DNA of 64,000 nucleotides from Pseudomonas mucidolens (GTDB lineage Bacteria > Pseudomonadota > Gammaproteobacteria > Pseudomonadales > Pseudomonadaceae): contig NZ_LT629802.1 of the NCBI RefSeq assembly GCF_900106045.1, forward strand, positions 5,022,001-5,086,000. The letters run 5' to 3'. Positions 1-64,000 of this stretch are shown one piece after another. The notes under the pieces are model-generated. The model did not search any database. It was not told where the DNA came from and saw only the letters and a list, made by a program, of their open reading frames with translations. Every line of letters starts with the position of its first letter. Position 1 is the first letter of the stretch. The position numbers and the translations under genes are program-made.

Positions 1-509
1 AAGCCGTGACCGCCATGTCCCAGGCCCAGCGCGTGGAGTTTTATGGCTTCGGTGCGTCCGGCGCGGTCGCGGCCGACGCCCAGCACAAGTTCTTCCGCCT
101 GCTGCTGACGGCGGCGGCCTACAGTGACCCGCACATGCAGGCGATGTCGGCGGTGACGTTGAAGCCGACTGACGTGGCGATCTGCATTTCTCAGTCCGGT
201 CGCTCCAAGGATTTGCTGATCACCGCCAACCTGGTGCGTGAAAGTGGCGCCTCGCTGATTACCCTGTGCCCAAGCCAGACGCCGTTGGCGGAGCTGTCGA
301 CCGTCAACCTGGCGATCGATGTCCACGAAGACACCGAAATCTACACCCCGCTGACCTCGCGTATCGCCCATCTGGTGGTGATTGACGTGCTGGCGATGGG
401 CGTGGCAATGGCGCGCGGCCCCAGCCTGGTCAACCACCTCAAGAGCGTCAAGCGCAGCCTGCGCAGCCTCCGTCTGTCACCCAAGTCCGTCAAGGCCCTC
501 GACGACTAA
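1..509 (+). CDS. MurR/RpiR family transcriptional regulator, C-terminal part (HexR-like)
   Basis: Only the last roughly 168 codons are in the window and the frame is open to the left edge. The visible part is a SIS (sugar isomerase) domain with the signature FYGFGASGAVAADAQHKFFR and the ISQSGRSKD phosphosugar-binding loop, followed by a basic C-terminal tail. In RpiR/HexR proteins this domain binds a sugar-phosphate effector, while the missing N-terminal helix-turn-helix binds DNA. The order RpiR gene, pycR, pycA, pycB matches what I recall of P. aeruginosa PA5438-PA5435, where a glucose-6-phosphate dehydrogenase gene lies further upstream. It may be a HexR paralogue rather than HexR itself, so no symbol is given. 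Confidence 0.85.
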   Translation, partial: AVTAMSQAQRVEFYGFGASGAVAADAQHKFFRLLLTAAAYSDPHMQAMSAVTLKPTDVAICISQSGRSKDLLITANLVRESGASLITLCPSQTPLAELSTVNLAIDVHEDTEIYTPLTSRIAHLVVIDVLAMGVAMARGPSLVNHLKSVKRSLRSLRLSPKSVKALDD

Positions 510-527
510 TATGTGGGGGCGGGTTTG

Positions 528-551
528 TGTGGGAGCGAGCCCGCTCCCACA
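528..551. repeat. REP-type palindrome
   Basis: A near-perfect inverted repeat begins TGTGGGAGCG and ends CGCTCCCACA, 19 bp after the stop of the regulator. It is the common Pseudomonas REP sequence, here as a single hairpin rather than a doublet. There is no T run, so it is more likely a repeat that stabilises the 3' end than a canonical terminator. Confidence 0.8.
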
Positions 552-663
552 TGTTGAATGGCGGCATGTCCAGAAGATTCATCAGCTTGTCATCCTCGCG
601 CCGCCAAACCGTCATCCTGCGCGCCCATCCTGAACTCCCCGTAATCGCATTGGGAGACTCGAA

Positions 664-861
664 ATGGCCCGGCACTACGAAGACAGCACCAGCACCGTCA
701 AGACCCGTCGTCAGCAGGAAGACCAGCGCCGCATGGCGTTCCGTCGTGCAATTGAAGACCGTTGCGAACAACGCCAACTGCTCCAAAGCATCAGTGACTA
801 TCCGGAACTGCACTGGCAGGCGCCCGTGGCTGCCCAGCGAAACGCTCAGCCAACGCGCTGA
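664..861 (+). CDS. Small conserved basic protein (PA3496-like)
   Basis: A 65-aa highly charged protein, rich in Arg, Glu and Gln, with the stretch VKTRRQQEDQRRMAFRRAIED followed by SDYPELHW. It resembles the small Pseudomonas proteins annotated as the PA3496 family (putative envelope integrity), recalled from memory. There is no signal peptide or membrane segment. A GGAG ribosome binding site lies at 652-655. Its last 71 bases overlap the 3' end of the convergent pycR gene, so the two transcripts would be antisense to each other. Function unknown. Confidence 0.6.
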   Translation: MARHYEDSTSTVKTRRQQEDQRRMAFRRAIEDRCEQRQLLQSISDYPELHWQAPVAAQRNAQPTR

Positions 862-1765
862 TCTGCACCCGCTCGCTGCGGATAAAGCCCAGGAATGCAT
901 GGGCCACCGGTGACAGGCGCTTGGCCTTGGCCTGCACCAGGCACCAACTGCGGTACAGCGGCAACTCTTCCACCGGCAGCTCCTTGAGCCCGCCGGTGGC
1001 CAGTTCCAGTTTCAAGGCGTGGCGCGTCAGCAGCGCGACACCCAGCCCCGCGACCACACACTCACGCTGCGCCTCGGCCGAGGCCACTTCCACCGTCTGG
1101 TTGAAGTGCACGCGTTTCTCCTTGAAGTACTCCTCACACGCCAGCCGCGTTCCGGAACCCGGCTCGCGCAGCAACAGCGTGTACGGTTCCAGGTCCTGCA
1201 GGCGCAGCGGCCCTTGCAGACTCAAGGGATGGTCGGGCGGTGCCACGGCGACAATCGGATTGTTGAGGAACGGCAGGAATTCCAGGCCCATGTCCTGCGG
1301 CACCATGGACATGATCACCAGGTCGTCACGGTTGTCGGACATTCGGCGTATCACCTGGGCCCGGTTCACCACTGTCAGGTGCAACTGCACCTCCGGGTGC
1401 TGGCGTTTGAAGGCGGCAAACAAGTGCGGCACGAAATACTTGGCGCTGGATTCCACCGCCAGTTTCAATTGTCCCTGCAGCGAGCCCTGCATGTCCGAGA
1501 GCTGCATGTCGAGGTTTTCCAGGCGGCCAAAAATATCCCGGCTGGCCTTTTGCAAGGCCTCGGCCGCTTCGGTCATGTAGAGTTTTTTGCCGACGTAATC
1601 GAACAGCGGCTGGCCGATCAGCTCCTCCAGCTGCCGAATTTGTAGGCTGACGGCCGGCTGTGTGAGAGACATTTCCTCGGCTGCGCGGCTGTAGGACCGC
1701 AAATCACAGACTTCATTGAAAACCTGCAATTGACGTAATGTCATTCGCATCAATGACTTACGCAT
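791..1765 (-). CDS. pycR: LysR-type regulator of pyruvate carboxylase (PycR)
   Basis: A 324-aa LysR-family protein. The N-terminal winged helix-turn-helix covers about residues 8-66 (LRQLQVFNEVCDLRSYSRAA, then LTQPAVSLQIRQLEELIG) and a periplasmic-binding-protein-like effector domain follows. I chose the start at 1765 (MRKSLMRM) because a GGGAG site lies about 12 bases upstream; an in-frame codon at 1798 has no such support. It is transcribed away from pycA and pycB, the standard LysR arrangement, and P. aeruginosa PA5437 (PycR) has the same position. Regulation of pycAB is inferred from that synteny. Confidence 0.85.
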   Translation of the reverse strand: MRKSLMRMTLRQLQVFNEVCDLRSYSRAAEEMSLTQPAVSLQIRQLEELIGQPLFDYVGKKLYMTEAAEALQKASRDIFGRLENLDMQLSDMQGSLQGQLKLAVESSAKYFVPHLFAAFKRQHPEVQLHLTVVNRAQVIRRMSDNRDDLVIMSMVPQDMGLEFLPFLNNPIVAVAPPDHPLSLQGPLRLQDLEPYTLLLREPGSGTRLACEEYFKEKRVHFNQTVEVASAEAQRECVVAGLGVALLTRHALKLELATGGLKELPVEELPLYRSWCLVQAKAKRLSPVAHAFLGFIRSERVQISALAERFAGQPRAPASAVPDSH

Positions 1766-1801
1766 TATCCAGGTACTCCCGCCGGCGCTCGAAGCCACAA
1801 C

Positions 1802-1819
1802 TATAAGTCTTTACTTATA
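1802..1819. promoter_or_regulatory. Candidate PycR operator: inverted repeat TATAAGT-N4-ACTTATA
   Basis: A perfect 7-bp inverted repeat with a 4-bp spacer in the AT-rich region between the divergent pycR and pycA genes. It lies 37 bp upstream of the pycR start. LysR regulators usually bind interrupted dyads of this kind in the shared divergent promoter region. The match is seen directly; binding by PycR is inferred. Confidence 0.5.
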
Positions 1820-1960
1820 CACAACCCAATAATTATTGATTTTTGTTAATTCCTCCTGAGGCATAGTGTGTGTCACGCGACTGGCATGAAACATTTAGTC
1901 ACGCGCCGACCCGCTCCAAAGGGTCGAAGAACGCAGCAATCGGCTCAAGGGAATTTCCAA

Positions 1961-3376
1961 GTGATAAAAAAGATCCTGATCGCCAACCGTGGTGAGATTG
2001 CCGTACGAATCGTGCGTGCCTGCGCCGAGATGGGCATTCGCTCGGTCGCGGTCTATTCCGACGCCGACCGTCACGCGTTGCACGTCAAACGAGCCGACGA
2101 GGCCTACAGCATTGGGGCCGAGCCGCTGGCCGGCTACCTGAACCCGCGCAAGCTGGTGAACCTCGCGGTGGAAACCGGTTGTGACGCGCTGCACCCCGGC
2201 TACGGCTTCCTGTCGGAAAACGCCGAGCTGGCGGACATTTGCGCCGAACGCGGAATTAAATTCATCGGTCCGGCCGCCGAAGTCATTCGCCGCATGGGCG
2301 ACAAGACCGAAGCCCGCCGCAGCATGATCAAGGCGGGCGTACCGGTGACACCTGGCACCGAAGGCAACGTTGCGGATATTGCCGAAGCGCTGACCGAAGG
2401 CGACCGCATCGGGTATCCGGTGATGCTCAAGGCCACCTCCGGCGGCGGCGGTCGGGGTATCCGTCGTTGCAACAGCCGCGAAGAACTCGAACAAGCCTTC
2501 CCCCGGGTTATTTCCGAAGCCACCAAGGCGTTCGGCTCGGCGGAAGTGTTCCTGGAAAAATGCATCGTCAATCCCAAGCACATCGAGGCGCAGATCCTCG
2601 GTGACAGCTTTGGCAACGTAGTGCACCTGTTCGAGCGCGATTGCTCGATCCAGCGTCGCAACCAGAAACTCATCGAAATCGCCCCAAGCCCCCAACTGAC
2701 CCCGGAACAGCGCGCCTACATCGGCGATCTGTCGGTGCGCGCGGCCAAGGCCGTGGGCTACGAAAACGCCGGTACCGTGGAGTTCCTGCTCGCCGAGGGC
2801 GAGGTGTACTTCATGGAAATGAACACGCGGGTGCAGGTGGAACACACCATTACCGAAGAAATCACCGGCATCGACATTGTCCGTGAACAGATTCGTATTG
2901 CTTCGGGCCTGCCGTTGTCGGTCAAGCAAGAAGACATCCAGCACCGTGGGTTCGCGTTGCAGTTCCGGATCAACGCCGAAGACCCGAAGAACAACTTCCT
3001 GCCGAGCTTCGGCAAGATCACCCGTTACTACGCTCCCGGCGGCCCAGGTGTGCGCACCGACACGGCGATCTACACCGGTTACACCATTCCGCCGTTCTAC
3101 GATTCCATGTGTCTGAAGCTGGTGGTGTGGGCGTTGACCTGGGAAGAGGCGATGGACCGTGGCCTGCGCGCCCTGGACGATATGCGTCTGCAAGGCGTGA
3201 AGACCACCGCCGCCTATTACCAGGAAATCCTGCGTAACCCGGAATTTCGCAGTGGCCAATTCAATACAAGCTTTGTGGAAAGCCACCCTGAGCTGACTAA
3301 CTATTCGATCAAGCGCAAACCCGAAGAGCTGGCCCTGGCCATCGCCGCCGCCATCGCCGCCCACGCAGGCCTGTGA
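1961..3376 (+). CDS. pycA: Pyruvate carboxylase subunit A (biotin carboxylase)
   Basis: A 471-aa ATP-grasp biotin carboxylase that carboxylates biotin with bicarbonate and ATP. The order is an N-terminal biotin carboxylase domain (IKKILIANRGEIAVRIVRAC), an ATP-grasp domain with the glycine-rich loop GGGGRGIR and the motifs ERDCSIQRRNQK and EMNTRVQVEH, and a C-terminal domain. I prefer the GTG at 1961, which gives V-I-K-K-I-L-I-A-N-R-G and the family's usual length. A CAAGGGAA site sits just upstream; the frame is open back to 1868 but that stretch has no homology. The stop is 12 bp before pycB, so the two form one operon supplying oxaloacetate. Confidence 0.95.
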   Translation: MIKKILIANRGEIAVRIVRACAEMGIRSVAVYSDADRHALHVKRADEAYSIGAEPLAGYLNPRKLVNLAVETGCDALHPGYGFLSENAELADICAERGIKFIGPAAEVIRRMGDKTEARRSMIKAGVPVTPGTEGNVADIAEALTEGDRIGYPVMLKATSGGGGRGIRRCNSREELEQAFPRVISEATKAFGSAEVFLEKCIVNPKHIEAQILGDSFGNVVHLFERDCSIQRRNQKLIEIAPSPQLTPEQRAYIGDLSVRAAKAVGYENAGTVEFLLAEGEVYFMEMNTRVQVEHTITEEITGIDIVREQIRIASGLPLSVKQEDIQHRGFALQFRINAEDPKNNFLPSFGKITRYYAPGGPGVRTDTAIYTGYTIPPFYDSMCLKLVVWALTWEEAMDRGLRALDDMRLQGVKTTAAYYQEILRNPEFRSGQFNTSFVESHPELTNYSIKRKPEELALAIAAAIAAHAGL

Positions 3377-3388
3377 GGAATTAGCACA

Positions 3389-5197
3389 ATGTCCAAGAAA
3401 ATCTACGTTACAGACACCATCCTGCGTGACGCTCACCAATCGTTGCTGGCGACCCGCATGCGCACCGACGACATGCTGCCGATCTGCGACAAGCTCAACA
3501 AAGTCGGCTACTGGTCCCTGGAAGTCTGGGGCGGCGCGACCTTTGATGCCTGCGTGCGCTTCCTGAAAGAAGATCCGTGGGAGCGCTTGCGCCAACTGCG
3601 CGCTGCGCTGCCTGACACCCGCCTGCAAATGCTGCTGCGCGGCCAGAACCTGCTGGGCTATCGCCACTACAGCGATGATGTGGTCAAGGCCTTTGTCGCC
3701 AAGGCCGCCGTCAACGGTATCGACGTGTTCCGCATCTTTGACGCGATGAATGATGTGCGTAACCTGCGAGTGGCCATCGAGGCAGTAAAAGCCGCCGGCA
3801 AACATGCCCAGGGCACCATCGCCTACACCACCAGCCCGGTGCACACCATCGAGGCTTTCGTGGCCCAGGCCAAGCAGATGGAGTCGATGGGGTGTGACTC
3901 GGTGGCGATCAAGGACATGGCCGGGCTGTTGACGCCTTACGCCACGGGCGAATTGGTCAAGGCACTGAAAGCCGAGCAAGGCCTGCCGGTCTTCATCCAC
4001 TCCCACGACACCGCCGGTCTGGCCGCGATGTGCCAACTCAAGGCGATCGAGAACGGTGCCGATCATATCGACACCGCCATCTCCAGCTTCGCTTGGGGGA
4101 CCAGCCACCCAGGCACCGAATCGATGGTCGCGGCCCTTAAAGGCAGCGAATTCGACACCGGCCTGGACCTGGAACTGCTGCAGGAAATCGGCTTGTACTT
4201 CTACGCCGTGCGCAAGAAATACCACCAGTTCGAAAGCGAATTCACCGCCGTCGACACCCGTGTGCAGGTTAACCAGGTACCGGGCGGGATGATTTCCAAC
4301 CTGGCCAACCAGCTCAAGGAACAGGGCGCGTTGAATCGCATGGGCGAAGTATTGGCCGAAATTCCGCGGGTGCGTGAAGACCTCGGTTTCCCTCCGCTGG
4401 TGACGCCGACTTCGCAGATTGTCGGTACCCAGGCGTTCTTCAACGTGTTGGCCGGCGAGCGTTACAAGACCATCACCAACGAAGTGAAACTGTACCTGCA
4501 AGGCGGCTACGGCAAAGCGCCGGGTACCGTTAACGAAAAATTGCGTCGTCAGGCGATTGGCAGCGAAGAGGTCATCGATGTGCGTCCGGCCGATCTGCTC
4601 AAGCCGGAAATGACCAAGCTGCGCGGCGAAATCGGAGGGTTGGCCAAGTCCGAAGAAGACGTGCTGACCTATGCGATGTTCCCGGATATCGGGCGTAAAT
4701 TCCTCGAGGAACGTGAAGCCGGCACCCTCAGTCCTGAAGTGCTGTTGCCGATCCCGGAGGCGGGCAGTGTCGCCAAGGCGGGCGGTGAAGGCGTGCCGAC
4801 CGAGTTCGTCATCGATGTGCACGGCGAAAGCTACCGCGTCGACATCACCGGTGTCGGCGTCAAGGCCGAAGGCAAGCGTCACTTCTACCTGTCCATCGAC
4901 GGCATGCCCGAAGAAGTGGTGTTTGAACCGCTCAACGAATTCGTCGGCGGCGGCAGCAGCAAGCGCAAGCAGGCCAGCGAGCCAGGACACGTCAGCACGT
5001 CGATGCCGGGCAATATTGTCGATGTACTGGTCAAGGAAGGCGACGTGGTCAAGGCCGGCCAGGCCGTGCTGATCACCGAAGCGATGAAAATGGAAACCGA
5101 AGTCCAGGCCGCCATCGCCGGCAAGGTCAGCGCCGTTCACGTAGCCAAGGGCGACCGGGTCAACCCTGGCGAAATCCTGATCGAAATCGAAGGCTGA
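3389..5197 (+). CDS. pycB: Pyruvate carboxylase subunit B (carboxyltransferase and biotin carrier)
   Basis: A 602-aa protein with an N-terminal carboxyltransferase TIM barrel (TDTILRDAHQSLLATRM near residue 8, metal-site region SHDTAG), a PYC_OADA conserved domain, and a C-terminal biotinyl carrier domain. The biotin acceptor is Lys567 in EAMKMETEV. It transfers the carboxyl group from biotin to pyruvate to make oxaloacetate. Automated annotation often calls it oxaloacetate decarboxylase alpha (oadA). The pairing with pycA and the absence of membrane beta and gamma subunits point to the two-subunit, acetyl-CoA-independent pyruvate carboxylase of pseudomonads. A strong terminator follows. Confidence 0.95.
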   Translation: MSKKIYVTDTILRDAHQSLLATRMRTDDMLPICDKLNKVGYWSLEVWGGATFDACVRFLKEDPWERLRQLRAALPDTRLQMLLRGQNLLGYRHYSDDVVKAFVAKAAVNGIDVFRIFDAMNDVRNLRVAIEAVKAAGKHAQGTIAYTTSPVHTIEAFVAQAKQMESMGCDSVAIKDMAGLLTPYATGELVKALKAEQGLPVFIHSHDTAGLAAMCQLKAIENGADHIDTAISSFAWGTSHPGTESMVAALKGSEFDTGLDLELLQEIGLYFYAVRKKYHQFESEFTAVDTRVQVNQVPGGMISNLANQLKEQGALNRMGEVLAEIPRVREDLGFPPLVTPTSQIVGTQAFFNVLAGERYKTITNEVKLYLQGGYGKAPGTVNEKLRRQAIGSEEVIDVRPADLLKPEMTKLRGEIGGLAKSEEDVLTYAMFPDIGRKFLEEREAGTLSPEVLLPIPEAGSVAKAGGEGVPTEFVIDVHGESYRVDITGVGVKAEGKRHFYLSIDGMPEEVVFEPLNEFVGGGSSKRKQASEPGHVSTSMPGNIVDVLVKEGDVVKAGQAVLITEAMKMETEVQAAIAGKVSAVHVAKGDRVNPGEILIEIEG

Positions 5198-5229
5198 GAC
5201 ACAGCCTTCGAGACTACCGCTTAATCCTC

Positions 5230-5257
5230 GGGGGGGGGCATGTGCCCCCTTTTTTTT
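5230..5257 (+). terminator. Rho-independent terminator of pycAB
   Basis: A G-rich arm and a C-rich arm pair around CATG (GGGGGCATGTGCCCCC) and are followed by a run of eight to nine T. It lies 33 bp after the pycB stop and before the convergent autotransporter gene. Confidence 0.9.
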
Positions 5258-5282
5258 GCCTGGGCGAAAGCTCGTCAGCGCC

Positions 5283-6605
5283 TCAGAACGTCATCGTCCA
5301 TTGCCCGGTCAGGCCCTGGCTGCGACTGTTGCTGCCGAACTCGCCGGTGTAGGCCAGGCCCACGCTGTGTTGGGCTGACAACGCGAGGTCGAGGCCGGTG
5401 TGTAGCGACAGGCTGTCGCGGTCCAGCGAGGTGCCACCCACCGTGAATTCGCGGCGCGAGGCGTCCCGTTGATCCCAGGCGAACGACTGGCGCACGCTGC
5501 TGCCGACATCGCCATACAGGTGTTTCCAGCGGGTGCTCAGGTGGGGTGTGAGGACCATCTGGTTGTCCAGCGTGAAGTCGTGGGTCACGCGCAGGCCGAG
5601 GCTGCTGCTGAGGTTCTGCTGGGTCTGCGCGCCGACGTTGAGAGCGCTGTCGCCACCTTTTTCCTGGAAGCGATCACGCTGGTAGCGTTGGTAGCCGAGG
5701 CTGGCAAAGGGTTCGGCGCGCAGGCCACCGCTGTCCCACTGATAGCCCAGCTCGGCGAAGGCGTTTTGGCTCTGGGCCTTGTAGGTGCCCTGGAGGTGTT
5801 CGCGGTAATCGACGAAGGCGAAATCGACATCGCGCTGGTTCTGCCCGGCATGACTGCTGTAGATCGCCCCCAGGCGCAGCGCCAAAGGGCCGTCCTGGCG
5901 GACGGCGTAGCCGCCCAGGTGCCAGCTGTCCAAATCCCCTTTGAAGCGTTTGGCGTTCAAGTCGCTGGTGGATTTGCCGCCCATCACGCCGATTCGCCAG
6001 GCGTGGTCCAGCGACCAGTCGGCGCCCATCAACAGGCCTTGGCTGCGCTGTTGCACACCGGCGCTGCCGTGTTGAGCGTCGAGGGTGCCGGTATTACCCA
6101 GGCCCTTGAACCACACCCGGCTATTTTCCGACGTGGTGTTATCCACTTGGCGCAGCGCCGACAGGAGGCCGTTGTTCACCTGTTGCAGAGTGTTTTGCGT
6201 GGCGCTGCCGAGGTTGGCGTTCTGGCTGCCGGCCAATTGTTCCAGCAGGGCGCCCAGGCGGCCTGGCGCGAGGCCGTACGGATAGCGCTCGGCATAGGCG
6301 GGGTTGGACGCCCACTGATTCAGGCGGCGTGGTGTCGACGGGGCACTTCCCACCGAATCCAGTACACGCGCCACGCTCAAGCCATTGCGGCTGGTGGCGT
6401 GGGCGGCGAAGGACGAACCTCTGGGCTTTGGCAGGTCGGGTGTCACAATCCCCGCGTCGATGGGCGGCCGTTGCTGTTCCACCAGGGATTGTTTGAGCCA
6501 GCCTGGCGCGCTGTCGAGATTGCTGTGGGCGTGGGCGCATTGAGCGCCGATGGTTCCCATCGCCAGGGTGATGGCGAGTGCGAGTCGTTTGTGTGCGAGC
6601 GGCAT
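5283..6605 (-). CDS. Autotransporter beta-barrel protein with a very short passenger
   Basis: A 440-aa secreted outer-membrane protein. A signal peptide (residues 1-26, ALAITLAMGTIGAQCAHA) is followed by only about 150 residues of low-complexity passenger. The last 270 or so residues form a type V autotransporter barrel, ending in the expected Phe (TGQWTMTF). The barrel closely resembles that of the 987-aa protein encoded next door, sharing for example ADWSLDHAWRIGVMGG versus SDWALTSEWRVGVLGG and the strand GYQRYxRD. The two genes are same-strand tandem paralogues, and this copy appears to have lost the beta-helix. No frameshift is visible, so I treat it as a functional short form. Confidence 0.85.
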   Translation of the reverse strand: MPLAHKRLALAITLAMGTIGAQCAHAHSNLDSAPGWLKQSLVEQQRPPIDAGIVTPDLPKPRGSSFAAHATSRNGLSVARVLDSVGSAPSTPRRLNQWASNPAYAERYPYGLAPGRLGALLEQLAGSQNANLGSATQNTLQQVNNGLLSALRQVDNTTSENSRVWFKGLGNTGTLDAQHGSAGVQQRSQGLLMGADWSLDHAWRIGVMGGKSTSDLNAKRFKGDLDSWHLGGYAVRQDGPLALRLGAIYSSHAGQNQRDVDFAFVDYREHLQGTYKAQSQNAFAELGYQWDSGGLRAEPFASLGYQRYQRDRFQEKGGDSALNVGAQTQQNLSSSLGLRVTHDFTLDNQMVLTPHLSTRWKHLYGDVGSSVRQSFAWDQRDASRREFTVGGTSLDRDSLSLHTGLDLALSAQHSVGLAYTGEFGSNSRSQGLTGQWTMTF

Positions 6606-6715
6606 GTAAACCCAACCTCTATCTGTATGAGGTCGGGAATTTAGCGGGACGCCGGGGGGATAACTGTCAGGCCAGGCACTCCTCGTTTGCGGGAGAAGTC
6701 TCTAGTCTGCTGCGA

Positions 6716-9679
6716 TTAAAAACTCATCTGCCATTGCCCGATCAGGCCATGATTGCGGCTGTTACTACCTATTTCGCCGCTGTAGCCCACACCCAGGGAC
6801 TGGCGTGCCGACAGACCGACATCCAGGCCCGCTTCCAGCAACAGACTGTCGCGATCCAAGGCGCTGCCTTCGACGTTGAACGCTGTTCCGCCCATCAGGA
6901 AGGCTTGGCGAGTGGTGCTGTCGACGTCGCCATAGGTGTGTTTCCAGCCGGCGCTGAGGCGAGGGGTGAGGCTGATGCCGTTGTCCAGTTGACTCAGGTG
7001 AGCCAGGCGCAAACCGAGGGTAGTGCTGACGTTGTCCTGGGTTTGCCCGTCGACATGCAGTGCGGCGGCGCCACCTTTCTCGTTGTAACTGTCGCGGTGA
7101 TAGCGCTGGTATCCCAGATTGGCGAACGGTTCGGCGCTCAGGCGGCCGCTGCCCATGGCATAGCCGACCTCGGCAAAGGCTTGCTGACTGTTGGCGTCGT
7201 AGTCGCCCTTGGGGCGATCGGTGAAACCGTTGAACGCCACGCTGCGTTTGCTATCGCCCTGATGCCCGCTATACGCGGCTCCCAGACGCACGGCCAAGGG
7301 CCCGCTCTGGCGCATCGCATAGATACCAGCGTGCCAACTGTCGACGCCGCCGTCCACGCCGGTGGTGTCCAGATCGGTCTTCGAATAGCCGCCCAGGACA
7401 CCCACGCGCCACTCGGAGGTAAGCGCCCAATCGCTACCGAGCACACCGCCCTTGGTGCGTTGCGTCATGCCGTTGCTGCCATGTTCGCCGTCCAGCTTGC
7501 CGTAGCTGCCAATGCCTTGCAGCCACAGGCGGCCCTGGGCGTTCGGGTCGTTGAGATTGCGTGCCGCGGCCGGTACGCCGGTGGCGGCGAGTAGCGGTGT
7601 AGCGCGTTGATCCAGCCCTGTCAGCAAGCCAGCCCCGGCGCCTGTTTGATGCATGGCCGCGAGCATGCTGGCACCGACCTGGGCGCTGGCGCCGAGGGTG
7701 GCGCTGGTCAGGTTGGCGGTACTGGCGCCGGCCAGTTGCTCGATGGCTGCGCCGGCACTTGCCTGAGTGGTGTTGAGCAAGGCGTTATACAGCGCGTTGT
7801 GCTTGCCCAGCGTAGCCAGGCTATTGGCGGCGTTGCTACCGTTGCCGGTGTTGGCGAACTGGTTGAAGGCGATGTCGTTGCGGGTGTACGTCAGGTCGAC
7901 CTGGGTGGGGCGGTAACTCAGGGTTGGGGTCAAGAAGGCATAATCGCTGGTGACCTTGCCGAACGTGCCATTGACGCTCCCGGCCTGCAGTACGGTGTAC
8001 TGGCTTTGCCACGGGTACGTGCCTGCGCCGGGATTGATCGCCAGGGTGGCACCATTCAGGTTGGCCGAGCCACCGACCTTGATCGGCGCGCTGCTGCCAT
8101 CGGCGTTGACGCCATAGGCCAGGGTTGAACCGCCGCTCATGTGCAAGTCGCGGATGACGGTGGCGGTGCCCAGCACCGTATTGGTCTGCAAGGTACCCAG
8201 GACCTGCAGGCTGCCCACCGTGCCGCCGCCGGCGTAGACACCGCCTGCGTCGACCGTTACATCACCGGCGATCCCGCCTTGGTTGATCAGTGTGGCGCCG
8301 TTGGCGATTGCGCCACCGTCGCTGAAGTCGCCGCTGCCGGTGAGCGTCCAGGCGCCTTGTTTGACGTCCAGCCATTCGAGGTTGCGACTGTCGCTGAAGC
8401 TGCCGCCGGCCGTGTCGTTGAGGGTCAGGCGGTCGTAGCCGCCGCCGCCGTCCACCACGCCGATAAAGCGGCTGCCTGCAAGCAGCGTCAGGCGGTCATC
8501 CCCGCCACCCAGGTCCAGGGCCAGGCCGTTGCTGCCACTGATGGTGCCGCTATTGATCACGCGGTCGGCAAACTCGCCGACGAACTTTACGCCAAACCCG
8601 TCAAGGCCTTGGATGACGCCATGGTTTTCCAGGGTGGTGGCGGCCAGGCCTGACCCGTCGCTGCCGTCGTCCACCAGAATGGCGTTGCTGGCACCGCTGA
8701 CCCGTGCGTCGGCGCCGTTGAATACATACCCGCCGCCGAGGGCGATGCCTTCACTGCCGTTGGCAAAGCCGTTCTTGTCGACACCGCCGGCGCCAGCGCC
8801 CTCGATGACCCCGTAGTTTTCGATATGGGCGATTTTGTCGATGTCTACGCCATCGCCGTCGCCATCGGGTTGCAGCCCGGAAAACGCGCCTGTGATCGTG
8901 CCGTGGTTGATCACTGTACCGTCGCCATCGGAGCCGAAGCCCGATCCATTGCGGCCGATCACGGTGCCGTAGTTGTTCAGCGTCGCGCCCAGGTCGGTGG
9001 TGATGCCGTGGCGGCCACCGGAAATGGTCCCGTGGTTGGTCACGGTCACACCGCTGGCGGAGTCGATATCGACGCCGTCGAACTTGTCGTCCCGGGAGAA
9101 GGTATCGCCTGTGGATATCTCGCCGTAATTGGTAATGGTGGCGTTGGCTCCGGTTTTCATGCCGTCGCTGGCTTCGCCGCGAATCAGTGCGCCTGCGCGG
9201 TTGATGATGGTGGTGGTGACGGTGTCGCTGCGGATCGCATCCAGGTCCAGCCCTTGGCCGGTGCTGGAGCGGATGTCGCCGCTGTTATCGATCAACAGGT
9301 TGCCGCTGGCGAAATCGCTGTCAATGCGCAATGCATCGTTGGCCCCCTGAATCACCCCACCGGCGCGGTTGTAAATGCTGTAGTTGCGTGTCCCTGCGAG
9401 GTCGCCCGAACTGTCGATGGCGCGCCCTTCGGTGGAGATGATCTGGCCGGCGTTCTCAATCACTACGCCCTGGCCGCTGGTAGCGTCCTTCAACTTGACG
9501 GCTACCTTGGCGGTACTGATGCTCCCCGAAGCCGAGACCCTCAAGGAATCATTGCCACTCAGGCTTTGCGCGGTGCTGGTGGGTGTGTCGATCTGAATCG
9601 CCTGGGGCGCCGCTGCAGCCCATCCGCTGCTGGTCAGCAGGGCGATGGCGAGCGCAAGACGGTGGGGGCACGAGGGCAT
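6716..9679 (-). CDS. Autotransporter with beta-helix passenger
   Basis: A 987-aa classical type Va autotransporter. It has a signal peptide (residues 1-24, ending AAAAPQ) and a passenger from about 25 to 600 built of degenerate beta-helix repeats of the form N-x-G-x-I-x-G, such as IENAGQI, ITNYGEI, VTNHGTISG, LNNYGTVIG and VINSGTISG. A passenger-associated region and a 12-strand barrel from about 700 to the C-terminal Phe follow. Asp- and Gly-rich turns such as SDGDGDGVDIDK may bind calcium (inference). The protein should be exported by Sec and displayed on the cell surface, with an adhesin-like role likely but unproven. No protease or lipase motif was recognised in the passenger. Confidence 0.9.
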   Translation of the reverse strand: MPSCPHRLALAIALLTSSGWAAAAPQAIQIDTPTSTAQSLSGNDSLRVSASGSISTAKVAVKLKDATSGQGVVIENAGQIISTEGRAIDSSGDLAGTRNYSIYNRAGGVIQGANDALRIDSDFASGNLLIDNSGDIRSSTGQGLDLDAIRSDTVTTTIINRAGALIRGEASDGMKTGANATITNYGEISTGDTFSRDDKFDGVDIDSASGVTVTNHGTISGGRHGITTDLGATLNNYGTVIGRNGSGFGSDGDGTVINHGTITGAFSGLQPDGDGDGVDIDKIAHIENYGVIEGAGAGGVDKNGFANGSEGIALGGGYVFNGADARVSGASNAILVDDGSDGSGLAATTLENHGVIQGLDGFGVKFVGEFADRVINSGTISGSNGLALDLGGGDDRLTLLAGSRFIGVVDGGGGYDRLTLNDTAGGSFSDSRNLEWLDVKQGAWTLTGSGDFSDGGAIANGATLINQGGIAGDVTVDAGGVYAGGGTVGSLQVLGTLQTNTVLGTATVIRDLHMSGGSTLAYGVNADGSSAPIKVGGSANLNGATLAINPGAGTYPWQSQYTVLQAGSVNGTFGKVTSDYAFLTPTLSYRPTQVDLTYTRNDIAFNQFANTGNGSNAANSLATLGKHNALYNALLNTTQASAGAAIEQLAGASTANLTSATLGASAQVGASMLAAMHQTGAGAGLLTGLDQRATPLLAATGVPAAARNLNDPNAQGRLWLQGIGSYGKLDGEHGSNGMTQRTKGGVLGSDWALTSEWRVGVLGGYSKTDLDTTGVDGGVDSWHAGIYAMRQSGPLAVRLGAAYSGHQGDSKRSVAFNGFTDRPKGDYDANSQQAFAEVGYAMGSGRLSAEPFANLGYQRYHRDSYNEKGGAAALHVDGQTQDNVSTTLGLRLAHLSQLDNGISLTPRLSAGWKHTYGDVDSTTRQAFLMGGTAFNVEGSALDRDSLLLEAGLDVGLSARQSLGVGYSGEIGSNSRNHGLIGQWQMSF

Positions 9680-9768
9680 GGCGGACGACCTTGTTATGGG
9701 AACGAGTCGACCTGTATAGCGAAGGGTGTTTACAGGAATGTGTCGGGGAGGTTACGAAAGGGTGTGGT

Positions 9769-9865
9769 TGCATTTTAATGCGTCTATAACCCAACCAAGT
9801 TGATATTTATGCACTATATTGCAAGTAAGAAGGCCTATTTTGACCCGTGGGTGCATTAAATTGCA
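9769..9865. promoter_or_regulatory. Three TGCA-N6-TGCA sites upstream of the hipA-like gene
   Basis: Related 14-bp interrupted palindromes occur at 9769-9782 (TGCATTTTAATGCG), 9810-9823 (TGCACTATATTGCA) and 9852-9865 (TGCATTAAATTGCA). Start-to-start spacing is 41 and 42 bp, close to four helical turns, so all three face the same side of the DNA. The last overlaps the likely translation start of the kinase gene. They are candidate autoregulatory operators for the HTH protein encoded at 11198. The sites are seen in the sequence; the binding protein is inferred. Confidence 0.55.
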
Positions 9866-11201
9866 GATTGATTCGTCTTTCAAATTGACAGTACAGGTAT
9901 TTGAAGCGGGGCGATGGCAGGACGCCATGCTCCTGACGTTTGTCGACCTGCAGAACGGGTTTGCCGGCCCGTGCCGATTCGGCTACGAGTCGGCGTACTT
10001 GACTGAACATCTCGATCACATTGATACGCTGTTCGCGCCAGCGGTCAGCGTCAGGGTTCGGCCCATCTGGGGGCAAGAGGCGCATACACATGCGCCGGCC
10101 TTCCTGTACGACATTGCGCCAGCGGGGGCCGCCAAGCGCTTTCTTTTGGGGCTCATGGGGCAGGCAAAACCCGAGGGCATGAGCACCGACCTGTTCCTGT
10201 TGGCGCATAGCACCCCCGCGCCCATTGGCCATATGCGTATCAAAGAATCGGTTCGGGTTGAGGAGAACCGGCCCGCGATCGGATTTTCACGCAAAGACGT
10301 GGTTGACCGCGATAACCGATTCCTTGAATACGCTTATGAGCAAGGCGCCGCCATTGGCGGGGCGACGGGGGCAGGAGGCGAGGCCCCGAAGTTGTTGCTG
10401 ACGCAAAGTCATGATGGGCTGTTGTACCCGGATGCGGTGGTGGATGATGCTCAGGTCAGCCAGCACTGGTTTATCAAGTTCGCCCGCCATCGGGCCTTGC
10501 AACGGGATCAGGACATCCTTAGAAGTGAATACCACTACTACAAGGCTTTACAGGCGCTCGGCATCGAGACGGTTGCCATTGACGGACTCGCGCTGGAGGA
10601 GGCCAGCCGACCCAGCTTGTGGATGCACCGTTTCGATCGCAAGGTAGGTGCTCAAGGGGTTGAGCGTTTACCGGTCGAGTCGCTTTATTCGGCGGCAGGC
10701 GTCATCGCGCCGGGCAGCAGCATGGATCACATGCGAGTGGTGCAGATGCTGGTGAATTTATGGCGGTCGGCGGGCCAAGAGGCGCAAGTGGCTGATCTGG
10801 TGGCGGACTATTTACGGCGCGACTTGCTGAACAAGATCCTTGGCAACTCCGACAACCATGGACGTAACACCTCAATCATCCGGGAGCATGACCGCCTGCG
10901 TCTGGCGCCGATTTACGATTTGGCGCCCATGGTGATGGACGATGAAGGCATCACCCGCACAACTAAATGGCCCAGTCCACTGGAGGTGGCGGGTGATATC
11001 GATTGGCGTGGCGTCTGCGACGCGCTCTCCCCGCTGGTTGATCCTGAGAAGACGTTTGAGGGGCTGCGTCAGGACGCTGAGCGACTGCGGGCTCTGCCGG
11101 ACATTTTGCTGACGGGCGGTCTACCGGAGGTGACGTGGCGTCATCCGCGGATCGCCCTGCGACATCTGGATCAACGCTTGACCGATTGGGGGCTCAGATG
11201 A
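9840..11201 (+). CDS. HipA-family serine/threonine kinase, putative toxin
   Basis: About 453 aa. The HipA-like motifs are intact: a glycine-rich loop (IGGATGAGGEAPK), an HWFIKFA strand corresponding to the nucleotide-binding lysine, LWMHRFDR, the catalytic loop NSDNHGRN and the metal-binding IYDLAP. The N-terminal 150 residues differ from E. coli HipA and look more like the YjjJ branch. The start is uncertain: TTG at 9840 has AGAAGG six bases upstream, while TTG at 9819 or 9861 are alternatives. The stop overlaps the next gene by ATGA, so the two are translationally coupled. HipA kinases phosphorylate translation factors such as aminoacyl-tRNA synthetases; the target here is unknown. Confidence 0.85.
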   Translation: MTRGCIKLQIDSSFKLTVQVFEAGRWQDAMLLTFVDLQNGFAGPCRFGYESAYLTEHLDHIDTLFAPAVSVRVRPIWGQEAHTHAPAFLYDIAPAGAAKRFLLGLMGQAKPEGMSTDLFLLAHSTPAPIGHMRIKESVRVEENRPAIGFSRKDVVDRDNRFLEYAYEQGAAIGGATGAGGEAPKLLLTQSHDGLLYPDAVVDDAQVSQHWFIKFARHRALQRDQDILRSEYHYYKALQALGIETVAIDGLALEEASRPSLWMHRFDRKVGAQGVERLPVESLYSAAGVIAPGSSMDHMRVVQMLVNLWRSAGQEAQVADLVADYLRRDLLNKILGNSDNHGRNTSIIREHDRLRLAPIYDLAPMVMDDEGITRTTKWPSPLEVAGDIDWRGVCDALSPLVDPEKTFEGLRQDAERLRALPDILLTGGLPEVTWRHPRIALRHLDQRLTDWGLR

Positions 11202-11476
11202 GTATTTCGATAGAGCAGCGTGCACAGTTGATCGAGCACATCGAACAACGGTTGGCTGACGGCTCGCTTGAGTTGGGCGATGCCGTGCGGCGCTTGCGCG
11301 TTGAGGTCACGGGATTGCACCAGAGCCAGTTCGCCCGAATGTGTAAAATCTCTGTGCGCACCCTCGTGCATATCGAGCACGGTGAGGGTAACCAAACGCT
11401 GAAATCGATGAACGCGGTGCTTCGGCCTTTCGGTTTGCAGATGGGTGTGGTCAAGGCTCGACGCCCCATGTATTGA
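11198..11476 (+). CDS. HipB-like XRE helix-turn-helix protein, putative antitoxin
   Basis: A 92-aa protein with an XRE-type HTH (LHQSQFARMCKISVRTLVHIE) at about residues 45-65. A HipB-like C-terminal half (NQTLKSMNAVLRPFGLQMGVV) follows. The start ATG overlaps the kinase stop as ATGA, which decides the start. In HipBA operons the antitoxin gene normally comes first; here it is second. It is the natural candidate to bind the three TGCA-N6-TGCA sites at 9769-9865 and to neutralise the kinase. Antitoxin function is inferred from context. Confidence 0.8.
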   Translation: MSISIEQRAQLIEHIEQRLADGSLELGDAVRRLRVEVTGLHQSQFARMCKISVRTLVHIEHGEGNQTLKSMNAVLRPFGLQMGVVKARRPMY

Positions 11477-11479
11477 GCT

Positions 11480-12313
11480 TCACCCTCGCCGCACATACCC
11501 CTTGCCGTAATGCCGTTCCATGCGCGCCTGGATCAGTTCCAGGCCGAGGGACATGATCCAGTAAATGATCGCGGCCGTTGTGAGCATTTCGATGTAGCGG
11601 TAGCTCGAGCGGCCGTAGGATTGCGCCAGGAACATCACCTCCCAGACACCCATCACCGAGATCAGGGACGAGTCCTTGAGCATTGAGATGAATTGGTTGG
11701 TCGCCGGCGGAATGATGGTGCGCATGGCCTGGGGCAGGGTGACGTGCCAGAAGATCGCACGGTCACGCATGCCCAGGGCCAACGCAGCTTCCCGTTGGCC
11801 GTGAGGGACGCCGAGGATGCCGGCGCGGAAGATTTCGCTCAGGTAAGCCCCGTAGTTCAACGACAGGGCGATCACCCCGGCGGTGATGGCGCCGGGTACC
11901 AGGCCCAATTGCGGCAGGCCGAGGTAGATCAGCAGGATCTGGATCAGCAACGGCGTGCCGCGAAAGAACGAGGCGTAGAAACTGGTGATGCCGAACGCCA
12001 CGGCACTCTTCGACAAGCGGCCCAGCGCGGTGATAAAGCCCAGTACCGACGACGTCGCAATCGAACACAGACACAGGAACAGCGTCAGCGCCGCGCCTTG
12101 CAGGAAACCGTTGGGCGCCAGGTGCAGGCCCACCAGGTTGGGCAACTTGTCGAGAATGATCGAGAACTTCAGGTCAAAGCTCAGGAAGAAACTGGCGAAC
12201 AGGGCAAACAGCGCGGCCCAGGTCAGATACAGGCGCGTGCGAAAGCCCAACAGCCGCTGCAGCGCGGTCTTGATCACCGGCGGCCTGGAAGAAGGAGGCT
12301 GGAACGCAGTCAT
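11480..12313 (-). CDS. Amino-acid ABC transporter permease
   Basis: A 277-aa inner-membrane permease of the polar amino-acid (HisM/GlnP) family. It has about five membrane segments and the cytoplasmic EAA motif near REAALALGMRDRAIFWHVTLPQA. The start at 12313 (MTAFQPP) overlaps the stop of the upstream substrate-binding protein by four bases, which argues against an in-frame codon at 12337. The pair forms an importer, but no ATPase gene is adjacent, so a subunit from another locus must be used. It converges on the HTH gene, whose stop is only 3 bp away. Confidence 0.9.
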   Translation of the reverse strand: MTAFQPPSSRPPVIKTALQRLLGFRTRLYLTWAALFALFASFFLSFDLKFSIILDKLPNLVGLHLAPNGFLQGAALTLFLCLCSIATSSVLGFITALGRLSKSAVAFGITSFYASFFRGTPLLIQILLIYLGLPQLGLVPGAITAGVIALSLNYGAYLSEIFRAGILGVPHGQREAALALGMRDRAIFWHVTLPQAMRTIIPPATNQFISMLKDSSLISVMGVWEVMFLAQSYGRSSYRYIEMLTTAAIIYWIMSLGLELIQARMERHYGKGYVRRG

Positions 12314-13131
12314 TGGCTGATATCGGCGCCGATCCATTTCTGCGACAGCTGACTCAAGGTGCCGTCCTGTTTGAGCTGCGCAAAGACGTCACGCACCTTG
12401 CTGTTCCACTCGGCGTCGCCTTTTTCGATGGCCACCGAATTGGGCTCCGAGTACAGCGGTTCGCCGACAAGCTTGAAGCGCTGGTCCTGGCTCAGGCGCG
12501 GCTGGGCGGTCACCAGATTGGTGAGGATCGCGTCCAAACGTACGCCGGCACCCAGGCCCAGGTCCTGGAAGGCCACGTTGTCGGTGTCGTACGGCGCGAT
12601 CTGTACGTTTTCGAAGGGGTACTGAAGTCGGGTGTCTTCGGCGCCTTCAATCACCAGGTTTTTGTTCAGGTAGCTCTCATAGCTGGAGGCGCTGGTGAGG
12701 CCGACTTTCTTGTCGCTCAGGTCCTTTGCGCCGTGGATGCGATCGTCCTTGGCATTGACCACGATCACCGCCGGCGAGGCGTAGTACTCCACCGGGAAAT
12801 CAAAGACTTGCGCGCGGGCCTTGCTCGGGGTCATGGAGCAGATGCAAATATCGTAGCGACCGCTCCAGCGGCCCGCCGCGATCACGTCCCAGGATGGGGT
12901 TTCCAGACGCAGTTTCACGCCGAGCTTTTGCGCCACCGCCTTGGCCACGTCGACGTCGAAGCCGTCGAGCTGGTTCTGCTCGTTGAGAAACGAGAACGGT
13001 GGGTAGCTTTCCATCAACACGCCGACCAGTTCTTTGTTTTGCTCGATGCGCTCCAGGGTGGCACCGCCAAAGGCTTGGGTAGAGGAGGCCAGAATCGTCA
13101 GGCCCAGGGCCAGCAGCGGTTTAAGTTTCAC
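12310..13131 (-). CDS. Amino-acid ABC transporter substrate-binding protein
   Basis: A 273-aa periplasmic protein of SBP family 3. It has a signal peptide (KLKPLLALGLTILASSTQA) and the family motif LDGFDVDVAKAVAQKLG at about residue 55. The start is uncertain: GTG at 13131 has CAGGTG eight bases upstream and gives a tidy signal peptide, while GTG at 13140 adds three residues. The ligand cannot be read from the sequence. Divergent placement from a homocysteine S-methyltransferase family gene suggests a sulfur-containing amino acid such as methionine or S-methylmethionine, as in E. coli mmuP-mmuM. That is inference from context only. Confidence 0.88.
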   Translation of the reverse strand: MKLKPLLALGLTILASSTQAFGGATLERIEQNKELVGVLMESYPPFSFLNEQNQLDGFDVDVAKAVAQKLGVKLRLETPSWDVIAAGRWSGRYDICICSMTPSKARAQVFDFPVEYYASPAVIVVNAKDDRIHGAKDLSDKKVGLTSASSYESYLNKNLVIEGAEDTRLQYPFENVQIAPYDTDNVAFQDLGLGAGVRLDAILTNLVTAQPRLSQDQRFKLVGEPLYSEPNSVAIEKGDAEWNSKVRDVFAQLKQDGTLSQLSQKWIGADISQ

Positions 13132-13217
13132 AATTGACACCTGAAAAAAAGAAGTTGTTATTCACCGAGTGGTACGCATTAAATAGTTATAAGAACGACT
13201 CTCATAGTGAGTTATTT

Positions 13218-13231
13218 TCATAAGCTTATGA
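13218..13231. promoter_or_regulatory. Perfect 14-bp palindrome TCATAAGCTTATGA
   Basis: It sits in the divergent promoter region between the importer genes and the methyltransferase gene, just before the methyltransferase start. It is a candidate operator for an unidentified regulator. It does not match the MetJ box AGACGTCT. Confidence 0.4.
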
Positions 13232-13242
13232 GTAAAAAGCAT

Positions 13243-14148
13243 ATGGGCTCAGCAAACACAGTAATTCTCGATGGCGGCATGGGCCGTGAACTGCAACGTC
13301 GCGGTGCGCCATTCCGGCAGCCGGAATGGTCGGCTCTGGCCTTGAGCGAAGCCCCGCAGGCGGTGGAAGCGGTGCATGCGGCTTATATCCAGAGTGGCGC
13401 CAACGTGATTACCAGCAACAGTTACGCGGTGGTGCCGTTTCATATCGGTGAAGCGCGGTTTGCGGCCGAAGGCCAAGCCCTGGCGGCGTTGGCGGGTGAG
13501 TTGGCGCGACGCGCGGTGGAGGCTTCAGGCAAGGCTGTGCGCGTGGCCGGTTCGCTACCGCCGCTGTTTGGCTCTTACCGTCCCGACCTGTTTGAAGCGC
13601 AGCGCGTTTCGCAATTGCTGACGCCGCTGGTGCGGGGGCTGGCGCCACATGTCGATGTGTGGCTGGCGGAAACCCAGAGTTCGATCGTCGAAGCGCGGGC
13701 GATTCATGCCGGTTTGCCCCAGGACGGCAAGCCGTTCTGGCTGTCGTTCACCTTGAAAGATGAAGACACCGACGAAGTGCCGCGCTTGCGTTCCGGTGAG
13801 CCTGTGGCGGACGCAGCGGAGGCGGCGGCGCAGTTGGGTGTGCAGGTGCTGCTGTTCAATTGCAGCCAGCCGGAAGTGATCGGCGCGGCGATCGACGCTG
13901 CGCGCCAAACCTTCGAGCGGCTGGGCGTGACGATTCACATCGGCGCCTACGCCAACGCCTTCCCGCCGCAGCCTAAGGAAGCCACGGCCAACGACGGCCT
14001 GGACCCGCTGCGCGAAGACCTTGACCCGCCGGGCTACCTGCACTGGGCGGCCGATTGGCAGGCGCGCGGTGCCAGCCATTTAGGTGGCTGCTGCGGGATC
14101 GGGCCGGAGCATATTGCGCTGTTGGCGCAGAGTCTTCGCGGCGCCTAG
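13243..14148 (+). CDS. Homocysteine S-methyltransferase family protein (MmuM-like)
   Basis: About 301 aa, a zinc-dependent betaine/homocysteine methyltransferase barrel. It begins VILDGGMGRELQRRGAPF and has the zinc cysteines in FNCSQP and GGCCGIGPEH. Such enzymes move a methyl group from S-methylmethionine or a similar donor to homocysteine, giving methionine. ATG codons at 13228 and 13243 and a GTG at 13207 are all in frame with no clear ribosome binding site. I chose 13243 because homology begins immediately after it. It is divergent from the amino-acid importer, suggesting uptake and salvage of a methyl-sulfur amino acid. Confidence 0.85.
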   Translation: MGSANTVILDGGMGRELQRRGAPFRQPEWSALALSEAPQAVEAVHAAYIQSGANVITSNSYAVVPFHIGEARFAAEGQALAALAGELARRAVEASGKAVRVAGSLPPLFGSYRPDLFEAQRVSQLLTPLVRGLAPHVDVWLAETQSSIVEARAIHAGLPQDGKPFWLSFTLKDEDTDEVPRLRSGEPVADAAEAAAQLGVQVLLFNCSQPEVIGAAIDAARQTFERLGVTIHIGAYANAFPPQPKEATANDGLDPLREDLDPPGYLHWAADWQARGASHLGGCCGIGPEHIALLAQSLRGA

Positions 14149-14167
14149 AAAAGCGGGCGCCTCTGCC

Positions 14168-14258
14168 TGTAGGAGCGAGCTTGCTCGCGAAGGTGGTGGA
14201 CGATAACGCGGGCCCGCGGGTTAAACGCGGCGCTTTCGCGAGCACGCTCGCTCCTACA
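14168..14258 (+). repeat. REPIN, copy 1
   Basis: An inverted REP pair: TGTAGGAGCGAGCTTGCTCG at the left, and its complement ending GCTCGCTCCTACA at the right, with one change (agcACGct). The loop contains the conserved GATAACGCGGG. It lies between converging genes. Confidence 0.9.
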
Positions 14259-14270
14259 ATGGATGGGGTG

Positions 14271-14942
14271 TCAGGCCCGGCATTGCGCCAGGCTTCTCAC
14301 CTGTCGGTCGCCGTGCTGATTTTCCGCTGACAACCACGCCTCGAACCCTGCCTCGATCACCGGCCACTCCGAGTCGATAATCGAGTACCACGCGGTATCG
14401 CGGTTTTGGCCCTTGACCACCATGTGCTGGCGAAACACCCCTTCAACGCTGAACCCCAACCGCTCGGCGGCGTATCTGGAGCGGGCGTTGGCGTTGTTGC
14501 ACTTCCATTCCAGGCGACGGTAGCCTTGTTCGAAAGCGTATTTGGCCAGCAGGTAAATGGCTTCTGTGCTTTTCGGTGAACGCTGCATCGGCGCACCGAA
14601 GGTGACGTGGCCGATCTCGATACGGCCCTGTGCCGGGACGATCGACATCAGGCTGAGAATGCCCTGCACCTCACCACTGGCGCGATCGATAACGCTGAAA
14701 AAATACGGGTCGCTGTGGGCCGCGTGATTGTTCAACCACGCGTCGAAAGCGGCGCGCTCGGAAAACGGGCCATAGGGCAAATAGTCCCACAGCTTGGGAT
14801 CGGCGCCCGGGCCTTCGAGGGCTTGCCACAAGCCGTCGCCGTGGCGGAACGGGTCGAGTTTTTCGAGGCGGATGAAGCGCCCTTCAATCAGTTGCACGGT
14901 GGGCGCCGGGACGCCTTTCCAATCTGCCAGCGATGTCGACAT
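14271..14942 (-). CDS. GNAT family N-acetyltransferase (RimJ/RimL-like)
   Basis: A 223-aa acetyltransferase. The GNAT fold covers about residues 18-190, with a β4/acetyl-CoA region around SPKSTEAIYLLAKYAFEQGYRR and the RimJ-type motif KCNNANARSRYAAERLGF. RimJ-like enzymes acetylate N-terminal amino groups or small molecules; the substrate here is unknown. It is the last of a run of three same-strand genes behind a second GNAT gene and a PaiB-like gene. A GGAG site lies just upstream of the ATG at 14942. Confidence 0.85.
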   Translation of the reverse strand: MSTSLADWKGVPAPTVQLIEGRFIRLEKLDPFRHGDGLWQALEGPGADPKLWDYLPYGPFSERAAFDAWLNNHAAHSDPYFFSVIDRASGEVQGILSLMSIVPAQGRIEIGHVTFGAPMQRSPKSTEAIYLLAKYAFEQGYRRLEWKCNNANARSRYAAERLGFSVEGVFRQHMVVKGQNRDTAWYSIIDSEWPVIEAGFEAWLSAENQHGDRQVRSLAQCRA

Positions 14943-14952
14943 GCGGTGCTCC

Positions 14953-15399
14953 TTAAAGACCTTTGCGAAACTGGATCAAGCCAGGTCGTTCGGCAATGCG
15001 TTCGTAGAGTTGAATGGCGGTGGCGTTGCTTTCGTGGGTCAACCAATGGACTTTGCAGCAACCGTCGGCCTTAGCAGTGGCGTAGACAAATTCGATCAGT
15101 TGGCGGCCGATACCGGTGCCTCGTTGGTCCTGACCCACAAACAGGTCTTGCAGGTAGCAGGAACGCTCGATGCTCCAGTTGGAGCGGTGATAGATGAAAT
15201 TGACCATGCCCACCGCTTTACCGTCCTGCCAGGCCAGGGCCGAGTGAGTGGGCTCGCTGGCGTCGAGCATCCGCTGCCAGGTGCTGGCGCTGACGGCATC
15301 GGGCAGTTCGGTGTTGTAAAAGCGCAGGTACGCCTGCCACAAGGGCAGCCAGGCAGCGTGGTCGGCGGCGGTTACCGGACGAATGTCGATCGGGTTCAT
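14953..15399 (-). CDS. GNAT family N-acetyltransferase
   Basis: A 148-aa single-domain acetyltransferase with the acetyl-CoA motif QDQRGTGIGRQLIEFVY at about residues 90-106. The C-terminal part THESNATAIQLYERIA is typical of the family. Its ATG overlaps the stop of the upstream PaiB-like gene by four bases (ATGA), so the two are translationally coupled. PaiA/PaiB pairs in Bacillus combine a polyamine acetyltransferase with an FMN-binding protein. This arrangement is reminiscent, but the substrate is unproven. Confidence 0.87.
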   Translation of the reverse strand: MNPIDIRPVTAADHAAWLPLWQAYLRFYNTELPDAVSASTWQRMLDASEPTHSALAWQDGKAVGMVNFIYHRSNWSIERSCYLQDLFVGQDQRGTGIGRQLIEFVYATAKADGCCKVHWLTHESNATAIQLYERIAERPGLIQFRKGL

Positions 15400-16031
15400 G
15401 CGGGCTCCTTGGGAATCAGGTGCGCGAGGATCTGGTCGCGTACGTCGGGACTGGCGGCCAGCCCTTCGCGCACGCCGGCGATGTCTGCTGCGCTACGGTT
15501 CTGGCTCAGTTTGCGCTTGCCCTCCAAGCGCTTGATCGGCAGGGCAAAGCCGACAATCGCCTTGAGCATGCCTTCAATGTAGTCGGCCGGGGCGTCGCTG
15601 ACGGCCCATGGTTGGGCGCGCTCGGTTTCGTGACGCTGGGTCAGGGCGCTGACCAGCTCAAGCAGGCGCTCGGCGTCGGTAAACACCTCGGCCTGGCCGT
15701 AAGCGTGGACCGCGAGATAGTTCCAGGTTGGCACCACTTTGCCGTGTTCAGCTTTGGCCGGGTAAAACGCCGGGCTGATATACGCCTCGGCGCCAGCAAA
15801 AATCACCAGCGCCTCGCCGCCGTTTTGCAAGTCCTGCCATTGGTGATTGGCCTTGGCCATGTGGCCGTAAAGCGTGCCGTTGGGGCCTTCATCGGGGTTG
15901 AGCAACAGCGGCAAGTGGCTGGCTTGCAGGCCTTGCTCGCCAAAGGTCACTAATTGCGCCAGGCGCGTGTGCTGGATCAATTGCTGGATCTGGGGCAAAT
16001 CGTCGAAGGCAAAAGCGCGGGGTGTGTACAT
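15396..16031 (-). CDS. PaiB-like FMN-binding protein
   Basis: A 211-aa protein of the PaiB (FMN-binding split-barrel) family, annotated in Bacillus as a negative transcriptional regulator. Visible family segments are MYTPRAFAFDDLPQIQQLIQ at the start and the conserved VVPTWNYLAVHAYG in the middle. The start at 16031 is set by an AAGGAAAA ribosome binding site. It heads the short operon with two GNAT genes and is divergent from a MocR regulator 104 bp away, which is therefore the likely controller. It may be a flavin-dependent enzyme rather than a DNA-binding protein. Confidence 0.85.
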   Translation of the reverse strand: MYTPRAFAFDDLPQIQQLIQHTRLAQLVTFGEQGLQASHLPLLLNPDEGPNGTLYGHMAKANHQWQDLQNGGEALVIFAGAEAYISPAFYPAKAEHGKVVPTWNYLAVHAYGQAEVFTDAERLLELVSALTQRHETERAQPWAVSDAPADYIEGMLKAIVGFALPIKRLEGKRKLSQNRSAADIAGVREGLAASPDVRDQILAHLIPKEPA

Positions 16032-16134
16032 AAATATTTTCCTTGGCGAATGCCTGCATCCTAGGCAGGCTAATGGTTCGTTGTAAGAGCCATCTTTGCT
16101 CCATTTCATGGGTCCAATTACCGGAGTGTTCGCC

Positions 16135-17685
16135 ATGCCGTCAGCGCCGCCGCTGTCGTTCAACCCCGCTGGAATCGAGCTGGATCGGCGCCTGGGGCTG
16201 ACGCGCCAGTTGTATCAGGCATTGCGCCAACGGGTGTTGGACGGGCGCTTGGTCGGTGGCACGCGGTTGCCGGCGAGTCGGGATTTGGCGACGGCCTTGT
16301 CGATCTCTCGCAACAGTGTGGTCAGGGCCTACGATCAGCTCTACGCCGAAGGCTTCATCGAAGGCCGGGTCGGCGACGGCACTTACGTCGCGCAGTTGCC
16401 GACAACCGAAGGCGCTGCAAAAAAACTATCCACAAAACCATCCACAGGGTTTTCAACAGGCTTATCCCCAGCCTTATCCACAGATCGACTGAATTTGCCG
16501 GATGATTCGAGCCGAAAAGTTATTCACAGCCCGGCCTTGGATCGCTTGCAAGGTAATCATTTACCACTGCCACCTGCCGGGCCGCCACGGGCTTTTCGGG
16601 TCGGTGTACCGGCCTTCGATCTGTTCCCGTTTGACGTTTGGGCCAAGCTGAATGCGGCTTTCTGGCGCAAGCCGGATCTGCAACAGCTGTGTTATGGCCA
16701 CCCGGCGGGTGATGAGCGTTTGCGGGGATTGATCGCTGCCTATCTGCGCAGCTCGCGGGGCCTGCAGTGCACGGCTGAACAAATAGTGATCACCAGCGGC
16801 GCACAGCAGGCAATCAGCCTTTGTGCACAGTTGCTGGTGGCGCCTGGAGACCGTGTGGCAATTGAAGATCCGGGCTATCGGGCGGCCGGGCATGCGTTCG
16901 CAATTGCCGGCGCAAGCCTCCACGGCGTGGCCGTGGACAGTGAAGGCATCGACTGCGCTGCCCTCAATGCGCTCAAGGAGTGCCGGCTGGTTTATGTCAC
17001 GCCGTCGCATCAATACCCGACAGGCGTGGTCATGAGCCTGGCCCGGCGCCTGGAGTTGCTGGCCTGGGCCGAACGCAGCGACGGTTGGATCATCGAGGAT
17101 GACTACGACGGCGAGTACCGTTACAGCGGCGCGCCCCTGGCGCCTTTGGCGGCGCTGGACCGCAGTGGTCGGGTGGTGTACATCGGCACGTTTGGCAAGG
17201 TGGCCTTTCCCGCGCTACGCCTCGGTTACCTGGTATTGCCGCCGGGATATGTGGAAGCATTCACCCGGCGCCGCGCCGTGGATGTTCGGCATTCGGAGGT
17301 CAGCACCCAGGCGGTGATGGCGGAATTTATGGCCGCCGGGCATTTCCAGCGCCACATCCGGCGCATGCGCCGTGCCGCGTTGAGTCGGCGCAATGCCTTG
17401 CTGGCCGGCTGGCCCGCGAATGTACCCGGCGTGGGCTGCGTGCCCAGCGTCGCGGCGGGGTTGCACCTCACGGTACGCGTGGACAGCCTGGCCCGTGAGC
17501 AGGAATTGCTGGCCCAGGCCCGGGCGACGCAGGTCGAGGTCACGGGGTTGAGTAGCTATTGGCTAGCGGATTCCAGCACCCCGCCGGATCAGCGTGCCGG
17601 CCTGGTGCTGGGGTTTGCGGCGGTGCCGGAAGTCGCCATCGCCGAGGCATTGCTACGTTTGCGCACGGCGTGGCTGGCGCGATAA
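16135..17685 (+). CDS. MocR/PdxR-type regulator (GntR HTH fused to an aminotransferase fold)
   Basis: 516 aa. An N-terminal winged GntR HTH (about residues 15-80; TRLPASRDLATALSISRNSV) is joined by a roughly 60-residue linker to a fold-type-I aminotransferase domain. The PLP-binding lysine is about Lys355 in GTFGKVAFPALRLGY; PSHQYPTG and IEDDYDGEYRY complete the cofactor site. MocR proteins sense amino compounds through PLP. I use ATG 16135, preceded by CGGAGTG, rather than upstream in-frame codons. The linker is a Ser-Thr tetrapeptide repeat whose DNA contains DnaA-box-like 9-mers. It probably controls the divergent PaiB-GNAT operon. Confidence 0.9.
   Translation: MPSAPPLSFNPAGIELDRRLGLTRQLYQALRQRVLDGRLVGGTRLPASRDLATALSISRNSVVRAYDQLYAEGFIEGRVGDGTYVAQLPTTEGAAKKLSTKPSTGFSTGLSPALSTDRLNLPDDSSRKVIHSPALDRLQGNHLPLPPAGPPRAFRVGVPAFDLFPFDVWAKLNAAFWRKPDLQQLCYGHPAGDERLRGLIAAYLRSSRGLQCTAEQIVITSGAQQAISLCAQLLVAPGDRVAIEDPGYRAAGHAFAIAGASLHGVAVDSEGIDCAALNALKECRLVYVTPSHQYPTGVVMSLARRLELLAWAERSDGWIIEDDYDGEYRYSGAPLAPLAALDRSGRVVYIGTFGKVAFPALRLGYLVLPPGYVEAFTRRRAVDVRHSEVSTQAVMAEFMAAGHFQRHIRRMRRAALSRRNALLAGWPANVPGVGCVPSVAAGLHLTVRVDSLAREQELLAQARATQVEVTGLSSYWLADSSTPPDQRAGLVLGFAAVPEVAIAEALLRLRTAWLAR
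16426..16528 (+). repeat. 12-bp coding repeat carrying DnaA-box-like 9-mers
   Basis: Within the MocR linker, 9-mers occur at 16426 CTATCCACA, 16438 CCATCCACA, 16462 TTATCCCCA, 16474 TTATCCACA and 16520 TTATTCACA. The first four fall in a 12-bp register that encodes S-T-x-x repeats. Two of the five match the consensus TTATNCACA exactly. Confidence 0.6.
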
Positions 17686-17694
17686 CCCGCGCTT

Positions 17695-18786
17695 TCAGGT
17701 TCCGGACTTGATCTTGGTCCAGGCGCGGGTGCGGAAACGCTCGACCTTGGCGTCCAAGGGTTTCAAGGTATACAGCGTGGTCATCGCCGCTGCGGTCGGG
17801 TACAGGTTGGGATTGTTGCGGATCGCGGGGGCAACCTGTTCGGTTGCGTCCTTGTTGGGGTTGGGATAACCGACGAAATCACTGATCGGCGCAATGACGC
17901 TCGGTTGCAGCAAATAATTGATGAAGGTATAGGCGGCCTGCGGGTTCTTGGCGCCCTTGGGAATGGCGAGCATGTCGAACCAGATCGGCGCGCCTTCCCT
18001 GGGCAGGCGCATGTCCACGGTCACGCCGTTCCTGGCTTCCTTGGCGCGGTTGGCGGCTTGGGAGAAGCTGCCGGAATAACCGACGGCGACGCAGATGTCG
18101 CCGTTGGCGATGTCGGCCATGTACTTGGAGGAATGGAAGTAGGTGATGTACGGACGGATCTTCATCAGCAGCGCTTCGGCCTTGAGGTAATCCTTTGGGT
18201 TGTTGCTGTTGGGATCCAGGCCTAGGTGTTGCAGGGCCAGCGGCAGCATTTCGGACGGTGAGTCCAGCAGGGTGACCCCGCATTGCTTGAGCTTGCTGAT
18301 GTTCTCTTGCTTGAAGATCAGGTCCCAGCTGTCCACCGGCGCGTCGGCACCCAGCGCGGCCTTGACCTTTTCCGGGTTGAAGCCGATGAGGATGGTGCCG
18401 TACATGTAGGGCACAGCGAACTTGTTCTCTGGATCGTTGGCTTCGATCAACTGCATCAGCTTGGGATCAAGGTGATGCCAGTTCGGTAACTGGCTGCGGT
18501 CCAGGGGCTGGAATACGCCGGCCTCGATCTGCTTGGCGAGGAACACATTCGACGGCACCACGACGTCATAGCCGGAGTTGCCCGTCAGTAGCTTGGCTTC
18601 CAGGGCTTCATTGGTGTCGAAAATATCGTAGACCAGTTTGATCGCGGGGTTTTGCGTCTTGAAGTCATCCAGCGCCTTGGGCGTGATGTAGTCGAACCAG
18701 TTGTAGACTCGCAAAGTATTCTCTTCAGCGTGTGCGATGCCAGTCACGAGGGCGGCACACAGGACCAGCGATTTGAGCCTGTTCAT
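17695..18786 (-). CDS. Putrescine/spermidine ABC transporter substrate-binding protein
   Basis: A 363-aa periplasmic protein of the PotF/SpuD family. It has a signal peptide (MNRLKSLVLCAALVTGIAHA) and the family's opening LRVYNWFDYITPKALDDF. The start at 18786 is fixed by an AGGAGT site and by ATGA overlap with the preceding deacetylase gene; an in-frame extension to 19050 is spurious. With the acetylpolyamine deacetylase it forms a two-gene operon equivalent, from memory, to P. aeruginosa PA1410-PA1409. No permease or ATPase is present, so it must feed a transporter encoded elsewhere. Confidence 0.9.
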   Translation of the reverse strand: MNRLKSLVLCAALVTGIAHAEENTLRVYNWFDYITPKALDDFKTQNPAIKLVYDIFDTNEALEAKLLTGNSGYDVVVPSNVFLAKQIEAGVFQPLDRSQLPNWHHLDPKLMQLIEANDPENKFAVPYMYGTILIGFNPEKVKAALGADAPVDSWDLIFKQENISKLKQCGVTLLDSPSEMLPLALQHLGLDPNSNNPKDYLKAEALLMKIRPYITYFHSSKYMADIANGDICVAVGYSGSFSQAANRAKEARNGVTVDMRLPREGAPIWFDMLAIPKGAKNPQAAYTFINYLLQPSVIAPISDFVGYPNPNKDATEQVAPAIRNNPNLYPTAAAMTTLYTLKPLDAKVERFRTRAWTKIKSGT

Positions 18787-19820
18787 CGGCTTGACTCCTG
18801 TTCGAAGCCTTCGAGGACGTTGACGGCATTGATGCCGATTTCTTCCACGGCATAACCGCCTTCCATGACGAACAGCGTGGGCTTGCCAAGTTGCGCGATA
18901 CGTTGGCCCATCATCAGGTAATCCGGGCTGTCGAGCTTGAACTGCGAGATCGGATCCTCCTTGAACGTATCCACACCGAGAGAGACCACGATGACCTCGG
19001 CGCCGTAACGCTCGATTTCGTTGCAGGCGTCCTCCAGTGCTGCACTCCAACGGCTCCAGTCGGTGCCGGCCGGCAGCGGATAGTTGAAGTTGAAACCTTC
19101 TCCCGCGTCCTCGCCCCGCTCATCGGCATAGCCCAGGAAGAACGGAAACTCAGCCTCCGGATGCCCGTGGATCGAGGTAAACAGCACGTCGCTGCGCGCA
19201 TAAAAGATCGATTGCGTGCCGTTGCCGTGGTGATAGTCGACGTCCAGGATCGCGACCTGTTTATGGCCCTGGTCGAGAAAGGCCTGCGCGGCGATGGCGG
19301 CGTTGTTGAGGTAGCAGTAACCGCCCATCAGGTCGCTGGCGGCATGATGTCCCGGCGGTCGACACAGCGCGAAGGCACTGTGTGCGCCCTGTTGGATCGC
19401 CTGCTGGGCGGTCAATGCGACCTGGGCGGCGCTATAGGCGGCTTGCCAGGTACCGGCGGTGATAGGCGCGCCGCCGTCGAAGCTGTAGTAGCCCAATTGG
19501 CCGTGCAGGCTGGTGGGCAAGACCCGACGCAGGGTCCGGGCCGGCCAGGTGTAGGGCAGCAGGTCGCCCTGCTGGTTGAAGGCGGTCCAGCGTTGCCAGG
19601 CACCTTTGAAGAAGTCCAGGTAAGCGCGGCTGTGGATACGTTGCAGCGGCGCGAGACCAAAATCTTGAGGCGCATGTACCGGACCCAGTCCGCACTCCTT
19701 CACGCGTTGCAACACATGGTCGGCGCGGGAGGGCATTTCAAAACACGGCATCAGTTGCCCGTCCATCAATTCGCAACGGCCGTGGTGCAGGTGGTGATCG
19801 TCCGAGTAGATCGTCAGCAT
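18783..19820 (-). CDS. aphA: Acetylpolyamine amidohydrolase (class II histone-deacetylase family)
   Basis: A 345-aa zinc hydrolase that removes acetyl groups from acetylputrescine or acetylcadaverine. The HDAC motifs are complete: RPPGHHA with the paired catalytic histidines, ILDVDYHHGNGT with zinc ligands, SLGVDTF with the last zinc Asp, and MEGGYAVEEIG with the transition-state Tyr. The start at 19820 (MLTIYSDDHH) has GCGGAGAA upstream. The gene overlaps the polyamine-binding-protein gene by four bases. In P. aeruginosa AphA and AphB serve acetylpolyamine catabolism; the symbol rests on motifs plus the same neighbour. Confidence 0.88.
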   Translation of the reverse strand: MLTIYSDDHHLHHGRCELMDGQLMPCFEMPSRADHVLQRVKECGLGPVHAPQDFGLAPLQRIHSRAYLDFFKGAWQRWTAFNQQGDLLPYTWPARTLRRVLPTSLHGQLGYYSFDGGAPITAGTWQAAYSAAQVALTAQQAIQQGAHSAFALCRPPGHHAASDLMGGYCYLNNAAIAAQAFLDQGHKQVAILDVDYHHGNGTQSIFYARSDVLFTSIHGHPEAEFPFFLGYADERGEDAGEGFNFNYPLPAGTDWSRWSAALEDACNEIERYGAEVIVVSLGVDTFKEDPISQFKLDSPDYLMMGQRIAQLGKPTLFVMEGGYAVEEIGINAVNVLEGFEQESSR

Positions 19821-19986
19821 TTGTTGTTCTCCGCAGGCGGTATCGGTATCTGCAGTCTTGCGGTGGAGCCGCGGTATGAGAACGGCAGGAGCGGCCAAAA
19901 GGGGATAAATACGGCCAAATTATCTGTCCATAATTCGCCCTATCGGTGAACGGGCTGGCTTGCGACAGCCTCAACACAGTGCAGGC

Positions 19987-20979
19987 TCAAGTGCGAAACG
20001 CGCTCGGTGCAACACCGCTCCAGCGCACAAATGCATGGCGGAAGCTGGCCGTTTCGCTGAAGCCCAATTGCTCGGCGATACGGTAGATCGGCAGTTGACC
20101 TTCCCCCAGCAACTGCTTGGCACGTTCAAAGCGCAGCTCGTCGAGCAGTTCCTGGTAGCTGCAACCCAGATCACGCAGGTGACGGCGCAGGGTGCGGGCC
20201 GAACAGTTCATCTGTTCGGCCAGGCCTTCAATGCCGGGTGCGGCGCTGAGCTGGGCCGCGAGCAATTGCCGGATTCTGCCCAGCCAGGCCTGACGCCCGG
20301 TGAACTCCAGGTTCTGCTTGCGGCAGCGTTCGGCCATGGTCTGGTGGGTGATGGCATCGGCCAGGGGCAGCGGCTGATCCATCCAGCGTTTGTCGAAGGC
20401 AAAGGCGTTGTTGCCAGCCTCGAAGTGCAGCGGGCAGTCGAAGCGTTCCGCATACCGCGCACGATAATCCGGGGCGGGGTATTCAAAACGCGCGCCCAGC
20501 AACGGCAGCGGCTGGCCGAGCAGGTCGTCACAGATGACTTTCAGCGAGGCCAGGCACAGCTCGACGTTGAATATCGCCATGGCCGGCATTTCCCGGTAAT
20601 CGCTGGCGCTGAACCAGATGCGCTCGCCGTCTTCTTGCAGGCGCAGCGCGAAAAGTGTTCCCAGCAGCGCCGGATAGCGCAACGCCAGGCGCAAGGCGTC
20701 ACCAAAGGTGGCACTGGTGAGCAGCGCATAACCGAGCATGCCGTAGGACGAAACGTGCATCTGCCGGCCGAGGTCCAGGCCGATATCCCCTCGCAACGCC
20801 ACGGCATTGGCGCAGACGCGCATTTCCTGATTGGTGGTGATGCGGGCGTCGGGACGGCTCAAGTCCGCCGTGCAGATACCGCTGCCGGCGAGCAGGTCTT
20901 CAGGCGGCAGGCCTTCGCCCTTGAAGGTATTGAGCACCAGGGAGACGGCGTTGAGGGTGGTGAGGTGGGAGTGCAGCAT
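19987..20979 (-). CDS. AraC family transcriptional regulator
   Basis: 330 aa. An N-terminal arabinose-binding-type ligand domain (about residues 20-210) and a C-terminal double HTH are present: NCSARTLRRHLRDLGCSYQELL, then YRIAEQLGFSETASFRHAFVRW. This is the OruR/ArgR-like architecture common in amino-acid and polyamine catabolism. It lies upstream of aphA on the same strand and downstream of the asparaginase gene, so it may control either. The effector cannot be read from the sequence. Confidence 0.87.
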   Translation of the reverse strand: MLHSHLTTLNAVSLVLNTFKGEGLPPEDLLAGSGICTADLSRPDARITTNQEMRVCANAVALRGDIGLDLGRQMHVSSYGMLGYALLTSATFGDALRLALRYPALLGTLFALRLQEDGERIWFSASDYREMPAMAIFNVELCLASLKVICDDLLGQPLPLLGARFEYPAPDYRARYAERFDCPLHFEAGNNAFAFDKRWMDQPLPLADAITHQTMAERCRKQNLEFTGRQAWLGRIRQLLAAQLSAAPGIEGLAEQMNCSARTLRRHLRDLGCSYQELLDELRFERAKQLLGEGQLPIYRIAEQLGFSETASFRHAFVRWSGVAPSAFRT

Positions 20980-21029
20980 GGAATCTTCCAGCCAGGGGAT
21001 GGCTGGAAGAAGAGCAAGTTACATGCCGC

Positions 21030-22016
21030 TCAGCGCAGCTCGCCGCACAGGTCCAACTCGACCAGGCGGCGGACTTCGCGGGTGTCGAGCCCGGCACCGA
21101 GCAACGCATTGAGTTTGCCGAATGCCGCCTCACGGGTCATTCCACCACCGGACAACACGCCCACGCCGCGTAAGCGGCTGCCGGCTTCGTAGACGTCCAG
21201 GTCCACGCCACCTTCATGGCATTGGGTGAGGGCGACGACGACGACGCCCTGATCCTGTGCGCGCTGAAGGCTGGCGAGGAACTCGGGGTTGTCGCTCGGC
21301 CCGGTGCCGCTGCCGAAGCACTCCAACACCAATGCCTGGATGCCGCTGTTGACCATTGCGTCCAGTTGCGCCGCGCCAATGCCCGGCACCAGTGGCAAGA
21401 CGCCGACGTTCGCCACTGCCTTGGCGTGACGAAAGCCCAGTGTCTGCGGGATCGAATCGGCCTTGGCGACCCCGCCGGTGCGTTGCAACGCGGCAAACGG
21501 ATGCCGGCCAAAGCTGCGAATCTTTGCGCAACGGGTTGGCGCCATCAGTGCGCCGTGAAAGTACAGGTGCACACCCGCCGCGAGGCCTTCGCCCAACGCT
21601 ACCAGCGCACCGCTGACATTTTCCCAGGCATCGCTGTCCGGCACGCCGGCGGGCAACATGGAGCCGGTGAACAGCACCGGCGCGGACAGCCCCAACAGCT
21701 GGAAGCTCATGGCCGCCGCACTGTAGGCCAAGGTGTCGGTGCCATGCAGAATCAGCACGCCGTCGCAACCGTCGTCCACCGCTTCGATCACGGCCACGCG
21801 CAAACGCTGCCAGTAATCCGGGGTCATGTTGGCGCTGTCGATCAGCGGCGCCATTTCCCGGAAGCGCCATGCGGGTACAGTGAGTTGGGGTTGTCCGGCG
21901 AGGTACTCGCTCATCCGGGCTTCGAACCCCGAGGCCGGGGCCAGGCCATTGGCACTGGCCTGCATGCCGATGGTGCCACCGGTGTAGAGCACCATGATGT
22001 TATTTGCTGGGGCCAT
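21030..22016 (-). CDS. ansA: Type I L-asparaginase
   Basis: A 328-aa cytoplasmic amidohydrolase that converts L-asparagine to aspartate and ammonia. Both catalytic threonine motifs are present: VLYTGGTIGMQ near residue 8 and ILHGTDTLAYSA near residue 90. There is no signal peptide, which favours the low-affinity cytoplasmic type. The start at 22016 has AGGAGAAGG upstream. It is followed closely by the AraC gene and preceded by a sodium-alanine/glycine-type symporter gene, so amino-acid uptake and deamidation are encoded together. Confidence 0.88.
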   Translation of the reverse strand: MAPANNIMVLYTGGTIGMQASANGLAPASGFEARMSEYLAGQPQLTVPAWRFREMAPLIDSANMTPDYWQRLRVAVIEAVDDGCDGVLILHGTDTLAYSAAAMSFQLLGLSAPVLFTGSMLPAGVPDSDAWENVSGALVALGEGLAAGVHLYFHGALMAPTRCAKIRSFGRHPFAALQRTGGVAKADSIPQTLGFRHAKAVANVGVLPLVPGIGAAQLDAMVNSGIQALVLECFGSGTGPSDNPEFLASLQRAQDQGVVVVALTQCHEGGVDLDVYEAGSRLRGVGVLSGGGMTREAAFGKLNALLGAGLDTREVRRLVELDLCGELR

Positions 22017-22088
22017 CGAACCTTCTCCTGAATGAAAAACACCGCGTGCCCCAGAGCATGCCCAAGGCCACACGGTGTGTCACGGCTC

Positions 22089-23540
22089 TTAGCGTTGCGT
22101 TTGAGCGTTCGATTCAGCAGCGGCCGTGGCGACAGACCCAGTGGTTGCCGGGTTGGCCGGCCAGGCCTTGAGATCCAGGTCCAGATCGGGGAACTGGCTG
22201 GAATCGAATACCGGCGTCTTGATCCCCGCGGCGCGCTGGCCGTCGTAGTCACGCAGGATACGCATGGCGATCTTGAACAGGAACGCCAGGGCGAACAGGT
22301 TGACGAATGCCAGCAGGGTCATGGTGATGTCGGCGAACGCGAACACCGTGCTCAGGTTTTCGACCGAGCCCCAGAAAATCAACACCAATACCAGCGTGCG
22401 GTAACCAATCAGCATCTTGCGGTTGTTGCCGAGCAAAAAGCGCAGGTTACTCTCGCCGAGGTAGTAGTTGTACATGATCGAGGTGAACACGAATAACGCC
22501 AGGGCCACCGAGATGAACATCCGGCCCCAGTCGCCGACCACGGCCGCCAGCGAGTTCTGGGTCAGGGCAATGCCGTCGCCTTCGAAACCGGGGGTGTAAA
22601 AACCCGACAGCAGGATCAGCAGCGCGGTGCAGGTGCAGATGATGAAGGTGTCGAGGAACACGCTGAACGCCTGGACCACGCCTTGGGCGACCGGGTGTTC
22701 GACCGAGGCCACGGCGGCGACGTTGGGCGCGCTGCCCAGGCCCGCTTCGTTGGCGAATACGCCGCGCTTGACGCCCATGATAATCGCGCTGCCGAGCAGG
22801 CCACCGAAGGCCTGGTCGAGGCCGAAGGCGCTCTTGACGATGGTCATCAACATGCCCGGCACCTGATCGAATTGCAGCACGATCACGTAGAGGGTCACGG
22901 CGATGTAGACCAGGGTCTTGACCGGCACCAGTAGGTCGGCGATCGAGGCGATGCGCTTGATCCCGCCGATGAACACCAGGCCCAGCAATGCCACCAGCGC
23001 CAGGCCGGTGTAGGTGGTATCGAAGCCGAAGGCATTATTGAGCGAGTGCGTCACCGCGTGAGCTTGTAGACCGTTGAAGGCAAAGCCGAATGTCACCAGC
23101 AGTAGGAATGCCATCACCATCCCCAGCCAACGCTTGTGCAAGCCGTGCTGGATGTAATAGGCCGGGCCACCCCGGTAGGTGCCTTCGGCGTCAGTGCGTT
23201 TGTAGAGTTGGCCGAGGGAGCACTCGATAAAGCTTGAGGACATGCCCACCAAGGCAGTCACCCACATCCAGAACACCGCGCCCGGTCCACCGAGCGTCAC
23301 GGCAATGCCGACGCCCGCGATGTTACCGGCCCCGACGCGCCCGGCCAGGCTGAGCATCAGCGCCTGGAATGAGCTGAGTTGACCGGCGCTGCTTTTCAGA
23401 CTGTCGCGAAATACCGCGAACATATGAAAGAAGTGACGAAATTGAACGAAGCGCGAGCGGATCGTGAAGTAACCACCGAGCCCGACAATGAGCCCGATCA
23501 GTACTTTTCCTGAGAGGAAGTCGTTGATGACTTCAAGCAT
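22089..23540 (-). CDS. Sodium:alanine/glycine symporter family protein (AGCS)
   Basis: A 483-aa inner-membrane transporter with about ten hydrophobic segments. AGCS signatures include LSLAGRVGAGNIAGVGIAV and GGLLGSAIIMGVKRGVFANEAGLGSAPNVAA. It imports a small neutral amino acid with sodium. The start at 23540 has GAGGAA upstream. The stop is 72 bp from the asparaginase start, so co-transcription is likely and asparagine or alanine are plausible substrates (inference). Confidence 0.92.
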   Translation of the reverse strand: MLEVINDFLSGKVLIGLIVGLGGYFTIRSRFVQFRHFFHMFAVFRDSLKSSAGQLSSFQALMLSLAGRVGAGNIAGVGIAVTLGGPGAVFWMWVTALVGMSSSFIECSLGQLYKRTDAEGTYRGGPAYYIQHGLHKRWLGMVMAFLLLVTFGFAFNGLQAHAVTHSLNNAFGFDTTYTGLALVALLGLVFIGGIKRIASIADLLVPVKTLVYIAVTLYVIVLQFDQVPGMLMTIVKSAFGLDQAFGGLLGSAIIMGVKRGVFANEAGLGSAPNVAAVASVEHPVAQGVVQAFSVFLDTFIICTCTALLILLSGFYTPGFEGDGIALTQNSLAAVVGDWGRMFISVALALFVFTSIMYNYYLGESNLRFLLGNNRKMLIGYRTLVLVLIFWGSVENLSTVFAFADITMTLLAFVNLFALAFLFKIAMRILRDYDGQRAAGIKTPVFDSSQFPDLDLDLKAWPANPATTGSVATAAAESNAQTQR

Positions 23541-23841
23541 GGAGTATTCCTCGCTATTTTTTCTAAAGGCAGAAGCCGGTCGGTTCGACACATCGAGTTA
23601 CACACTATCGTGCAGGCAGCACAATAGGTGGATCGGGTGCTCGTCCCGGTTCCAATTCGCGGGTTGTTATTAGTTCGGCGTTCGCATGACTCGGGTCTCG
23701 TTACCGACGACAGTGCATGCGAAGAGGGGCGGCACTATACCTATGTGTGCGCCAACCGTCTGCAACCGGCGCAATTGCCCGAGGAATGGTCGGTGGGAAA
23801 AGCGCGGCTCGATTCCCGCTGACGATCTGGAATGTATCCCT
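23541..23841. other. Intergenic region upstream of the symporter gene
   Basis: No gene is supported here. It must contain the symporter promoter on the minus strand, but I could not identify convincing -35 and -10 boxes. Short open frames in both directions lack ribosome binding sites and recognisable sequence. Confidence 0.5.
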
Positions 23842-23940
23842 GTAGGAGCGAGCTTGCTCGCGAAGGTCGCTAACGATAACGCGGGAAATCTGGCACCCCG
23901 AGGTGCTCTTGAATTTCTCGCGAGCAAGCTCGCTCCTACA
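23842..23940 (+). repeat. REPIN, copy 2
   Basis: It starts TGTAGGAGCGAGCTTGCTCG, contains AACGATAACGCGGG in the loop, and ends CGAGCAAGCTCGCTCCTACA, giving perfect terminal arms. It lies 12 bp from the 3' end of the porin gene. Confidence 0.95.
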
Positions 23941-23952
23941 CGGGGTAAAACC

Positions 23953-25182
23953 TTAGAAGTAGTAACCAATATTGACGTTGGTGCGGTAGTACCACTCGTT
24001 GCTGCCCACCGAGCTGGTATTGGTAAACCCGCTGCCATTCTCCGCACCACCGTAGGGGTTGGCGTTGCGGGCCCAGGTCAGGTCGACCCAAGCCATGATC
24101 GGCATGGCCAGGAACTGCGCGCCGACGGTGTACATCTGCGAGTCGTCCCAGCCGCTTTTGTCTTTCATCATTCGGCTGTAATCGCTGTACAGCTTGATCT
24201 TCTTCAACTGCCCAAGCCGGGGCGTGTAGATGTCGTAGCCGACGTTCAGCGACGCGAGACTGGCCTTGGAGGCGATCAGGTACGCGGGAGTCAGGCCATT
24301 GCCACCCATCAACACCGAATCCTTGCTGACACCGGCCGGGTTTTGCGGGTCGTATTCGTAGCGGATGGCTTGGGTGGTGACGGTCCACAAACCTTTGCTG
24401 ATGATTGCATGCACGCCTGCGGCCCAGTAGTCGCCATCGTCCTTGGTGGTGGCGTTGTAGAGCTGGGCGGTGGCCAGCGAAGCCCCAATCTCGGTTTTCC
24501 AGCCATCGTTGTTGAAGGTGCGCGCTACCCGAGCGTTGAATTGGTTGTGCTTCTCGTTGTCCTGGCGCGATTGGGTGAAGGCAATCGCATTGTCATCCAG
24601 ATCGGCGTAGCGCCCGACTTCCGGCGAATAGCGAATGTCGCTGGGCAACATGCGCGGGAAGAAGCCTAGCTGCACGTCCCAATCCTGATCCTTGTAACTG
24701 TATTTGAGGCCGGTACCGGCACTTGAGCCATAACCCATGAAAAACGGTAAGTGGTAGCTCCAGCCGAATTGCGGGTAAGGCTCCAGGCCGAAGGGCTTGA
24801 ATGGTGCCCCCAGTTGCAGGTTGGAGTTGGCGTTGAGCCGATAGCCGATGAACCCACGGTCGATGGAGCGCTTGCCGTCGTCCTGGAACCAGTAGCCGAT
24901 ATCGCTGTAGAGGTTCTTGTAAGTGGCCTGCACATCCAGGCGAAAGGTGTCGAAGAGAAACCGCCCGTTGTTCTCGGTGGTGTCCCAATGCTCGTCGCGA
25001 TAGTTGGTACGCAATGCACCGCCGATATCCAGGCTGCTGTTGCCGTCATCACTGCGCCAGGCAATGTGCGGGAAAGGTTTTTTGGCTGCATTGGCGCGTA
25101 CCGGTTCGGATGGAATCGGTTCGACGGCGAAACTGGTGAAACTGGCAAACATCAATCCTGCACATACGATACGACGCGTCAT
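23953..25182 (-). CDS. Outer-membrane porin-like beta-barrel protein
   Basis: A 409-aa exported protein with a signal peptide (MTRRIVCAGLMFASFTSFA). The rest is made of alternating hydrophobic, aromatic-rich strands ending in the barrel sorting residue Phe (TNVNIGYYF). An early segment, DIGGALRTNYRDEHWDTTE, and the repeated tyrosine and tryptophan girdle fit a substrate-specific porin. I could not place it firmly in OprD, OprP/O or another family. It stands alone with its own upstream region. Uptake of a small anion or organic acid is only a guess. Confidence 0.75.
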   Translation of the reverse strand: MTRRIVCAGLMFASFTSFAVEPIPSEPVRANAAKKPFPHIAWRSDDGNSSLDIGGALRTNYRDEHWDTTENNGRFLFDTFRLDVQATYKNLYSDIGYWFQDDGKRSIDRGFIGYRLNANSNLQLGAPFKPFGLEPYPQFGWSYHLPFFMGYGSSAGTGLKYSYKDQDWDVQLGFFPRMLPSDIRYSPEVGRYADLDDNAIAFTQSRQDNEKHNQFNARVARTFNNDGWKTEIGASLATAQLYNATTKDDGDYWAAGVHAIISKGLWTVTTQAIRYEYDPQNPAGVSKDSVLMGGNGLTPAYLIASKASLASLNVGYDIYTPRLGQLKKIKLYSDYSRMMKDKSGWDDSQMYTVGAQFLAMPIMAWVDLTWARNANPYGGAENGSGFTNTSSVGSNEWYYRTNVNIGYYF

Positions 25183-25534
25183 GTTGACCTCACCTTGTGA
25201 TACTCGGCTTTACCGGGTGATCGGCAACACTCGTCCGCTTGCCTGATCAGGCAACTGTGGCGGGAGCGGGTGGTGCCGGGTTTAAGTGTTGGCGCTTATT
25301 GTTTTATCGGCGAAACGCCGTTTGATCTGTGGATACACAAGGGGTAGAGCAGGAACTGTGCCAGGCAGAATGTTTGCCGGAAATTTACATAAAGTTGATT
25401 AAATACAATTGTTTATATGGGAAACAACACAGCTTGTATAACTCATGAAACAGAGAGGAAGGTGGGTAACAAAATTGCCCGCGATAGGTGCGTCTTTATT
25501 GCACATTGCCAATGAGATGGGCACGCCGATGTAA
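25183..25534. other. Intergenic region upstream of the porin gene
   Basis: No gene is supported. The region is AT-rich near 25380-25445, which would suit the porin promoter on the minus strand. A plus-strand sigma-54-like GG-N10-GC at 25364-25377 has no gene downstream and was rejected. Confidence 0.5.
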
Positions 25535-25634
25535 TGTAGGAGCGAGCTTGCTCGCGAAAACGTCAACGATAACGCGGGTTATCTTGGATAACCGCGTTGC
25601 GCTCAGGTTCTTCGCGAGCAAGCTCGCTCCTACA
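25535..25634 (+). repeat. REPIN, copy 3
   Basis: A 100-bp inverted REP pair with perfect outer arms, TGTAGGAGCGAGCTTGCTCG and its complement. The loop contains AACGATAACGCGGG. It lies at the 3' end of the 18-gene catabolic operon, where it could protect the mRNA end. Confidence 0.95.
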
Positions 25635-25649
25635 GAAGGGGGCAGTGGT

Positions 25650-26603
25650 TTAGAGATCCAACACCAAACGCCGGCTCTTGCAGCCGGAGACGCAGACCAT
25701 CATGGATTTATTGGCCGCGCGCTCGGCCTTGGTCAACACGCCGTCGCGGTGATCAATGTCACCTTCCACCACCGGTGTTTCGCAGGAGCCGCAAACGCCT
25801 TCGCGGCAACTGTGCTCGATGTCGCAACCGGCCTCGAGCAACACATCCAGCAGGCTCAGGCCGGGCTCCACCGACAAGGTTCTGCCGGTTTTTTTCAGCT
25901 CCACGCTGTAGCTGCGTTGCGCGTCTGCGCTGGGTGGCAGTTCGGCGGCAGCAAAACGTTCGATGTGAGCATGAGGATATCCCAGGCGTTCACAGGTGCC
26001 CTCGAAAGCGTCGAGCATCGGCGTCGGGCCGCAGCAATAGAAATGCGTATCCAGCGGTTGCCCCGCGAGGTAAATGGCGAGGTCCGGCGGCACGCCTTTT
26101 TCGTCGTTGAAGTGGTAAACCACCCTGGCGTCGAGCCCGCTCAGCTCTTCCACCAGCGCCGCTTCCTGGCGTGAGCGGGCGCAGTAGATCAATTCGGCGG
26201 ATTTTCCCTGTGCCAGCAACTGACGGAACATACAATAGATCGGCGTGATACCGATGCCACCCGCCACCAGCACGCTGTGGCTGGCGCTGACGTCCAGGGC
26301 AAAGTTGTTGCGTGGCGCCGAGATCGACAAGGGCATGCCGACCCGCAGTTGGCTGTGTACATATTCCGAGCCGCCGCGGCTGTTGCGGTCGCGCAGGATG
26401 CCGACCACATACCGCCCTTGGTCACTCGGCGAGTTGAGCAACGAGTAACTACGCACCAGGCCGTTGGCCAAATGCAGGTCGATGTGCGAACCGGCGTCGA
26501 ACGGCGTGAATACGGTATCGCCCAACGGTCTGAGTTCGACGCTGATAATGCCTTCGGCTTCGTAGCGCAGGGTGTGGACGCGGGCGTTGAGGAGCTTAGA
26601 CAT
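25650..26603 (-). CDS. VanB/phthalate-dioxygenase-reductase-type oxidoreductase
   Basis: A 317-aa electron-transfer flavoprotein. It has an FMN-binding barrel (RSYSLLN, residues 51-57), an NAD domain (GGIGITP, about 115-121) and a C-terminal plant-type [2Fe-2S] ferredoxin with Cys266, Cys271, Cys274 and Cys304. It passes electrons from NADH to a Rieske oxygenase, whose gene lies two genes upstream. It is the last gene of the 18-gene operon and overlaps the RidA gene by eight bases. Vanillate demethylase reductase is the best-known relative; the oxygenase substrate here is unknown. Confidence 0.92.
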   Translation of the reverse strand: MSKLLNARVHTLRYEAEGIISVELRPLGDTVFTPFDAGSHIDLHLANGLVRSYSLLNSPSDQGRYVVGILRDRNSRGGSEYVHSQLRVGMPLSISAPRNNFALDVSASHSVLVAGGIGITPIYCMFRQLLAQGKSAELIYCARSRQEAALVEELSGLDARVVYHFNDEKGVPPDLAIYLAGQPLDTHFYCCGPTPMLDAFEGTCERLGYPHAHIERFAAAELPPSADAQRSYSVELKKTGRTLSVEPGLSLLDVLLEAGCDIEHSCREGVCGSCETPVVEGDIDHRDGVLTKAERAANKSMMVCVSGCKSRRLVLDL

Positions 26604-27027
26604 CGTTCACCTCTGTGACAGTACGCAGGTCGACATCGAGCCGGGCACTGGCTTCGATTTCGACCCGTAGTTCGGGAAATACCAGCGCGCTGACTGCCAC
26701 CAGGGTGGAGGTCGGAAACAGCGCCTGCCCGGCGAAAAAATCACGTCGGGCGCGGCTCACGTGTTCCTTGTCAGCGATGTCGGTGAGGTACACCGTCAGC
26801 CGGAAGATATTGCCGACATGGCCGCCGGCAGCCTCCACCAATGCCTGGATCTTGCCCAGTACCACCAGGGTCTGGGCGTAGCAGTCCAACGTCGTTTCGC
26901 GTGAAGCCGGGTGCGCGGTCATGCCCGACATCACCACCTCGCGGCCGATCAACAGAGCGTTCGACCAAGTGGCAGCGCCAGGCTCGAGCACGGCAGGGCA
27001 ATCAACCCGCTGAACGGCCGGGCTCAT
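26596..27027 (-). CDS. RidA (YjgF/YER057c/UK114) family protein
   Basis: 143 aa. RidA-fold segments are WSNALLIGREVVMSGMTA, a central VLGKIQALVEAAGGHVGNIFRLTVYLTD and the terminal VSALVFPELRVEIEASA, where the Arg is the carboxylate-binding residue of the family. RidA proteins hydrolyse enamines and imines, and some members are 2-aminomuconate deaminases in aminophenol pathways. Placement between a Rieske oxygenase and its reductase, in an operon with an extradiol dioxygenase and an aldehyde dehydrogenase, supports a pathway-specific deaminase. It overlaps the oxygenase gene by four bases. Confidence 0.88.
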   Translation of the reverse strand: MSPAVQRVDCPAVLEPGAATWSNALLIGREVVMSGMTAHPASRETTLDCYAQTLVVLGKIQALVEAAGGHVGNIFRLTVYLTDIADKEHVSRARRDFFAGQALFPTSTLVAVSALVFPELRVEIEASARLDVDLRTVTEVNDV

Positions 27028-28058
27028 GGCAGTTGCTTCGCGTCGATCAGTTCGAGCTGGGCCTTGGCAGCGTTTTTCAAATAGCGCCGCAGCCGCACCA
27101 CGCCCAAGTCATGCTGGTAAAGATTTTCCCGCTGGTTGGCGTCCGGCTCCATGAACTCCAGCAACACCCGGTCCTGTTCCAGCACTGCCCAGTGGCGCGC
27201 TTCGAGGCGGTTCTTGTAGAGGAAGCGCCAGGTGTCGCGCTGCCAGCCGGTCAGCGGGCGGCAACGCCAGTGGAACACCGCCGCCAGCGCGCGGCTGCTC
27301 GGGGTGTAGCTGCCGATGATGGTGAAGTTGCCACCGGGGCCACCGGTTTTCGGATAAGGGATTTCCAGGCGCAGCCAATGGCAACCGTTGTCCATGAACT
27401 CGGTCCAGTCGAAGTTCACGCCGCGCTGGCCTTCTTTCTCGAAGAAGAAACCATTGTCGGTGTCGCGGGTGACGAACTTGGCGGTGGCTTCGCCTTCGCT
27501 CATCGAGTGCGACATCTTGTGCAGGTAGGTGCCGTGCATGGGGTCCATGACATTGTCGAGCACGTAGCGGTAGTCGCCTTTCCACTCGGTGTAGCAGACA
27601 AAACTGCTCCACTCAGGCGACGTCAGTTGCTCCGGCAGTACCAGCTCCGGCGGAGTCTGCAGATGCGGGTCGGTGGCGTTGAACACAAAGATCGCGCCTG
27701 CGGCCTCGCGGGTGTGGAACATTCGCGTGGGGCGGCTGCCTTCAAGCTTGCAACCGGGGCTGCCGGGCACCTTGGTCACGGTGCCGTCGCAGCGCACTTC
27801 GATGCCGTGATAAGGGCATTGCAGGCGATCGCCCAGCACCGGGCCCTGGGACAGTGGTGCGCCACGGTGAGGGCAATGGTCTTCGAGGGCGTGGACGCGG
27901 CCATCGTTGTCGCGCCACAGGGCAATCTTGTAGCCCAGGCGGCGCACCGATACCGGTTTTTCGCTCAGCAGGTCCGACGGTAATACCGGGAACCAGAGGT
28001 CTTTGAGGCCATTGGCCAGATGGTTTTCAACAGGGTCGACGGTCAGTTGCATGGTCAT
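27024..28058 (-). CDS. Rieske non-heme iron oxygenase, catalytic subunit
   Basis: 344 aa. The N-terminal Rieske domain has both halves of the [2Fe-2S] motif: Cys62 and His64 in CPHRG, Cys81 and His84 in CPYHG. The catalytic domain carries the mononuclear iron motif NVMDPMHGTYLH, with ligands likely His175 and His180 and bridging Asp172. This is the VanA/phthalate-oxygenase-like single-subunit class, which hydroxylates or demethylates aromatic acids using the reductase encoded at 25650. AAGGAAT lies upstream of the start. No small beta subunit is present. Confidence 0.92.
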   Translation of the reverse strand: MTMQLTVDPVENHLANGLKDLWFPVLPSDLLSEKPVSVRRLGYKIALWRDNDGRVHALEDHCPHRGAPLSQGPVLGDRLQCPYHGIEVRCDGTVTKVPGSPGCKLEGSRPTRMFHTREAAGAIFVFNATDPHLQTPPELVLPEQLTSPEWSSFVCYTEWKGDYRYVLDNVMDPMHGTYLHKMSHSMSEGEATAKFVTRDTDNGFFFEKEGQRGVNFDWTEFMDNGCHWLRLEIPYPKTGGPGGNFTIIGSYTPSSRALAAVFHWRCRPLTGWQRDTWRFLYKNRLEARHWAVLEQDRVLLEFMEPDANQRENLYQHDLGVVRLRRYLKNAAKAQLELIDAKQLP

Positions 28059-28079
28059 GTTTTTATTCCTTCTGCCGGG

Positions 28080-28307
28080 TCATTCGCCCAGCCGGGCCAT
28101 CAGGGTTTCATAGGCATCTGCAGTCCACTCGCCGCTGGTCAGCGGGCAGGGCGGGCCGGCCAGGTTGAGGTGGGCAAGCAGCGCGGGCAACTCGGTCACG
28201 CCGTTGCCGAAAGCGCGCTCGATGGAGTCGCCCAGCAACTCCTCGAACTGCGTGTTGGGGCGTTTGCGCGCCTGATGGGGCTCCAGGAATCGTTCGGTAG
28301 TGCTCAT
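28080..28307 (-). CDS. Small conserved protein, recombinase-like HTH type
   Basis: A 75-aa acidic protein beginning MSTTERFLEPHQARKRPNTQ. I start it at 28307 because GGAGGTCAATGAG precedes that ATG. It resembles small proteins annotated as having a recombinase-like helix-turn-helix domain, which I recall only from similar catabolic clusters. There is no signal peptide, no cysteine pair and no catalytic motif. One base separates it from the 105-aa gene and 21 bp from the Rieske gene, so it is co-translated with them. A structural or accessory role is possible; function unknown. Confidence 0.65.
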   Translation of the reverse strand: MSTTERFLEPHQARKRPNTQFEELLGDSIERAFGNGVTELPALLAHLNLAGPPCPLTSGEWTADAYETLMARLGE

Positions 28308-28308
28308 C

Positions 28309-28626
28309 TCATTGACCTCCGTTGCGTACCCGTTCGCGGATCGTTTCGCGCACCGGGACAAAGTCGTATGTAGGGAAAACCTCAGTGCTGAATACGCCCC
28401 AGGCCGAGCGTTCCAGCTCGACGTTGAGGCTCGGCAGCAGGCTGGGCGGCAAGCGCAGGGTGACGATCTGGCCCAGGCCCATGGCCACGGTCCACGACAC
28501 CAGCTCGACGCCTTGGGGTGGAAAACGCTCCCACCAGTCCTGCTGCTTCATGTGGCGCTGAATGTCGTCCAGGTTCTTCGATTGGTCGTGCTTGAGCAGC
28601 ACGGTCACCAGCAATGTCTCGCTCAT
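28309..28626 (-). CDS. Conserved protein of unknown function (105 aa)
   Basis: Begins MSETLLVTVLLKHDQSKNLD and contains the dense segment MKQQDWWERFPPQGVELVSW. The pattern (a leading beta strand, a helix with a tryptophan pair, then two strands) suggests a small ferredoxin-like or dimeric alpha-beta barrel fold such as a muconolactone-isomerase-like protein. No catalytic residues can be assigned. It is two bases downstream of the flavin hydroxylase gene and one base upstream of the 75-aa gene, so it belongs to the catabolic operon. Confidence 0.7.
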   Translation of the reverse strand: MSETLLVTVLLKHDQSKNLDDIQRHMKQQDWWERFPPQGVELVSWTVAMGLGQIVTLRLPPSLLPSLNVELERSAWGVFSTEVFPTYDFVPVRETIRERVRNGGQ

Positions 28627-28628
28627 GT

Positions 28629-29771
28629 TCAGGCTGCGCTCTCGGTGGGCACCGCCCAGGCGTCATAGCCGTAGACCCAGTCGGCGTTGCCGCCGTCCTT
28701 GAGCCACTGGTTGCCCCGCGAGCCGATCTGGATCTGGCTGGTACGCGCCAGCCGCGCCTGCTGGTAAGCCTGCAACGCATCGGCGACCTGGGCTGGGCTG
28801 TCGAGGTCTTGCAGGTAGCGGCCGAGCACCACCGCGTCTTCGATGGCCTGGCCGGCGCCCTGTGCCATGAACGGCATCATCGGGTGGCAGGCATCGCCCA
28901 ACAGGGTGATGGCGCCCTTGGACCAGAACGGCAGTGGGTCGCGCTCATACAGCGCGGTCTTGAGTACATCGCTGCAAGCCTCCAGCAGCGCACGGGCGTC
29001 TGGGTGGAACGCCTGGTAATGGCTGCGCAGTTCATCGGCATCCCCGGCGCTGGTCCAGGACTCTTCGTGCCAGCTGTCCTGGGCCGTGGTGGCGAAGATG
29101 AAAATGTCCTTGCCCTGATTCAGCGGGAACGTGACGATCTGGCTCTGCGGGTTGGGGCCCCACCATTTGGTGAATGCCTGGATATTTGGCACGTGCGCCA
29201 CGCGCTCGGCCGGCACCACCGCACGGTATGCCACCACCCCGGTAAAGCGTGGGTGCTCTTCGCCAAACAGCGCATTGCGCACTACCGAGTGGATACCGTC
29301 GGCACCGATCAGCACGTCACAGCGGTGCTGGTCGCCATCCTTGAAATGCAACGTGATGCCGTCATCGGTTTGCTCGACCCGTTCGGCGCGCTTGGCGAAC
29401 TGTACCTGCGCAAGCGGGAACACCTCGGCCAGTGCCGCCAGCAAGTCGGCGCGGTGAATCGTCAGTTGCGGTGCGCCGTATTTCTGTTCGGCGGCGTCGG
29501 ACATCGCCAGGCGCGAGGTTTCTTCACCGCTGTCCCACATCCGGCTGATGCGGTGGGTCGGGCGGGCGGCGGGAATCCGTACCGCCGCGCCGATGCCAAG
29601 GCCGTCCAGCGCACGCACCGCATTGGGGGTGAGGTTGATGTCGGCACCGACCCGCAAAAAGGCTTTCGACTGCTCGAACACGGTGACCTGGTGACCGGCA
29701 CGGTGCAGCGCGATAGCGGCGGTGAGGCCGCCGATACCGGCACCGGCGATGGCAATGTTCAGGGAAGACAT
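28629..29771 (-). CDS. FAD-dependent aromatic hydroxylase (NicC/salicylate hydroxylase-like)
   Basis: A 380-aa class A flavoprotein monooxygenase. The FAD motifs are intact: GAGIGG at residues 10-15, the DG motif in VLIGADGIHSVVR, and the GD motif in LLGDACHPMMP. The C-terminal NADWVYGYD closely recalls 6-hydroxynicotinate 3-monooxygenase (NicC), whose reaction is oxidative decarboxylation of a heteroaromatic acid. The start at 29771 follows AGGAGC. In this operon it could produce the diol or aminophenol that the extradiol dioxygenase then opens. Confidence 0.9.
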   Translation of the reverse strand: MSSLNIAIAGAGIGGLTAAIALHRAGHQVTVFEQSKAFLRVGADINLTPNAVRALDGLGIGAAVRIPAARPTHRISRMWDSGEETSRLAMSDAAEQKYGAPQLTIHRADLLAALAEVFPLAQVQFAKRAERVEQTDDGITLHFKDGDQHRCDVLIGADGIHSVVRNALFGEEHPRFTGVVAYRAVVPAERVAHVPNIQAFTKWWGPNPQSQIVTFPLNQGKDIFIFATTAQDSWHEESWTSAGDADELRSHYQAFHPDARALLEACSDVLKTALYERDPLPFWSKGAITLLGDACHPMMPFMAQGAGQAIEDAVVLGRYLQDLDSPAQVADALQAYQQARLARTSQIQIGSRGNQWLKDGGNADWVYGYDAWAVPTESAA

Positions 29772-29784
29772 GGACGGCTCCTGC

Positions 29785-30750
29785 TCAGGGTTTCGGTTTG
29801 TCGGTAAGAAATTTGCCTTGCGGCGCCTCGACGTGTTGCTGGCGCCGGGTATGGCCGTCGATGCCACCGGCAATCGCCCATTCGGCGAACACCGTAGGCC
29901 CGGGTTCAAAGCTGCGCGGCTGCCATTCGCCGGTCAGTTGGTCTTCGTCGGCGTAGTACTCCACCAGCGCCCCGGCCGGGTTTTTGAAGTACCAGAAGAA
30001 CGCCGATGAAACCGGATGGCGTCCCGGGCCGATCTCGGTCGGCCAGCCGCTGCGGGACACATGCATGCCGCCACCGAACACTTCGTGGACGTCGCGCACG
30101 GTAAAGGCCACATGGTTCAGGCCGGCCCGGGGTGCCGGCAGTTGCAGCATGAACAGATCGTGATGGCCGCCTTCTTCGGCGGTGCGCAAAAAGGCCCCGC
30201 GGTCCGGATAGCGGTCCGAGGCCTGGAAGCCGAAACGCTCGTGGTAGAAGGCTTCGCAGGCATTCACATCCTTGACGAAAAACACCACATGCCCGACCTC
30301 AATTGGCGTGGCGCGCTCATAGATCGGCGCCGCCTTGTTGATCCGGCCCTTGGTCTGCCAGGTGTTGTGGCCGCTGCATTCGATATCGAGCTCGCGCTTG
30401 CGGGTGACTTGCAGGCGGATCGCCAGGCCATTGGGATCGGTGCAGCCGATGCGCCCGTCGCGCTCGACAAAATCCGGATCGCGGGCGATGCGTTCGCTGT
30501 ACAGCGCCAGGTCCGCCGCGTTGGCCACGCCCCACACTACTTCGCGCACGGTGGACCCGGCCTCGATGGCGGGCGGCAGGCCCGGTTTGTTCAGATCGGC
30601 AAGCACCACGCGGCAGCCGTTGAGGGTTTCAAAAATCACTTCATCGGGCTGGGTGCTGACTTGCTTGAGGCCCCAATCGCTGAAAAAACGCACGCAGGTG
30701 TCGAGGTCCTCGACGCCATAGGTGACTTCATCAATACCTAAAACGCTCAT
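29785..30750 (-). CDS. Extradiol (type I, VOC-fold) ring-cleavage dioxygenase
   Basis: A 321-aa two-domain vicinal-oxygen-chelate protein. Likely iron ligands lie in VGHVVFFVKDV (first His), LNHVAFTVRDV (second His) and LVEYYAD (Glu), the 2-His-1-carboxylate pattern of catechol 2,3-dioxygenases. It should cleave an ortho-diol or aminophenol ring next to the hydroxyl group, giving a semialdehyde. The start at 30750 overlaps the stop of the aldehyde dehydrogenase gene by four bases, a sensible pairing because that enzyme would act on the product. Substrate unknown. Confidence 0.88.
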   Translation of the reverse strand: MSVLGIDEVTYGVEDLDTCVRFFSDWGLKQVSTQPDEVIFETLNGCRVVLADLNKPGLPPAIEAGSTVREVVWGVANAADLALYSERIARDPDFVERDGRIGCTDPNGLAIRLQVTRKRELDIECSGHNTWQTKGRINKAAPIYERATPIEVGHVVFFVKDVNACEAFYHERFGFQASDRYPDRGAFLRTAEEGGHHDLFMLQLPAPRAGLNHVAFTVRDVHEVFGGGMHVSRSGWPTEIGPGRHPVSSAFFWYFKNPAGALVEYYADEDQLTGEWQPRSFEPGPTVFAEWAIAGGIDGHTRRQQHVEAPQGKFLTDKPKP

Positions 30751-32243
30751 AGCGTTACCTCTCGCGGCACACCGGCCCAGGCCAGTGGCTGTTCGTTCAT
30801 GCCCCAGTAGAGGCTCTTCTGTTCCATGTATTGCAGGATCCCCAGGCGACCTTTTTCGCGGCCCAGGCCACTGTCGCGCCAGCCGCCAAAGGGCGTGGAA
30901 ATCGAGAACTGCTTGTAGGTGTTGATCCACACGGTGCCGGCCTGCAAACGTCGGCCCAGGGCCCAGGCGCGCTTGTAATCGCGGGTCCAGATACCGGCGG
31001 CGAGGGCGTACAGGCTGTCATTGGCCTGCTCCAGCAGTTGGGTTTCGTCGTCGAACGGCATGGCCACCAGCACCGGGCCGAAGATCTCTTCCTGGCACAC
31101 CTGCTGGTGGTTGCCCAGGCCTTCGAGGATGGTCGGCGGGTAGAAGTAGCCTTGATCGTAGAGACCGCCGCTGGGCCGCTGCCCGCCGAGGCGCAGGCGG
31201 CCGCCTTCGGCCAGGCCGAGGGCGACGTAGCGCTCGACTGATTCACGGTGGGCGGCGCTGATCAGCGGGCCCATTTGCGTGTTTTCGTCAGCCGGGTCAC
31301 CGACCCGCAGATTGGCGGCGGCGGCGACTAAACGCTGCATGAACGGCTCGTATAACGCGCGCGCCACGAACAACCGCGAGCCAGCGATGCAGGCCTCGCC
31401 CGAGGAGCTGAAAATGCCGTACAGCACGCCGGCCACCGCATGATCGAGATCGGCATCTTCCAACACAATGGTTGGCGACTTGCCGCCCAGTTCCAGGGAC
31501 ACCGGCATCATCTTGTCGGCGGCAATATGCGCGATGTGCTTGCCGGTGCTGGTGCCGCCCGTGAACGACACGCGCTTGACCAGTGGATGACGGGTCAATG
31601 CATCGCCCAGCAGCGAGCCTTTGCCCGGCAACACGCTGATCAAGCCCTTGGGTAGGCCGGCCTCTTCGCACAGGCGCGCCAGGCGCAGGGCCAGCAGCGG
31701 GGTGATTTCTGCCGGCTTGATCACCACCGCATTGCCCGCTGCCAGGGCTGGCGCGACCTTCTGCGCTTCGCTGGCGATGGGCGAGTTCCACGGGGTGATT
31801 GCGGCGACCACGCCCATCGGTTCGTACACGCTCATGCTGACGAAATCACCGCGCGAGGGCGTAATGGTTTCTTCCAGGGTTTCGCAGGCTGCGGCGAAAA
31901 ACTGGAACGTACCGGCGGCGCTGGCCACCAGGGCGCGGGTTTCGCTGATGGGCTTGCCGTTGTCCTGGCGCTGCAGTTGCGCCAGTTCTTCGCTGTGCTG
32001 GCGGATCAGCTCGGCAATGCGATACAGCACACCGGCCCGCTCGTGAGGTTTGCGCTGCGCCCAGCCGCTGTGCAGGAATGCTTGGTGCGCGCCCTGGATG
32101 GCGTCTTCGACGTCTTGCAGGTCGGCGGCATTCAGCCAGGCGACGGCCTCGCCGGTGGCCGGGTAGCGGCTGGCGTAGCGCGCGCCACGGCCCAGGCGCC
32201 ACTCGCCGGCGATGCAGATAGGTAAAGTCTGTCCGAGGGTCAT
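30747..32243 (-). CDS. NAD(P)-dependent aldehyde dehydrogenase
   Basis: A 498-aa member of the ALDH superfamily. The oxyanion Asn is in TPWNSP, the general base Glu in LELGGKSP, and the catalytic Cys in SGEACIAGSR; the cofactor loop VSFTGGTSTGK is present. The start at 32243 (MTLGQTLPI) has AGGAGC upstream. In the aminophenol-type pathway suggested by its neighbours it would oxidise the ring-cleavage semialdehyde, as AmnC does for 2-aminomuconic semialdehyde. This role is inferred. Confidence 0.92.
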   Translation of the reverse strand: MTLGQTLPICIAGEWRLGRGARYASRYPATGEAVAWLNAADLQDVEDAIQGAHQAFLHSGWAQRKPHERAGVLYRIAELIRQHSEELAQLQRQDNGKPISETRALVASAAGTFQFFAAACETLEETITPSRGDFVSMSVYEPMGVVAAITPWNSPIASEAQKVAPALAAGNAVVIKPAEITPLLALRLARLCEEAGLPKGLISVLPGKGSLLGDALTRHPLVKRVSFTGGTSTGKHIAHIAADKMMPVSLELGGKSPTIVLEDADLDHAVAGVLYGIFSSSGEACIAGSRLFVARALYEPFMQRLVAAAANLRVGDPADENTQMGPLISAAHRESVERYVALGLAEGGRLRLGGQRPSGGLYDQGYFYPPTILEGLGNHQQVCQEEIFGPVLVAMPFDDETQLLEQANDSLYALAAGIWTRDYKRAWALGRRLQAGTVWINTYKQFSISTPFGGWRDSGLGREKGRLGILQYMEQKSLYWGMNEQPLAWAGVPREVTL

Positions 32244-32253
32244 CGACCGGCTC

Positions 32254-33057
32254 CTAAATCGAAATCGCATGGGCGTGGTTGCCCAAGGCACGGACCACGC
32301 TGTAAACGGTCAGCGCCGAGGTCTTGGGGTTGGCCAGCAGCGGTTTGCCGCGCAGGCTCAACTCGAAACCGCCAAAGGCGCCACGGGCTTCAAAGTGGTG
32401 AACGTTTTCATCGCTGTGGGGGTCGGCGATCAGCGTGACCTGCGTGCGATCCAGGCCAAGTCCGGCCAGTGACAGGGTGGCGGCGACGTTGGCGTTCTTG
32501 GGGTACAGCCGCGCCGCTTCGCGGGCGCTGCCCTGGAAGATCACCGTGGCTTCGCTGATGGTGTCCAGGTTGCAGGCCTGCTCGCCGGGCGTGTTCTTCC
32601 AGGCGTGGGCCGGCTTGCGCCCGGTGTAGTTGACCGAGTCGAGCCCGCCGACCTTGGCCGCAGACAATGCATCGATGCCGCCAATGGCGCCGGGCAGCAA
32701 TTCGATACGCGTGTGGCCGCGCTCGGCAGCCGCTTCCAGGCGTTCCACCAGACCGACCTCGGACAAGGCGCCGACCGACACGATCAGGCAGGCGATACCG
32801 CGTTCCAGCGCCGGCAGCACGTGTTCTTCAATCGCCCGGTGGCCGGCGCATTCCACCAGAAAATCCGGGCGGGCGTCGGCGGGCAATGCCGTGAGCACCT
32901 GCGGTGGCCGCTTGAAACTGGCCAGGCGCTGGCGCACCAGGGCTTTGGAACCTTCGGATGCGATGACGTAGTCCACGCACAGCTGCGGGTCGTTCTCCAA
33001 CAACTCGAGCACGCCGACGCCAATGGCGCCGCAGCCGATCATCGTAATATGCAACAT
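32254..33057 (-). CDS. L-aspartate dehydrogenase family protein (NadX-like)
   Basis: A 267-aa protein with an N-terminal Rossmann motif (MIGCGAIGVGVLELL) and the aspartate-dehydrogenase domain segment LLPGAIGGIDALSAAK. Known members interconvert L-aspartate and iminoaspartate/oxaloacetate with NAD(P). Within this operon it may instead act on a pathway amine or imine, because no other NAD-biosynthesis gene is nearby. Spacing is 10 bp to both neighbours. A longer open frame to 33117 lacks homology. Confidence 0.85.
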   Translation of the reverse strand: MLHITMIGCGAIGVGVLELLENDPQLCVDYVIASEGSKALVRQRLASFKRPPQVLTALPADARPDFLVECAGHRAIEEHVLPALERGIACLIVSVGALSEVGLVERLEAAAERGHTRIELLPGAIGGIDALSAAKVGGLDSVNYTGRKPAHAWKNTPGEQACNLDTISEATVIFQGSAREAARLYPKNANVAATLSLAGLGLDRTQVTLIADPHSDENVHHFEARGAFGGFELSLRGKPLLANPKTSALTVYSVVRALGNHAHAISI

Positions 33058-33067
33058 GCGGCGATCC

Positions 33068-34750
33068 TCAGGCGGAAGCCTTCTGGGCTTTGGTTTCGCT
33101 GTTGGGCGGGCCGGCAAACTGGGTGGCGAAGTTGCCGACGCTGAGCATGTCGACTTCCAGCAGGAACGGGCCGGGCTGGCTCAGGGCACTGTCGACCACA
33201 CGGCCGAAGTCCTTGAGGTCGGTGACCAGGCCATGACGCAACCCCAAGGCGTCGGCGAGCTTGGTGTAGTCCGGGGTGTGCAGGTCGACGTAGCAATGAC
33301 GGCTGCCGTAGACCGCGTCCTGGATATTGCGGATCACCCCGTAGCGCTGGTCGTTCATCAACAGGATCACCAGGTTGGCGCGCTCCTGGACCAGGGTCGC
33401 CAGCTCACCGAGGTTGAGGATGAAGCCACCATCGCCGGCCAGGGCAAACACCTTGCGTTCGGGGGCGGTTTCGGCAGCGGCCACGGCAGCGCCGATGCCC
33501 ATGGCCAAGCCCTGGCCGATACCGCCACCGAGGGCATGCACCCCGGCGCGCGGGTGGTAAAGGTTGAGCAGGCGGTTGCCCCAGATGCTGTTGGACAGGG
33601 TTACGTCGCGCACCCAGGAGAAGTTGCGGCCGGTGCTGGCTTGCAGCTGCTCGACCATCGCCGAGTACGGCCCCAGGTCGGCCACCAGTTGGCGGCGCGA
33701 TTGCGCGCGGACCGCCTTGAGTTCGGCAAGGAAGTTCGGATCGGTGTGCAGGCGCCCTTCAAGGCGATCGGCCAGGCCTTCCAGCGCCAGGGCGGCATCG
33801 CCGCAGATAAACAACTCGCTGGCGTAGCTGCGGCCCTCGATGGCCGGGTTGGCGTCGATACGCAGGGTGTTGCGCGGCAGTTTCAGGGCGTACTTGAAGG
33901 TCTCGTTACTGCGCAGGCGCGAACCTGCGATCAGCAGCGCATCGCAGGTTTGCAGAAACTGCTCGACCTGCTTGTTCTGTGAAAAAGCACCCAGGCAGCG
34001 CTCGTCATCTTCGTTGACCACGCCACGGCCCTGGGTGGAAGTGATCACCCCCACGCCCATCGCCAGCAGGCGCTTGACCTGCGCGCCGGCATGCCGCGCA
34101 CCGCCGCCGAGCCACAGCATCGGGCGCTTGGCACCGGCCAGCCGTTCGGCCACCAGGTCGAGGGCGTCCGGTGCCGGCACGGCGACCGGGATCGGCAGTG
34201 GCGACAGGTCGGTCGGCATCGGGATAAAGGTCGACTGGATATCGATCGGGATCTCGACGCTCACCGGGCCGGTCGGCGCGGTCAGGGCGGTCTGCACGGC
34301 CAGCTTCAGGGTGCTGATGGCGGTTTCGACGCTGCGCACACGAAAGGCTGCCTTGGACACCGCCTTGAGCATGTTCAACTGGTCGCGGGCTTCGTGGATA
34401 TAAGCCAGTTCCTGATCCAGGTACGGCGTTTCGATCTGCCCGGTGATGTGCAGCAGCGGCGTGCCGGCAGTCTGCGCTTCCACCAGGGCACCAGCGGCAT
34501 TGCCGGCGGCGGTGCCGGTGGACGTCAGGCATACGCCCAGGCCGCCGGTGGTGCGGGCATAGGCGTCGGCCATGTTCGCCGCGCCGGCTTCGCCACGAGC
34601 CATGACGAAGCGGATATTGCCGCGCACCGCAAAGGCATCGAGGATCGGCATGTTGTGGATCGAGATCACGCCGAACGCCGCCTTGACGTCGCATTGTTCG
34701 AGAAAGGCGGTGATGGCAGCGCCGACAGTCACAGTATTTTCATTACGCAT
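33068..34750 (-). CDS. Thiamine-diphosphate-dependent enzyme (acetolactate synthase/decarboxylase family)
   Basis: 560 aa with the three domains of the family: an N-terminal Pyr domain (VTVGAAITAFLEQC; glutamate in ARGEAGAANMADAYAR), a central domain, and a C-terminal PP domain with the metal motif GDGGF followed by LLMND. Such enzymes decarboxylate or ligate 2-oxo acids. It could decarboxylate a 2-oxo acid formed after ring cleavage. The start at 34750 lies eight bases inside the upstream SDR gene. The exact reaction cannot be assigned. Confidence 0.88.
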   Translation of the reverse strand: MRNENTVTVGAAITAFLEQCDVKAAFGVISIHNMPILDAFAVRGNIRFVMARGEAGAANMADAYARTTGGLGVCLTSTGTAAGNAAGALVEAQTAGTPLLHITGQIETPYLDQELAYIHEARDQLNMLKAVSKAAFRVRSVETAISTLKLAVQTALTAPTGPVSVEIPIDIQSTFIPMPTDLSPLPIPVAVPAPDALDLVAERLAGAKRPMLWLGGGARHAGAQVKRLLAMGVGVITSTQGRGVVNEDDERCLGAFSQNKQVEQFLQTCDALLIAGSRLRSNETFKYALKLPRNTLRIDANPAIEGRSYASELFICGDAALALEGLADRLEGRLHTDPNFLAELKAVRAQSRRQLVADLGPYSAMVEQLQASTGRNFSWVRDVTLSNSIWGNRLLNLYHPRAGVHALGGGIGQGLAMGIGAAVAAAETAPERKVFALAGDGGFILNLGELATLVQERANLVILLMNDQRYGVIRNIQDAVYGSRHCYVDLHTPDYTKLADALGLRHGLVTDLKDFGRVVDSALSQPGPFLLEVDMLSVGNFATQFAGPPNSETKAQKASA

Positions 34751-35540
34751 GGCGGGACAGGCCTCCGGATACATCGATATGGCTGCCTGTGGTGTAAGCC
34801 GACAGAGGCGAGGCCAGAAACAGGATCGCGCGGGCCGCTTCAATCGGCAGGCCCAGGCGCCCCAAGGGAATGTGTTTGCGTTGTGCCAGCTGGGCGGTCC
34901 ATTGCGCCCAGTCGAGGTGGCGCTCTTCGCGCGCCTCGAAACGTCGACGCCATTGCCCGGATTCCACCAGGCCAATCAGGATGCCGTTGACGCGGATGCC
35001 CTGGGGGGCGAATTCGGTGGCCATCGAACGCACCAGGTTCATCACCCCGGCGCGAGCGGCCGAGGTGGCAACCATGTGTGGTTCAGGCTGGCTGGCCAGC
35101 AGCGAGTTGACGCAGACGATGGCGGCGTCGACCTGGCTTTCCAGCTGGCGTTTGAAGGCGTGGACCGGGTTGATCACCGAGAAGAATTTCAGGTTCAGCT
35201 CTTCGGTCCAGGCGCTGTCGGTGGTATCGGCAAATGTCGAGACCCGGCCTTGCCCGGCGTTATTGATCAAGATGCCTGCCGGGCCGAGCGCGGCGAGGCT
35301 GGCGGCGGCAAAGGCGTTGACCGATTCGGCATCGAGTACGTTACAGGCGTGGGCCAGCAGCCGCGCCTGGGGGAAGCGCTGGCGCAAGCTGGCTTCGGCG
35401 CTGCGCAGGCGCTCTGGGTCACGGCCGCAGAACGCCACGCCGGCACCGCTTTCCAGCAACAGCTCGACGCAGGCCAGGCCGATGCCCGAAGAGCCTCCGG
35501 TGACGATTGCAACATGACCCTGCAAGGGAAAAAGGCTCAT
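34743..35540 (-). CDS. SDR-family protein lacking the catalytic Tyr-Lys pair
   Basis: A 265-aa short-chain dehydrogenase fold with cofactor motif TGGSSGIG (residues 14-21) and the NNAG motif. The catalytic Ser146 is in place. At the expected YxxxK position, 13 residues later, the protein has T-S-A-A-R, so Tyr is replaced by Thr159 and Lys by Arg163. The C-terminal half (RVNGILIGLVESGQW) is well formed and there is no frameshift. It may bind a nucleotide without standard oxidoreductase chemistry, or use another acid-base. The second SDR in the operon is canonical. Confidence 0.85.
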   Translation of the reverse strand: MSLFPLQGHVAIVTGGSSGIGLACVELLLESGAGVAFCGRDPERLRSAEASLRQRFPQARLLAHACNVLDAESVNAFAAASLAALGPAGILINNAGQGRVSTFADTTDSAWTEELNLKFFSVINPVHAFKRQLESQVDAAIVCVNSLLASQPEPHMVATSAARAGVMNLVRSMATEFAPQGIRVNGILIGLVESGQWRRRFEAREERHLDWAQWTAQLAQRKHIPLGRLGLPIEAARAILFLASPLSAYTTGSHIDVSGGLSRHA

Positions 35541-35541
35541 C

Positions 35542-36375
35542 TCAATCTCTCATCAAGGCGGTCACGCGCGGCTGCCCACTATGGGCGCCGCCGTTGTAGT
35601 TGAGCAGGCGTGACAGTTCGTCAGCGCTGCGGCGCACTTGGGTCAGCAGTTCTTCAAAATTCACATGACCGATTTGCGTGGTCGCAATAGTCACGCCTAG
35701 GGCAGCGACGATGCTCCCGCTCTGGTCACGTACGGGCGCGGCCACCGTGGAAATCGCCGACTCAAAGAACCCTTCGCCGCTGATAAAACCGCGCTGGCGG
35801 TCGGCCTGCACCAGGTCGAACAGCTCCAGCACCGTCTTGGGCGTGCAGGGCGAGTGCTGTTCCAGATGCTCTTCGGGGTACAGCTCGCGCAGTTCGGCCA
35901 GCGACAGGTCTTCGAGGAGGATGCGCCCCAACACGGTGGCGTGCGCCGGCAGACGGGTGCCGACGTTGACCGCATTGGAAAACACCGAAGGCGGCGAAAC
36001 CTTGGCCACGTAGACGATCGAGCGCCCGTCGCGCACCACCAGGTTGCTCGGGTAGTTGAGGCGGTCACACAAGCGCGCCAGCAACGGCTGGCCAAGCTCG
36101 GTCAGCTCCAGCGAAGCGAGGTATTCGAAGCCCAGGCGCAGCACCGACATGCCCAGGCGGTATTCGTTGCCGCTGCGGGTGACGAAGCCCATGGTTTCCA
36201 GGGTGGTTAGCAAGCGGAAAATGGTCGAGCGCGGCAGCGCCAGGCGGCGTGCCAGTTCCGGCGCGGTCAGGGTGCGGTTGCGCCGGCTGAATTCGCAGAG
36301 CAGCAACAACCCGCGCTCAAGGCCAGGCACGATGTATTTGTCCTGGGCATCCTTCAACAGATCGGAATCGTTCAT
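35542..36375 (-). CDS. IclR family transcriptional regulator
   Basis: 277 aa. An N-terminal winged HTH (about residues 15-75; LTAPELARRLALPRSTIFRLL) and a C-terminal IclR effector domain with the GFISGEGFF segment and the typical AAPVRD sequence. IclR proteins of this group control aromatic catabolism and bind palindromes. It is embedded in the middle of the operon, overlapping the hydrolase stop as ATGA, which suggests autoregulation of the whole unit. The palindromes at 41394-41413 and 41511-41526 are its best operator candidates. Confidence 0.9.
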   Translation of the reverse strand: MNDSDLLKDAQDKYIVPGLERGLLLLCEFSRRNRTLTAPELARRLALPRSTIFRLLTTLETMGFVTRSGNEYRLGMSVLRLGFEYLASLELTELGQPLLARLCDRLNYPSNLVVRDGRSIVYVAKVSPPSVFSNAVNVGTRLPAHATVLGRILLEDLSLAELRELYPEEHLEQHSPCTPKTVLELFDLVQADRQRGFISGEGFFESAISTVAAPVRDQSGSIVAALGVTIATTQIGHVNFEELLTQVRRSADELSRLLNYNGGAHSGQPRVTALMRD

Positions 36376-37250
36376 AGGCGTGTACCTGTCAGGGATTGTT
36401 GGATGGCAAAGGCCAGGCGACCGGCTACCACCTGCGGTTGTTCGATGGGGCTGGCATGACCGGCGTCGGCAATCAGGTTGAAGCCGGCGCCCAGCGCCTT
36501 GGCTACGCTCAGGCAGGTTTGGGCGGTGGTGATGCTGTCGGCCTCGCCGCAATGCACTTCGCAGGGCATGTCGGGCTGGCCGTGGCGCAACAGGTCATCA
36601 CCGCACAACAACTCGATTGCCTGGCGATAGCCGACCGGGTTCAGGCGCTCCATGTTCCAACGCACCCAGGCCAGGGCCTGGGGCGTGGCACAAGGCGACA
36701 GCATGTGGGCGCTGCGTTCTTTGGCCAGGCCGGCGATACCCAGGCGTTGCAGATTGTCCAGGCGTTGCTGGCGTACCTGCTGGCGCTGCGCGGCGTGTTG
36801 CGGTGCGCCATAGCCGCGAGCCGGGCTGATCAATATCAGGCGGCTCACTCGATTGGCCTGTGAGCTACGCGCCAGCGCCAGGGCGGTCAACGCGCCGAGG
36901 GAGTGGCCCACTAGCACGCACTGCTCGACACTCAGGGCATCCAGCATCTGTGCCAGCCGCGTCGCGTACTGCTCGGCCTTCGGCGCGTCTGACTCCAGGG
37001 GGCTGGAATCACCGTAGCCCGGCGCGTCCCAGGCGATGACCCGAGCGCGGGGCGCCAAGTGTTGGGCCACTTGCAGCCAGGACGCCGCCCCGGAGCCGAT
37101 GCCGTGCAGCATGACCACTGTCGGCCCCGCGCCACATTCGCGCAGCGCCTGCCGGCCACCGGCTGCGAGCACCAGGCGCTGGGGAAAGTCGCGCTCCAAC
37201 TGGGCTTGCAGGTCAGCCGTCGGCGGGGCTTGAGAGAGTCCTGGCAACAT
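36372..37250 (-). CDS. Alpha/beta hydrolase
   Basis: A 292-aa hydrolase with oxyanion region VMLHGIGSGAASW, nucleophile elbow GHSLG (serine), a late acidic residue near CGEADSITTAQ and catalytic His in DAGHASPIEQP. This is the fold of meta-cleavage-product hydrolases and of esterases, lactonases and amidases acting on ring-cleavage products. It would fit either opening of a substrate ester or amide, or C-C bond hydrolysis. It is separated by four bases from the cupin gene. Confidence 0.88.
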   Translation of the reverse strand: MLPGLSQAPPTADLQAQLERDFPQRLVLAAGGRQALRECGAGPTVVMLHGIGSGAASWLQVAQHLAPRARVIAWDAPGYGDSSPLESDAPKAEQYATRLAQMLDALSVEQCVLVGHSLGALTALALARSSQANRVSRLILISPARGYGAPQHAAQRQQVRQQRLDNLQRLGIAGLAKERSAHMLSPCATPQALAWVRWNMERLNPVGYRQAIELLCGDDLLRHGQPDMPCEVHCGEADSITTAQTCLSVAKALGAGFNLIADAGHASPIEQPQVVAGRLAFAIQQSLTGTRL

Positions 37251-37254
37251 GGGC

Positions 37255-37794
37255 TTATCCGCGCTTGATCGAAGCCAGAGGGTGCTCTGGCGGATAGGTC
37301 GGGGTGATCGGTTTTTTCGCGCCGAGCATCACGCACATCAGCGCGTCTTCATCGCCGATGTTGATTTCTTCGCGGTACACACCTGGCGGCACGGAAATCA
37401 CGTCGCGGTCGGTAAGGATCGTCTCGAAGCGCTCGCCGTCTTTTTCCAGCACGACCTTGAGCTTGCCGCGCAACACGAAGAACACTTCCTCGACATCGAT
37501 ATGCAGGTGCGGCGGGCCTTCGTGGCCGGCCGGAATCACCATGGTGGAGAAGGTGAAGTGCTCGGACGGGATGGTGTTCATGTCGGTGCTGATACCGGTG
37601 CCGCCGGTGCCGATGTAGCGCATTTGCGCACGACGGAATTTGGGGTCGTAGTCGGCCTGGAATTTCAGTGCATCCCAGTCGTACTTGCGTGTCTCGTAGC
37701 GGGCGATGCGCGTGCTCATCCAGCTTTCAAGGCTGGCGCCGGCGGGGCGGTCCCAGCTTTTCGGGGTGTCGTTTTGGGCAGATAGATCAGTCAT
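37255..37794 (-). CDS. Cupin-domain protein
   Basis: A 179-aa single cupin barrel. The metal motif GHEGPPHLHIDVEEVFFVLRG (about residues 90-110) has His-x-His and a glutamate ligand, and the second motif SVPPGVYREEIN has no obvious fourth histidine. Cupins in aromatic clusters can be dioxygenases or isomerases, or metal-dependent binding proteins. The start at 37794 has GGAG upstream. The N-terminal 50 residues (SLESWMSTRIARYETRK) are an extra helical extension. The activity is not assignable from sequence. Confidence 0.8.
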   Translation of the reverse strand: MTDLSAQNDTPKSWDRPAGASLESWMSTRIARYETRKYDWDALKFQADYDPKFRRAQMRYIGTGGTGISTDMNTIPSEHFTFSTMVIPAGHEGPPHLHIDVEEVFFVLRGKLKVVLEKDGERFETILTDRDVISVPPGVYREEINIGDEDALMCVMLGAKKPITPTYPPEHPLASIKRG

Positions 37795-37807
37795 GACAGT
37801 CTCCAGA

Positions 37808-38575
37808 TCAAGGCATGACAAACCCGCCGTTGACCGGCAGGGTTTGTCCAGTGATGAAGCGGGCAAGGTCAGAGAGCGCGAACAGCACGGCGCCGCTGAC
37901 GTCTTCGGGCAGTTGCGGGCGTTGGATGGCCCGCTGGTCGTTGTACAAGCGGTGGCGCGCCTCCGGCACGTAGGCGGTGGCTTCCACTAGCACCAAGCCT
38001 GGGGCAATCGCGTTGACCGTGATGTTGTCGGCGCCCAGTTCGCGGGCCAGGCTGCGGGTCATGGCGATGATTGCGCCCTTGCTGGCGACGTAAGCCAGCA
38101 GGTTCGGTGCCCCCCACAACGGAGTGTCCGAAGCCAGGTTGACGATGGCGCCCTGGCCGCTGGCGCGCAGTGCCGGCAGGCAGGCGGTGGTCATCAACCA
38201 CGTGCCGCGCACATTGACTTGCATCACTTGGTCCCAGGTGTCGATGCTCAGTGCTTCGCAGCCCTTGCCGCCGGAGTTGGTGATGGAGGCGTTATTCACC
38301 AGGCCATCGAGACCGCCCAGTAGGCCGAGTGTCGAGTCGATACACGCCTGGATCGAGGTCGGCTGCGCCAGATCCACCGTCACGGCCTGCACGTCCAGGC
38401 CCTGGGCCTGTAGTTCACAGGCGGTCTGTTGCACACGTTCGTCCAATACATCGGCGATCACCACGCGGGCACCGGCACGGCCGATGGCCTGGGCGAACGC
38501 GTAGCCAAGGCCACGGGCGCCGCCGGTGACCAGCACCCGGCGACCTTCAAGCAAACGGTTCTGGATACTCATCAT
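37808..38575 (-). CDS. SDR-family oxidoreductase
   Basis: A 255-aa canonical short-chain dehydrogenase: NAD(P) motif TGGARGLGYAF (residues 18-28), NNAS, catalytic Tyr and Lys in YVASKGA, and the C-terminal ITGQTLPVNGGF. An Asp after the second strand (VVIADVLDE) points to NAD rather than NADP. Its start overlaps the permease stop by four bases. A diol or hydroxyacid dehydrogenase step in the pathway is likely, but the substrate is unknown. Confidence 0.9.
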   Translation of the reverse strand: MMSIQNRLLEGRRVLVTGGARGLGYAFAQAIGRAGARVVIADVLDERVQQTACELQAQGLDVQAVTVDLAQPTSIQACIDSTLGLLGGLDGLVNNASITNSGGKGCEALSIDTWDQVMQVNVRGTWLMTTACLPALRASGQGAIVNLASDTPLWGAPNLLAYVASKGAIIAMTRSLARELGADNITVNAIAPGLVLVEATAYVPEARHRLYNDQRAIQRPQLPEDVSGAVLFALSDLARFITGQTLPVNGGFVMP

Positions 38576-39348
38576 TGCGTGCTCAACATGGCTTTGGGCA
38601 TGTAGTGCAGGACACGTTTTTCTGCCCAGACCACCGCGCCGTAAGCGATCACCCCGATCAGGGTGAGCATGACAATAGCGACGAATACGCCGGCCGTATT
38701 GCCCTGGCCTTCAGCGTCCACCAGCAGGAAACCCAGGCCCTGGTTGCCGCCCACCAGCTCGCCGACGGTGACGCCGATCACCGCCAGGGTCGAGGCAATG
38801 CGCAGACCGGAAAACAGCGCGGCCATGGCCGAGGGGAACTCCACCAGGCGGAAAATCTGCCAGCGGCTGGCGTTCATGGTGCGCACCAGGTTGATCATGT
38901 CTGGATCGACCGTACGGATCGCCGAGAGCACGTTGATCATCACCGGGAAAAATACGATCAGGATCGCGATCAGAATCTTCGGGTAAATGGTGTAGCCCAG
39001 CCACATCACAAAGAGCGGCGCAAAGGCAACTTTGGGGGCGATCTGCAACGCCAAAATATAAGGCGATAACATCGCCTCGGCGGCGGGCGAGAGGCCCAGA
39101 GACACGCCGATCACCACACCCAGCAGCGCGCCGAGGGCGAAGCCGACGACGATTTCCAGCGCGGTGATCAGGGTATGTTGCAGCAAGCCGCCGCTGTGCC
39201 ACATCACCAGGCTTTCCTGGGCCACGCGACTCAGTTTTGGCATGACGAATTCGGGCATGCCGAGCCATCCTGGTCCCCATTGCCAGAGCACCAGGAACAG
39301 GATCAGCAGCGCGACGCTACCGAGCGCGGAGTTGTTCAGACTTTTCAT
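38572..39348 (-). CDS. NitT/TauT-family ABC transporter permease
   Basis: A 258-aa inner-membrane protein with about six membrane segments and the cytoplasmic EAA-type motif around TMNASRWQIFRLVEFPSAMA. It belongs to the nitrate/sulfonate/taurine importer family (SsuC/TauC-like). With the neighbouring binding protein and ATPase it makes a complete importer at the promoter-proximal end of the catabolic operon, implying that the pathway starts from an exogenous, probably anionic compound. Confidence 0.92.
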   Translation of the reverse strand: MKSLNNSALGSVALLILFLVLWQWGPGWLGMPEFVMPKLSRVAQESLVMWHSGGLLQHTLITALEIVVGFALGALLGVVIGVSLGLSPAAEAMLSPYILALQIAPKVAFAPLFVMWLGYTIYPKILIAILIVFFPVMINVLSAIRTVDPDMINLVRTMNASRWQIFRLVEFPSAMAALFSGLRIASTLAVIGVTVGELVGGNQGLGFLLVDAEGQGNTAGVFVAIVMLTLIGVIAYGAVVWAEKRVLHYMPKAMLSTQ

Positions 39349-39376
39349 CGTGTGCGTACCTTATTGGCCCGGTTGC

Positions 39377-40369
39377 TTATTGCGCAGCGGCCGGGCTATC
39401 GACGAATTGGTTGGTGAAGAGATCCGCAAGCGGGGTCTCCTGGGTGACGATGCCTTCGCTGACGTAGAACTGGCGGACCTTGTCCAGGCGCTCCGGGTCG
39501 ATGTGTCCGAGTACGCTCTGATTGGCATAGACGTGTTCGATGTAGAGCTTGAAAACCTTCTCCAGCGAGTCTTCCTTGCCGGCATATGCCGGTACCGCCT
39601 GTGCAAAGGTCACGGCGGCTGCGCGTGGGTCCTGGATGATGTCGCGCATGCCTTGCAGGGTCGCCTGGACCACGCCGCGCACGACCTCTGGTTGGTTCTT
39701 GATGGCGTCGTCGGAGGCGAGAATCGCCTGGGCCATGCTTTCGAAAATCTGCGTCTGGGGGATCAGCTTGATCTGCACGCCGGCTTCTTCGGCGTTGACC
39801 ACCCAGTCCGGCACACCGGCCATGGCCTGGGCCTTGTCGGCCGAGAACAGCTGCCAAACCCCGGCAGGGCCAGCGGCCTGGATATTCACGTCGGTCTTGC
39901 TCAGTCCTGCCTTGCGCAACGAGGCGAGCAGGGCGTAGTAGGTAGTGTCGGAGTACGACATTACCGTCATGGTCTTGCCCTTGAGATCGCTGATGGCGTT
40001 GATGTTTTCTTTGGCGTTGGTAGCAATCATCGTCACCCCGCCGGATCCCAGAACCGCCACGGCGCGCACCGGAATGCCGTTGGCCCGGACGACAATCGGC
40101 GTGTCACCGATGGCGCCGCCGAGCAGGGCGTTACCGGCGCCAATCTGCTTGGCCACGTCCACGCCGCCCTTGGCGGCGATAAAGGACAGGTTCAGGTCTT
40201 GAGCCGCGTAGTAACCTTTTTCCTTGGCAATAATCCACGGTGCAAACGCGGGCGAGTTGGGCGGTGCCGGCAGCAGGTAGGTAACATCGGTCGGCTGTGC
40301 CTGGGCGACACAGGCCAGGCCGAGGCCAAGGCTGAGTGTACTGAGACGTTGAAACAAAAACTTGAGCAT
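39377..40369 (-). CDS. NitT/TauT-family substrate-binding protein
   Basis: A 330-aa periplasmic protein with a signal peptide (LSTLSLGLGLACVAQAQ). The family pattern of SsuA/TauA/NMT1-type proteins is visible: WIIAKEKGYYAAQDLNLSF near the start, then KQIGAGNALLGGAIGDTPI. This family binds sulfonates, pyrimidines, aromatic acids and similar ligands. The ligand defines the substrate of the operon and is not readable from the sequence. It is 37 bp downstream of the ATPase gene. Confidence 0.9.
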   Translation of the reverse strand: MLKFLFQRLSTLSLGLGLACVAQAQPTDVTYLLPAPPNSPAFAPWIIAKEKGYYAAQDLNLSFIAAKGGVDVAKQIGAGNALLGGAIGDTPIVVRANGIPVRAVAVLGSGGVTMIATNAKENINAISDLKGKTMTVMSYSDTTYYALLASLRKAGLSKTDVNIQAAGPAGVWQLFSADKAQAMAGVPDWVVNAEEAGVQIKLIPQTQIFESMAQAILASDDAIKNQPEVVRGVVQATLQGMRDIIQDPRAAAVTFAQAVPAYAGKEDSLEKVFKLYIEHVYANQSVLGHIDPERLDKVRQFYVSEGIVTQETPLADLFTNQFVDSPAAAQ

Positions 40370-40406
40370 GAGAACTCCTGAATCGGTTGGGACCGCAAAG
40401 GCGTGA

Positions 40407-41258
40407 TCAATGCAGTTCGGTGTTTGCGCCGACTTGCAGCAACTCCATCAGGCGGCCCACCAACGGGCCGATTTCCGGCAGCTTGCGGCGCTCCAGCGGG
40501 TTGTCGCGAAACGGCAGGTCGATACTGATTTCTTCAACGATGGTGCCGGGGCGGGCGCTCATGACCAGCAACCGGTCAGACATGGCTATGCCTTCGATCA
40601 GGTCGTGGGTGATGAACAGCGCGGTCTTCTTTTCGTCGAACAGCATCCGCGCCATGTCCTGTTGCAGGATCATCTTGGTCTGGGCATCGAGGGCGGAAAA
40701 CGGTTCGTCGAGGAACAGCACCTGCGGATCAATAGCCAGGGTGCGGGCCAGGGCGGCGCGCTGGCGCATGCCACCGGACAGTTGGAACGGGTAGTGATCG
40801 GCGAAACCGTTGAGGTGACAGCGATCAAGTAAGTCGAGGGCCACCTTCTTCCGGGTGGCGGCGGGCACGCCCTGAATCTCCAGCCCCAGCTCGACGTTGC
40901 GGCGGATGCTGCGCCAGGGCATCAGCAAGTCTTTTTGCAGCATGAAGGCGACCTGCGGCACAGGACCTGTGACCGGCTCGCCACCGACAAAGACCTCACC
41001 TTCGCTCGGACGGTACAGACCAGAACCCATATTCAGAATGGTGCTCTTGCCACAACCGGAAGGGCCGATGATCGAGACCACTTCACCCCGGCGAATCTTG
41101 AAATTTACCTCGCGGATGGCAAACGGCGCGTCTGTTTTGCCTTTGGCCGGGAAACATTTACCGACATTGCGAAATTCGATTTCAGTCGGTTCCAGATCTT
41201 CCTTAAGCGCGGGCTTATTCCATTGGGGTGTCACGGCGTACATCTCTTTCACAGCCAT
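40407..41258 (-). CDS. NitT/TauT-family ABC transporter ATP-binding protein
   Basis: A 283-aa ATPase with Walker [10 protein letters not shown], signature LSGGMRQR, Walker B VLFLDEPFSALD and H-loop ITHD. It has an N-terminal extension of about 28 residues before the first conserved strand. The start at 41258 (MAVKEM) has only a weak AGAGAA site, and ATG 41243 is a possible alternative. It is the first gene of the 18-gene operon, directly behind the palindrome-bearing promoter region. Confidence 0.92.
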   Translation of the reverse strand: MAVKEMYAVTPQWNKPALKEDLEPTEIEFRNVGKCFPAKGKTDAPFAIREVNFKIRRGEVVSIIGPSGCGKSTILNMGSGLYRPSEGEVFVGGEPVTGPVPQVAFMLQKDLLMPWRSIRRNVELGLEIQGVPAATRKKVALDLLDRCHLNGFADHYPFQLSGGMRQRAALARTLAIDPQVLFLDEPFSALDAQTKMILQQDMARMLFDEKKTALFITHDLIEGIAMSDRLLVMSARPGTIVEEISIDLPFRDNPLERRKLPEIGPLVGRLMELLQVGANTELH

Positions 41259-41393
41259 TGGGAGGGTTCTCTGGTCTGTTTTATAGGTGATACGACGTTT
41301 AGTGCATGAACAATGCCAGTGAGTTATTTCCTACGTTAATAGAGTGATTAGTATTGAATATCAGATGGTTAGGGGAAAATATCGAAAAGCTTG

Positions 41394-41413
41394 ACGTTTC
41401 ATATATGAAACGT
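41394..41413. promoter_or_regulatory. Perfect 20-bp palindrome upstream of the catabolic operon
   Basis: ACGTTTCATATATGAAACGT is exactly self-complementary. It is 136 bp upstream of the first gene. It shares the core GTTTYATATATRAAAC with the palindrome at 41511. Candidate operator for the IclR regulator at 35542; binding is inferred. Confidence 0.6.
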
Positions 41414-41510
41414 TGCTTCTTATATGGCACGAAATTGCACACCGCCCGTGGAAGTTGCGAGAAGTTGATGCTTTTCAGGTAACGCGAGAAAGTTACGAAA
41501 GGGCTTATTT

Positions 41511-41526
41511 GTTTTATATATAAAAC
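41511..41526. promoter_or_regulatory. Perfect 16-bp palindrome, second operator candidate
   Basis: GTTTTATATATAAAAC is exactly self-complementary and matches the core of the 41394 site except for the symmetric C/T and G/A positions. Centre-to-centre distance is 115 bp. A weaker site with one good half (GTTTTATA) lies at 41278-41293, 118 bp on the other side. Confidence 0.55.
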
Positions 41527-41532
41527 GCACGC

Positions 41533-41631
41533 TGTAGGAGCGAGCTTGCTCGCGAAAAACCTGAGGTCGCGGCGTTGATTCAGAATGCCCGCGTTATCGT
41601 TAACGCTTTTCGCGAGCAAGCTCGCTCCTAC
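41533..41631 (-). repeat. REPIN, copy 4 (reverse orientation)
   Basis: Arms are TGTAGGAGCGAGCTTGCTCG at the left and its complement at the right. The conserved loop sequence appears in reverse as CCCGCGTTATCGTTAACG. It separates the catabolic operon promoter from the aspA terminator. Confidence 0.95.
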
Positions 41632-41662
41632 CAAAGGGGGCGGCACATCATGAAACGAGGGC

Positions 41663-41705
41663 AAAAAAAAGGGCCTGAAGATCGTAATCTTCAAGCCCTC
41701 AAAAG
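41663..41705 (-). terminator. Rho-independent terminator of aspA
   Basis: The 13-bp stem AGGGCCTGAAGAT / ATCTTCAAGCCCT around CGTA has one mismatch. On the minus strand it is followed by a run of eight T. It lies about 50 bp after the aspA stop. Confidence 0.9.
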
Positions 41706-41750
41706 GTGAGAGGTGTCTAGTCCCTCAACCTGGTGAGCGGTGCAACGCGA

Positions 41751-43175
41751 TCAGGCCTTCAAAGGCACCAGGCGCGGGGCAATCATGTTTTCCGGGCGCA
41801 GGATGTCGTCGAGCATGGCGTCGTCGAGCAAGCCTTCTTCGCGCACCAGTTCCAGCACCCCGCGACCGCTTTCAAGCGCGATACGCGCAATGCGGGTGGC
41901 GTTTTCATAGCCGATGTACGGGTTCAGCGCGGTGACCAGGCCGATGGAGTGTTCCACCAGCTCGCGGCAGCGGGCTTCGTTGGCGGTGATGCCGGTGATG
42001 CAGTGTTCGCGCAGCATGTCCATGGCACGTTGCAACAGGCGGATCGAGTCGAAGATCTTGAAAGCGATCAGTGGCTCCATCACGTTCAGTTGCAGTTGGC
42101 CGCCTTCGGCAGCCATGGTCAGGGCCAGGTCGTTGCCGATGATCTGGAAAGCCACTTGGTTGACCGCTTCCGGGATCACCGGGTTGACCTTGCCGGGCAT
42201 GATCGAACTGCCTGGCTGGCGCGCCGGCAGGTTGATTTCGTTGATGCCGGTACGTGGGCCGCTGGACAGCAGGCGCAGGTCGTTGCAGATCTTCGACAGC
42301 TTCACCGCGGTCCGCTTGAGCATGCCGGAGAACAGTACAAAGGCGCCCATGTCGGACGTGGCTTCGATCAGGTCGGCGGCCGGCACCAGCGGCTGGCCGC
42401 TGATGGTTGCCAGGCGCTGAACGGCCAGGGCCTGGTAACGCGGGTCGGCGTTGATGCCGGTGCCAATGGCGGTGCCGCCGAGGTTGACTTCGGTCAACAG
42501 TTCTGGCGCCAGGGTTTTCAGGCGGGCCAAGTCTTCACCCAAGGTGGTGGCGAAGGCGCGGAATTCCTGGCCGAGGGTCATCGGCACAGCGTCTTGCAGT
42601 TGCGTACGGCCCATTTTCAGCACGTGGTTGAACTCGAGACCTTTGGCGGCAAACGCCTGGATCAGGCTGTCAAGGCTGGCCAGCAACGCGTCATGGCCCA
42701 ACAGCAGACCCAGGCGGATCGCGGTCGGGTAGGCGTCGTTGGTCGACTGCGCCATGTTCACGTCGTTGTTGGGGTGCAGGTACTGGTATTCGCCCTTGTT
42801 GTGGCCCATGGCCTCCAACGCGATGTTGGCGATGACTTCGTTGGCATTCATGTTGGTCGAAGTGCCAGCGCCGCCTTGAATCATGTCCACCACGAACTCT
42901 TCGTGAAAGTCACCGCGGATCAGGCGGGCGCACGCTTCGCTGATGGCGGCGTGCTTGGCTTCACTGAGCTGGCCCAACTCACGGTTGGCTTCAGCGGCAG
43001 CCTGCTTGACCATTGCCAGACCGACCACCAATTTCGGGTAATGCGAAATCGGAACGCCGGAGAGACGGAAGTTATTCACCGCTCGCAGGGTCTGGATGCC
43101 GTAGTACGCTTGAGCCGGTACTTCGAGTACGCCAAGCAGGTCTTTTTCGGTACGGAATGATGCAGCAGAGGACAT
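41751..43175 (-). CDS. aspA: Aspartate ammonia-lyase
   Basis: A 474-aa member of the fumarase/aspartase superfamily that converts L-aspartate to fumarate and ammonia. The signature GSSIMPGKVNP is present, along with MIQGGAGTSTNMNANEV and NNDVNMAQSTNDAYPTA. I start at 43175 (MSSAASFRTE), the usual start of pseudomonad homologues; an in-frame ATG exists at 43187. It is divergent from a LysR gene, matching from memory P. aeruginosa PA5429-PA5428. Aspartase signatures are favoured over fumarase C by the aspA-like GIQTLRAVNNF start. Confidence 0.93.
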   Translation of the reverse strand: MSSAASFRTEKDLLGVLEVPAQAYYGIQTLRAVNNFRLSGVPISHYPKLVVGLAMVKQAAAEANRELGQLSEAKHAAISEACARLIRGDFHEEFVVDMIQGGAGTSTNMNANEVIANIALEAMGHNKGEYQYLHPNNDVNMAQSTNDAYPTAIRLGLLLGHDALLASLDSLIQAFAAKGLEFNHVLKMGRTQLQDAVPMTLGQEFRAFATTLGEDLARLKTLAPELLTEVNLGGTAIGTGINADPRYQALAVQRLATISGQPLVPAADLIEATSDMGAFVLFSGMLKRTAVKLSKICNDLRLLSSGPRTGINEINLPARQPGSSIMPGKVNPVIPEAVNQVAFQIIGNDLALTMAAEGGQLQLNVMEPLIAFKIFDSIRLLQRAMDMLREHCITGITANEARCRELVEHSIGLVTALNPYIGYENATRIARIALESGRGVLELVREEGLLDDAMLDDILRPENMIAPRLVPLKA

Positions 43176-43271
43176 GACGGAAATCATCTCATTATGGACC
43201 CGGAACTGGCCGGAACGTTGAGAATGCTAGGCTTGCAGAAGTTTTTGGGCCAATGCTGTTACACGCTGGCC

Positions 43272-43288
43272 TATGCAGAAACGGCATA
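43272..43288. promoter_or_regulatory. LysR-type dyad TATGC-N7-GCATA
   Basis: A 17-bp interrupted palindrome between the divergent aspA and LysR genes, in the position expected for a LysR operator. It is 97 bp upstream of aspA and 69 bp upstream of the LysR gene. Binding is inferred. Confidence 0.45.
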
Positions 43289-43356
43289 ATGTTGATGTGA
43301 CCCAGTTATCATGGCGGGCGTGTGTGCCAAAATGGTGCATGCCCTGGGAGAATCTG

Positions 43357-44262
43357 ATGAACCTTGAAAGTAAATGGCTGGAAGACTTTAGCGCCCTGGC
43401 GGCGACCCGCAGTTTCTCCCAGGCCGCAGAGCGGCGCTTCGTCACCCAGCCAGCGTTCAGTCGCAGGATCCGCAGCCTTGAGGCGGCGTTGGGGCTGACA
43501 CTGGTCAACCGCTCGCGCACGCCCGTCGAATTGACGGCGGCGGGGCAGTTGTTTCTGGTGACCGCGCGCACCGTGGTTGAACAGCTCGGTGAAGTCTTGC
43601 GCCACTTGCATCATCTGGAAGGCGGCCAGGGCGAGGTCATGCAGGTTGCGGCGGCGCACTCGCTGGCGCTGGGTTTTTTCCCACGCTGGATTGCGCAGTT
43701 GCGCAACGAAGGATTGAACATCGCGACACGCCTGGTGGCAACCAACGTGGGTGACGCGGTGCATGCCTTGCGCGAAGGGGGTTGTGACCTGATGCTGGCG
43801 TTCTACGATCCGGACGCGGCGATGCAGATGGATGCCGAGATCTTCCCGTCGCTGCACTTGGGCAATACCGAGATGCTACCGGTGTGCGCCGCGGACGCTG
43901 ACGGCACGCCGTTGTTTGACCTGGAAGGCGAGGGCAGCGTGCCCCTGTTGGCCTATAGCGCCGGGGCGTTTCTCGGGCGCTCGGTGAACTTGTTGCTGCG
44001 CCAGCGCGCGTTGCGCTTTACCACCGTCTACGAAACCGCCATGGCCGATAGCCTGAAAAGCATGGCCCTGGAGGGGCTGGGGATTGCCTGGGTGCCTCGC
44101 TTGAGCGTGCGTGCCGAACTGGCTCGGGGTGAGTTGGTCGTGTGCGGCGGCCCGCAGTGGCATGTGCCGCTGGAGATTCGCTTGTATCGCTGCGCCCTGG
44201 TGCGCAAGGCGAACGTACGCTTGTTGTGGCGCAAGCTCGAGAGTGGCGCTCAAACGGCATGA
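43357..44262 (+). CDS. LysR family transcriptional regulator, divergent from aspA
   Basis: 301 aa with an N-terminal HTH (about residues 5-64; WLEDFSALAATRSFSQAAERR, TQPAFSRRIRSLEAALG) and a C-terminal effector-binding domain. The start at 43357 is set by GGGAG seven bases upstream. Its position opposite aspA suggests that it controls aspartate catabolism, though the effector is unknown. It is followed by a hairpin shared with the convergent protease gene. Confidence 0.88.
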   Translation: MNLESKWLEDFSALAATRSFSQAAERRFVTQPAFSRRIRSLEAALGLTLVNRSRTPVELTAAGQLFLVTARTVVEQLGEVLRHLHHLEGGQGEVMQVAAAHSLALGFFPRWIAQLRNEGLNIATRLVATNVGDAVHALREGGCDLMLAFYDPDAAMQMDAEIFPSLHLGNTEMLPVCAADADGTPLFDLEGEGSVPLLAYSAGAFLGRSVNLLLRQRALRFTTVYETAMADSLKSMALEGLGIAWVPRLSVRAELARGELVVCGGPQWHVPLEIRLYRCALVRKANVRLLWRKLESGAQTA

Positions 44263-44263
44263 G

Positions 44264-44295
44264 CCGTGGCCTTGCGTGTACAGGCGAGGCCACGG
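44264..44295. terminator. Hairpin between converging genes
   Basis: A perfect 9-bp inverted repeat, CCGTGGCCT / AGGCCACGG, with a 14-base loop. It sits between the converging LysR and protease stop codons. No T run is present, so bidirectional termination is only plausible. Confidence 0.5.
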
Positions 44296-44305
44296 AACAC
44301 TGGGG

Positions 44306-44875
44306 TCAAGCCAGGTTTTTCAGAAAGTCTTGAATGCGCTCCCGATTGATCGTGCTGTAGCGCAACAGGTTGCCTGTACCCACGTCTTTGCCGGTGGCCA
44401 TGTAGCTTGAGCGAAAATGCCCGGGATTGTCTGGGTCAGGGACCTGCATCACGCCGGTGTGCTTGGCATTGAACGTGTGGCCCACTTCGTGAGCGAGGGT
44501 GGTGGCGTCGATGGTGGACGCGATCAGCGAGTTGCCGGTTTTTCCAGCCGTCTGGGCGACGCCCGCGACTTGGCCGGTGATGAAGCCATCGATCACCAGC
44601 ACGTTACGGTCAGTCTGGGTCGGAGTGATGCCGATTTTTTCGGCGTATTGGTTGGCAACGCCATTCCATTCATTCACTTTCGCCCCGGCATTGGGGCCCT
44701 GGTAGTCGAAGTTGGTGACGCCCGGTACATATTCGTGAAAGCAAATGTTGACCTGGCGGCCACTGACGTTCGCCAGTTCTTCGACAAAGTGATCGAGTTG
44801 CCGGGTTTTGAGGTGCTGGTAGTTCGTATCGGAAACACTGTCATGAATGAAGGTGTTAAGGTTGATGGGGCGCAT
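44306..44875 (-). CDS. Metzincin-like zinc metalloprotease, cytoplasmic or non-classically exported
   Basis: A 189-aa protein with the zinc motif HEVGHTFNAKH: His129, Glu130, His133 and His139. The metzincin spacing is kept, but the usual Gly at position seven is Asn. A candidate Met-turn, Met159 in SSYMATG, follows 20 residues later, as in metzincins. The start at 44875 is supported by GAGGA upstream. There is no signal peptide or propeptide, which is unusual for this protease class. It stands alone between the aspA regulator and purE. Substrate unknown. Confidence 0.75.
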   Translation of the reverse strand: MRPINLNTFIHDSVSDTNYQHLKTRQLDHFVEELANVSGRQVNICFHEYVPGVTNFDYQGPNAGAKVNEWNGVANQYAEKIGITPTQTDRNVLVIDGFITGQVAGVAQTAGKTGNSLIASTIDATTLAHEVGHTFNAKHTGVMQVPDPDNPGHFRSSYMATGKDVGTGNLLRYSTINRERIQDFLKNLA

Positions 44876-45145
44876 GGGAATCCTCACGTGAAGGGGCAAT
44901 GTGTGTCGCCTGGACGCTGCGAGGTTGAAGATTAGCGGCGGGCCCGGGGCCGCAGGGCGGTGGCATTTCTGTATGTGCGGTAGCTCTTTTCGCCAGCGTA
45001 TGTGGCCGAGTTTGCAGGTGATGGGAAGGTGCGTTACCGGGTGCCGAAGGCTTGACCTGCAGGTCAGCAAAACCGTGGATTTGTAGGATTTAAACGGGTG
45101 TAGACGGATGGTCATCCAAGGGGCTGTTTATCTGCTGCATTGCGG

Positions 45146-45151
45146 TATACT
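45146..45151 (+). promoter_or_regulatory. Candidate purE -10 box TATACT
   Basis: A good match to TATAAT. The -35 region around 45124-45130 (CTGTTTA) is weak. It lies immediately upstream of the two leader hairpins. Confidence 0.4.
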
Positions 45152-45155
45152 GCGC

Positions 45156-45230
45156 GGCCTTCGGCCGGTCCGTCCGGCCATTTTTCGTACAATCAAGCCA
45201 CGCATTCTGCGTGGTTTGTTGTTTTTCGAC
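45156..45230 (+). promoter_or_regulatory. purE leader with two terminator-type hairpins
   Basis: Hairpin one is GGCCGG-TCCGT-CCGGCC (45163-45179) followed by ATTTTT. Hairpin two is CCACGCA-TTC-TGCGTGG (45198-45214) followed by TTTGTTGTTTTT. A competing hairpin, GGCC-TTC-GGCC (45156-45166), uses the first arm of hairpin one. Both look like intrinsic terminators placed before purE, which would fit attenuation or a riboswitch-like control of purine synthesis (inference). Confidence 0.55.
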
Positions 45231-45265
45231 GCGCCTGCGGGCGCCCAGAGAGAAGAGGCGCGACG

Positions 45266-45757
45266 ATGAGTGCATTGGTTGGCGTGATCATGGGCTCCAA
45301 GTCCGATTGGTCCACCCTTAGCCACACCGCCGATATGCTGGAAAAACTCGGCATTCCGTACGAAGTGAAGGTGGTTTCGGCCCACCGCACCCCGGACCTG
45401 CTGTTCCAGTATGCCGATGAAGCAGAATCCCGTGGCATCGAGGTGATTATCGCCGGTGCCGGTGGCGCAGCCCACCTGCCGGGCATGTGTGCGGCCAAGA
45501 CCCACCTGCCGGTACTCGGTGTTCCGGTGCAGTCGTCGATGCTTTCGGGGGTGGATTCACTGCTCTCCATCGTGCAGATGCCAGCCGGTATTCCGGTGGC
45601 GACCCTGGCGATCGGCAAGGCTGGCGCCATCAATGCCGCGCTGTTGTCCGCGAGTATCCTGGGCGCCAAGCACCCGCAGTTCCACACGGCACTGAAAAAA
45701 TTCCGCGACGAGCAGACTGACAGTGTCCTGGACAATCCAGACCCACGCATTGCCTGA
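45266..45757 (+). CDS. purE: N5-carboxyaminoimidazole ribonucleotide mutase
   Basis: A 163-aa class I PurE that converts N5-CAIR to CAIR in purine synthesis. The family motifs are clear: [11 protein letters not shown] at the start, SAHRTPDL, and the [15 protein letters not shown] loop. The start at 45266 has AGAAGAGGCG upstream; the open frame back to 45140 covers the leader and is not coding. The stop is 12 bp before purK, the classical purEK operon. Confidence 0.96.
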
Positions 45758-45769
45758 GGTTGTTGATTG

Positions 45770-46855
45770 ATGAAAATCGGTGTAATCGGTGGCGGCCAAT
45801 TGGGCCGTATGCTCGCCTTGGCGGGCACCCCGTTGGGGATGAATTTCGCTTTCCTGGACCCCGCGCCAGACGCATGTGCCGCTGCGCTGGGTGAACACCT
45901 GCGCGCTGACTACAGTGATCCGGACCACTTGCGCCAATTGGCCGAGGAAGTCGACCTGGTGACTTTCGAGTTCGAAAGCGTCCCGGCTGAAACCGTGGCG
46001 TTCCTGTCGCAGTTTGTCCCGGTGTACCCGAGCGCCGACGCCCTGCGCATTGCGCGTGACCGCTGGTTCGAGAAGAGCATGTTCAAGGACCTGGGCATTC
46101 CGACCCCGGCCTTCGCCGATATCCAGTCCCAGGCGGACCTGGATGCGGCCGTCGCCAGCATCGGCTTGCCGGCCGTATTGAAGACCCGCACCCTGGGTTA
46201 CGACGGCAAGGGCCAGAAAGTCCTGCGTACCGCCGATGATGTGGTCGGCACCTTTGCCGAGCTGGGCAGCGTGGCCTGTCTGCTGGAAGGTTTCGTGCCG
46301 TTCACCGGTGAAGTCTCGTTAATCGCCGTGCGTTCCCGCGAGGGCGAAACCCGCTTTTATCCGCTGGTGCATAACACTCACGATAGCGGCATCCTCAAGC
46401 TGTCCATCGCCAGCACCGATCACCCGTTGCAGGCCTTGGCGGAAGACTATTCCGCTCGCGTGCTGAAACAACTGGATTACGTCGGCGTGATGGCCTTCGA
46501 GTTTTTCGAAGTCGACGGTGGCCTCAAAGCCAACGAAATTGCGCCGCGCGTACACAATTCCGGGCACTGGACCACTGAAGGCGCCGAATGCAGCCAGTTT
46601 GAAAACCACCTGCGGGCGGTGGCGGGCTTGCCGTTGGGGTCCACGGCCAAGGTCGGCGAGAGTGCGATGCTCAACTTCATCGGTGTGGTTCCGCCCGTGG
46701 AGCAGGTGATCGCCATTGAAGATTGTCATCTGCACCACTACGGCAAGGCCTTCAAGGTCGGGCGCAAAGTGGGTCATGCCAACCTGCGTTGCAAGGACCG
46801 CGCGACGCTTGACGCGCAGATCCTCAAGGTCGAAACGCTGATCGCCGCGCAATAA
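45770..46855 (+). CDS. purK: N5-carboxyaminoimidazole ribonucleotide synthase
   Basis: A 361-aa ATP-grasp enzyme that makes N5-CAIR from AIR, bicarbonate and ATP, the step before PurE. It has the N-terminal motif IGVIGGGQLGRMLA, the ATP-grasp loop KTRTLGYDGKGQ and the conserved EIAPRVHNSGHWT. ATG 45770 is used with a GAGG site upstream. It is the second gene of purEK. Confidence 0.96.
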   Translation: MKIGVIGGGQLGRMLALAGTPLGMNFAFLDPAPDACAAALGEHLRADYSDPDHLRQLAEEVDLVTFEFESVPAETVAFLSQFVPVYPSADALRIARDRWFEKSMFKDLGIPTPAFADIQSQADLDAAVASIGLPAVLKTRTLGYDGKGQKVLRTADDVVGTFAELGSVACLLEGFVPFTGEVSLIAVRSREGETRFYPLVHNTHDSGILKLSIASTDHPLQALAEDYSARVLKQLDYVGVMAFEFFEVDGGLKANEIAPRVHNSGHWTTEGAECSQFENHLRAVAGLPLGSTAKVGESAMLNFIGVVPPVEQVIAIEDCHLHHYGKAFKVGRKVGHANLRCKDRATLDAQILKVETLIAAQ

Positions 46856-46904
46856 CCTCCAGATCGGCGGGAACCATTGGTGACCGCCATCCTCTGATGG
46901 CAGG

Positions 46905-46932
46905 ATGCCAAAGTCTGACTAGGCTTTGGCAT
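46905..46932. other. Hairpin between purK and the GlsB-like gene
   Basis: A perfect 9-bp inverted repeat, ATGCCAAAG / CTTTGGCAT, with a 10-base loop. There is no T run. It could be a weak terminator of purEK or part of the next gene's promoter region. Confidence 0.4.
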
Positions 46933-46959
46933 AGTTCACTTCACTCAGAGGGAAATGGC

Positions 46960-47205
46960 ATGGGTATTATTGGAACCATCTTTATCGGTTTGATCGTCGG
47001 CCTGCTGGCGCGTTTCCTGAAACCGGGTGACGACAACATGGGGTGGATCATGACCATCCTGCTGGGTATCGCGGGCTCCCTGGCGGCCACCTATGGCGGC
47101 CAGGCGCTGGGTATCTATCAGGCTGGCCAAGGTGCGGGTTTCCTCGGTGCGCTGGTCGGTGCCATCGTACTGCTGGTGATCTACGGCCTGATCAAAAAGA
47201 AATGA
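46960..47205 (+). CDS. GlsB/YeaQ/YmgE family small membrane protein
   Basis: An 81-aa inner-membrane protein with three hydrophobic segments: IGTIFIGLIVGLLARFL, WIMTILLGIAGSLAATYGG and GFLGALVGAIVLLVIYGLI. The LLARFLKPGDD loop and Lys-rich end are typical of the transglycosylase-associated (GlsB) family, linked to stress responses. The start at 46960 has GAGGG upstream, so the open frame from 46897 is not used. Role unknown beyond the family association. Confidence 0.9.
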   Translation: MGIIGTIFIGLIVGLLARFLKPGDDNMGWIMTILLGIAGSLAATYGGQALGIYQAGQGAGFLGALVGAIVLLVIYGLIKKK

Positions 47206-47281
47206 TTTATCGTCTGGCCCTCTGCGCTGCGCAGGCGTAGAGGGCTAGAATGCCGGCACTGTTTATTTGCCGAGTCAATTC

Positions 47282-47818
47282 ATGCGCCGTCTTCTGTTGA
47301 CTGTCCTTTTGCTGGGCTCGAGCCTGGCCCACGCCTCCGAGCTACCTGAAACCGACTGGCTGGAACTGATGCCCAAGTCGGACCAGAAAGCCCTCGAACA
47401 AATGCCGGAAATCGATCACAACTCCCCTGAAGCCATGGGCACCTTTACCGAAAAAGGTGGCTTGAAGCAGAGCAAGGGCCTGCCGGCGGTGATGTATTCG
47501 ACTAAAACTGTAGCCGCTATGAACGGCAAGCCTGTTCGTCTTGGCGGTTACCCGGTACCGCTGGAAACCGATGCCAAGGGCCGCAGCACCCTGTTCTTCC
47601 TGGTGCCTTATCCAGGTGCCTGCATCCACGTGCCGCCACCGCCGCCAAATCAGTTGGTGCTGGTGCGTTATCCCAAGGGTTTGAAGCTGGATGACATCTA
47701 CACACCGCTGTGGGTAACGGGCACGATGAAGGTGGAGAAGGTCAACAACGACCTGGCGGATGCCGCTTACGCGCTGGATGCGAGCAAGGTGCGGGTGGTG
47801 CAGGAAGCTGATCTCTAG
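47282..47818 (+). CDS. DUF3299-like exported protein
   Basis: 178 aa with a signal peptide (MRRLLLTVLLLGSSLAHAS) and a compact domain containing KPVRLGGYPVPLE, FFLVPYPGACIHVPPPPPNQL and YTPLWVTGTM. This pattern matches the DUF3299 family of periplasmic proteins, whose PGACIH-PPP segment may bind metal. No enzymatic role is established. It follows the GlsB-like gene on the same strand with a hairpin between them (GCCCTCT / AGAGGGC, 47217-47245). Confidence 0.8.
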   Translation: MRRLLLTVLLLGSSLAHASELPETDWLELMPKSDQKALEQMPEIDHNSPEAMGTFTEKGGLKQSKGLPAVMYSTKTVAAMNGKPVRLGGYPVPLETDAKGRSTLFFLVPYPGACIHVPPPPPNQLVLVRYPKGLKLDDIYTPLWVTGTMKVEKVNNDLADAAYALDASKVRVVQEADL

Positions 47819-47869
47819 GCCAGAACACCAAACCCAATGTGGGAGCAACTGTCTTCACCATGCCATTCG

Positions 47870-48787
47870 TCACCGCCACTCAGTGCCATCTCGCAACATG
47901 GCATTGAGCCTAATCAGCAGTACACGCATGCAGGCGATGAGCGCGACCTTCGCGCTCTTACCTCGCTCTCGAAGGCCTTCGTAGCGTGCCTTGAAGTCGG
48001 GCTGATGGCGGATTACAACCCAGCAGGACATGTACAGAGCCCGTCTGACACGGGCTCTGCCTCCATAGATATGTCGCTTCCCGCTGTGATTACCGCTGTC
48101 GTCGTTCAAGGGCGCGATACCTGCCAAGGCCGCAACCTCACGGCGATCAAGCTCACCTAGTTCGGGCAGATAAACCAGCAAACTCGCGGTGGCAACCGTA
48201 CCGATACCTTTAACAGAGATGAGCCGCTGGGCTTTTTCTGCGTCCAGTTCGTGCATGCTCTGATTGATGGCCTTATCAAGTTGCCTGATTTGCGTTTGCA
48301 GGAAGTGAATATGGCCTTTGATCAGCGCAATAACGGCTGGTAGCTGGGCTTGCTGAAGACGGCGCTTATTGTCGTCTCGTTGCTGAACGAAATGCTCGCG
48401 CTGCTGAACCAGCTCGCGGAGCGCTTCACGCTCAGGCGAAATAACCTTGCTGCTTGAGGCATTCAGCACTTCAGCAAAGTCTGCTAGAACGGCCGCATCA
48501 ATAGCGTCAGTCTTCGCATTCTTGCCCATCGCCACGGCAAAGGATCTGGCTCGGCGAGGATTGACCCTGAGCACCTTGAAGTTTGCGCCTTGCAGAGCCG
48601 CCATGGCATTACGCTCATAGCCCCCGGTGGCCTCCAGCAAAATCAGACTGACTTCAAACTGACTCAATCGTCGAATCAGCTCAAGAAATCCTTCTGAAGT
48701 GTTTGAAACATCGAAACCTTCGCTCTGTGGTTTAACCCAGACGACAAGGTTTGATTTTGAGATGTCGATACCGACCCAGGAAATCAT
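47870..48787 (-). CDS. IS110-family RNA-guided transposase/recombinase
   Basis: 305 aa. The N-terminal RuvC-like DEDD domain has Asp8 (VGIDIS), Glu52 (LLEATGGYE), Asp94 and Asp97 (KTDAIDAAV). A coiled-coil region at about 120-185 links it to the C-terminal Tnp domain (ISVKGIGTVATASLLVYLPE). That domain carries the conserved serine, probably Ser231 in APLNDDSG. All catalytic residues are present, so the element may be active. IS110 enzymes use a bridge RNA from the element end to pair target and donor; that RNA is predicted at 48821-48960. Confidence 0.95.
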   Translation of the reverse strand: MISWVGIDISKSNLVVWVKPQSEGFDVSNTSEGFLELIRRLSQFEVSLILLEATGGYERNAMAALQGANFKVLRVNPRRARSFAVAMGKNAKTDAIDAAVLADFAEVLNASSSKVISPEREALRELVQQREHFVQQRDDNKRRLQQAQLPAVIALIKGHIHFLQTQIRQLDKAINQSMHELDAEKAQRLISVKGIGTVATASLLVYLPELGELDRREVAALAGIAPLNDDSGNHSGKRHIYGGRARVRRALYMSCWVVIRHQPDFKARYEGLRERGKSAKVALIACMRVLLIRLNAMLRDGTEWR

Positions 48788-48820
48788 GGCAAAACCCTCT
48801 TACACTCAGATGTGAGAGTG

Positions 48821-48960
48821 CTCTGGCTTTGCCCACGCTTGTGATTTCGAGTGGCTGCTCGTCCAACTGTTCGGGCTTGTAGGCCAGAGTGGAAAGGTGG
48901 ATGGCAGCTCGGCTCCCACACGTGCTTTGAGCACCGCGGACTTGCAGCTTGCCATCCACC
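48821..48960 (-). ncRNA. Bridge RNA of the IS110-family element (core region)
   Basis: Read on the minus strand. The target-binding loop is closed by a 10-bp stem (48951-48960 with 48896-48905) and capped by the hairpin GUGCU-CAA-AGCAC. Its two sides are GCAAGUCCGC (48936-48945) and UGUGGGAGC (48912-48920), matching the two genomic flanks. The donor loop is closed by CUCUGGC/GCCAGAG (48883-48889 with 48821-48827) and GCCC/GGGC. Its sides ACAGUUG (48864-48870) and CACAAGC (48837-48843) match the element's own two ends. The true 5' and 3' ends are unknown. Confidence 0.8.
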
Positions 48961-49093
48961 CCTCTCACCCCAGAGTTTATTCCTAGATCAAGACACAAGC
49001 GGGCTTGCTCGCGAATGCGGTGTATCAGCCAATATATGTGTGACTGACACTCCTCATTCGCGAGCAAGCCCGCTCGCACATTGTTGATTGGGT

Positions 49094-49993
49094 CTACAGG
49101 GCGATACTGGCGATGCTCACGCCTAGCGTATGGCGTTCACCCGGTGCCAGCGCCACCACATCATCCAGCACATTCGCCGTCTCGATACACAGCATGCCCT
49201 GCCAACCGTCGTCGGCCATGTCGTCCAAGGCCTTGGCGCGTTCGGTCCATGGGTTCCAGATAACGGTCGACTTCGAGCCTTGGCTGGTGAGTTGCAGGCG
49301 CCGTTGCCAATGTTTGTCGACAATATTCAAGTGTGTGGGGGTGTCGAGGTAGATGCGATCGGTCTCGCCGGTAAAGTGCAAGAGGCCGGATTGTTGCTTG
49401 GTCTGCCAGCCGTCCGCCGTATCGATGTACTGCAATCCGTCCAACCCTTCGACCTGTACATTGCGCACATCGCTGACCGCGAAGTAAGTGTGCAGCGCCT
49501 GGCTGAGGGTTACGGTTTCGGTGCCGCGGTTGTGGCTGGTCAGTTGGATGTGCAGTTGATCGTCCAACAACAGGTTCAGGCTCAAGTCGACTTGATGCGG
49601 CCAGTCGGGAAAACCGCCTGCGGGCGCCGGCAATAGCAGGTTCACGCGTAACGCCTGGCCCTGGTTTTCAACGCCTGCCAGTTGCCACGTCGCGGTGCGC
49701 ACAAAGCCGTGGGCACCCGCTGGCTCGTCACTTTGACGCATCGCCTTCACGCTTTGCGGGTTACGCTCGAAAACCCCGAACCACGGCCAGCACACCGGAA
49801 CGCCCGTACGGATGCCTTTACCTTGCTTGAATACCGCCTCATCGTTGGGCCAGATCAGAGGCTGCTCGCCCTGACGCTGGTAACTGACGATGTGTGCACC
49901 TTGCTGGGCTACCAACAGTTCGGCGCCGTTATGGCGGATGCGCCAGCAATCCAGCTCATCCAGTTTCACGGTTTCAATGTGGGGCATCGACAT
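49094..49993 (-). CDS. D-hexose-6-phosphate mutarotase (aldose 1-epimerase family)
   Basis: A 299-aa galactose-mutarotase-like beta-sandwich. Family features include GKGIRTGVPVCWPWFGVF near residue 60, AHGFVRTATWQL with a catalytic-region His, SQALHTYFAVSD with the second His, and IWNPWTERAKALDDM with the likely catalytic Glu late in the protein. YeaD-type enzymes interconvert the anomers of glucose-6-phosphate. The ATG at 49993 or 49987 could be the start. It stands alone after the IS-interrupted REPIN. Confidence 0.88.
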   Translation of the reverse strand: MSMPHIETVKLDELDCWRIRHNGAELLVAQQGAHIVSYQRQGEQPLIWPNDEAVFKQGKGIRTGVPVCWPWFGVFERNPQSVKAMRQSDEPAGAHGFVRTATWQLAGVENQGQALRVNLLLPAPAGGFPDWPHQVDLSLNLLLDDQLHIQLTSHNRGTETVTLSQALHTYFAVSDVRNVQVEGLDGLQYIDTADGWQTKQQSGLLHFTGETDRIYLDTPTHLNIVDKHWQRRLQLTSQGSKSTVIWNPWTERAKALDDMADDGWQGMLCIETANVLDDVVALAPGERHTLGVSIASIAL

Positions 49994-50049
49994 ACAAGCA
50001 CTCTCAATGGCAGGCAATGGGGCAATTGACCGTCAAAACGCAACGAGGT

Positions 50050-50454
50050 TTAACGGGCTCGTGAGGGAACCGAGCGCGTGCGGCCACTGCCGTCGATGGC
50101 GACGAACACAAACACCGCCTCGGTGACCTTGCGCCATTCGCTGGATAGCGGATCGTCGCTCCACACTTCGACCATCATCTGGATCGAGCTGCGGCCAATT
50201 TCCAGGGCCTGGGTGTAGAAGGAGAGCTGTGCGCCGACCGCTACCGGCACCAGGAAAGCCATGCGATCAATCGCCACGGTCGCCACGCGTCCGCCTGCGA
50301 CCTTGCTAGCCATTGCCGTGCCGGCGAGGTCCATCTGAGCGACCAGCCAGCCACCGAAGATATCGCCAAAACCGTTGGTTTCCCGCGGAAGCGCGGTGAT
50401 TTGCAGGGCGAGGTCGCCTTGCGGGATAGGATCTTCCTGTTCGAGTTCGATCAT
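50050..50454 (-). CDS. Acyl-CoA thioesterase (YciA-type hotdog fold)
   Basis: 134 aa with the hotdog-fold thioesterase pattern: ALPRETNGFGDIFGGWLVAQMDLAG (catalytic Asn/Asp region, residues 22-46), VATVAIDRMAFLVPVAVG, and the strand MMVEVWSDD. YciA-like enzymes hydrolyse short to medium acyl-CoAs in the cytoplasm. A single-gene unit with no clear operon partner. Confidence 0.9.
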   Translation of the reverse strand: MIELEQEDPIPQGDLALQITALPRETNGFGDIFGGWLVAQMDLAGTAMASKVAGGRVATVAIDRMAFLVPVAVGAQLSFYTQALEIGRSSIQMMVEVWSDDPLSSEWRKVTEAVFVFVAIDGSGRTRSVPSRAR

Positions 50455-50872
50455 GCCGGGGGTGCCTCTGGCCCGTGACGCTTTTTAGGATGTTTCAAGT
50501 GGGTAGCCGACTGCCAGGAAAGCGCTTCAATACCTCTACGCGATTCTCGTCAGGCGTACTAACGGGGAAACTCTGCCAAACCGGCTGGAACAGCCAACGG
50601 CGCTTTGGCACAGCAACCCCTCAAGGATGCGGGTTTGGCGATTGCAAGGCCGAGTATATCGAGCCCTTATCGCTACGACGACCACTTGAGGCTCATTTGG
50701 TCGGTAAATAGTCGCTGTATCGGGGCTTTACCGGGCAACTGTGCTACTCGCACTGACTGGGGCACGCTTGGGCGCTGTGCTTTTGCAAACGATTTGCTAT
50801 CTTGCCAGACCCGCTCCAGGCAATGCCTGTGGCCGGGTTCGTCGTTCTGACTACTATAAGAGAAGCCTTGCC
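50455..50872. other. Intergenic region upstream of the MFS gene
   Basis: About 420 bp with no supported gene. Short open frames on both strands have no ribosome binding site or family resemblance. A promoter for the downstream transporter must lie here, possibly using ACTATAAG at 50853-50860 as a -10 region, but no convincing -35 box was found. Confidence 0.45.
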
Positions 50873-52162
50873 ATGTCCTCCGTGCCCGCAAGCAGTGCGC
50901 AACCTTCGCGCCCGCTGACCCGCAACGACTACAAGACCCTGTCGCTGTCTGCCTTGGGCGGGGCGCTGGAGTTCTACGACTTCATCATCTTCGTATTTTT
51001 CGCCACCGTGGTCGGGAAACTGTTCTTTCCCGCCGACATGCCTGAATGGCTGCGCATGATGCAGACTTTCGGCATCTTTGCGGCGGGCTATCTAGCACGC
51101 CCGCTGGGCGGGATCGTCATGGCTCACTTCGGTGACCTGTTGGGTCGCAAGAAGATGTTCACCCTGAGCATCTTCATGATGGCCGTACCGACCCTGATCA
51201 TGGGACTGCTGCCAACCTACGCGCAGATCGGCCTGTGGGCACCGATCCTGTTGCTGCTGATGCGCGTCATCCAGGGCGCGGCGATTGGGGGCGAGGTGCC
51301 GGGCGCCTGGGTCTTCGTGTCCGAACACGTGCCACCCCGGCATATCGGCTACGCCTGCGGCACCCTGACCAGTGGCCTGACCGGCGGGATCCTGCTGGGT
51401 TCACTGGTGGCCACCGCGATCAACACGATCTACACCCCTGAGCAGGTATCGGATTACGCCTGGCGGATCCCGTTCCTGGTGGGCGGTGTATTCGGCCTGT
51501 TTTCGGTGTACCTGCGTCGCTGGCTGCATGAAACGCCGATCTTCGCCGAGATGCAGCAACGCAAGACGCTGGCCGCCGAACTGCCTTTGCGCACGGTATT
51601 GCGTGACCATCGGAGTGCCATCGTACTGTCGATGCTGCTGACCTGGTTGTTGTCGGCCGGCATCGTCGTGGTGATCCTGATGACCCCGACCGTGTTGCAA
51701 ACGGTTTACCATTTCAGCCCGACGGTTTCATTGCAAGCCAACAGCCTGGCAATCGTGACCCTGAGCCTGGGTTGCATCGCCTCTGGCGCCCTGGCCGACC
51801 GATTCGGCGCGGGGCGTGTGCTGGTGACGGGGTGCCTGTTATTACTGGCAACTTCATGGACGCTCTATCACAGCCTTGCCAGCCATCCCGACTGGCTGTT
51901 CCCGCTGTACAGCCTGACGGGTCTGTTCGTCGGCGTGGTCGGTGTGGTGCCTTACGTGATGGTGAAAGCGTTCCCGCCAGTGGTGCGCTTCAGCGGTCTT
52001 TCGTTCTCCTACAATGTTGCCTACGCTGTGTTCGGTGGCCTGACACCGTTGGTGGTGTCGCTGCTGATGAAGGAAAGCGCGATGGGCCCGGCCTACTACG
52101 TGGCCGTCATCTGCATCATGGGCATGTTGGTAGGTGGCTATCTGTGGAAGCGCGGTCGCTGA
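50873..52162 (+). CDS. MFS transporter (metabolite:proton symporter type)
   Basis: A 429-aa inner-membrane protein with 12 hydrophobic segments. Family-defining motifs are GGALEFYDFIIFVFFA in the first helix, RPLGGIVMAHFGDLLGRKKMF between helices two and three, and RVIQGAAIGGEVPGAWVFVSEH. This is the ProP/citrate/alpha-ketoglutarate symporter subfamily. The start at 50873 has AGAGAAG upstream. The same gene lies upstream of pstS in P. aeruginosa (PA5370, from memory). The substrate is unknown and no Pho box precedes it. Confidence 0.9.
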   Translation: MSSVPASSAQPSRPLTRNDYKTLSLSALGGALEFYDFIIFVFFATVVGKLFFPADMPEWLRMMQTFGIFAAGYLARPLGGIVMAHFGDLLGRKKMFTLSIFMMAVPTLIMGLLPTYAQIGLWAPILLLLMRVIQGAAIGGEVPGAWVFVSEHVPPRHIGYACGTLTSGLTGGILLGSLVATAINTIYTPEQVSDYAWRIPFLVGGVFGLFSVYLRRWLHETPIFAEMQQRKTLAAELPLRTVLRDHRSAIVLSMLLTWLLSAGIVVVILMTPTVLQTVYHFSPTVSLQANSLAIVTLSLGCIASGALADRFGAGRVLVTGCLLLLATSWTLYHSLASHPDWLFPLYSLTGLFVGVVGVVPYVMVKAFPPVVRFSGLSFSYNVAYAVFGGLTPLVVSLLMKESAMGPAYYVAVICIMGMLVGGYLWKRGR

Positions 52163-52182
52163 AAACCGCTGCTTGGGCGGTA

Positions 52183-52212
52183 ATCGTTCCTGCGCAGTAG
52201 CGTGGGAACGAT
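52183..52212. repeat. Inverted repeat after the MFS gene
   Basis: ATCGTTCC and GGAACGAT pair around a 14-base loop. It belongs to the GGGAACGAT-type hairpins common in Pseudomonas intergenic regions and may act as a weak terminator. No T run. Confidence 0.5.
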
Positions 52213-52330
52213 CAGCAATCAGCTTTTGATCCTCAATAATTACAGCGTATTTCCGATTCCCCGCAACGTCCCTGTTCCAGGCAATTCCTCTCTTTCGCCA
52301 TCTCGCTTTCAATGCTGGCCTTTCATCTAA

Positions 52331-52375
52331 TTGTCACATTACGGACATAGAGTGTTCACACGGCCTCCCGATACT
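52331..52375 (+). promoter_or_regulatory. Pho box and promoter of pstS
   Basis: Three 7-bp half-sites in an exact 11-bp register lie at 52331 (TTGTCAC), 52342 (CGGACAT) and 52353 (TGTTCAC). A -10-like GATACT at 52370-52375 starts exactly 10 bp after the last half-site, the spacing expected for PhoB-activated promoters. PhoB binding is inferred from established Pho box architecture. Confidence 0.8.
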
Positions 52376-52415
52376 TGGCCCCGATCCAACTATCCCTATC
52401 TGCTAGGAGTAAGGC

Positions 52416-53402
52416 ATGAAACTGAAGCGTTTGATGGCGGCAATGACTTTTGTCGCTGCTGGCGTTGCGACCGCTAACGCGGTAGCCGCTGGTGTTGACC
52501 CGGCGATCCCGGCTTACGTGAAGACCTCTGGTGTCTCGGGCAACTTGTCCAGCGTTGGTTCCGATACCCTGGCGAACCTGATGACCCTGTGGGCCGAGGG
52601 TTACAAAAAGGAATACCCGAACGTCAATATCCAGATTCAGGCCGCTGGTTCCTCCACCGCGCCACCTGCACTCACCGAAGGGACCGCCAACCTGGGCCCG
52701 ATGAGCCGCAAGATGAAGGACAACGAGCTGCAGGCCTTCGAAGAGAAGTACGGCTACAAGCCAACCGCTATCCCGGTTGCCGTGGATGCCCTGGCTGTGT
52801 TCGTGCACAAGGACAACCCGATCAAGCACATGACCATGGAACAAGTCGACGCGGTGTTCTCCTCGACTCGTCTGTGCGGCGCCAAGGCTGAAGTCAAGAC
52901 CTGGGGCGACCTGGGTGTGACCGGTGACCTGGCCAACAAGCCGCTTCAACTGTTTGGTCGTAACTCGGTATCCGGCACTTACGGCTACTTCAAGGAAGAA
53001 GCCCTGTGTAAAGGCGACTACAAGTCGAACGTCAACGAGCAACCAGGTTCGGCTTCGGTCGTGCAGTCGATCAGCTCTTCGCTGAACGGTATCGGTTACT
53101 CGGGCATCGGCTACAAGACTGCCAGCGTGAAGACTGTGGCCCTGGCCAAGAAAGGCAGCACTGATTACATCGAAGACACCGAAGAAAACACCCTGAACGG
53201 TAAGTACCCGCTGTCGCGTTTCCTCTACGTCTACATCAACAAAGCGCCGAACAAGCCTCTGGCCCCGCTGGAAGCCGAGTTCGTGAAACTGATTCTGTCC
53301 AAACAGGGTCAGGAAGTCGTAGTGAAAGACGGCTACATCCCGCTGCCAGCCAAAGTTGCCGCCAAGGCCCTGGCTGACCTGGGTCTGAAAGAAGGTAACT
53401 AA
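52416..53402 (+). CDS. pstS: Phosphate ABC transporter substrate-binding protein
   Basis: A 328-aa periplasmic phosphate-binding protein. The signal peptide is [24 protein letters not shown]. Phosphate-site segments are [37 protein letters not shown] and [15 protein letters not shown], with the Ser, Asp and Arg ligands of the PstS family. AGGAGTAAGGC precedes the ATG. It is separated from pstC by a hairpin terminator and a REPIN, so it can be made in excess over the membrane components. Confidence 0.96.
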
Positions 53403-53407
53403 GTTCC

Positions 53408-53430
53408 AGGGCCGGGTAAAACCGGCCTTT
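53408..53430 (+). terminator. Hairpin after pstS
   Basis: GGCCGG-GTAAAA-CCGGCC (53410-53427) followed by TTTCT. A short T run makes it a leaky terminator or attenuator, which would raise PstS relative to PstCAB. Confidence 0.7.
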
Positions 53431-53431
53431 C

Positions 53432-53530
53432 TGTAGGCGCGAGCTTGCTCGCGAAAGTCGTTAGCGATAACGCGCTGTCTCTGAGTTAACGCAGCGCCCT
53501 GACGTTTTTCGCGAGCAAGCTCGCTCCTAC
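53432..53530 (+). repeat. REPIN, copy 5, between pstS and pstC
   Basis: The left arm is TGTAGGCGCGAGCTTGCTCG, with one change from the consensus. The loop contains TTAGCGATAACGCG and the right arm is CGAGCAAGCTCGCTCCTAC. It lies inside the pst gene cluster. Confidence 0.93.
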
Positions 53531-53594
53531 GGAATCCCTAATTTTTCGGTCCGCTGTCGGCTCTGCCATGCGGCGGATTTCGTGCGTCACCACA

Positions 53595-53612
53595 TTGTCA
53601 TCTTTTTGTCAT
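53595..53612 (+). promoter_or_regulatory. Perfect Pho box upstream of pstC
   Basis: Two identical TTGTCAT repeats are separated by CTTT, which is the PhoB consensus. Ten bases later TAGGGT (53623-53628) is the best -10 candidate. A transcription start would then fall at about 53635, on the pstC ATG itself. It shows that pstC onwards has its own PhoB promoter. Confidence 0.85.
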
Positions 53613-53634
53613 ATAGGATCGCTAGGGTGTGCGC

Positions 53635-55920
53635 ATGAATGATCTGGCCAATTCCACTATGACGACGACTTCTCCCCCCAAGCGCATTGACTTCAATACG
53701 CCTGAGCTGCAACGCAAGCGCCGCATTCGCGCGCTCAAGGATCGCCTGACCCGTTGGTATGTCTTGGTCGGCGGCCTCGCCGTGCTCGGCGCCATCACGC
53801 TGATTTTCTTCTTCCTTGGCTATGTGGTCGCGCCACTGTTCCAGGGCGCCAGCCTGACCAAGGACGACGCTCTGACGCCGGCCTGGATGCAAGACGCTGG
53901 CAAGCCGTTGCTGATCTCCATGGAAGAACAGAACCAGGTTGCAATGCGGGTTTCCGACAAGGGCCAGGTGTTGTTCTTCAGCGTCGAGGGCGCTGCCGAG
54001 TTGTCACGGGTCGACCTGCCGCTGCCTGCCGGTACCCGCGTGGTATCCATTGGTAAGGACCAGCCGGGCAGCCCGCTGGTGATTCTTGGTTTATCCAACG
54101 GCCAGTCCCTGGTGTTCCGTCACACCTATAAGGTGTCTTACCCGGACGGCAAGAAGACGATCACGCCTGCCATCGAGTATCCGTACGGCGAGGCGCCGAT
54201 CGTTCTCGATGAAGAAGGCCGTGCGCTGGAGCATGTTGCACTCAACGCCACCGACTCGTCGTTGGTGATCGCCGGTTCCACTGGTTCGCACTTGAATGTG
54301 CTGTCCTTGAGCCGCGAAGAGAACATGATGACTGGCGAAGTCACCAGCGAGCAGACGCGTATCGAGCTGCCGCAAATGACCGAGCCGGTTAAAGCGATCT
54401 TCGTCGACCCGCGCCAGCAATGGTTGTATGTGATCAACGGTCGCGCCCAGGCCGATGTGTTCAGCCTGCGGGAAAAGAATCTCAACGGTCGCTACAAACT
54501 ATTGGAAGAGGGCGATGCCGAAGTCACCGCCAGCACCCAATTGGTGGGTGGCATCTCGCTGATCATCGGTAGCTCCAAGGGTGGCCTGGCGCAGTGGTTC
54601 ATGGCCCGCGACCCGGATGGCGAGCAGCATCTCAAGCAGATCCGCACGTTCCAGATGGGCACCACGCCCATCGTTGAAATCGCCGCCGAAGAGCGTCGCA
54701 AAGGCTTCGTCGCTCTCGACGCTGCCGGCAAGTTCGGGGTGTTCCACAGCACCGCCCACCGCACCTTGCTGGTGGATCCGGTGGTAGAAGGCCAAGGCAT
54801 TTTCGGCATGTCGCCACGGGCTAACCGTGTGATCGTCGAGGCCGGCGGTAAGCTGCAACCGTTGTCGTTGGACAACCCGCACCCCGAAGTTTCGTGGAGC
54901 GCGTTGTGGAGCAAGGTCTGGTACGAGAGCTACGACGAGCCTCAATACGTCTGGCAATCGACCGCCGCCAACAGCGATTTCGAACCCAAGATGAGCCTGG
55001 CGCCGTTGACCTTCGGTACGCTGAAGGCTGCGTTTTACGCCATGCTGCTGGCGGCGCCGCTGGCCATTGCGGCGGCCATCTACACCGCCTACTTCATGGC
55101 GCCGAGCCTGCGTCGCAAGGTCAAGCCGGTGATCGAGTTGATGGAAGCGATGCCGACAGTGATCCTCGGGTTCTTCGCCGGCCTGTTCCTGGCGCCCTAT
55201 GTCGAAGGGCATCTGCCGGGGATTTTCAGCCTGCTGATGTTGCTGCCGATAGGCATTCTGTTGTCTGGTTTCATCTTCAGCCGCCTGCCTGAGTCCATCC
55301 GCCTGCGGGTACCGGATGGTTGGGAAAGCGCGATGTTGATCCCGGTGATCCTGTTCGTGGGTTGGCTCTCGCTGTACATGAGCCCGTACCTGGAAAACTG
55401 GTTCTTCGGCGGCGACATGCGTATGTGGATCTCCCACGACCTGGGCATTACCTACGATCAGCGCAACGCACTGGTTGTCGGTTTGGCCATGGGTTTTGCG
55501 GTCATCCCGAACATCTACTCGATCGCTGAAGACGCTGTGTTCAGCGTGCCGCGCGGCCTGACCCTGGGCTCTCTGGCCCTGGGCGCCACGCCATGGCAGA
55601 CCATGACGCGGGTTGTATTGCTGACCGCCAGTCCGGGGATTTTCTCGGCGTTGATGATCGGCATGGGGCGTGCAGTCGGTGAAACCATGATCGTACTGAT
55701 GGCCACCGGCAATACCCCGATCATGGAAATGAACCTGTTTGAAGGCCTGCGCACCCTGGCGGCCAACGTCGCGGTGGAAATGCCCGAGTCGGAAGTCGGC
55801 GGCAGCCACTACCGCGTGCTGTTCCTCTCGGCACTGGTGCTGCTGTTGTTCACCTTCCTCATGAACACCCTCGCCGAGCTGATTCGTCAGCGTCTGCGCA
55901 AGAAATACTCGTCGCTTTAA
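53635..55920 (+). CDS. pstC: Phosphate ABC transporter permease with large periplasmic domain
   Basis: About 761 aa, against roughly 300 in E. coli PstC. After a first membrane segment (about residues 40-65, YVLVGGLAVLGAITLIFFFL) comes a roughly 380-residue extracytoplasmic domain with many short beta strands, possibly a propeller. The C-terminal permease follows (from FGTLKAAFYAMLLAAPLAIA), including the EAA-type motif SLALGATPWQTMTRVV. This long form is characteristic of pseudomonads. The start is uncertain: ATG 53635 has no ribosome binding site and nearly coincides with the predicted transcription start, and ATG 53659 is an alternative. Confidence 0.92.
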   Translation: MNDLANSTMTTTSPPKRIDFNTPELQRKRRIRALKDRLTRWYVLVGGLAVLGAITLIFFFLGYVVAPLFQGASLTKDDALTPAWMQDAGKPLLISMEEQNQVAMRVSDKGQVLFFSVEGAAELSRVDLPLPAGTRVVSIGKDQPGSPLVILGLSNGQSLVFRHTYKVSYPDGKKTITPAIEYPYGEAPIVLDEEGRALEHVALNATDSSLVIAGSTGSHLNVLSLSREENMMTGEVTSEQTRIELPQMTEPVKAIFVDPRQQWLYVINGRAQADVFSLREKNLNGRYKLLEEGDAEVTASTQLVGGISLIIGSSKGGLAQWFMARDPDGEQHLKQIRTFQMGTTPIVEIAAEERRKGFVALDAAGKFGVFHSTAHRTLLVDPVVEGQGIFGMSPRANRVIVEAGGKLQPLSLDNPHPEVSWSALWSKVWYESYDEPQYVWQSTAANSDFEPKMSLAPLTFGTLKAAFYAMLLAAPLAIAAAIYTAYFMAPSLRRKVKPVIELMEAMPTVILGFFAGLFLAPYVEGHLPGIFSLLMLLPIGILLSGFIFSRLPESIRLRVPDGWESAMLIPVILFVGWLSLYMSPYLENWFFGGDMRMWISHDLGITYDQRNALVVGLAMGFAVIPNIYSIAEDAVFSVPRGLTLGSLALGATPWQTMTRVVLLTASPGIFSALMIGMGRAVGETMIVLMATGNTPIMEMNLFEGLRTLAANVAVEMPESEVGGSHYRVLFLSALVLLLFTFLMNTLAELIRQRLRKKYSSL

Positions 55921-55935
55921 GAAAGGTAGAAGTCT

Positions 55936-57606
55936 GTGAAACAGAACTCCCTGAATGGATGGTTCAAGAGCGGCGCCCCGGGCGTCTGGATCAGCGGTGG
56001 CGCGGTCGCCATCGCGGTCATCATGACCATTGGTTTGCTGGCAGTGATCGCGGTCCGTGGTTTGGGCCACTTCTGGCCGGCTGACGTGATCCAGGCCAAC
56101 TACAATGTACCGGGCCAGCCCAACCATGTGGTCGTCGGCGAAGTGGTGCAGAAAGAACAAGTGCCCCGCGCGCGTCTGAAAAGTGCTGGTTTGCCGGTGC
56201 CGGATGAAGGCCCGGAATTCATGACCCGCGAGCTGATTAAGGTCGGCAACCGGGATTTGAACGGCAACGACTTCACCTGGGTCGTCGGCGAGTGGCTGAC
56301 CAGCCAGACCAAGCCTGCCGAACTGATGGCCATCGAGCGTCGCGAGTGGGGCAACTTCTACGGCACCCTGGTCAACGTCAAGCAAGATGGCAAGGTGATC
56401 GCCGAAGGGTCGGCCGCCTGGCCGGAGCTGCAAGCACGTGTGGCCCGGGTCAACGCGCTGGCCGCCGAACTCAAGACCCTTGAGAAGTCAGATATCGGTG
56501 CGATCAACGCCGGCCTTGAGCGCCTTCGCCTGCAGGGCCGCAAGCTGGAACTGAACGGCAAGCTCGACGCCGCCACCCAGGCTGACATGGACGCCGACCG
56601 CGCCGAACTCGACGCTCGTTATAAAGGTGTTGAAGCGCGCTTGATGGACCTGCACGCCCAGTTCAACCGCGATAGCCTCACCGCCCGCGATGCAAACGGT
56701 AAAGAAGTAGTTATCAGTATCGGCCACGTGGTGCGTGCCTACCAGCCGAACGCCATGGGCGTCATGACCAAGATCGGTTTCTATATCAGCAAGGTCTGGG
56801 AGTTCCTGAGCGACGATCCGCGGGAAGCCAACACTGAAGGCGGGATCTTCCCGGCGATTTTCGGCACCGTGATGATGACGCTGATCATGGCGGTCATCGT
56901 CACCCCGTTCGGCGTGCTGGCGGCGGTTTACCTGCGTGAATACGCCAAGCAGAACACCCTGACCCGGATCATCCGTATCGCCGTGAACAACCTGGCGGGC
57001 GTTCCGGCCATTGTTTACGGTGTGTTTGGCTTGGGTTTCTTCGTTTACGTACTGGGTGGCTCGGTCGACCGTTTGTTCTTCCCCGAAGCCCTGCCGGCAC
57101 CGACATTCGGTACCCCGGGCCTGTTGTGGGCGTCGCTGACCCTGGCGCTGCTGGCGGTTCCGGTGGTGATCGTCGCCACCGAGGAAGGTCTGGCGCGGAT
57201 CCCGCGCACTGTGCGTGAAGGCTCCCTGGCACTGGGCGCGACCAAGGCGGAAACGCTGTGGAAAATCGTGCTGCCGATGGCCAGCCCGGCGATGATGACC
57301 GGCATGATCCTCGCTGTGGCTCGTGCCGCGGGTGAGGTGGCTCCGCTGATGCTGGTGGGTGTGGTGAAACTGGCGCCGTCGCTGCCGCTGGACGGCAACT
57401 ATCCTTACTTGCACCTTGACCAGAAAATCATGCACTTGGGCTTCCATATCTACGACGTCGGCTTCCAGAGCCCCAACGTCGAAGCGGCACGCCCGTTGGT
57501 TTACGCCACCGCGTTCTTGCTGGTGCTGGTGATCGCCACGCTCAACCTCTCGGCGGTGTGGATTCGTAACCACCTGCGCGAAAAATACAAGGCGCTGGAC
57601 AGTTGA
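55936..57606 (+). CDS. pstA: Phosphate ABC transporter permease with periplasmic coiled-coil domain
   Basis: 556 aa, against about 300 in E. coli. A first membrane segment (residues 18-42) is followed by a periplasmic insertion to about residue 270. That insertion contains a heptad-rich, Ala-Leu-Glu helix pair (LQARVARVNALAAELKTLE, then ERLRLQGRKLELNGKL). The permease core follows, with the EAA motif SLALGATKAETLWKIVLP. The start is GTG 55936 with GAAAGG upstream. It pairs with PstC as the phosphate channel; the matching insertions in both suggest that they interact in the periplasm (inference). Confidence 0.94.
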   Translation: MKQNSLNGWFKSGAPGVWISGGAVAIAVIMTIGLLAVIAVRGLGHFWPADVIQANYNVPGQPNHVVVGEVVQKEQVPRARLKSAGLPVPDEGPEFMTRELIKVGNRDLNGNDFTWVVGEWLTSQTKPAELMAIERREWGNFYGTLVNVKQDGKVIAEGSAAWPELQARVARVNALAAELKTLEKSDIGAINAGLERLRLQGRKLELNGKLDAATQADMDADRAELDARYKGVEARLMDLHAQFNRDSLTARDANGKEVVISIGHVVRAYQPNAMGVMTKIGFYISKVWEFLSDDPREANTEGGIFPAIFGTVMMTLIMAVIVTPFGVLAAVYLREYAKQNTLTRIIRIAVNNLAGVPAIVYGVFGLGFFVYVLGGSVDRLFFPEALPAPTFGTPGLLWASLTLALLAVPVVIVATEEGLARIPRTVREGSLALGATKAETLWKIVLPMASPAMMTGMILAVARAAGEVAPLMLVGVVKLAPSLPLDGNYPYLHLDQKIMHLGFHIYDVGFQSPNVEAARPLVYATAFLLVLVIATLNLSAVWIRNHLREKYKALDS

Positions 57607-57612
57607 TAACCC

Positions 57613-57712
57613 TGTAGGAGCGAGCTTGCTCGCGAAAAGCGCAAGGTCGCCGCGTTCATCCTGGCTTCCCGCGTTATCGTTAACGACCTTCGCGAGCAAG
57701 CTCGCTCCTACA
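57613..57712 (-). repeat. REPIN, copy 6 (reverse), between pstA and pstB
   Basis: Perfect arms TGTAGGAGCGAGCTTGCTCG and complement; the loop contains CCCGCGTTATCGTTAACG. It lies between two genes whose products work in one complex. Confidence 0.95.
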
Positions 57713-57784
57713 GAAGAATGATGTAACCGCTGGCCCAATGACCGGCGGCTCACTGAAACGAATTGGCAGCACAGGGAGCATCCC

Positions 57785-58618
57785 ATGCAACATGAAACCC
57801 ATTCCCACGGCATCAACATGTCAGCCCTGGGTCGCGACAAGCAGAGCCTGAGCCTGGAACAGGAAACCGTGGCCATCGAAGTGCCGGGCCTGAGCCTGTA
57901 CTACGGTGAAAAACAAGCGCTGTTCGACGTCAGCATGAATATCCCCAAGCAGCGCGTGACCGCCTTTATCGGTCCGTCCGGCTGCGGCAAGTCCACGCTG
58001 CTGCGTACCTTCAACCGGATGAATGATCTGGTGGACGGTTGCCGCGTGGAAGGCGCGATCAACCTCTACGGCAGCAACATCTACCGCAAGGGCGAGGACG
58101 TGGCCGAGCTGCGTCGCCGGGTCGGCATGGTGTTCCAGAAGCCTAACCCGTTCCCCAAGACCATCTATGAAAACGTGGTGTATGGGTTGCGCATCCAAGG
58201 CATCAACAAGAAGCGCATTCTCGACGAAGCGGTTGAGTGGGCGCTCAAGGGCGCGGCGCTGTGGGAGGAGGTCAAGGACCGCCTGCACGAATCTGCCCTG
58301 GGCCTGTCCGGTGGTCAACAGCAGCGTCTGGTCATCGCCCGCACCATCGCGGTAGAGCCGGAAGTATTGCTGCTCGACGAACCGTGCTCGGCACTCGACC
58401 CGATCTCCACCTTGAAAGTCGAAGAGCTGATCTACGAGCTCAAATCCAAGTTCACCATCGTCATCGTGACCCACAACATGCAACAGGCGGCGCGGGTTTC
58501 CGACTACACCGCGTTCATGTACATGGGCAAACTGGTGGAATTCGGTGACACCGATACGCTGTTCACCAATCCGGCGAAGAAACAGACCGAAGACTACATC
58601 ACTGGTCGTTATGGCTAG
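57785..58618 (+). CDS. pstB: Phosphate ABC transporter ATP-binding protein
   Basis: A 277-aa ATPase with Walker [10 protein letters not shown], the PstB-specific [15 protein letters not shown], signature LSGGQQQR, Walker [14 protein letters not shown] and H-loop [12 protein letters not shown]. It powers phosphate import through PstC and PstA and takes part with PhoU in signalling to PhoR. CAGGGAGC lies upstream of the start. No separate promoter was found after the REPIN, so it is presumably expressed from the pstC promoter. Confidence 0.97.
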
Positions 58619-58624
58619 GTGGGG

Positions 58625-58716
58625 CAGCTGCAAGCCGCGCGTTTCAAGCGGCAAGCATGAGCGGTTCGAGGAACGACACAAATCAGCTTGCAGCTTGTAG
58701 CTTGCGGCTTACAGCT
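58625..58716. repeat. Degenerate AGCTTGCAGCTT-type repeat between pstB and phoU
   Basis: CAGCTGCAAGCCGC at the left faces GCAGCTTGTAGCTTGCGGCT at the right as an imperfect inverted repeat. This is a second kind of intergenic repeat, unlike the REPINs, and would form a long stem in the mRNA. Confidence 0.55.
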
Positions 58717-58732
58717 TTTGCGGAGCAGAACC

Positions 58733-59494
58733 ATGATTTCGAAGGAAGGCTTGACCCACCACATCTCTGCGCAGTTCAACGCCGAGCTCGAGGAAGTGCG
58801 CAGCCACCTCCTGGCCATGGGCGGGCTGGTAGAGAAGCAAGTCAACGATGCCGTCACCGCGCTGATCGAGGCCGACTCGGGCCTGGCCCAGCAAGTGCGC
58901 GAGATCGATGACCAGATCAACCAGATGGAACGTAACATCGACGAGGAATGCCTGCGCATTCTGGCCCGTCGCCAGCCCGCGGCGTCCGACCTGCGCTTGA
59001 TCATCAGCATCTCCAAATCGGTGATCGATCTCGAGCGGATCGGCGACGAAGCCACCAAAATCGCCCGTCGTGCCATCCAGTTGAGCGAAGAGGGTGAAGC
59101 GCCGCGCGGTTATGTCGAAGTGCGCCACATCGGTGACCAGGTGCGCAACATGGTCCGTGATGCCCTGGATGCCTTTGCCCGGTTCGACGCTGAACTGGCG
59201 TTGTCGGTGGCCCAGTACGACAAAATCATCGACCGTGAATACAAGACCGCTCTGCGTGAGTTGGCGACTTACATGATGGAAGATCCGCGCTCTATCTCGC
59301 GGGTGTTGAACATCATCTGGGTCCTGCGTTCCCTGGAGCGGATTGGCGATCACGCACGCAATATCTCGGAGTTGGTGATCTATCTGGTGCGGGGTACCGA
59401 TGTGCGTCACATGGGCCTCAAGCGAATGAAGGCCGAAGTTGAAGGCACGGTCGATCAAATCCCTAATGTTCCGCGCGAAACTGACGATAAATAA
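58733..59494 (+). CDS. phoU: Phosphate signalling protein PhoU
   Basis: A 253-aa all-helical protein of two PhoU three-helix bundles. The repeated metal-binding motifs are SKSVIDLERIGDEATKIARR (about residue 78) and LRSLERIGDHARNISELVIY (about residue 190). PhoU represses the Pho regulon when phosphate is plentiful by linking PstB to PhoR. The start at 58733 (MISKEGLTHH) has GGAG upstream. A strong terminator closes the operon. Confidence 0.96.
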   Translation: MISKEGLTHHISAQFNAELEEVRSHLLAMGGLVEKQVNDAVTALIEADSGLAQQVREIDDQINQMERNIDEECLRILARRQPAASDLRLIISISKSVIDLERIGDEATKIARRAIQLSEEGEAPRGYVEVRHIGDQVRNMVRDALDAFARFDAELALSVAQYDKIIDREYKTALRELATYMMEDPRSISRVLNIIWVLRSLERIGDHARNISELVIYLVRGTDVRHMGLKRMKAEVEGTVDQIPNVPRETDDK

Positions 59495-59510
59495 GATTGC
59501 CCGAGTAAAA

Positions 59511-59538
59511 AACGCCCGACCTCTGGTCGGGCGTTTTC
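59511..59538 (+). terminator. Rho-independent terminator of the pst-phoU operon
   Basis: Perfect 11-bp stem AACGCCCGACC / GGTCGGGCGTT around TCT, followed by TTC. It lies 17 bp after the phoU stop. Confidence 0.9.
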
Positions 59539-59660
59539 GTTTGTGGCGTGTGAGTTTTGCGCGGAGGATGCAAAAAGGTCCCAGCGTGACTGTAGAGTTT
59601 TAGCGAAATGCCATCAGTGAAGCGTTATGCTTGCCTGGGGTTTTATAGGATGAAGGGTCG

Positions 59661-60560
59661 ATGAGTAAAGTCAGTGTATTGGTGGTGGATGACGCCTCGT
59701 TTATTCGCGACCTAGTGAAGAAGTGCCTGCGCAACTACTTCCCTGGTATCAAGATCGAAGATGCGGTGAACGGCAAAAAGGCCCAGGCCATCCTGATGCG
59801 CGAAACTTTTGACATGGTCTTGTGCGACTGGGAAATGCCCGAGATGTCAGGTCTGGAACTATTGACCTGGTGCCGTGAGCAGCCCCAACTCAAGACAATG
59901 CCGTTTGTCATGGTCACCAGCCGTGGCGACAAGGAAAACGTGGTTCAGGCCATCCAGGCCGGCGTTTCCGGCTACGTCAGCAAGCCCTTCACCAACGAAC
60001 AGTTGCTGAACAAGGTCAAGCATGCGCTGCACAAGGTCGGCCGCCTCGACGCGTTGCTCGCCAGTGCTCCGACCAAGATGAACTCTGCGTTCGGTAACGA
60101 TTCCCTTAGCGCCCTGACCGGCGGCAAGCCCGAGGCGGTCAAGGCGGCCCCCGTGGCCGCGCCCAGCAAAGGCTTGCTCAACACCCTGCCCGTGCAGGCG
60201 AGCGTCGCACCATCGGCCGCCAGTGGTCGTGGCCAGGGCCAGTTGCGCTTGCCCAGCGGGACCCAGCAATGCGTCATCAAGGCCCTGAGCATCAAGGAAG
60301 CACTGCTGGTGGTGCGCCGTGGCGAGGCCCTGCCCCAAGTGTTGGAAAGCGCTGTGTTGGACCTTGAGCAAGGCGAGAATGCCGAAACAGCTCGTCTCAA
60401 CGGCTATCTGCACGCGATCGTCGCCTACGAACCGCGCCCCGACAGCGATTGGCTGCAATTGACCTTTCGCTTTATCGACCAGGACGCGCAGAAGCTCGAT
60501 TACATTTCACGGCTGATCGCCCGTGGCACGGCACAGAAGCATTTTGTGCCGGGTGCCTGA
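59661..60560 (+). CDS. Response regulator with C-terminal PilZ-like domain
   Basis: 299 aa. The receiver domain (residues 1-125) has the acidic pair in VVDDASF, phosphoacceptor Asp56 in LCDWEMPEM, the Thr in MVTSRGD and the Lys in VSKPFTN. An Ala-Pro-rich linker (about 145-190) leads to a roughly 100-residue domain with PilZ-like character (LRLPSGTQQCVIKALSIKEALLV), though the canonical RxxxR and D/NxSxxG motifs are not evident. It is the equivalent, from memory, of P. aeruginosa PA5364 after phoU. No cognate kinase is adjacent. Output unknown. Confidence 0.85.
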   Translation: MSKVSVLVVDDASFIRDLVKKCLRNYFPGIKIEDAVNGKKAQAILMRETFDMVLCDWEMPEMSGLELLTWCREQPQLKTMPFVMVTSRGDKENVVQAIQAGVSGYVSKPFTNEQLLNKVKHALHKVGRLDALLASAPTKMNSAFGNDSLSALTGGKPEAVKAAPVAAPSKGLLNTLPVQASVAPSAASGRGQGQLRLPSGTQQCVIKALSIKEALLVVRRGEALPQVLESAVLDLEQGENAETARLNGYLHAIVAYEPRPDSDWLQLTFRFIDQDAQKLDYISRLIARGTAQKHFVPGA

Positions 60561-60623
60561 TCTCCAAACGGGGATGACCAGCCCGCCAGGGCACGGCACA
60601 GCATTGTCATGATCCCTTGTTAG

Positions 60624-60648
60624 CCTGCCGTTCAGTCGTTTCGGCAGG
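60624..60648 (+). other. Leader hairpin before the M23 peptidase gene
   Basis: CCTGCCG and CGGCAGG pair around an 11-base loop, ending eight bases before the ATG at 60657. The hairpin includes the only ribosome-binding-like sequence (GGCAGG), so it could limit translation. Effect inferred. Confidence 0.4.
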
Positions 60649-60656
60649 TCTGCCTC

Positions 60657-61337
60657 ATGCTTACGCGCTCATTGCTGTTTTGCGGACTGTGCCTGGTCGC
60701 TTCGTCGACCCTGGCCATGACCCTCTACAAATCCACCGATGCCAATGGTGTGGTGGTTTTCAGCGACCGGCAAACCCCCGGGGCGCAGGCTTTTGTATAC
60801 CAGGAGCGGAGCGTGTCGCCGGTGAAGCGATCGATGCGTGATACCCGCAAGGCCGGTCACTCAACGCACATGCAGACCTATCGTTATCCGTTGCCCTGGC
60901 GCGGCGGGCCCTTTCGACTCACCCAGGGCCCAGGCGGTACTTTCAGTCATTCCGACCGCAAAAGCCGCTATGCCATGGACATTGCCATGCCCGAGGGGAC
61001 GCCGATCATCGCGGCGCGAAGTGGTGTGGTGGTGAAAATCGAGAACAACCAATCCGGGCGTGGCAGTGACCCTTCGGGCAATTTTGTGCGGGTGTTGCAC
61101 GACGATGGCACTCAGAGTGTGTACCTGCACCTCAAGCAAGGCTCGGTCAGCGTCCGGGAAGGGCAGCGAGTAGCGGTTGGCGGTGCGCTGGCGTTATCGG
61201 GCAATACGGGGAAAAGCAGCGGGCCGCACCTGCATTTTGTCGTGCAGCGCGAGACGCGATCGGGGTGGGTTTCGATTCCGTATGAATTCGCTCACCCGGT
61301 GGGGGCGCTACCCAACTTTGCGTTGGGCGCGCCGTGA
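60657..61337 (+). CDS. M23 (LytM/DUF4124) family peptidase
   Basis: 226 aa. A signal peptide (LTRSLLFCGLCLVASSTLA) is followed by a DUF4124-like segment (LYKSTDANGVVVFSDRQTPG). The rest is a lysostaphin-type M23 domain with the family pattern MPEGTPIIAARSGVV, YLHL and the His-x-His motif GPHLHF. The first zinc motif appears as HSDRKSRYAMD, longer than the usual H-x(3)-D, so full catalytic activity should be tested. Such proteins act on peptidoglycan cross-links or activate amidases in the periplasm. Confidence 0.85.
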   Translation: MLTRSLLFCGLCLVASSTLAMTLYKSTDANGVVVFSDRQTPGAQAFVYQERSVSPVKRSMRDTRKAGHSTHMQTYRYPLPWRGGPFRLTQGPGGTFSHSDRKSRYAMDIAMPEGTPIIAARSGVVVKIENNQSGRGSDPSGNFVRVLHDDGTQSVYLHLKQGSVSVREGQRVAVGGALALSGNTGKSSGPHLHFVVQRETRSGWVSIPYEFAHPVGALPNFALGAP

Positions 61338-61341
61338 GGCG

Positions 61342-62682
61342 TTAGTCCAGCATCAGTACCTTGGCCAGGACGATTTTCGGGCCTTTCATCTTCTTGATGA
61401 TGATCCGCAGACCTTCCACCTCCATGACTTCTTCCTCTTCCGGCACCCGTTTCAGGGTGTCGTAGATCAGGCCCGCCAGGGTTTCGGCTTCGATATGGTC
61501 GAGGTCGATGCCCAGCAGGCGCTCGATTTTGAACAGCGGCGTGTCACCGCGCACCAGCAGCTTGCCCGGCTGATAGGCGAGGATGCCACGCTCGGCCTTG
61601 CGGTGTTCGTCCTGAATGTCGCCCACCAGCACTTCCAGAACATCTTCCATGGTCAGGTAGCCGATGATGTTGCCATCGGCCTCTTCCACCAGGGCGAAGT
61701 GCGCGCCGCCTTTGCGAAACTGCTCCAGCAGTTGCGACAGCGGCATGTGCCGCGAAACGCGTTCCAGCGGACGCGTCAGTTCGGCCAGGTTGAACGACTC
61801 GGGAATGTGGTCCAGGGCTGCCAGTTCCAGCAACAGATCCTTGATATGCAGCAATCCGACAAATTCGCCACGCACGGCGTCATACACCGGGTAGCGGCTG
61901 AATTTGTGGCGGCGGAACAGCGCGAGGATTTCCTTGAGCGGCGCGTTGAAATCCAACGTCACCAGGTCTTCCCGGGAGTTGGCCCAGTCGACCACTTCCA
62001 GTTCGCCCATTTCCACGGCCGATGCCAATACGCGCATGCCCTGGTCGCTCGGGTCCTGGCCACGGCTGGAGTGCAGGATCAGCTTGAGCTCTTCACGGCT
62101 GTAATGATGCTCGTGATGCGGGCCGGGTTCGCCCTGGCCGGCAATACGCAGGATCGCGTTGGCGCTGGCGTTGAGCAGGTAGATCGCCGGGTACATGGCC
62201 CAGTAGAACAGGTACAGCGGCACGGCGGTCCACAGTGACAGCAGCTCGGGTTTGCGAATCGCCCAGGATTTGGGCGCCAGTTCACCGACCACAATATGCA
62301 GGTAGGAAATCACGAAGAACGCCGCAAAGAACGACACGCCCTTGACCACTTCGGGTGATTCGACGCCCATGGCGCCCAGCAAGGGCTCCAGGATATGCGC
62401 GAAGGCCGGTTCGCCGACCCAGCCCAGGCCCAGGGAGGCGAGGGTGATACCTAACTGGCAGGCCGACAGATAAGCGTCGAGCTGGCTGTGTACGGTGCGC
62501 AGGATCTGACCGCGCCAGCCGTTGGTGTGGGCAATCGCCTCGACCCGGGTGGAGCGCAGTTTGACCATGGCAAATTCCGCCGCAACGAAGAAACCGTTGA
62601 GCAGTACCAGGATCAGTGCAAATAGAATCATGCCGAAATCGGCGAAGAGCGTAGCGAGGGTGATACCAGGGGAAGGGTCCAT
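61342..62682 (-). CDS. CNNM/CorC-HlyC family transporter-like protein
   Basis: 446 aa. An N-terminal DUF21/CNNM membrane domain has about four segments (LFALILVLLNGFFVAAEFAMV; GELAPKSWAIRKPE). Two CBS domains follow (LVTLDFNAPLKEILALFRRH and MPLSQLLEQFRKGGAHFALV), and the C-terminal CorC_HlyC domain contains AETLAGLIYDTLKRVP. The family is linked to magnesium and cobalt efflux or resistance, sometimes misnamed hemolysin. Start 62682 (MDPSPGIT). It converges on the M23 gene with only four bases between the stops. Confidence 0.9.
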   Translation of the reverse strand: MDPSPGITLATLFADFGMILFALILVLLNGFFVAAEFAMVKLRSTRVEAIAHTNGWRGQILRTVHSQLDAYLSACQLGITLASLGLGWVGEPAFAHILEPLLGAMGVESPEVVKGVSFFAAFFVISYLHIVVGELAPKSWAIRKPELLSLWTAVPLYLFYWAMYPAIYLLNASANAILRIAGQGEPGPHHEHHYSREELKLILHSSRGQDPSDQGMRVLASAVEMGELEVVDWANSREDLVTLDFNAPLKEILALFRRHKFSRYPVYDAVRGEFVGLLHIKDLLLELAALDHIPESFNLAELTRPLERVSRHMPLSQLLEQFRKGGAHFALVEEADGNIIGYLTMEDVLEVLVGDIQDEHRKAERGILAYQPGKLLVRGDTPLFKIERLLGIDLDHIEAETLAGLIYDTLKRVPEEEEVMEVEGLRIIIKKMKGPKIVLAKVLMLD

Positions 62683-62805
62683 GATGGGGTTTTGCGGGTT
62701 CCGTGTGTTCAAAAAAGGTGGCAAGTGTGCCCGCCAGGCAGGCGTAAGTCAGGCAATGTAGCGGCTGAACGGGCGCTTGCCTAGTGGCGGCTGCCGGGCG
62801 GGGAG

Positions 62806-64000
62806 CTACTCGTCCTGAGTGACTGCCGGTGAACGTGTCACCTGAGTGGGCGCGAAATGGCAGGTAAATGTGCTGCCCTGTCCCAGCACACTGCTGATTT
62901 CCAGGCGCGCGCGATGGCGCAACAACACATGCTTGACGATCGCCAGGCCCAGCCCGGTGCCACCGGTGTTGGAGTTGCGACTGGAGTCGACCCGGTAAAA
63001 ACGCTCGGTCAGACGCGGCAAGTGTTTGGTGTCGATACCGATCCCCGAATCCTGCACGCTCAGGTGCGCGCCCTGGTGATCGGCCCACCAGCGGATGCGA
63101 ATCGCGCCTGTGTCCTGGGTGTATTTCACCGCGTTGAATACCAGGTTGGAAAAGGCGCTGCGCAACTCGCCCTCGCTGCCCTTGAGCAGCACCGACGGGT
63201 CGGCTTCGAGGGTGATTTGCTGTCCACGTTCGCCAGACAGGGCCAGGGCATCGTTCTTGATGGTCTGCAACAGGCTCTGTACCGTCACAGGTTGATTGTC
63301 CGAGGGATAATCGGTGGCCTCAAGCTTGGCCAGCAGCAACAGGTCGTTGAGCAGGGTCTGCATGCGTGAGCCTTGCTGCTGCATCTGCTGCAGGGCACGG
63401 CTCCAGCGCGGATTGACCTCTTCGACGTTGTCCAGCAGCGTTTCCAGGTAGCCACAGATCACGGTCAGCGGCGTGCGCAGCTCATGGGAGACGTTGGCGA
63501 CGAAGTCCTTGCGCATCTGTTCCAACTGATGGATCCGGGTCACGTCGCGCACCAGCATCAGGTGTTCGTTATTGCCGTAGCGCGTCAGGTACAGCTGGAT
63601 ACGCACCCGGTCGTTGGTCGGTGATGGAATTTCCAGCGCTTCTTCGAAGTTGTCCTGCTCGAAGTATTCCTTGAAGCGAGGATGGCGCACCAGGTTGGTG
63701 ACGGGCTGGCCGCTGTCCTGCGGGGTCTTGAGACCGAGCAAGGTTTCGGCGGCGCGGTTCCACCATTCCAGGTTGCCATCGCTGTCGAGCATGATCACCG
63801 CGTCTTTCAGCGCGGCGGTGGACTCCTGGACCCGGTCGATCACTGCCTGTAGGCGTCCGCGTACCCGTTGGTCGCGGCGTTGCAGGTGGTAAATGCTGTC
63901 GAACACTTCGCCCCACAGGCCGTAGCCGTCGGGTGGCGGTTCATCGGGTTTGTGCTGGCGCAGCCATTCGTGCATGCGCAGCAGTTGCTTGAGGGTCCAG
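62806..64000 (-). CDS. phoR: Phosphate regulon sensor histidine kinase, 5' end outside the window
   Basis: About 398 codons are visible and the frame stays open to the right edge (W-T-L-K-Q-L-L-R before MHEWLRQH), so the N-terminal membrane segments are missing. A PAS domain (AVIMLDSDGNLEWWNRAAETLLG) precedes the HisKA domain with phosphoacceptor His in NVSHELRTPLTV. The HATPase region has N-box NLVFNAVKYT, G1 DSGIGID and G2 GGTGLGLAIVKH. PhoR phosphorylates PhoB, which binds the Pho boxes at 52331 and 53595. phoB should lie just beyond the window. Confidence 0.95.
   Translation of the reverse strand, partial: WTLKQLLRMHEWLRQHKPDEPPPDGYGLWGEVFDSIYHLQRRDQRVRGRLQAVIDRVQESTAALKDAVIMLDSDGNLEWWNRAAETLLGLKTPQDSGQPVTNLVRHPRFKEYFEQDNFEEALEIPSPTNDRVRIQLYLTRYGNNEHLMLVRDVTRIHQLEQMRKDFVANVSHELRTPLTVICGYLETLLDNVEEVNPRWSRALQQMQQQGSRMQTLLNDLLLLAKLEATDYPSDNQPVTVQSLLQTIKNDALALSGERGQQITLEADPSVLLKGSEGELRSAFSNLVFNAVKYTQDTGAIRIRWWADHQGAHLSVQDSGIGIDTKHLPRLTERFYRVDSSRNSNTGGTGLGLAIVKHVLLRHRARLEISSVLGQGSTFTCHFAPTQVTRSPAVTQDE

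Follow-up and report, generated by a model that had tools for sequence, protein, structure and literature searches.

For insertion sequences of the IS110 group, published work already covers bridge RNAs, REP targets, and promoters formed at the junction, and loops have been predicted for Pseudomonas elements that target REPs (PMC11208160; PMC11187229; PMC1525189). Examples are ISPpu10 and ISPa11 (PMC11208160, Extended Data Fig. 10), and the structures of IS110 bridge RNAs are diverse (PMC11208160). A separate line of work, published before bridge RNAs were described, reported that in ISPpu9 the antisense RNA Asr9 is complementary to the 5' untranslated region of the transposase, that it raises transposase translation, that the activity of fusions increases up to 12-fold when asr9 is present, and that supplying additional Asr9 increases transposition three- to fourfold (PMC8450116).

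The element, its guides, and its target site

The window, a stretch of 64,000 nucleotides from Pseudomonas mucidolens, carries on its minus strand an element that very probably aims itself at Pseudomonas REP sequences by means of an IS621-type bridge RNA. Its principal features are as follows.

47846..48999, minus strand: complete IS110-family element of 1154 bp, delimited by the full-length identity of 13 genome copies and by the uninterrupted orthologous site
47870..48787, minus strand: transposase/recombinase of 305 aa (DEDD_Tnp_IS110 and Transposase_20), from domain matches and alignments
49000..49008, minus strand: chromosomal target, left half, GCAAGCCCG, which forms one arm of an inverted REP pair (48998-49074), read directly and from the empty-site comparison
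47838..47845, minus strand: right half of the target, CT core plus CCCACA, read directly and from the empty-site comparison
48936..48945, minus strand: left target guide (LTG), GCAAGUCCGC, read directly and from its alignment position
48912..48920, minus strand: right target guide (RTG), UGUGGGAGC, read directly and from its alignment position
48864..48870, minus strand: left donor guide, ACAGUUG, from its match to the element end
48837..48843, minus strand: right donor guide, CACAAGC, from its match to the element end, with which it co-changes (by eye) in the sX15 loci discussed below

The recombinase possesses both IS110 domains, DEDD (PF01548) and Transposase_20 (PF02371), scores 224.6 bits (cut-off, 140) against the IS110 RNA-guided transposase model NF033542, and aligns over residues 3-301 to chains of the solved IS621 (8wt6) and ISCro4 (9t56). 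Asp-8, Glu-52, Asp-94, Asp-97, and Ser-231 (D8, E52, D94, D97, S231), which we take from the IS110 literature to be the catalytic residues, are unchanged throughout a 10-sequence alignment. The non-coding ends, 212 nt upstream of the transposase and 24 nt downstream, are long on the left and short on the right, as in the IS110 group, of which this insertion sequence is probably an active member. It was absent from the plasmid collection searched by megablast. A weak match of the transposase (47870-48787) to a TIGR-Tas endonuclease model (24.9 bits; cut-off, 100) perhaps reflects shared ancestry.

An AG/CT dinucleotide stands on each side of the element, the core being CT, so that with 47846-48999 as the element proper the chromosomal target reads GCAAGCCCG-CT-CCCACA. 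The joined flanks of the window locus were searched in 298 genomes, and in all 15 of the best-matching relatives taken the orthologous locus holds an uninterrupted REP, in which TGTGGGAG continues straight into the remaining REP with no base lost at the junction. The empty site is the exact target, CGGGCTTGC, in nine of these relatives and differs by one base, GGGGCTTGC, in the other six. Because the REP is intact across the junction in every case, the insertion was exact and added one AG/CT. Sub-cut-off Rfam matches to mir-4803, mir-743, and mir-590 at 48993-49078 reflect the REP inverted pair and are a trap for false positives.

The LTG matches the flank GCAAGCCCGC (48999-49008) at nine of 10 positions, the remaining position forming a G-U pair, and the RTG matches 47838-47846 at nine of nine; the donor guides ACAGUUG and CACAAGC match the element ends at 47846-47852 and 48994-49000, respectively, at seven of seven positions each. 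All four matches, including the single C-to-U difference in the LTG, had been proposed in an earlier note made from the letters of this DNA, and all were reproduced. The note had assigned the target matches to the flanks, which holds for their positions, although the matched stretches also take in the shared core and the element end base. The guides occupy two internal loops, the target-complementary one first and the donor-complementary one second, and their strand sense is that of IS621, with left guides pairing to the bottom strand and right guides to the top one.

Short matches in a short, GC-rich stretch might be put down to chance, and single ones do recur in shuffled sequence. Among 5,000 dinucleotide shuffles of the left end, with the first 25 nt excluded, the LTG match arose in 79, the RTG match in 14, the ACAGUUG match in 102, and the CACAAGC match in 243, so that each 7-nt donor match taken alone is found in 2-5% of shuffles. 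On the other hand, not one of the 5,000 contained both flank matches or all four matches, and this result, the 13 copies at fitting sites, and the permutation tests given below refute a chance origin, which we regard as next to impossible.

The genome carries 13 copies of the transposase with 100% identical proteins, and the whole elements are identical end to end. The earlier note had held the element to be programmed for a Pseudomonas REP sequence and had named as grounds for refutation intact copies that share the loops but lie where the guides do not match; the 12 further copies were all found in REP sites in agreement with the guides, although at three of these sites one to three positions are mismatched. 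All 13 sites have G at -5, CCG at -3 to -1, CT, and then CCC. Position -4, opposite a guide U, is C in 11 copies (a G-U pair) and T in two (an A-U pair). With G-U pairs counted, 10 of the 13 sites fit both guides fully; of the imperfect ones, L008 has one left mismatch, L003 two right mismatches, and L011 two left and one right. Elsewhere in the genome, GCAAGYCCGCTCCCACA marks 64 unfilled perfect sites, against none for the backward pattern. The 13 identical copies and the 64 unfilled sites thus amount to a natural assay of the range of sites that one bridge RNA accepts.

Agreement of guides and flanks in related elements

Relatives were gathered from the genus (398 genomes, 122 with a match, up to five matches being scored per genome) and from a named genome collection (the best 80 of 496 confirmed), and they range from Pseudomonas, Luteimonas, and Arenimonas to Nitrospira and Chloroflexi bins. 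From the genus, 61 of 102 loci were entered, leaving out 10 identical copies of the window element and 31 distant or partial relatives with undefined ends; with the 80 from the collection, this gave a test set of 141 loci. Before counting, 59 of these were dropped (48 lacked the end motifs, 10 had a left flank shorter than 8 nt, and one contained an N), and the remaining 82 collapse to 28 distinct target loops. Guide positions were set by the alignment, independently of the flanks, with one base of play each way.

Guides covary with the target across these 28 distinct elements. The LTG agrees with its own flank at 6.29 of nine positions against 4.44 when flanks are permuted (z 9.3), and the RTG at 7.36 of eight against 5.41 (z 9.8), neither score being reached in 20,000 permutations, although the elements are related and the permutation counts are not independent trials. 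The signal is present separately in 20 near and eight distant elements, with 0 to 1 of 20,000 permutations without wobble and 0 to 9 with it. The earlier note had suggested aligning other copies with their flanks, and the complementarity that it expected holds here as well as, by eye, in a further set of IS110 elements with a different target (the sX15 loci). Because copies elsewhere bear out the guide matches, the window element can be added as a genuine new case to the RNA-guided mechanism discovered recently.

The anchored test replaced an unanchored scan of whole left ends, in which the right guide stood out (0 of 20,000 permutations with and without wobble), the left guide was significant without wobble (18 of 20,000 permutations), and with wobble the left guide gave no signal, 12,932 of 20,000 permutations reaching its score; the left-guide signal appears once the position is fixed. 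Left guides are weak in L134, L137, and L139, which agree at only five of nine positions even with wobble. Counted by position among the 28 elements, left-guide matches number 23, 19, 27, 25, and 27 in the positions adjoining the core, 19 at its C, and 8, 7, and 14 at the outer positions, whereas right-guide matches number 26-28 over seven positions and 15 at the eighth. Mismatches in the left guide include 24 transitions that keep a G-U/G-T pair against eight that break one, besides 51 transversions, a skew equalled in three of 2,000 permutations; this pattern favours the view that pairing, and not mere likeness, would be what is kept in the left guide. The long right target guide and the pair-keeping mismatches of this group are relevant to guide design. 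Donor guides offer less variation, the ends being nearly invariant in the group of the window element, with a single case, noted by eye, in which end and guide changed together (CTTGTG/CACAAG versus CTTATG/ATAAG).

REPs, being palindromic sequences, serve several insertion sequences as targets (PMC1525189), and it could be argued that the transposase recognizes the REP hairpin itself, the likeness of the guides being due to a common ancestry of REP and insertion sequence. Such an explanation is at odds with elements of 42-44% protein identity that lie at non-REP sites and match their own guides (L157, L163, and L164 from other phyla, and L182 from Xenorhabdus), as it is with the window-element copies at imperfect REPs, which retain the core-adjacent bases. 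We consider hairpin recognition exceedingly improbable and retain targeting by a bridge RNA as the preferred reading.

Joined ends, the predicted RNA, and the opposite strand

The following features concern the joined ends and the RNA predicted from them.

48974..48979, minus strand: -10 hexamer TAAACT of a promoter formed only by joined ends, from in-silico junctions
47846-47848 joined to 48997-48999, minus strand: -35 hexamer TTGCTT of the junction promoter, TTG from the right end and CTT from the left end, with a 17-nt spacer, from in-silico junctions
48788..48967, minus strand: predicted bridge RNA of ~180 nt, also the transposase 5' untranslated region, the 5' end placed from the -10 and the 3' end from the gene start
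48812..48968, minus strand: closing helix GUGAGAG (48962-48968)/CUCUCAC (48812-48818) enclosing both loops, seven pairs in the window and five in the consensus

Joining the ends in silico produced TTGCTT (or TTGGCT), 17 nt, and TAnnnT in 35 of 35 distinct junctions, a result at the level of sequence, taken over elements whose left end is CTTGTGTC and whose right end could be located; a second TAnnnT is present in two of the 35. In L034, L035, and L130, which may represent one event, the left end is 1 nt shorter and the right end 1 nt longer, so that the loss is offset by the gain and the 17-nt spacing is preserved. In the integrated state, TTG is kept in none of 31 elements with known flank, 21 of which have CCG instead. 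A scan of 48700-49100 for promoter and terminator consensus sequences returned none. The joined-end sequence, with up to one mismatch allowed, is absent from the window chromosome, as expected, and from all 26 genomes searched, and a looser joined-end pattern gave six matches in 398 genomes, none with a bridge RNA in the locus. Bridge-RNA matches and transposases are equal in number in the genome of the window (13 and 13), with no solo or extra copy; in another genome (G265), six partial bridge-RNA matches all lie at contig ends.

Five relatives (L026, L028, L029, L030, and L031) carry, some 30-45 nt inward of the right end, an approximate copy of end plus target in inverted orientation, GCTGTGGGAG[C/T]TT[G/T]GCTGTCT, perhaps left over from a former right end or representing a second, inversely placed donor-like site. 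In L019 (G228), the left end and the gene start are partly duplicated in tandem upstream of the transposase.

The RNA would extend from about 48967, assuming a start 6-8 nt past the -10, to the gene start. A consensus fold built from 24 left ends contains 43 pairs, of which 20 have both sides changed in at least one sequence. It consists of stem-loops for target and donor, both enclosed by a GAGAG/CUCUC helix that is nearly invariant and so has little covariation support. The two stem-loop units that the earlier note had seen on the minus strand upstream of the transposase are recovered. Its assignment to the IS621-type layout stands for the order of the loops, the strand logic, and the CT core, but not for the 5' architecture (PMC11208160), there being in the consensus of 24 left ends no IS621-like local 5' stem-loop before the target loop. 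We do not take such a stem-loop to be a defining feature of IS110 bridge RNAs in general, given how diverse their structures are (PMC11208160).

On the model of IS621, we propose that the element is excised as a circle whose joined ends would create the promoter TTGCTT-17 nt-TAAACT, from which ~180 nt of the left end would be transcribed. Once folded, this RNA would have one loop for the target (GCAAGUCCGC/UGUGGGAGC, which reads GCAAGYCCG-CT-CCCACA) and one for the donor (ACAGUUG/CACAAGC), the latter reading the joined ends of the element itself. In a complex with the DEDD/serine recombinase, the RNA would pair doubly, with the REP and with the joined ends, and target and donor would be brought together for strand exchange at the CT dinucleotide.

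The same DNA also carries features on its other strand.

48811..48974, plus strand: match to the entire Rfam model sX15 (RF02234), a candidate anti-bridge RNA, from the covariance model
48801..48806, plus strand: TACACT, candidate antisense -10, the sX15 match starting 5 nt past its last base, from the hexamer position

With 57.9 bits against a gathering cut-off of 55, sX15 is the sole Rfam family above its cut-off in the window, and within the left end the strand of the bridge RNA matched no Rfam family at E ≤ 1. With strict filters and seven candidates per genome, sX15 was found in two of 369 genomes of the class, the genome of the window and G409, and in none of 14 control genomes; it occurs in six of 17 genomes of the genus of G409. 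Of the eight sX15 loci above cut-off in that genus, seven have an IS110 transposase start 20-25 bp away on the opposite strand (some genes being interrupted), and the eighth, L115, lies at a contig end where the sequence stops 52 nt on, by eye inside the gene start. The bridge-RNA model R1 finds the sense strand of three of these loci (85-92 bits). Conversely, sX15 matches 10 of 11 Pseudomonas left ends at E ≤ 0.01 (three above cut-off) and eight of 15 loci from the named collection (three above cut-off), and all 18 of these matches are antisense. Rfam Xoo8 matches a Luteimonas copy (L134, 1013-1317) below its cut-off (59.6 bits; cut-off, 90), ending within the left end.

Because both strands fold alike, each model weakly matches the other strand: at L103, sX15 scores 35.8 bits sense versus 120.2 antisense, and R1 scores 18.8 bits on the plus strand of the window versus 223.8 on the minus strand, with three further mirror matches of ~29 bits, from G156 and G161. 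For the 35 pairs common to the two strand predictions, G-U and A-C counts (5 versus 6) do not separate the strands, and the excess apparent in either strand's own prediction was rejected as strand evidence, the prediction itself producing it. The consensus energy is -58.7 sense versus -44.2 antisense, and single-sequence energies are lower for sense in 16 of 24. All 19 loci inspected have a TAnnnT whose first base lies 9-12 nt ahead of the sX15 match, a spacing that is only suggestive of transcription of the sX15 strand, since the motif overlaps the ribosome-binding region and the loci are related. The opposite strand is probably transcribed as well.

In the elements of the G409 genus, left guides match the left flank and core over eight positions in seven of seven loci, one via wobble, and the right guide matches at seven of seven bases in four of the five loci with the right end read, both judged by eye. 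The insertion sites look like integron attC, and because the guides fit these attC-like flanks, sX15 corresponds to the complementary strand of a bridge RNA aimed elsewhere, a link that we did not find in the open-licence literature. In L111, L113, L114, L116, and L117, sX15-bearing IS110 elements of a gammaproteobacterial genus other than Pseudomonas, both right and left ends were seen to lie in attC-like sites with fitting guides. An orphan Rfam family of unknown role thereby gains a likely identity.

These findings bear on whether the left end could instead be a regulatory 5' untranslated region with an antisense RNA, on the Asr9 model of ISPpu9, the flank matches being captured REP sequence. 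In keeping with this, sX15 matches the opposite strand, both strands fold, with the near-equal counts on shared pairs given above, and the ISPpu9 antisense RNA raises transposase translation (PMC8450116). Regulation of this kind predicts neither guides that change with their flanks at unrelated targets nor a pair of guide segments of opposite sense around a hairpin, and the covariation contradicts it. We hold it to be very unlikely as a replacement for the bridge RNA; a 5' untranslated region or antisense role may exist in addition to it.

Taken with the bridge RNA reading, the sX15 loci together with the published Asr9 suggest a recurrent anti-bridge RNA. Under a tentative extension, which we regard as possible rather than likely, a conserved antisense transcript would span the whole guide (sX15 in Xanthomonadaceae, Asr9 in ISPpu9, and the plus strand of the window) and would trade guide supply against enzyme supply. 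The minus-strand transcript would, when folded, be the guide and, when opened by its antisense partner, the transposase message. Asr9 and sX15 would both be anti-bridge RNAs, and Ssr9 of ISPpu9, which is complementary to Asr9 and is preceded by a joined-end box, would act as a second bridge RNA, one able to move. The sX15 link makes it testable how IS110 elements balance guide RNA and transposase.

Comparison with known systems

The window element resembles IS621 in belonging to the IS110 group, in an RNA encoded in the left end upstream of the transposase with the target loop before the donor loop, in the strand sense of the guides (left to bottom, right to top), in the CT core, in the joined-ends promoter (the RNA of IS621 being about 177 nt), and in the REP target (PMC11208160). 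It differs in a transposase that is only distantly alike (95.7 bits), in a right target guide that reads 7-8 nt in its group, whereas that of IS621 reads 4 and those of some orthologues are longer, and in the GUGAGAG/CUCUCAC helix closing both loops where IS621 has a local 5' stem-loop (PMC11208160). Left-guide matches in its group are concentrated in the 5-6 nt adjoining the core. The Xanthomonadaceae sRNA family sX15 of Rfam matches the window element over its entire model but was modelled on the opposite strand, and its strongest loci belong to IS110 elements with an attC-like target. Likened by description, ISPpu10 and ISPa11 share the Pseudomonas REP targets (PMC1525189) and loops complementary to target and donor, and ISPpu9 shares the IS110/IS492 family, the REP target, the AG direct repeat, a long structured 5' untranslated region, and, in Asr9, an RNA antisense to that region, as is the sX15 match in the window (PMC8450116); unlike ISPpu9, the genome of the window has no Ssr9-like extra copy. 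The seekRNAs of IS1111 and IS110 elements follow the same principle and include a REP case (ISPa11) and attC cases, although in the IS1111 elements the RNA lies downstream of the transposase (PMC11187229). Among these systems, the window element is an additional member of the IS621-type bridge RNA kind, set apart by its long right target guide and its closing helix.
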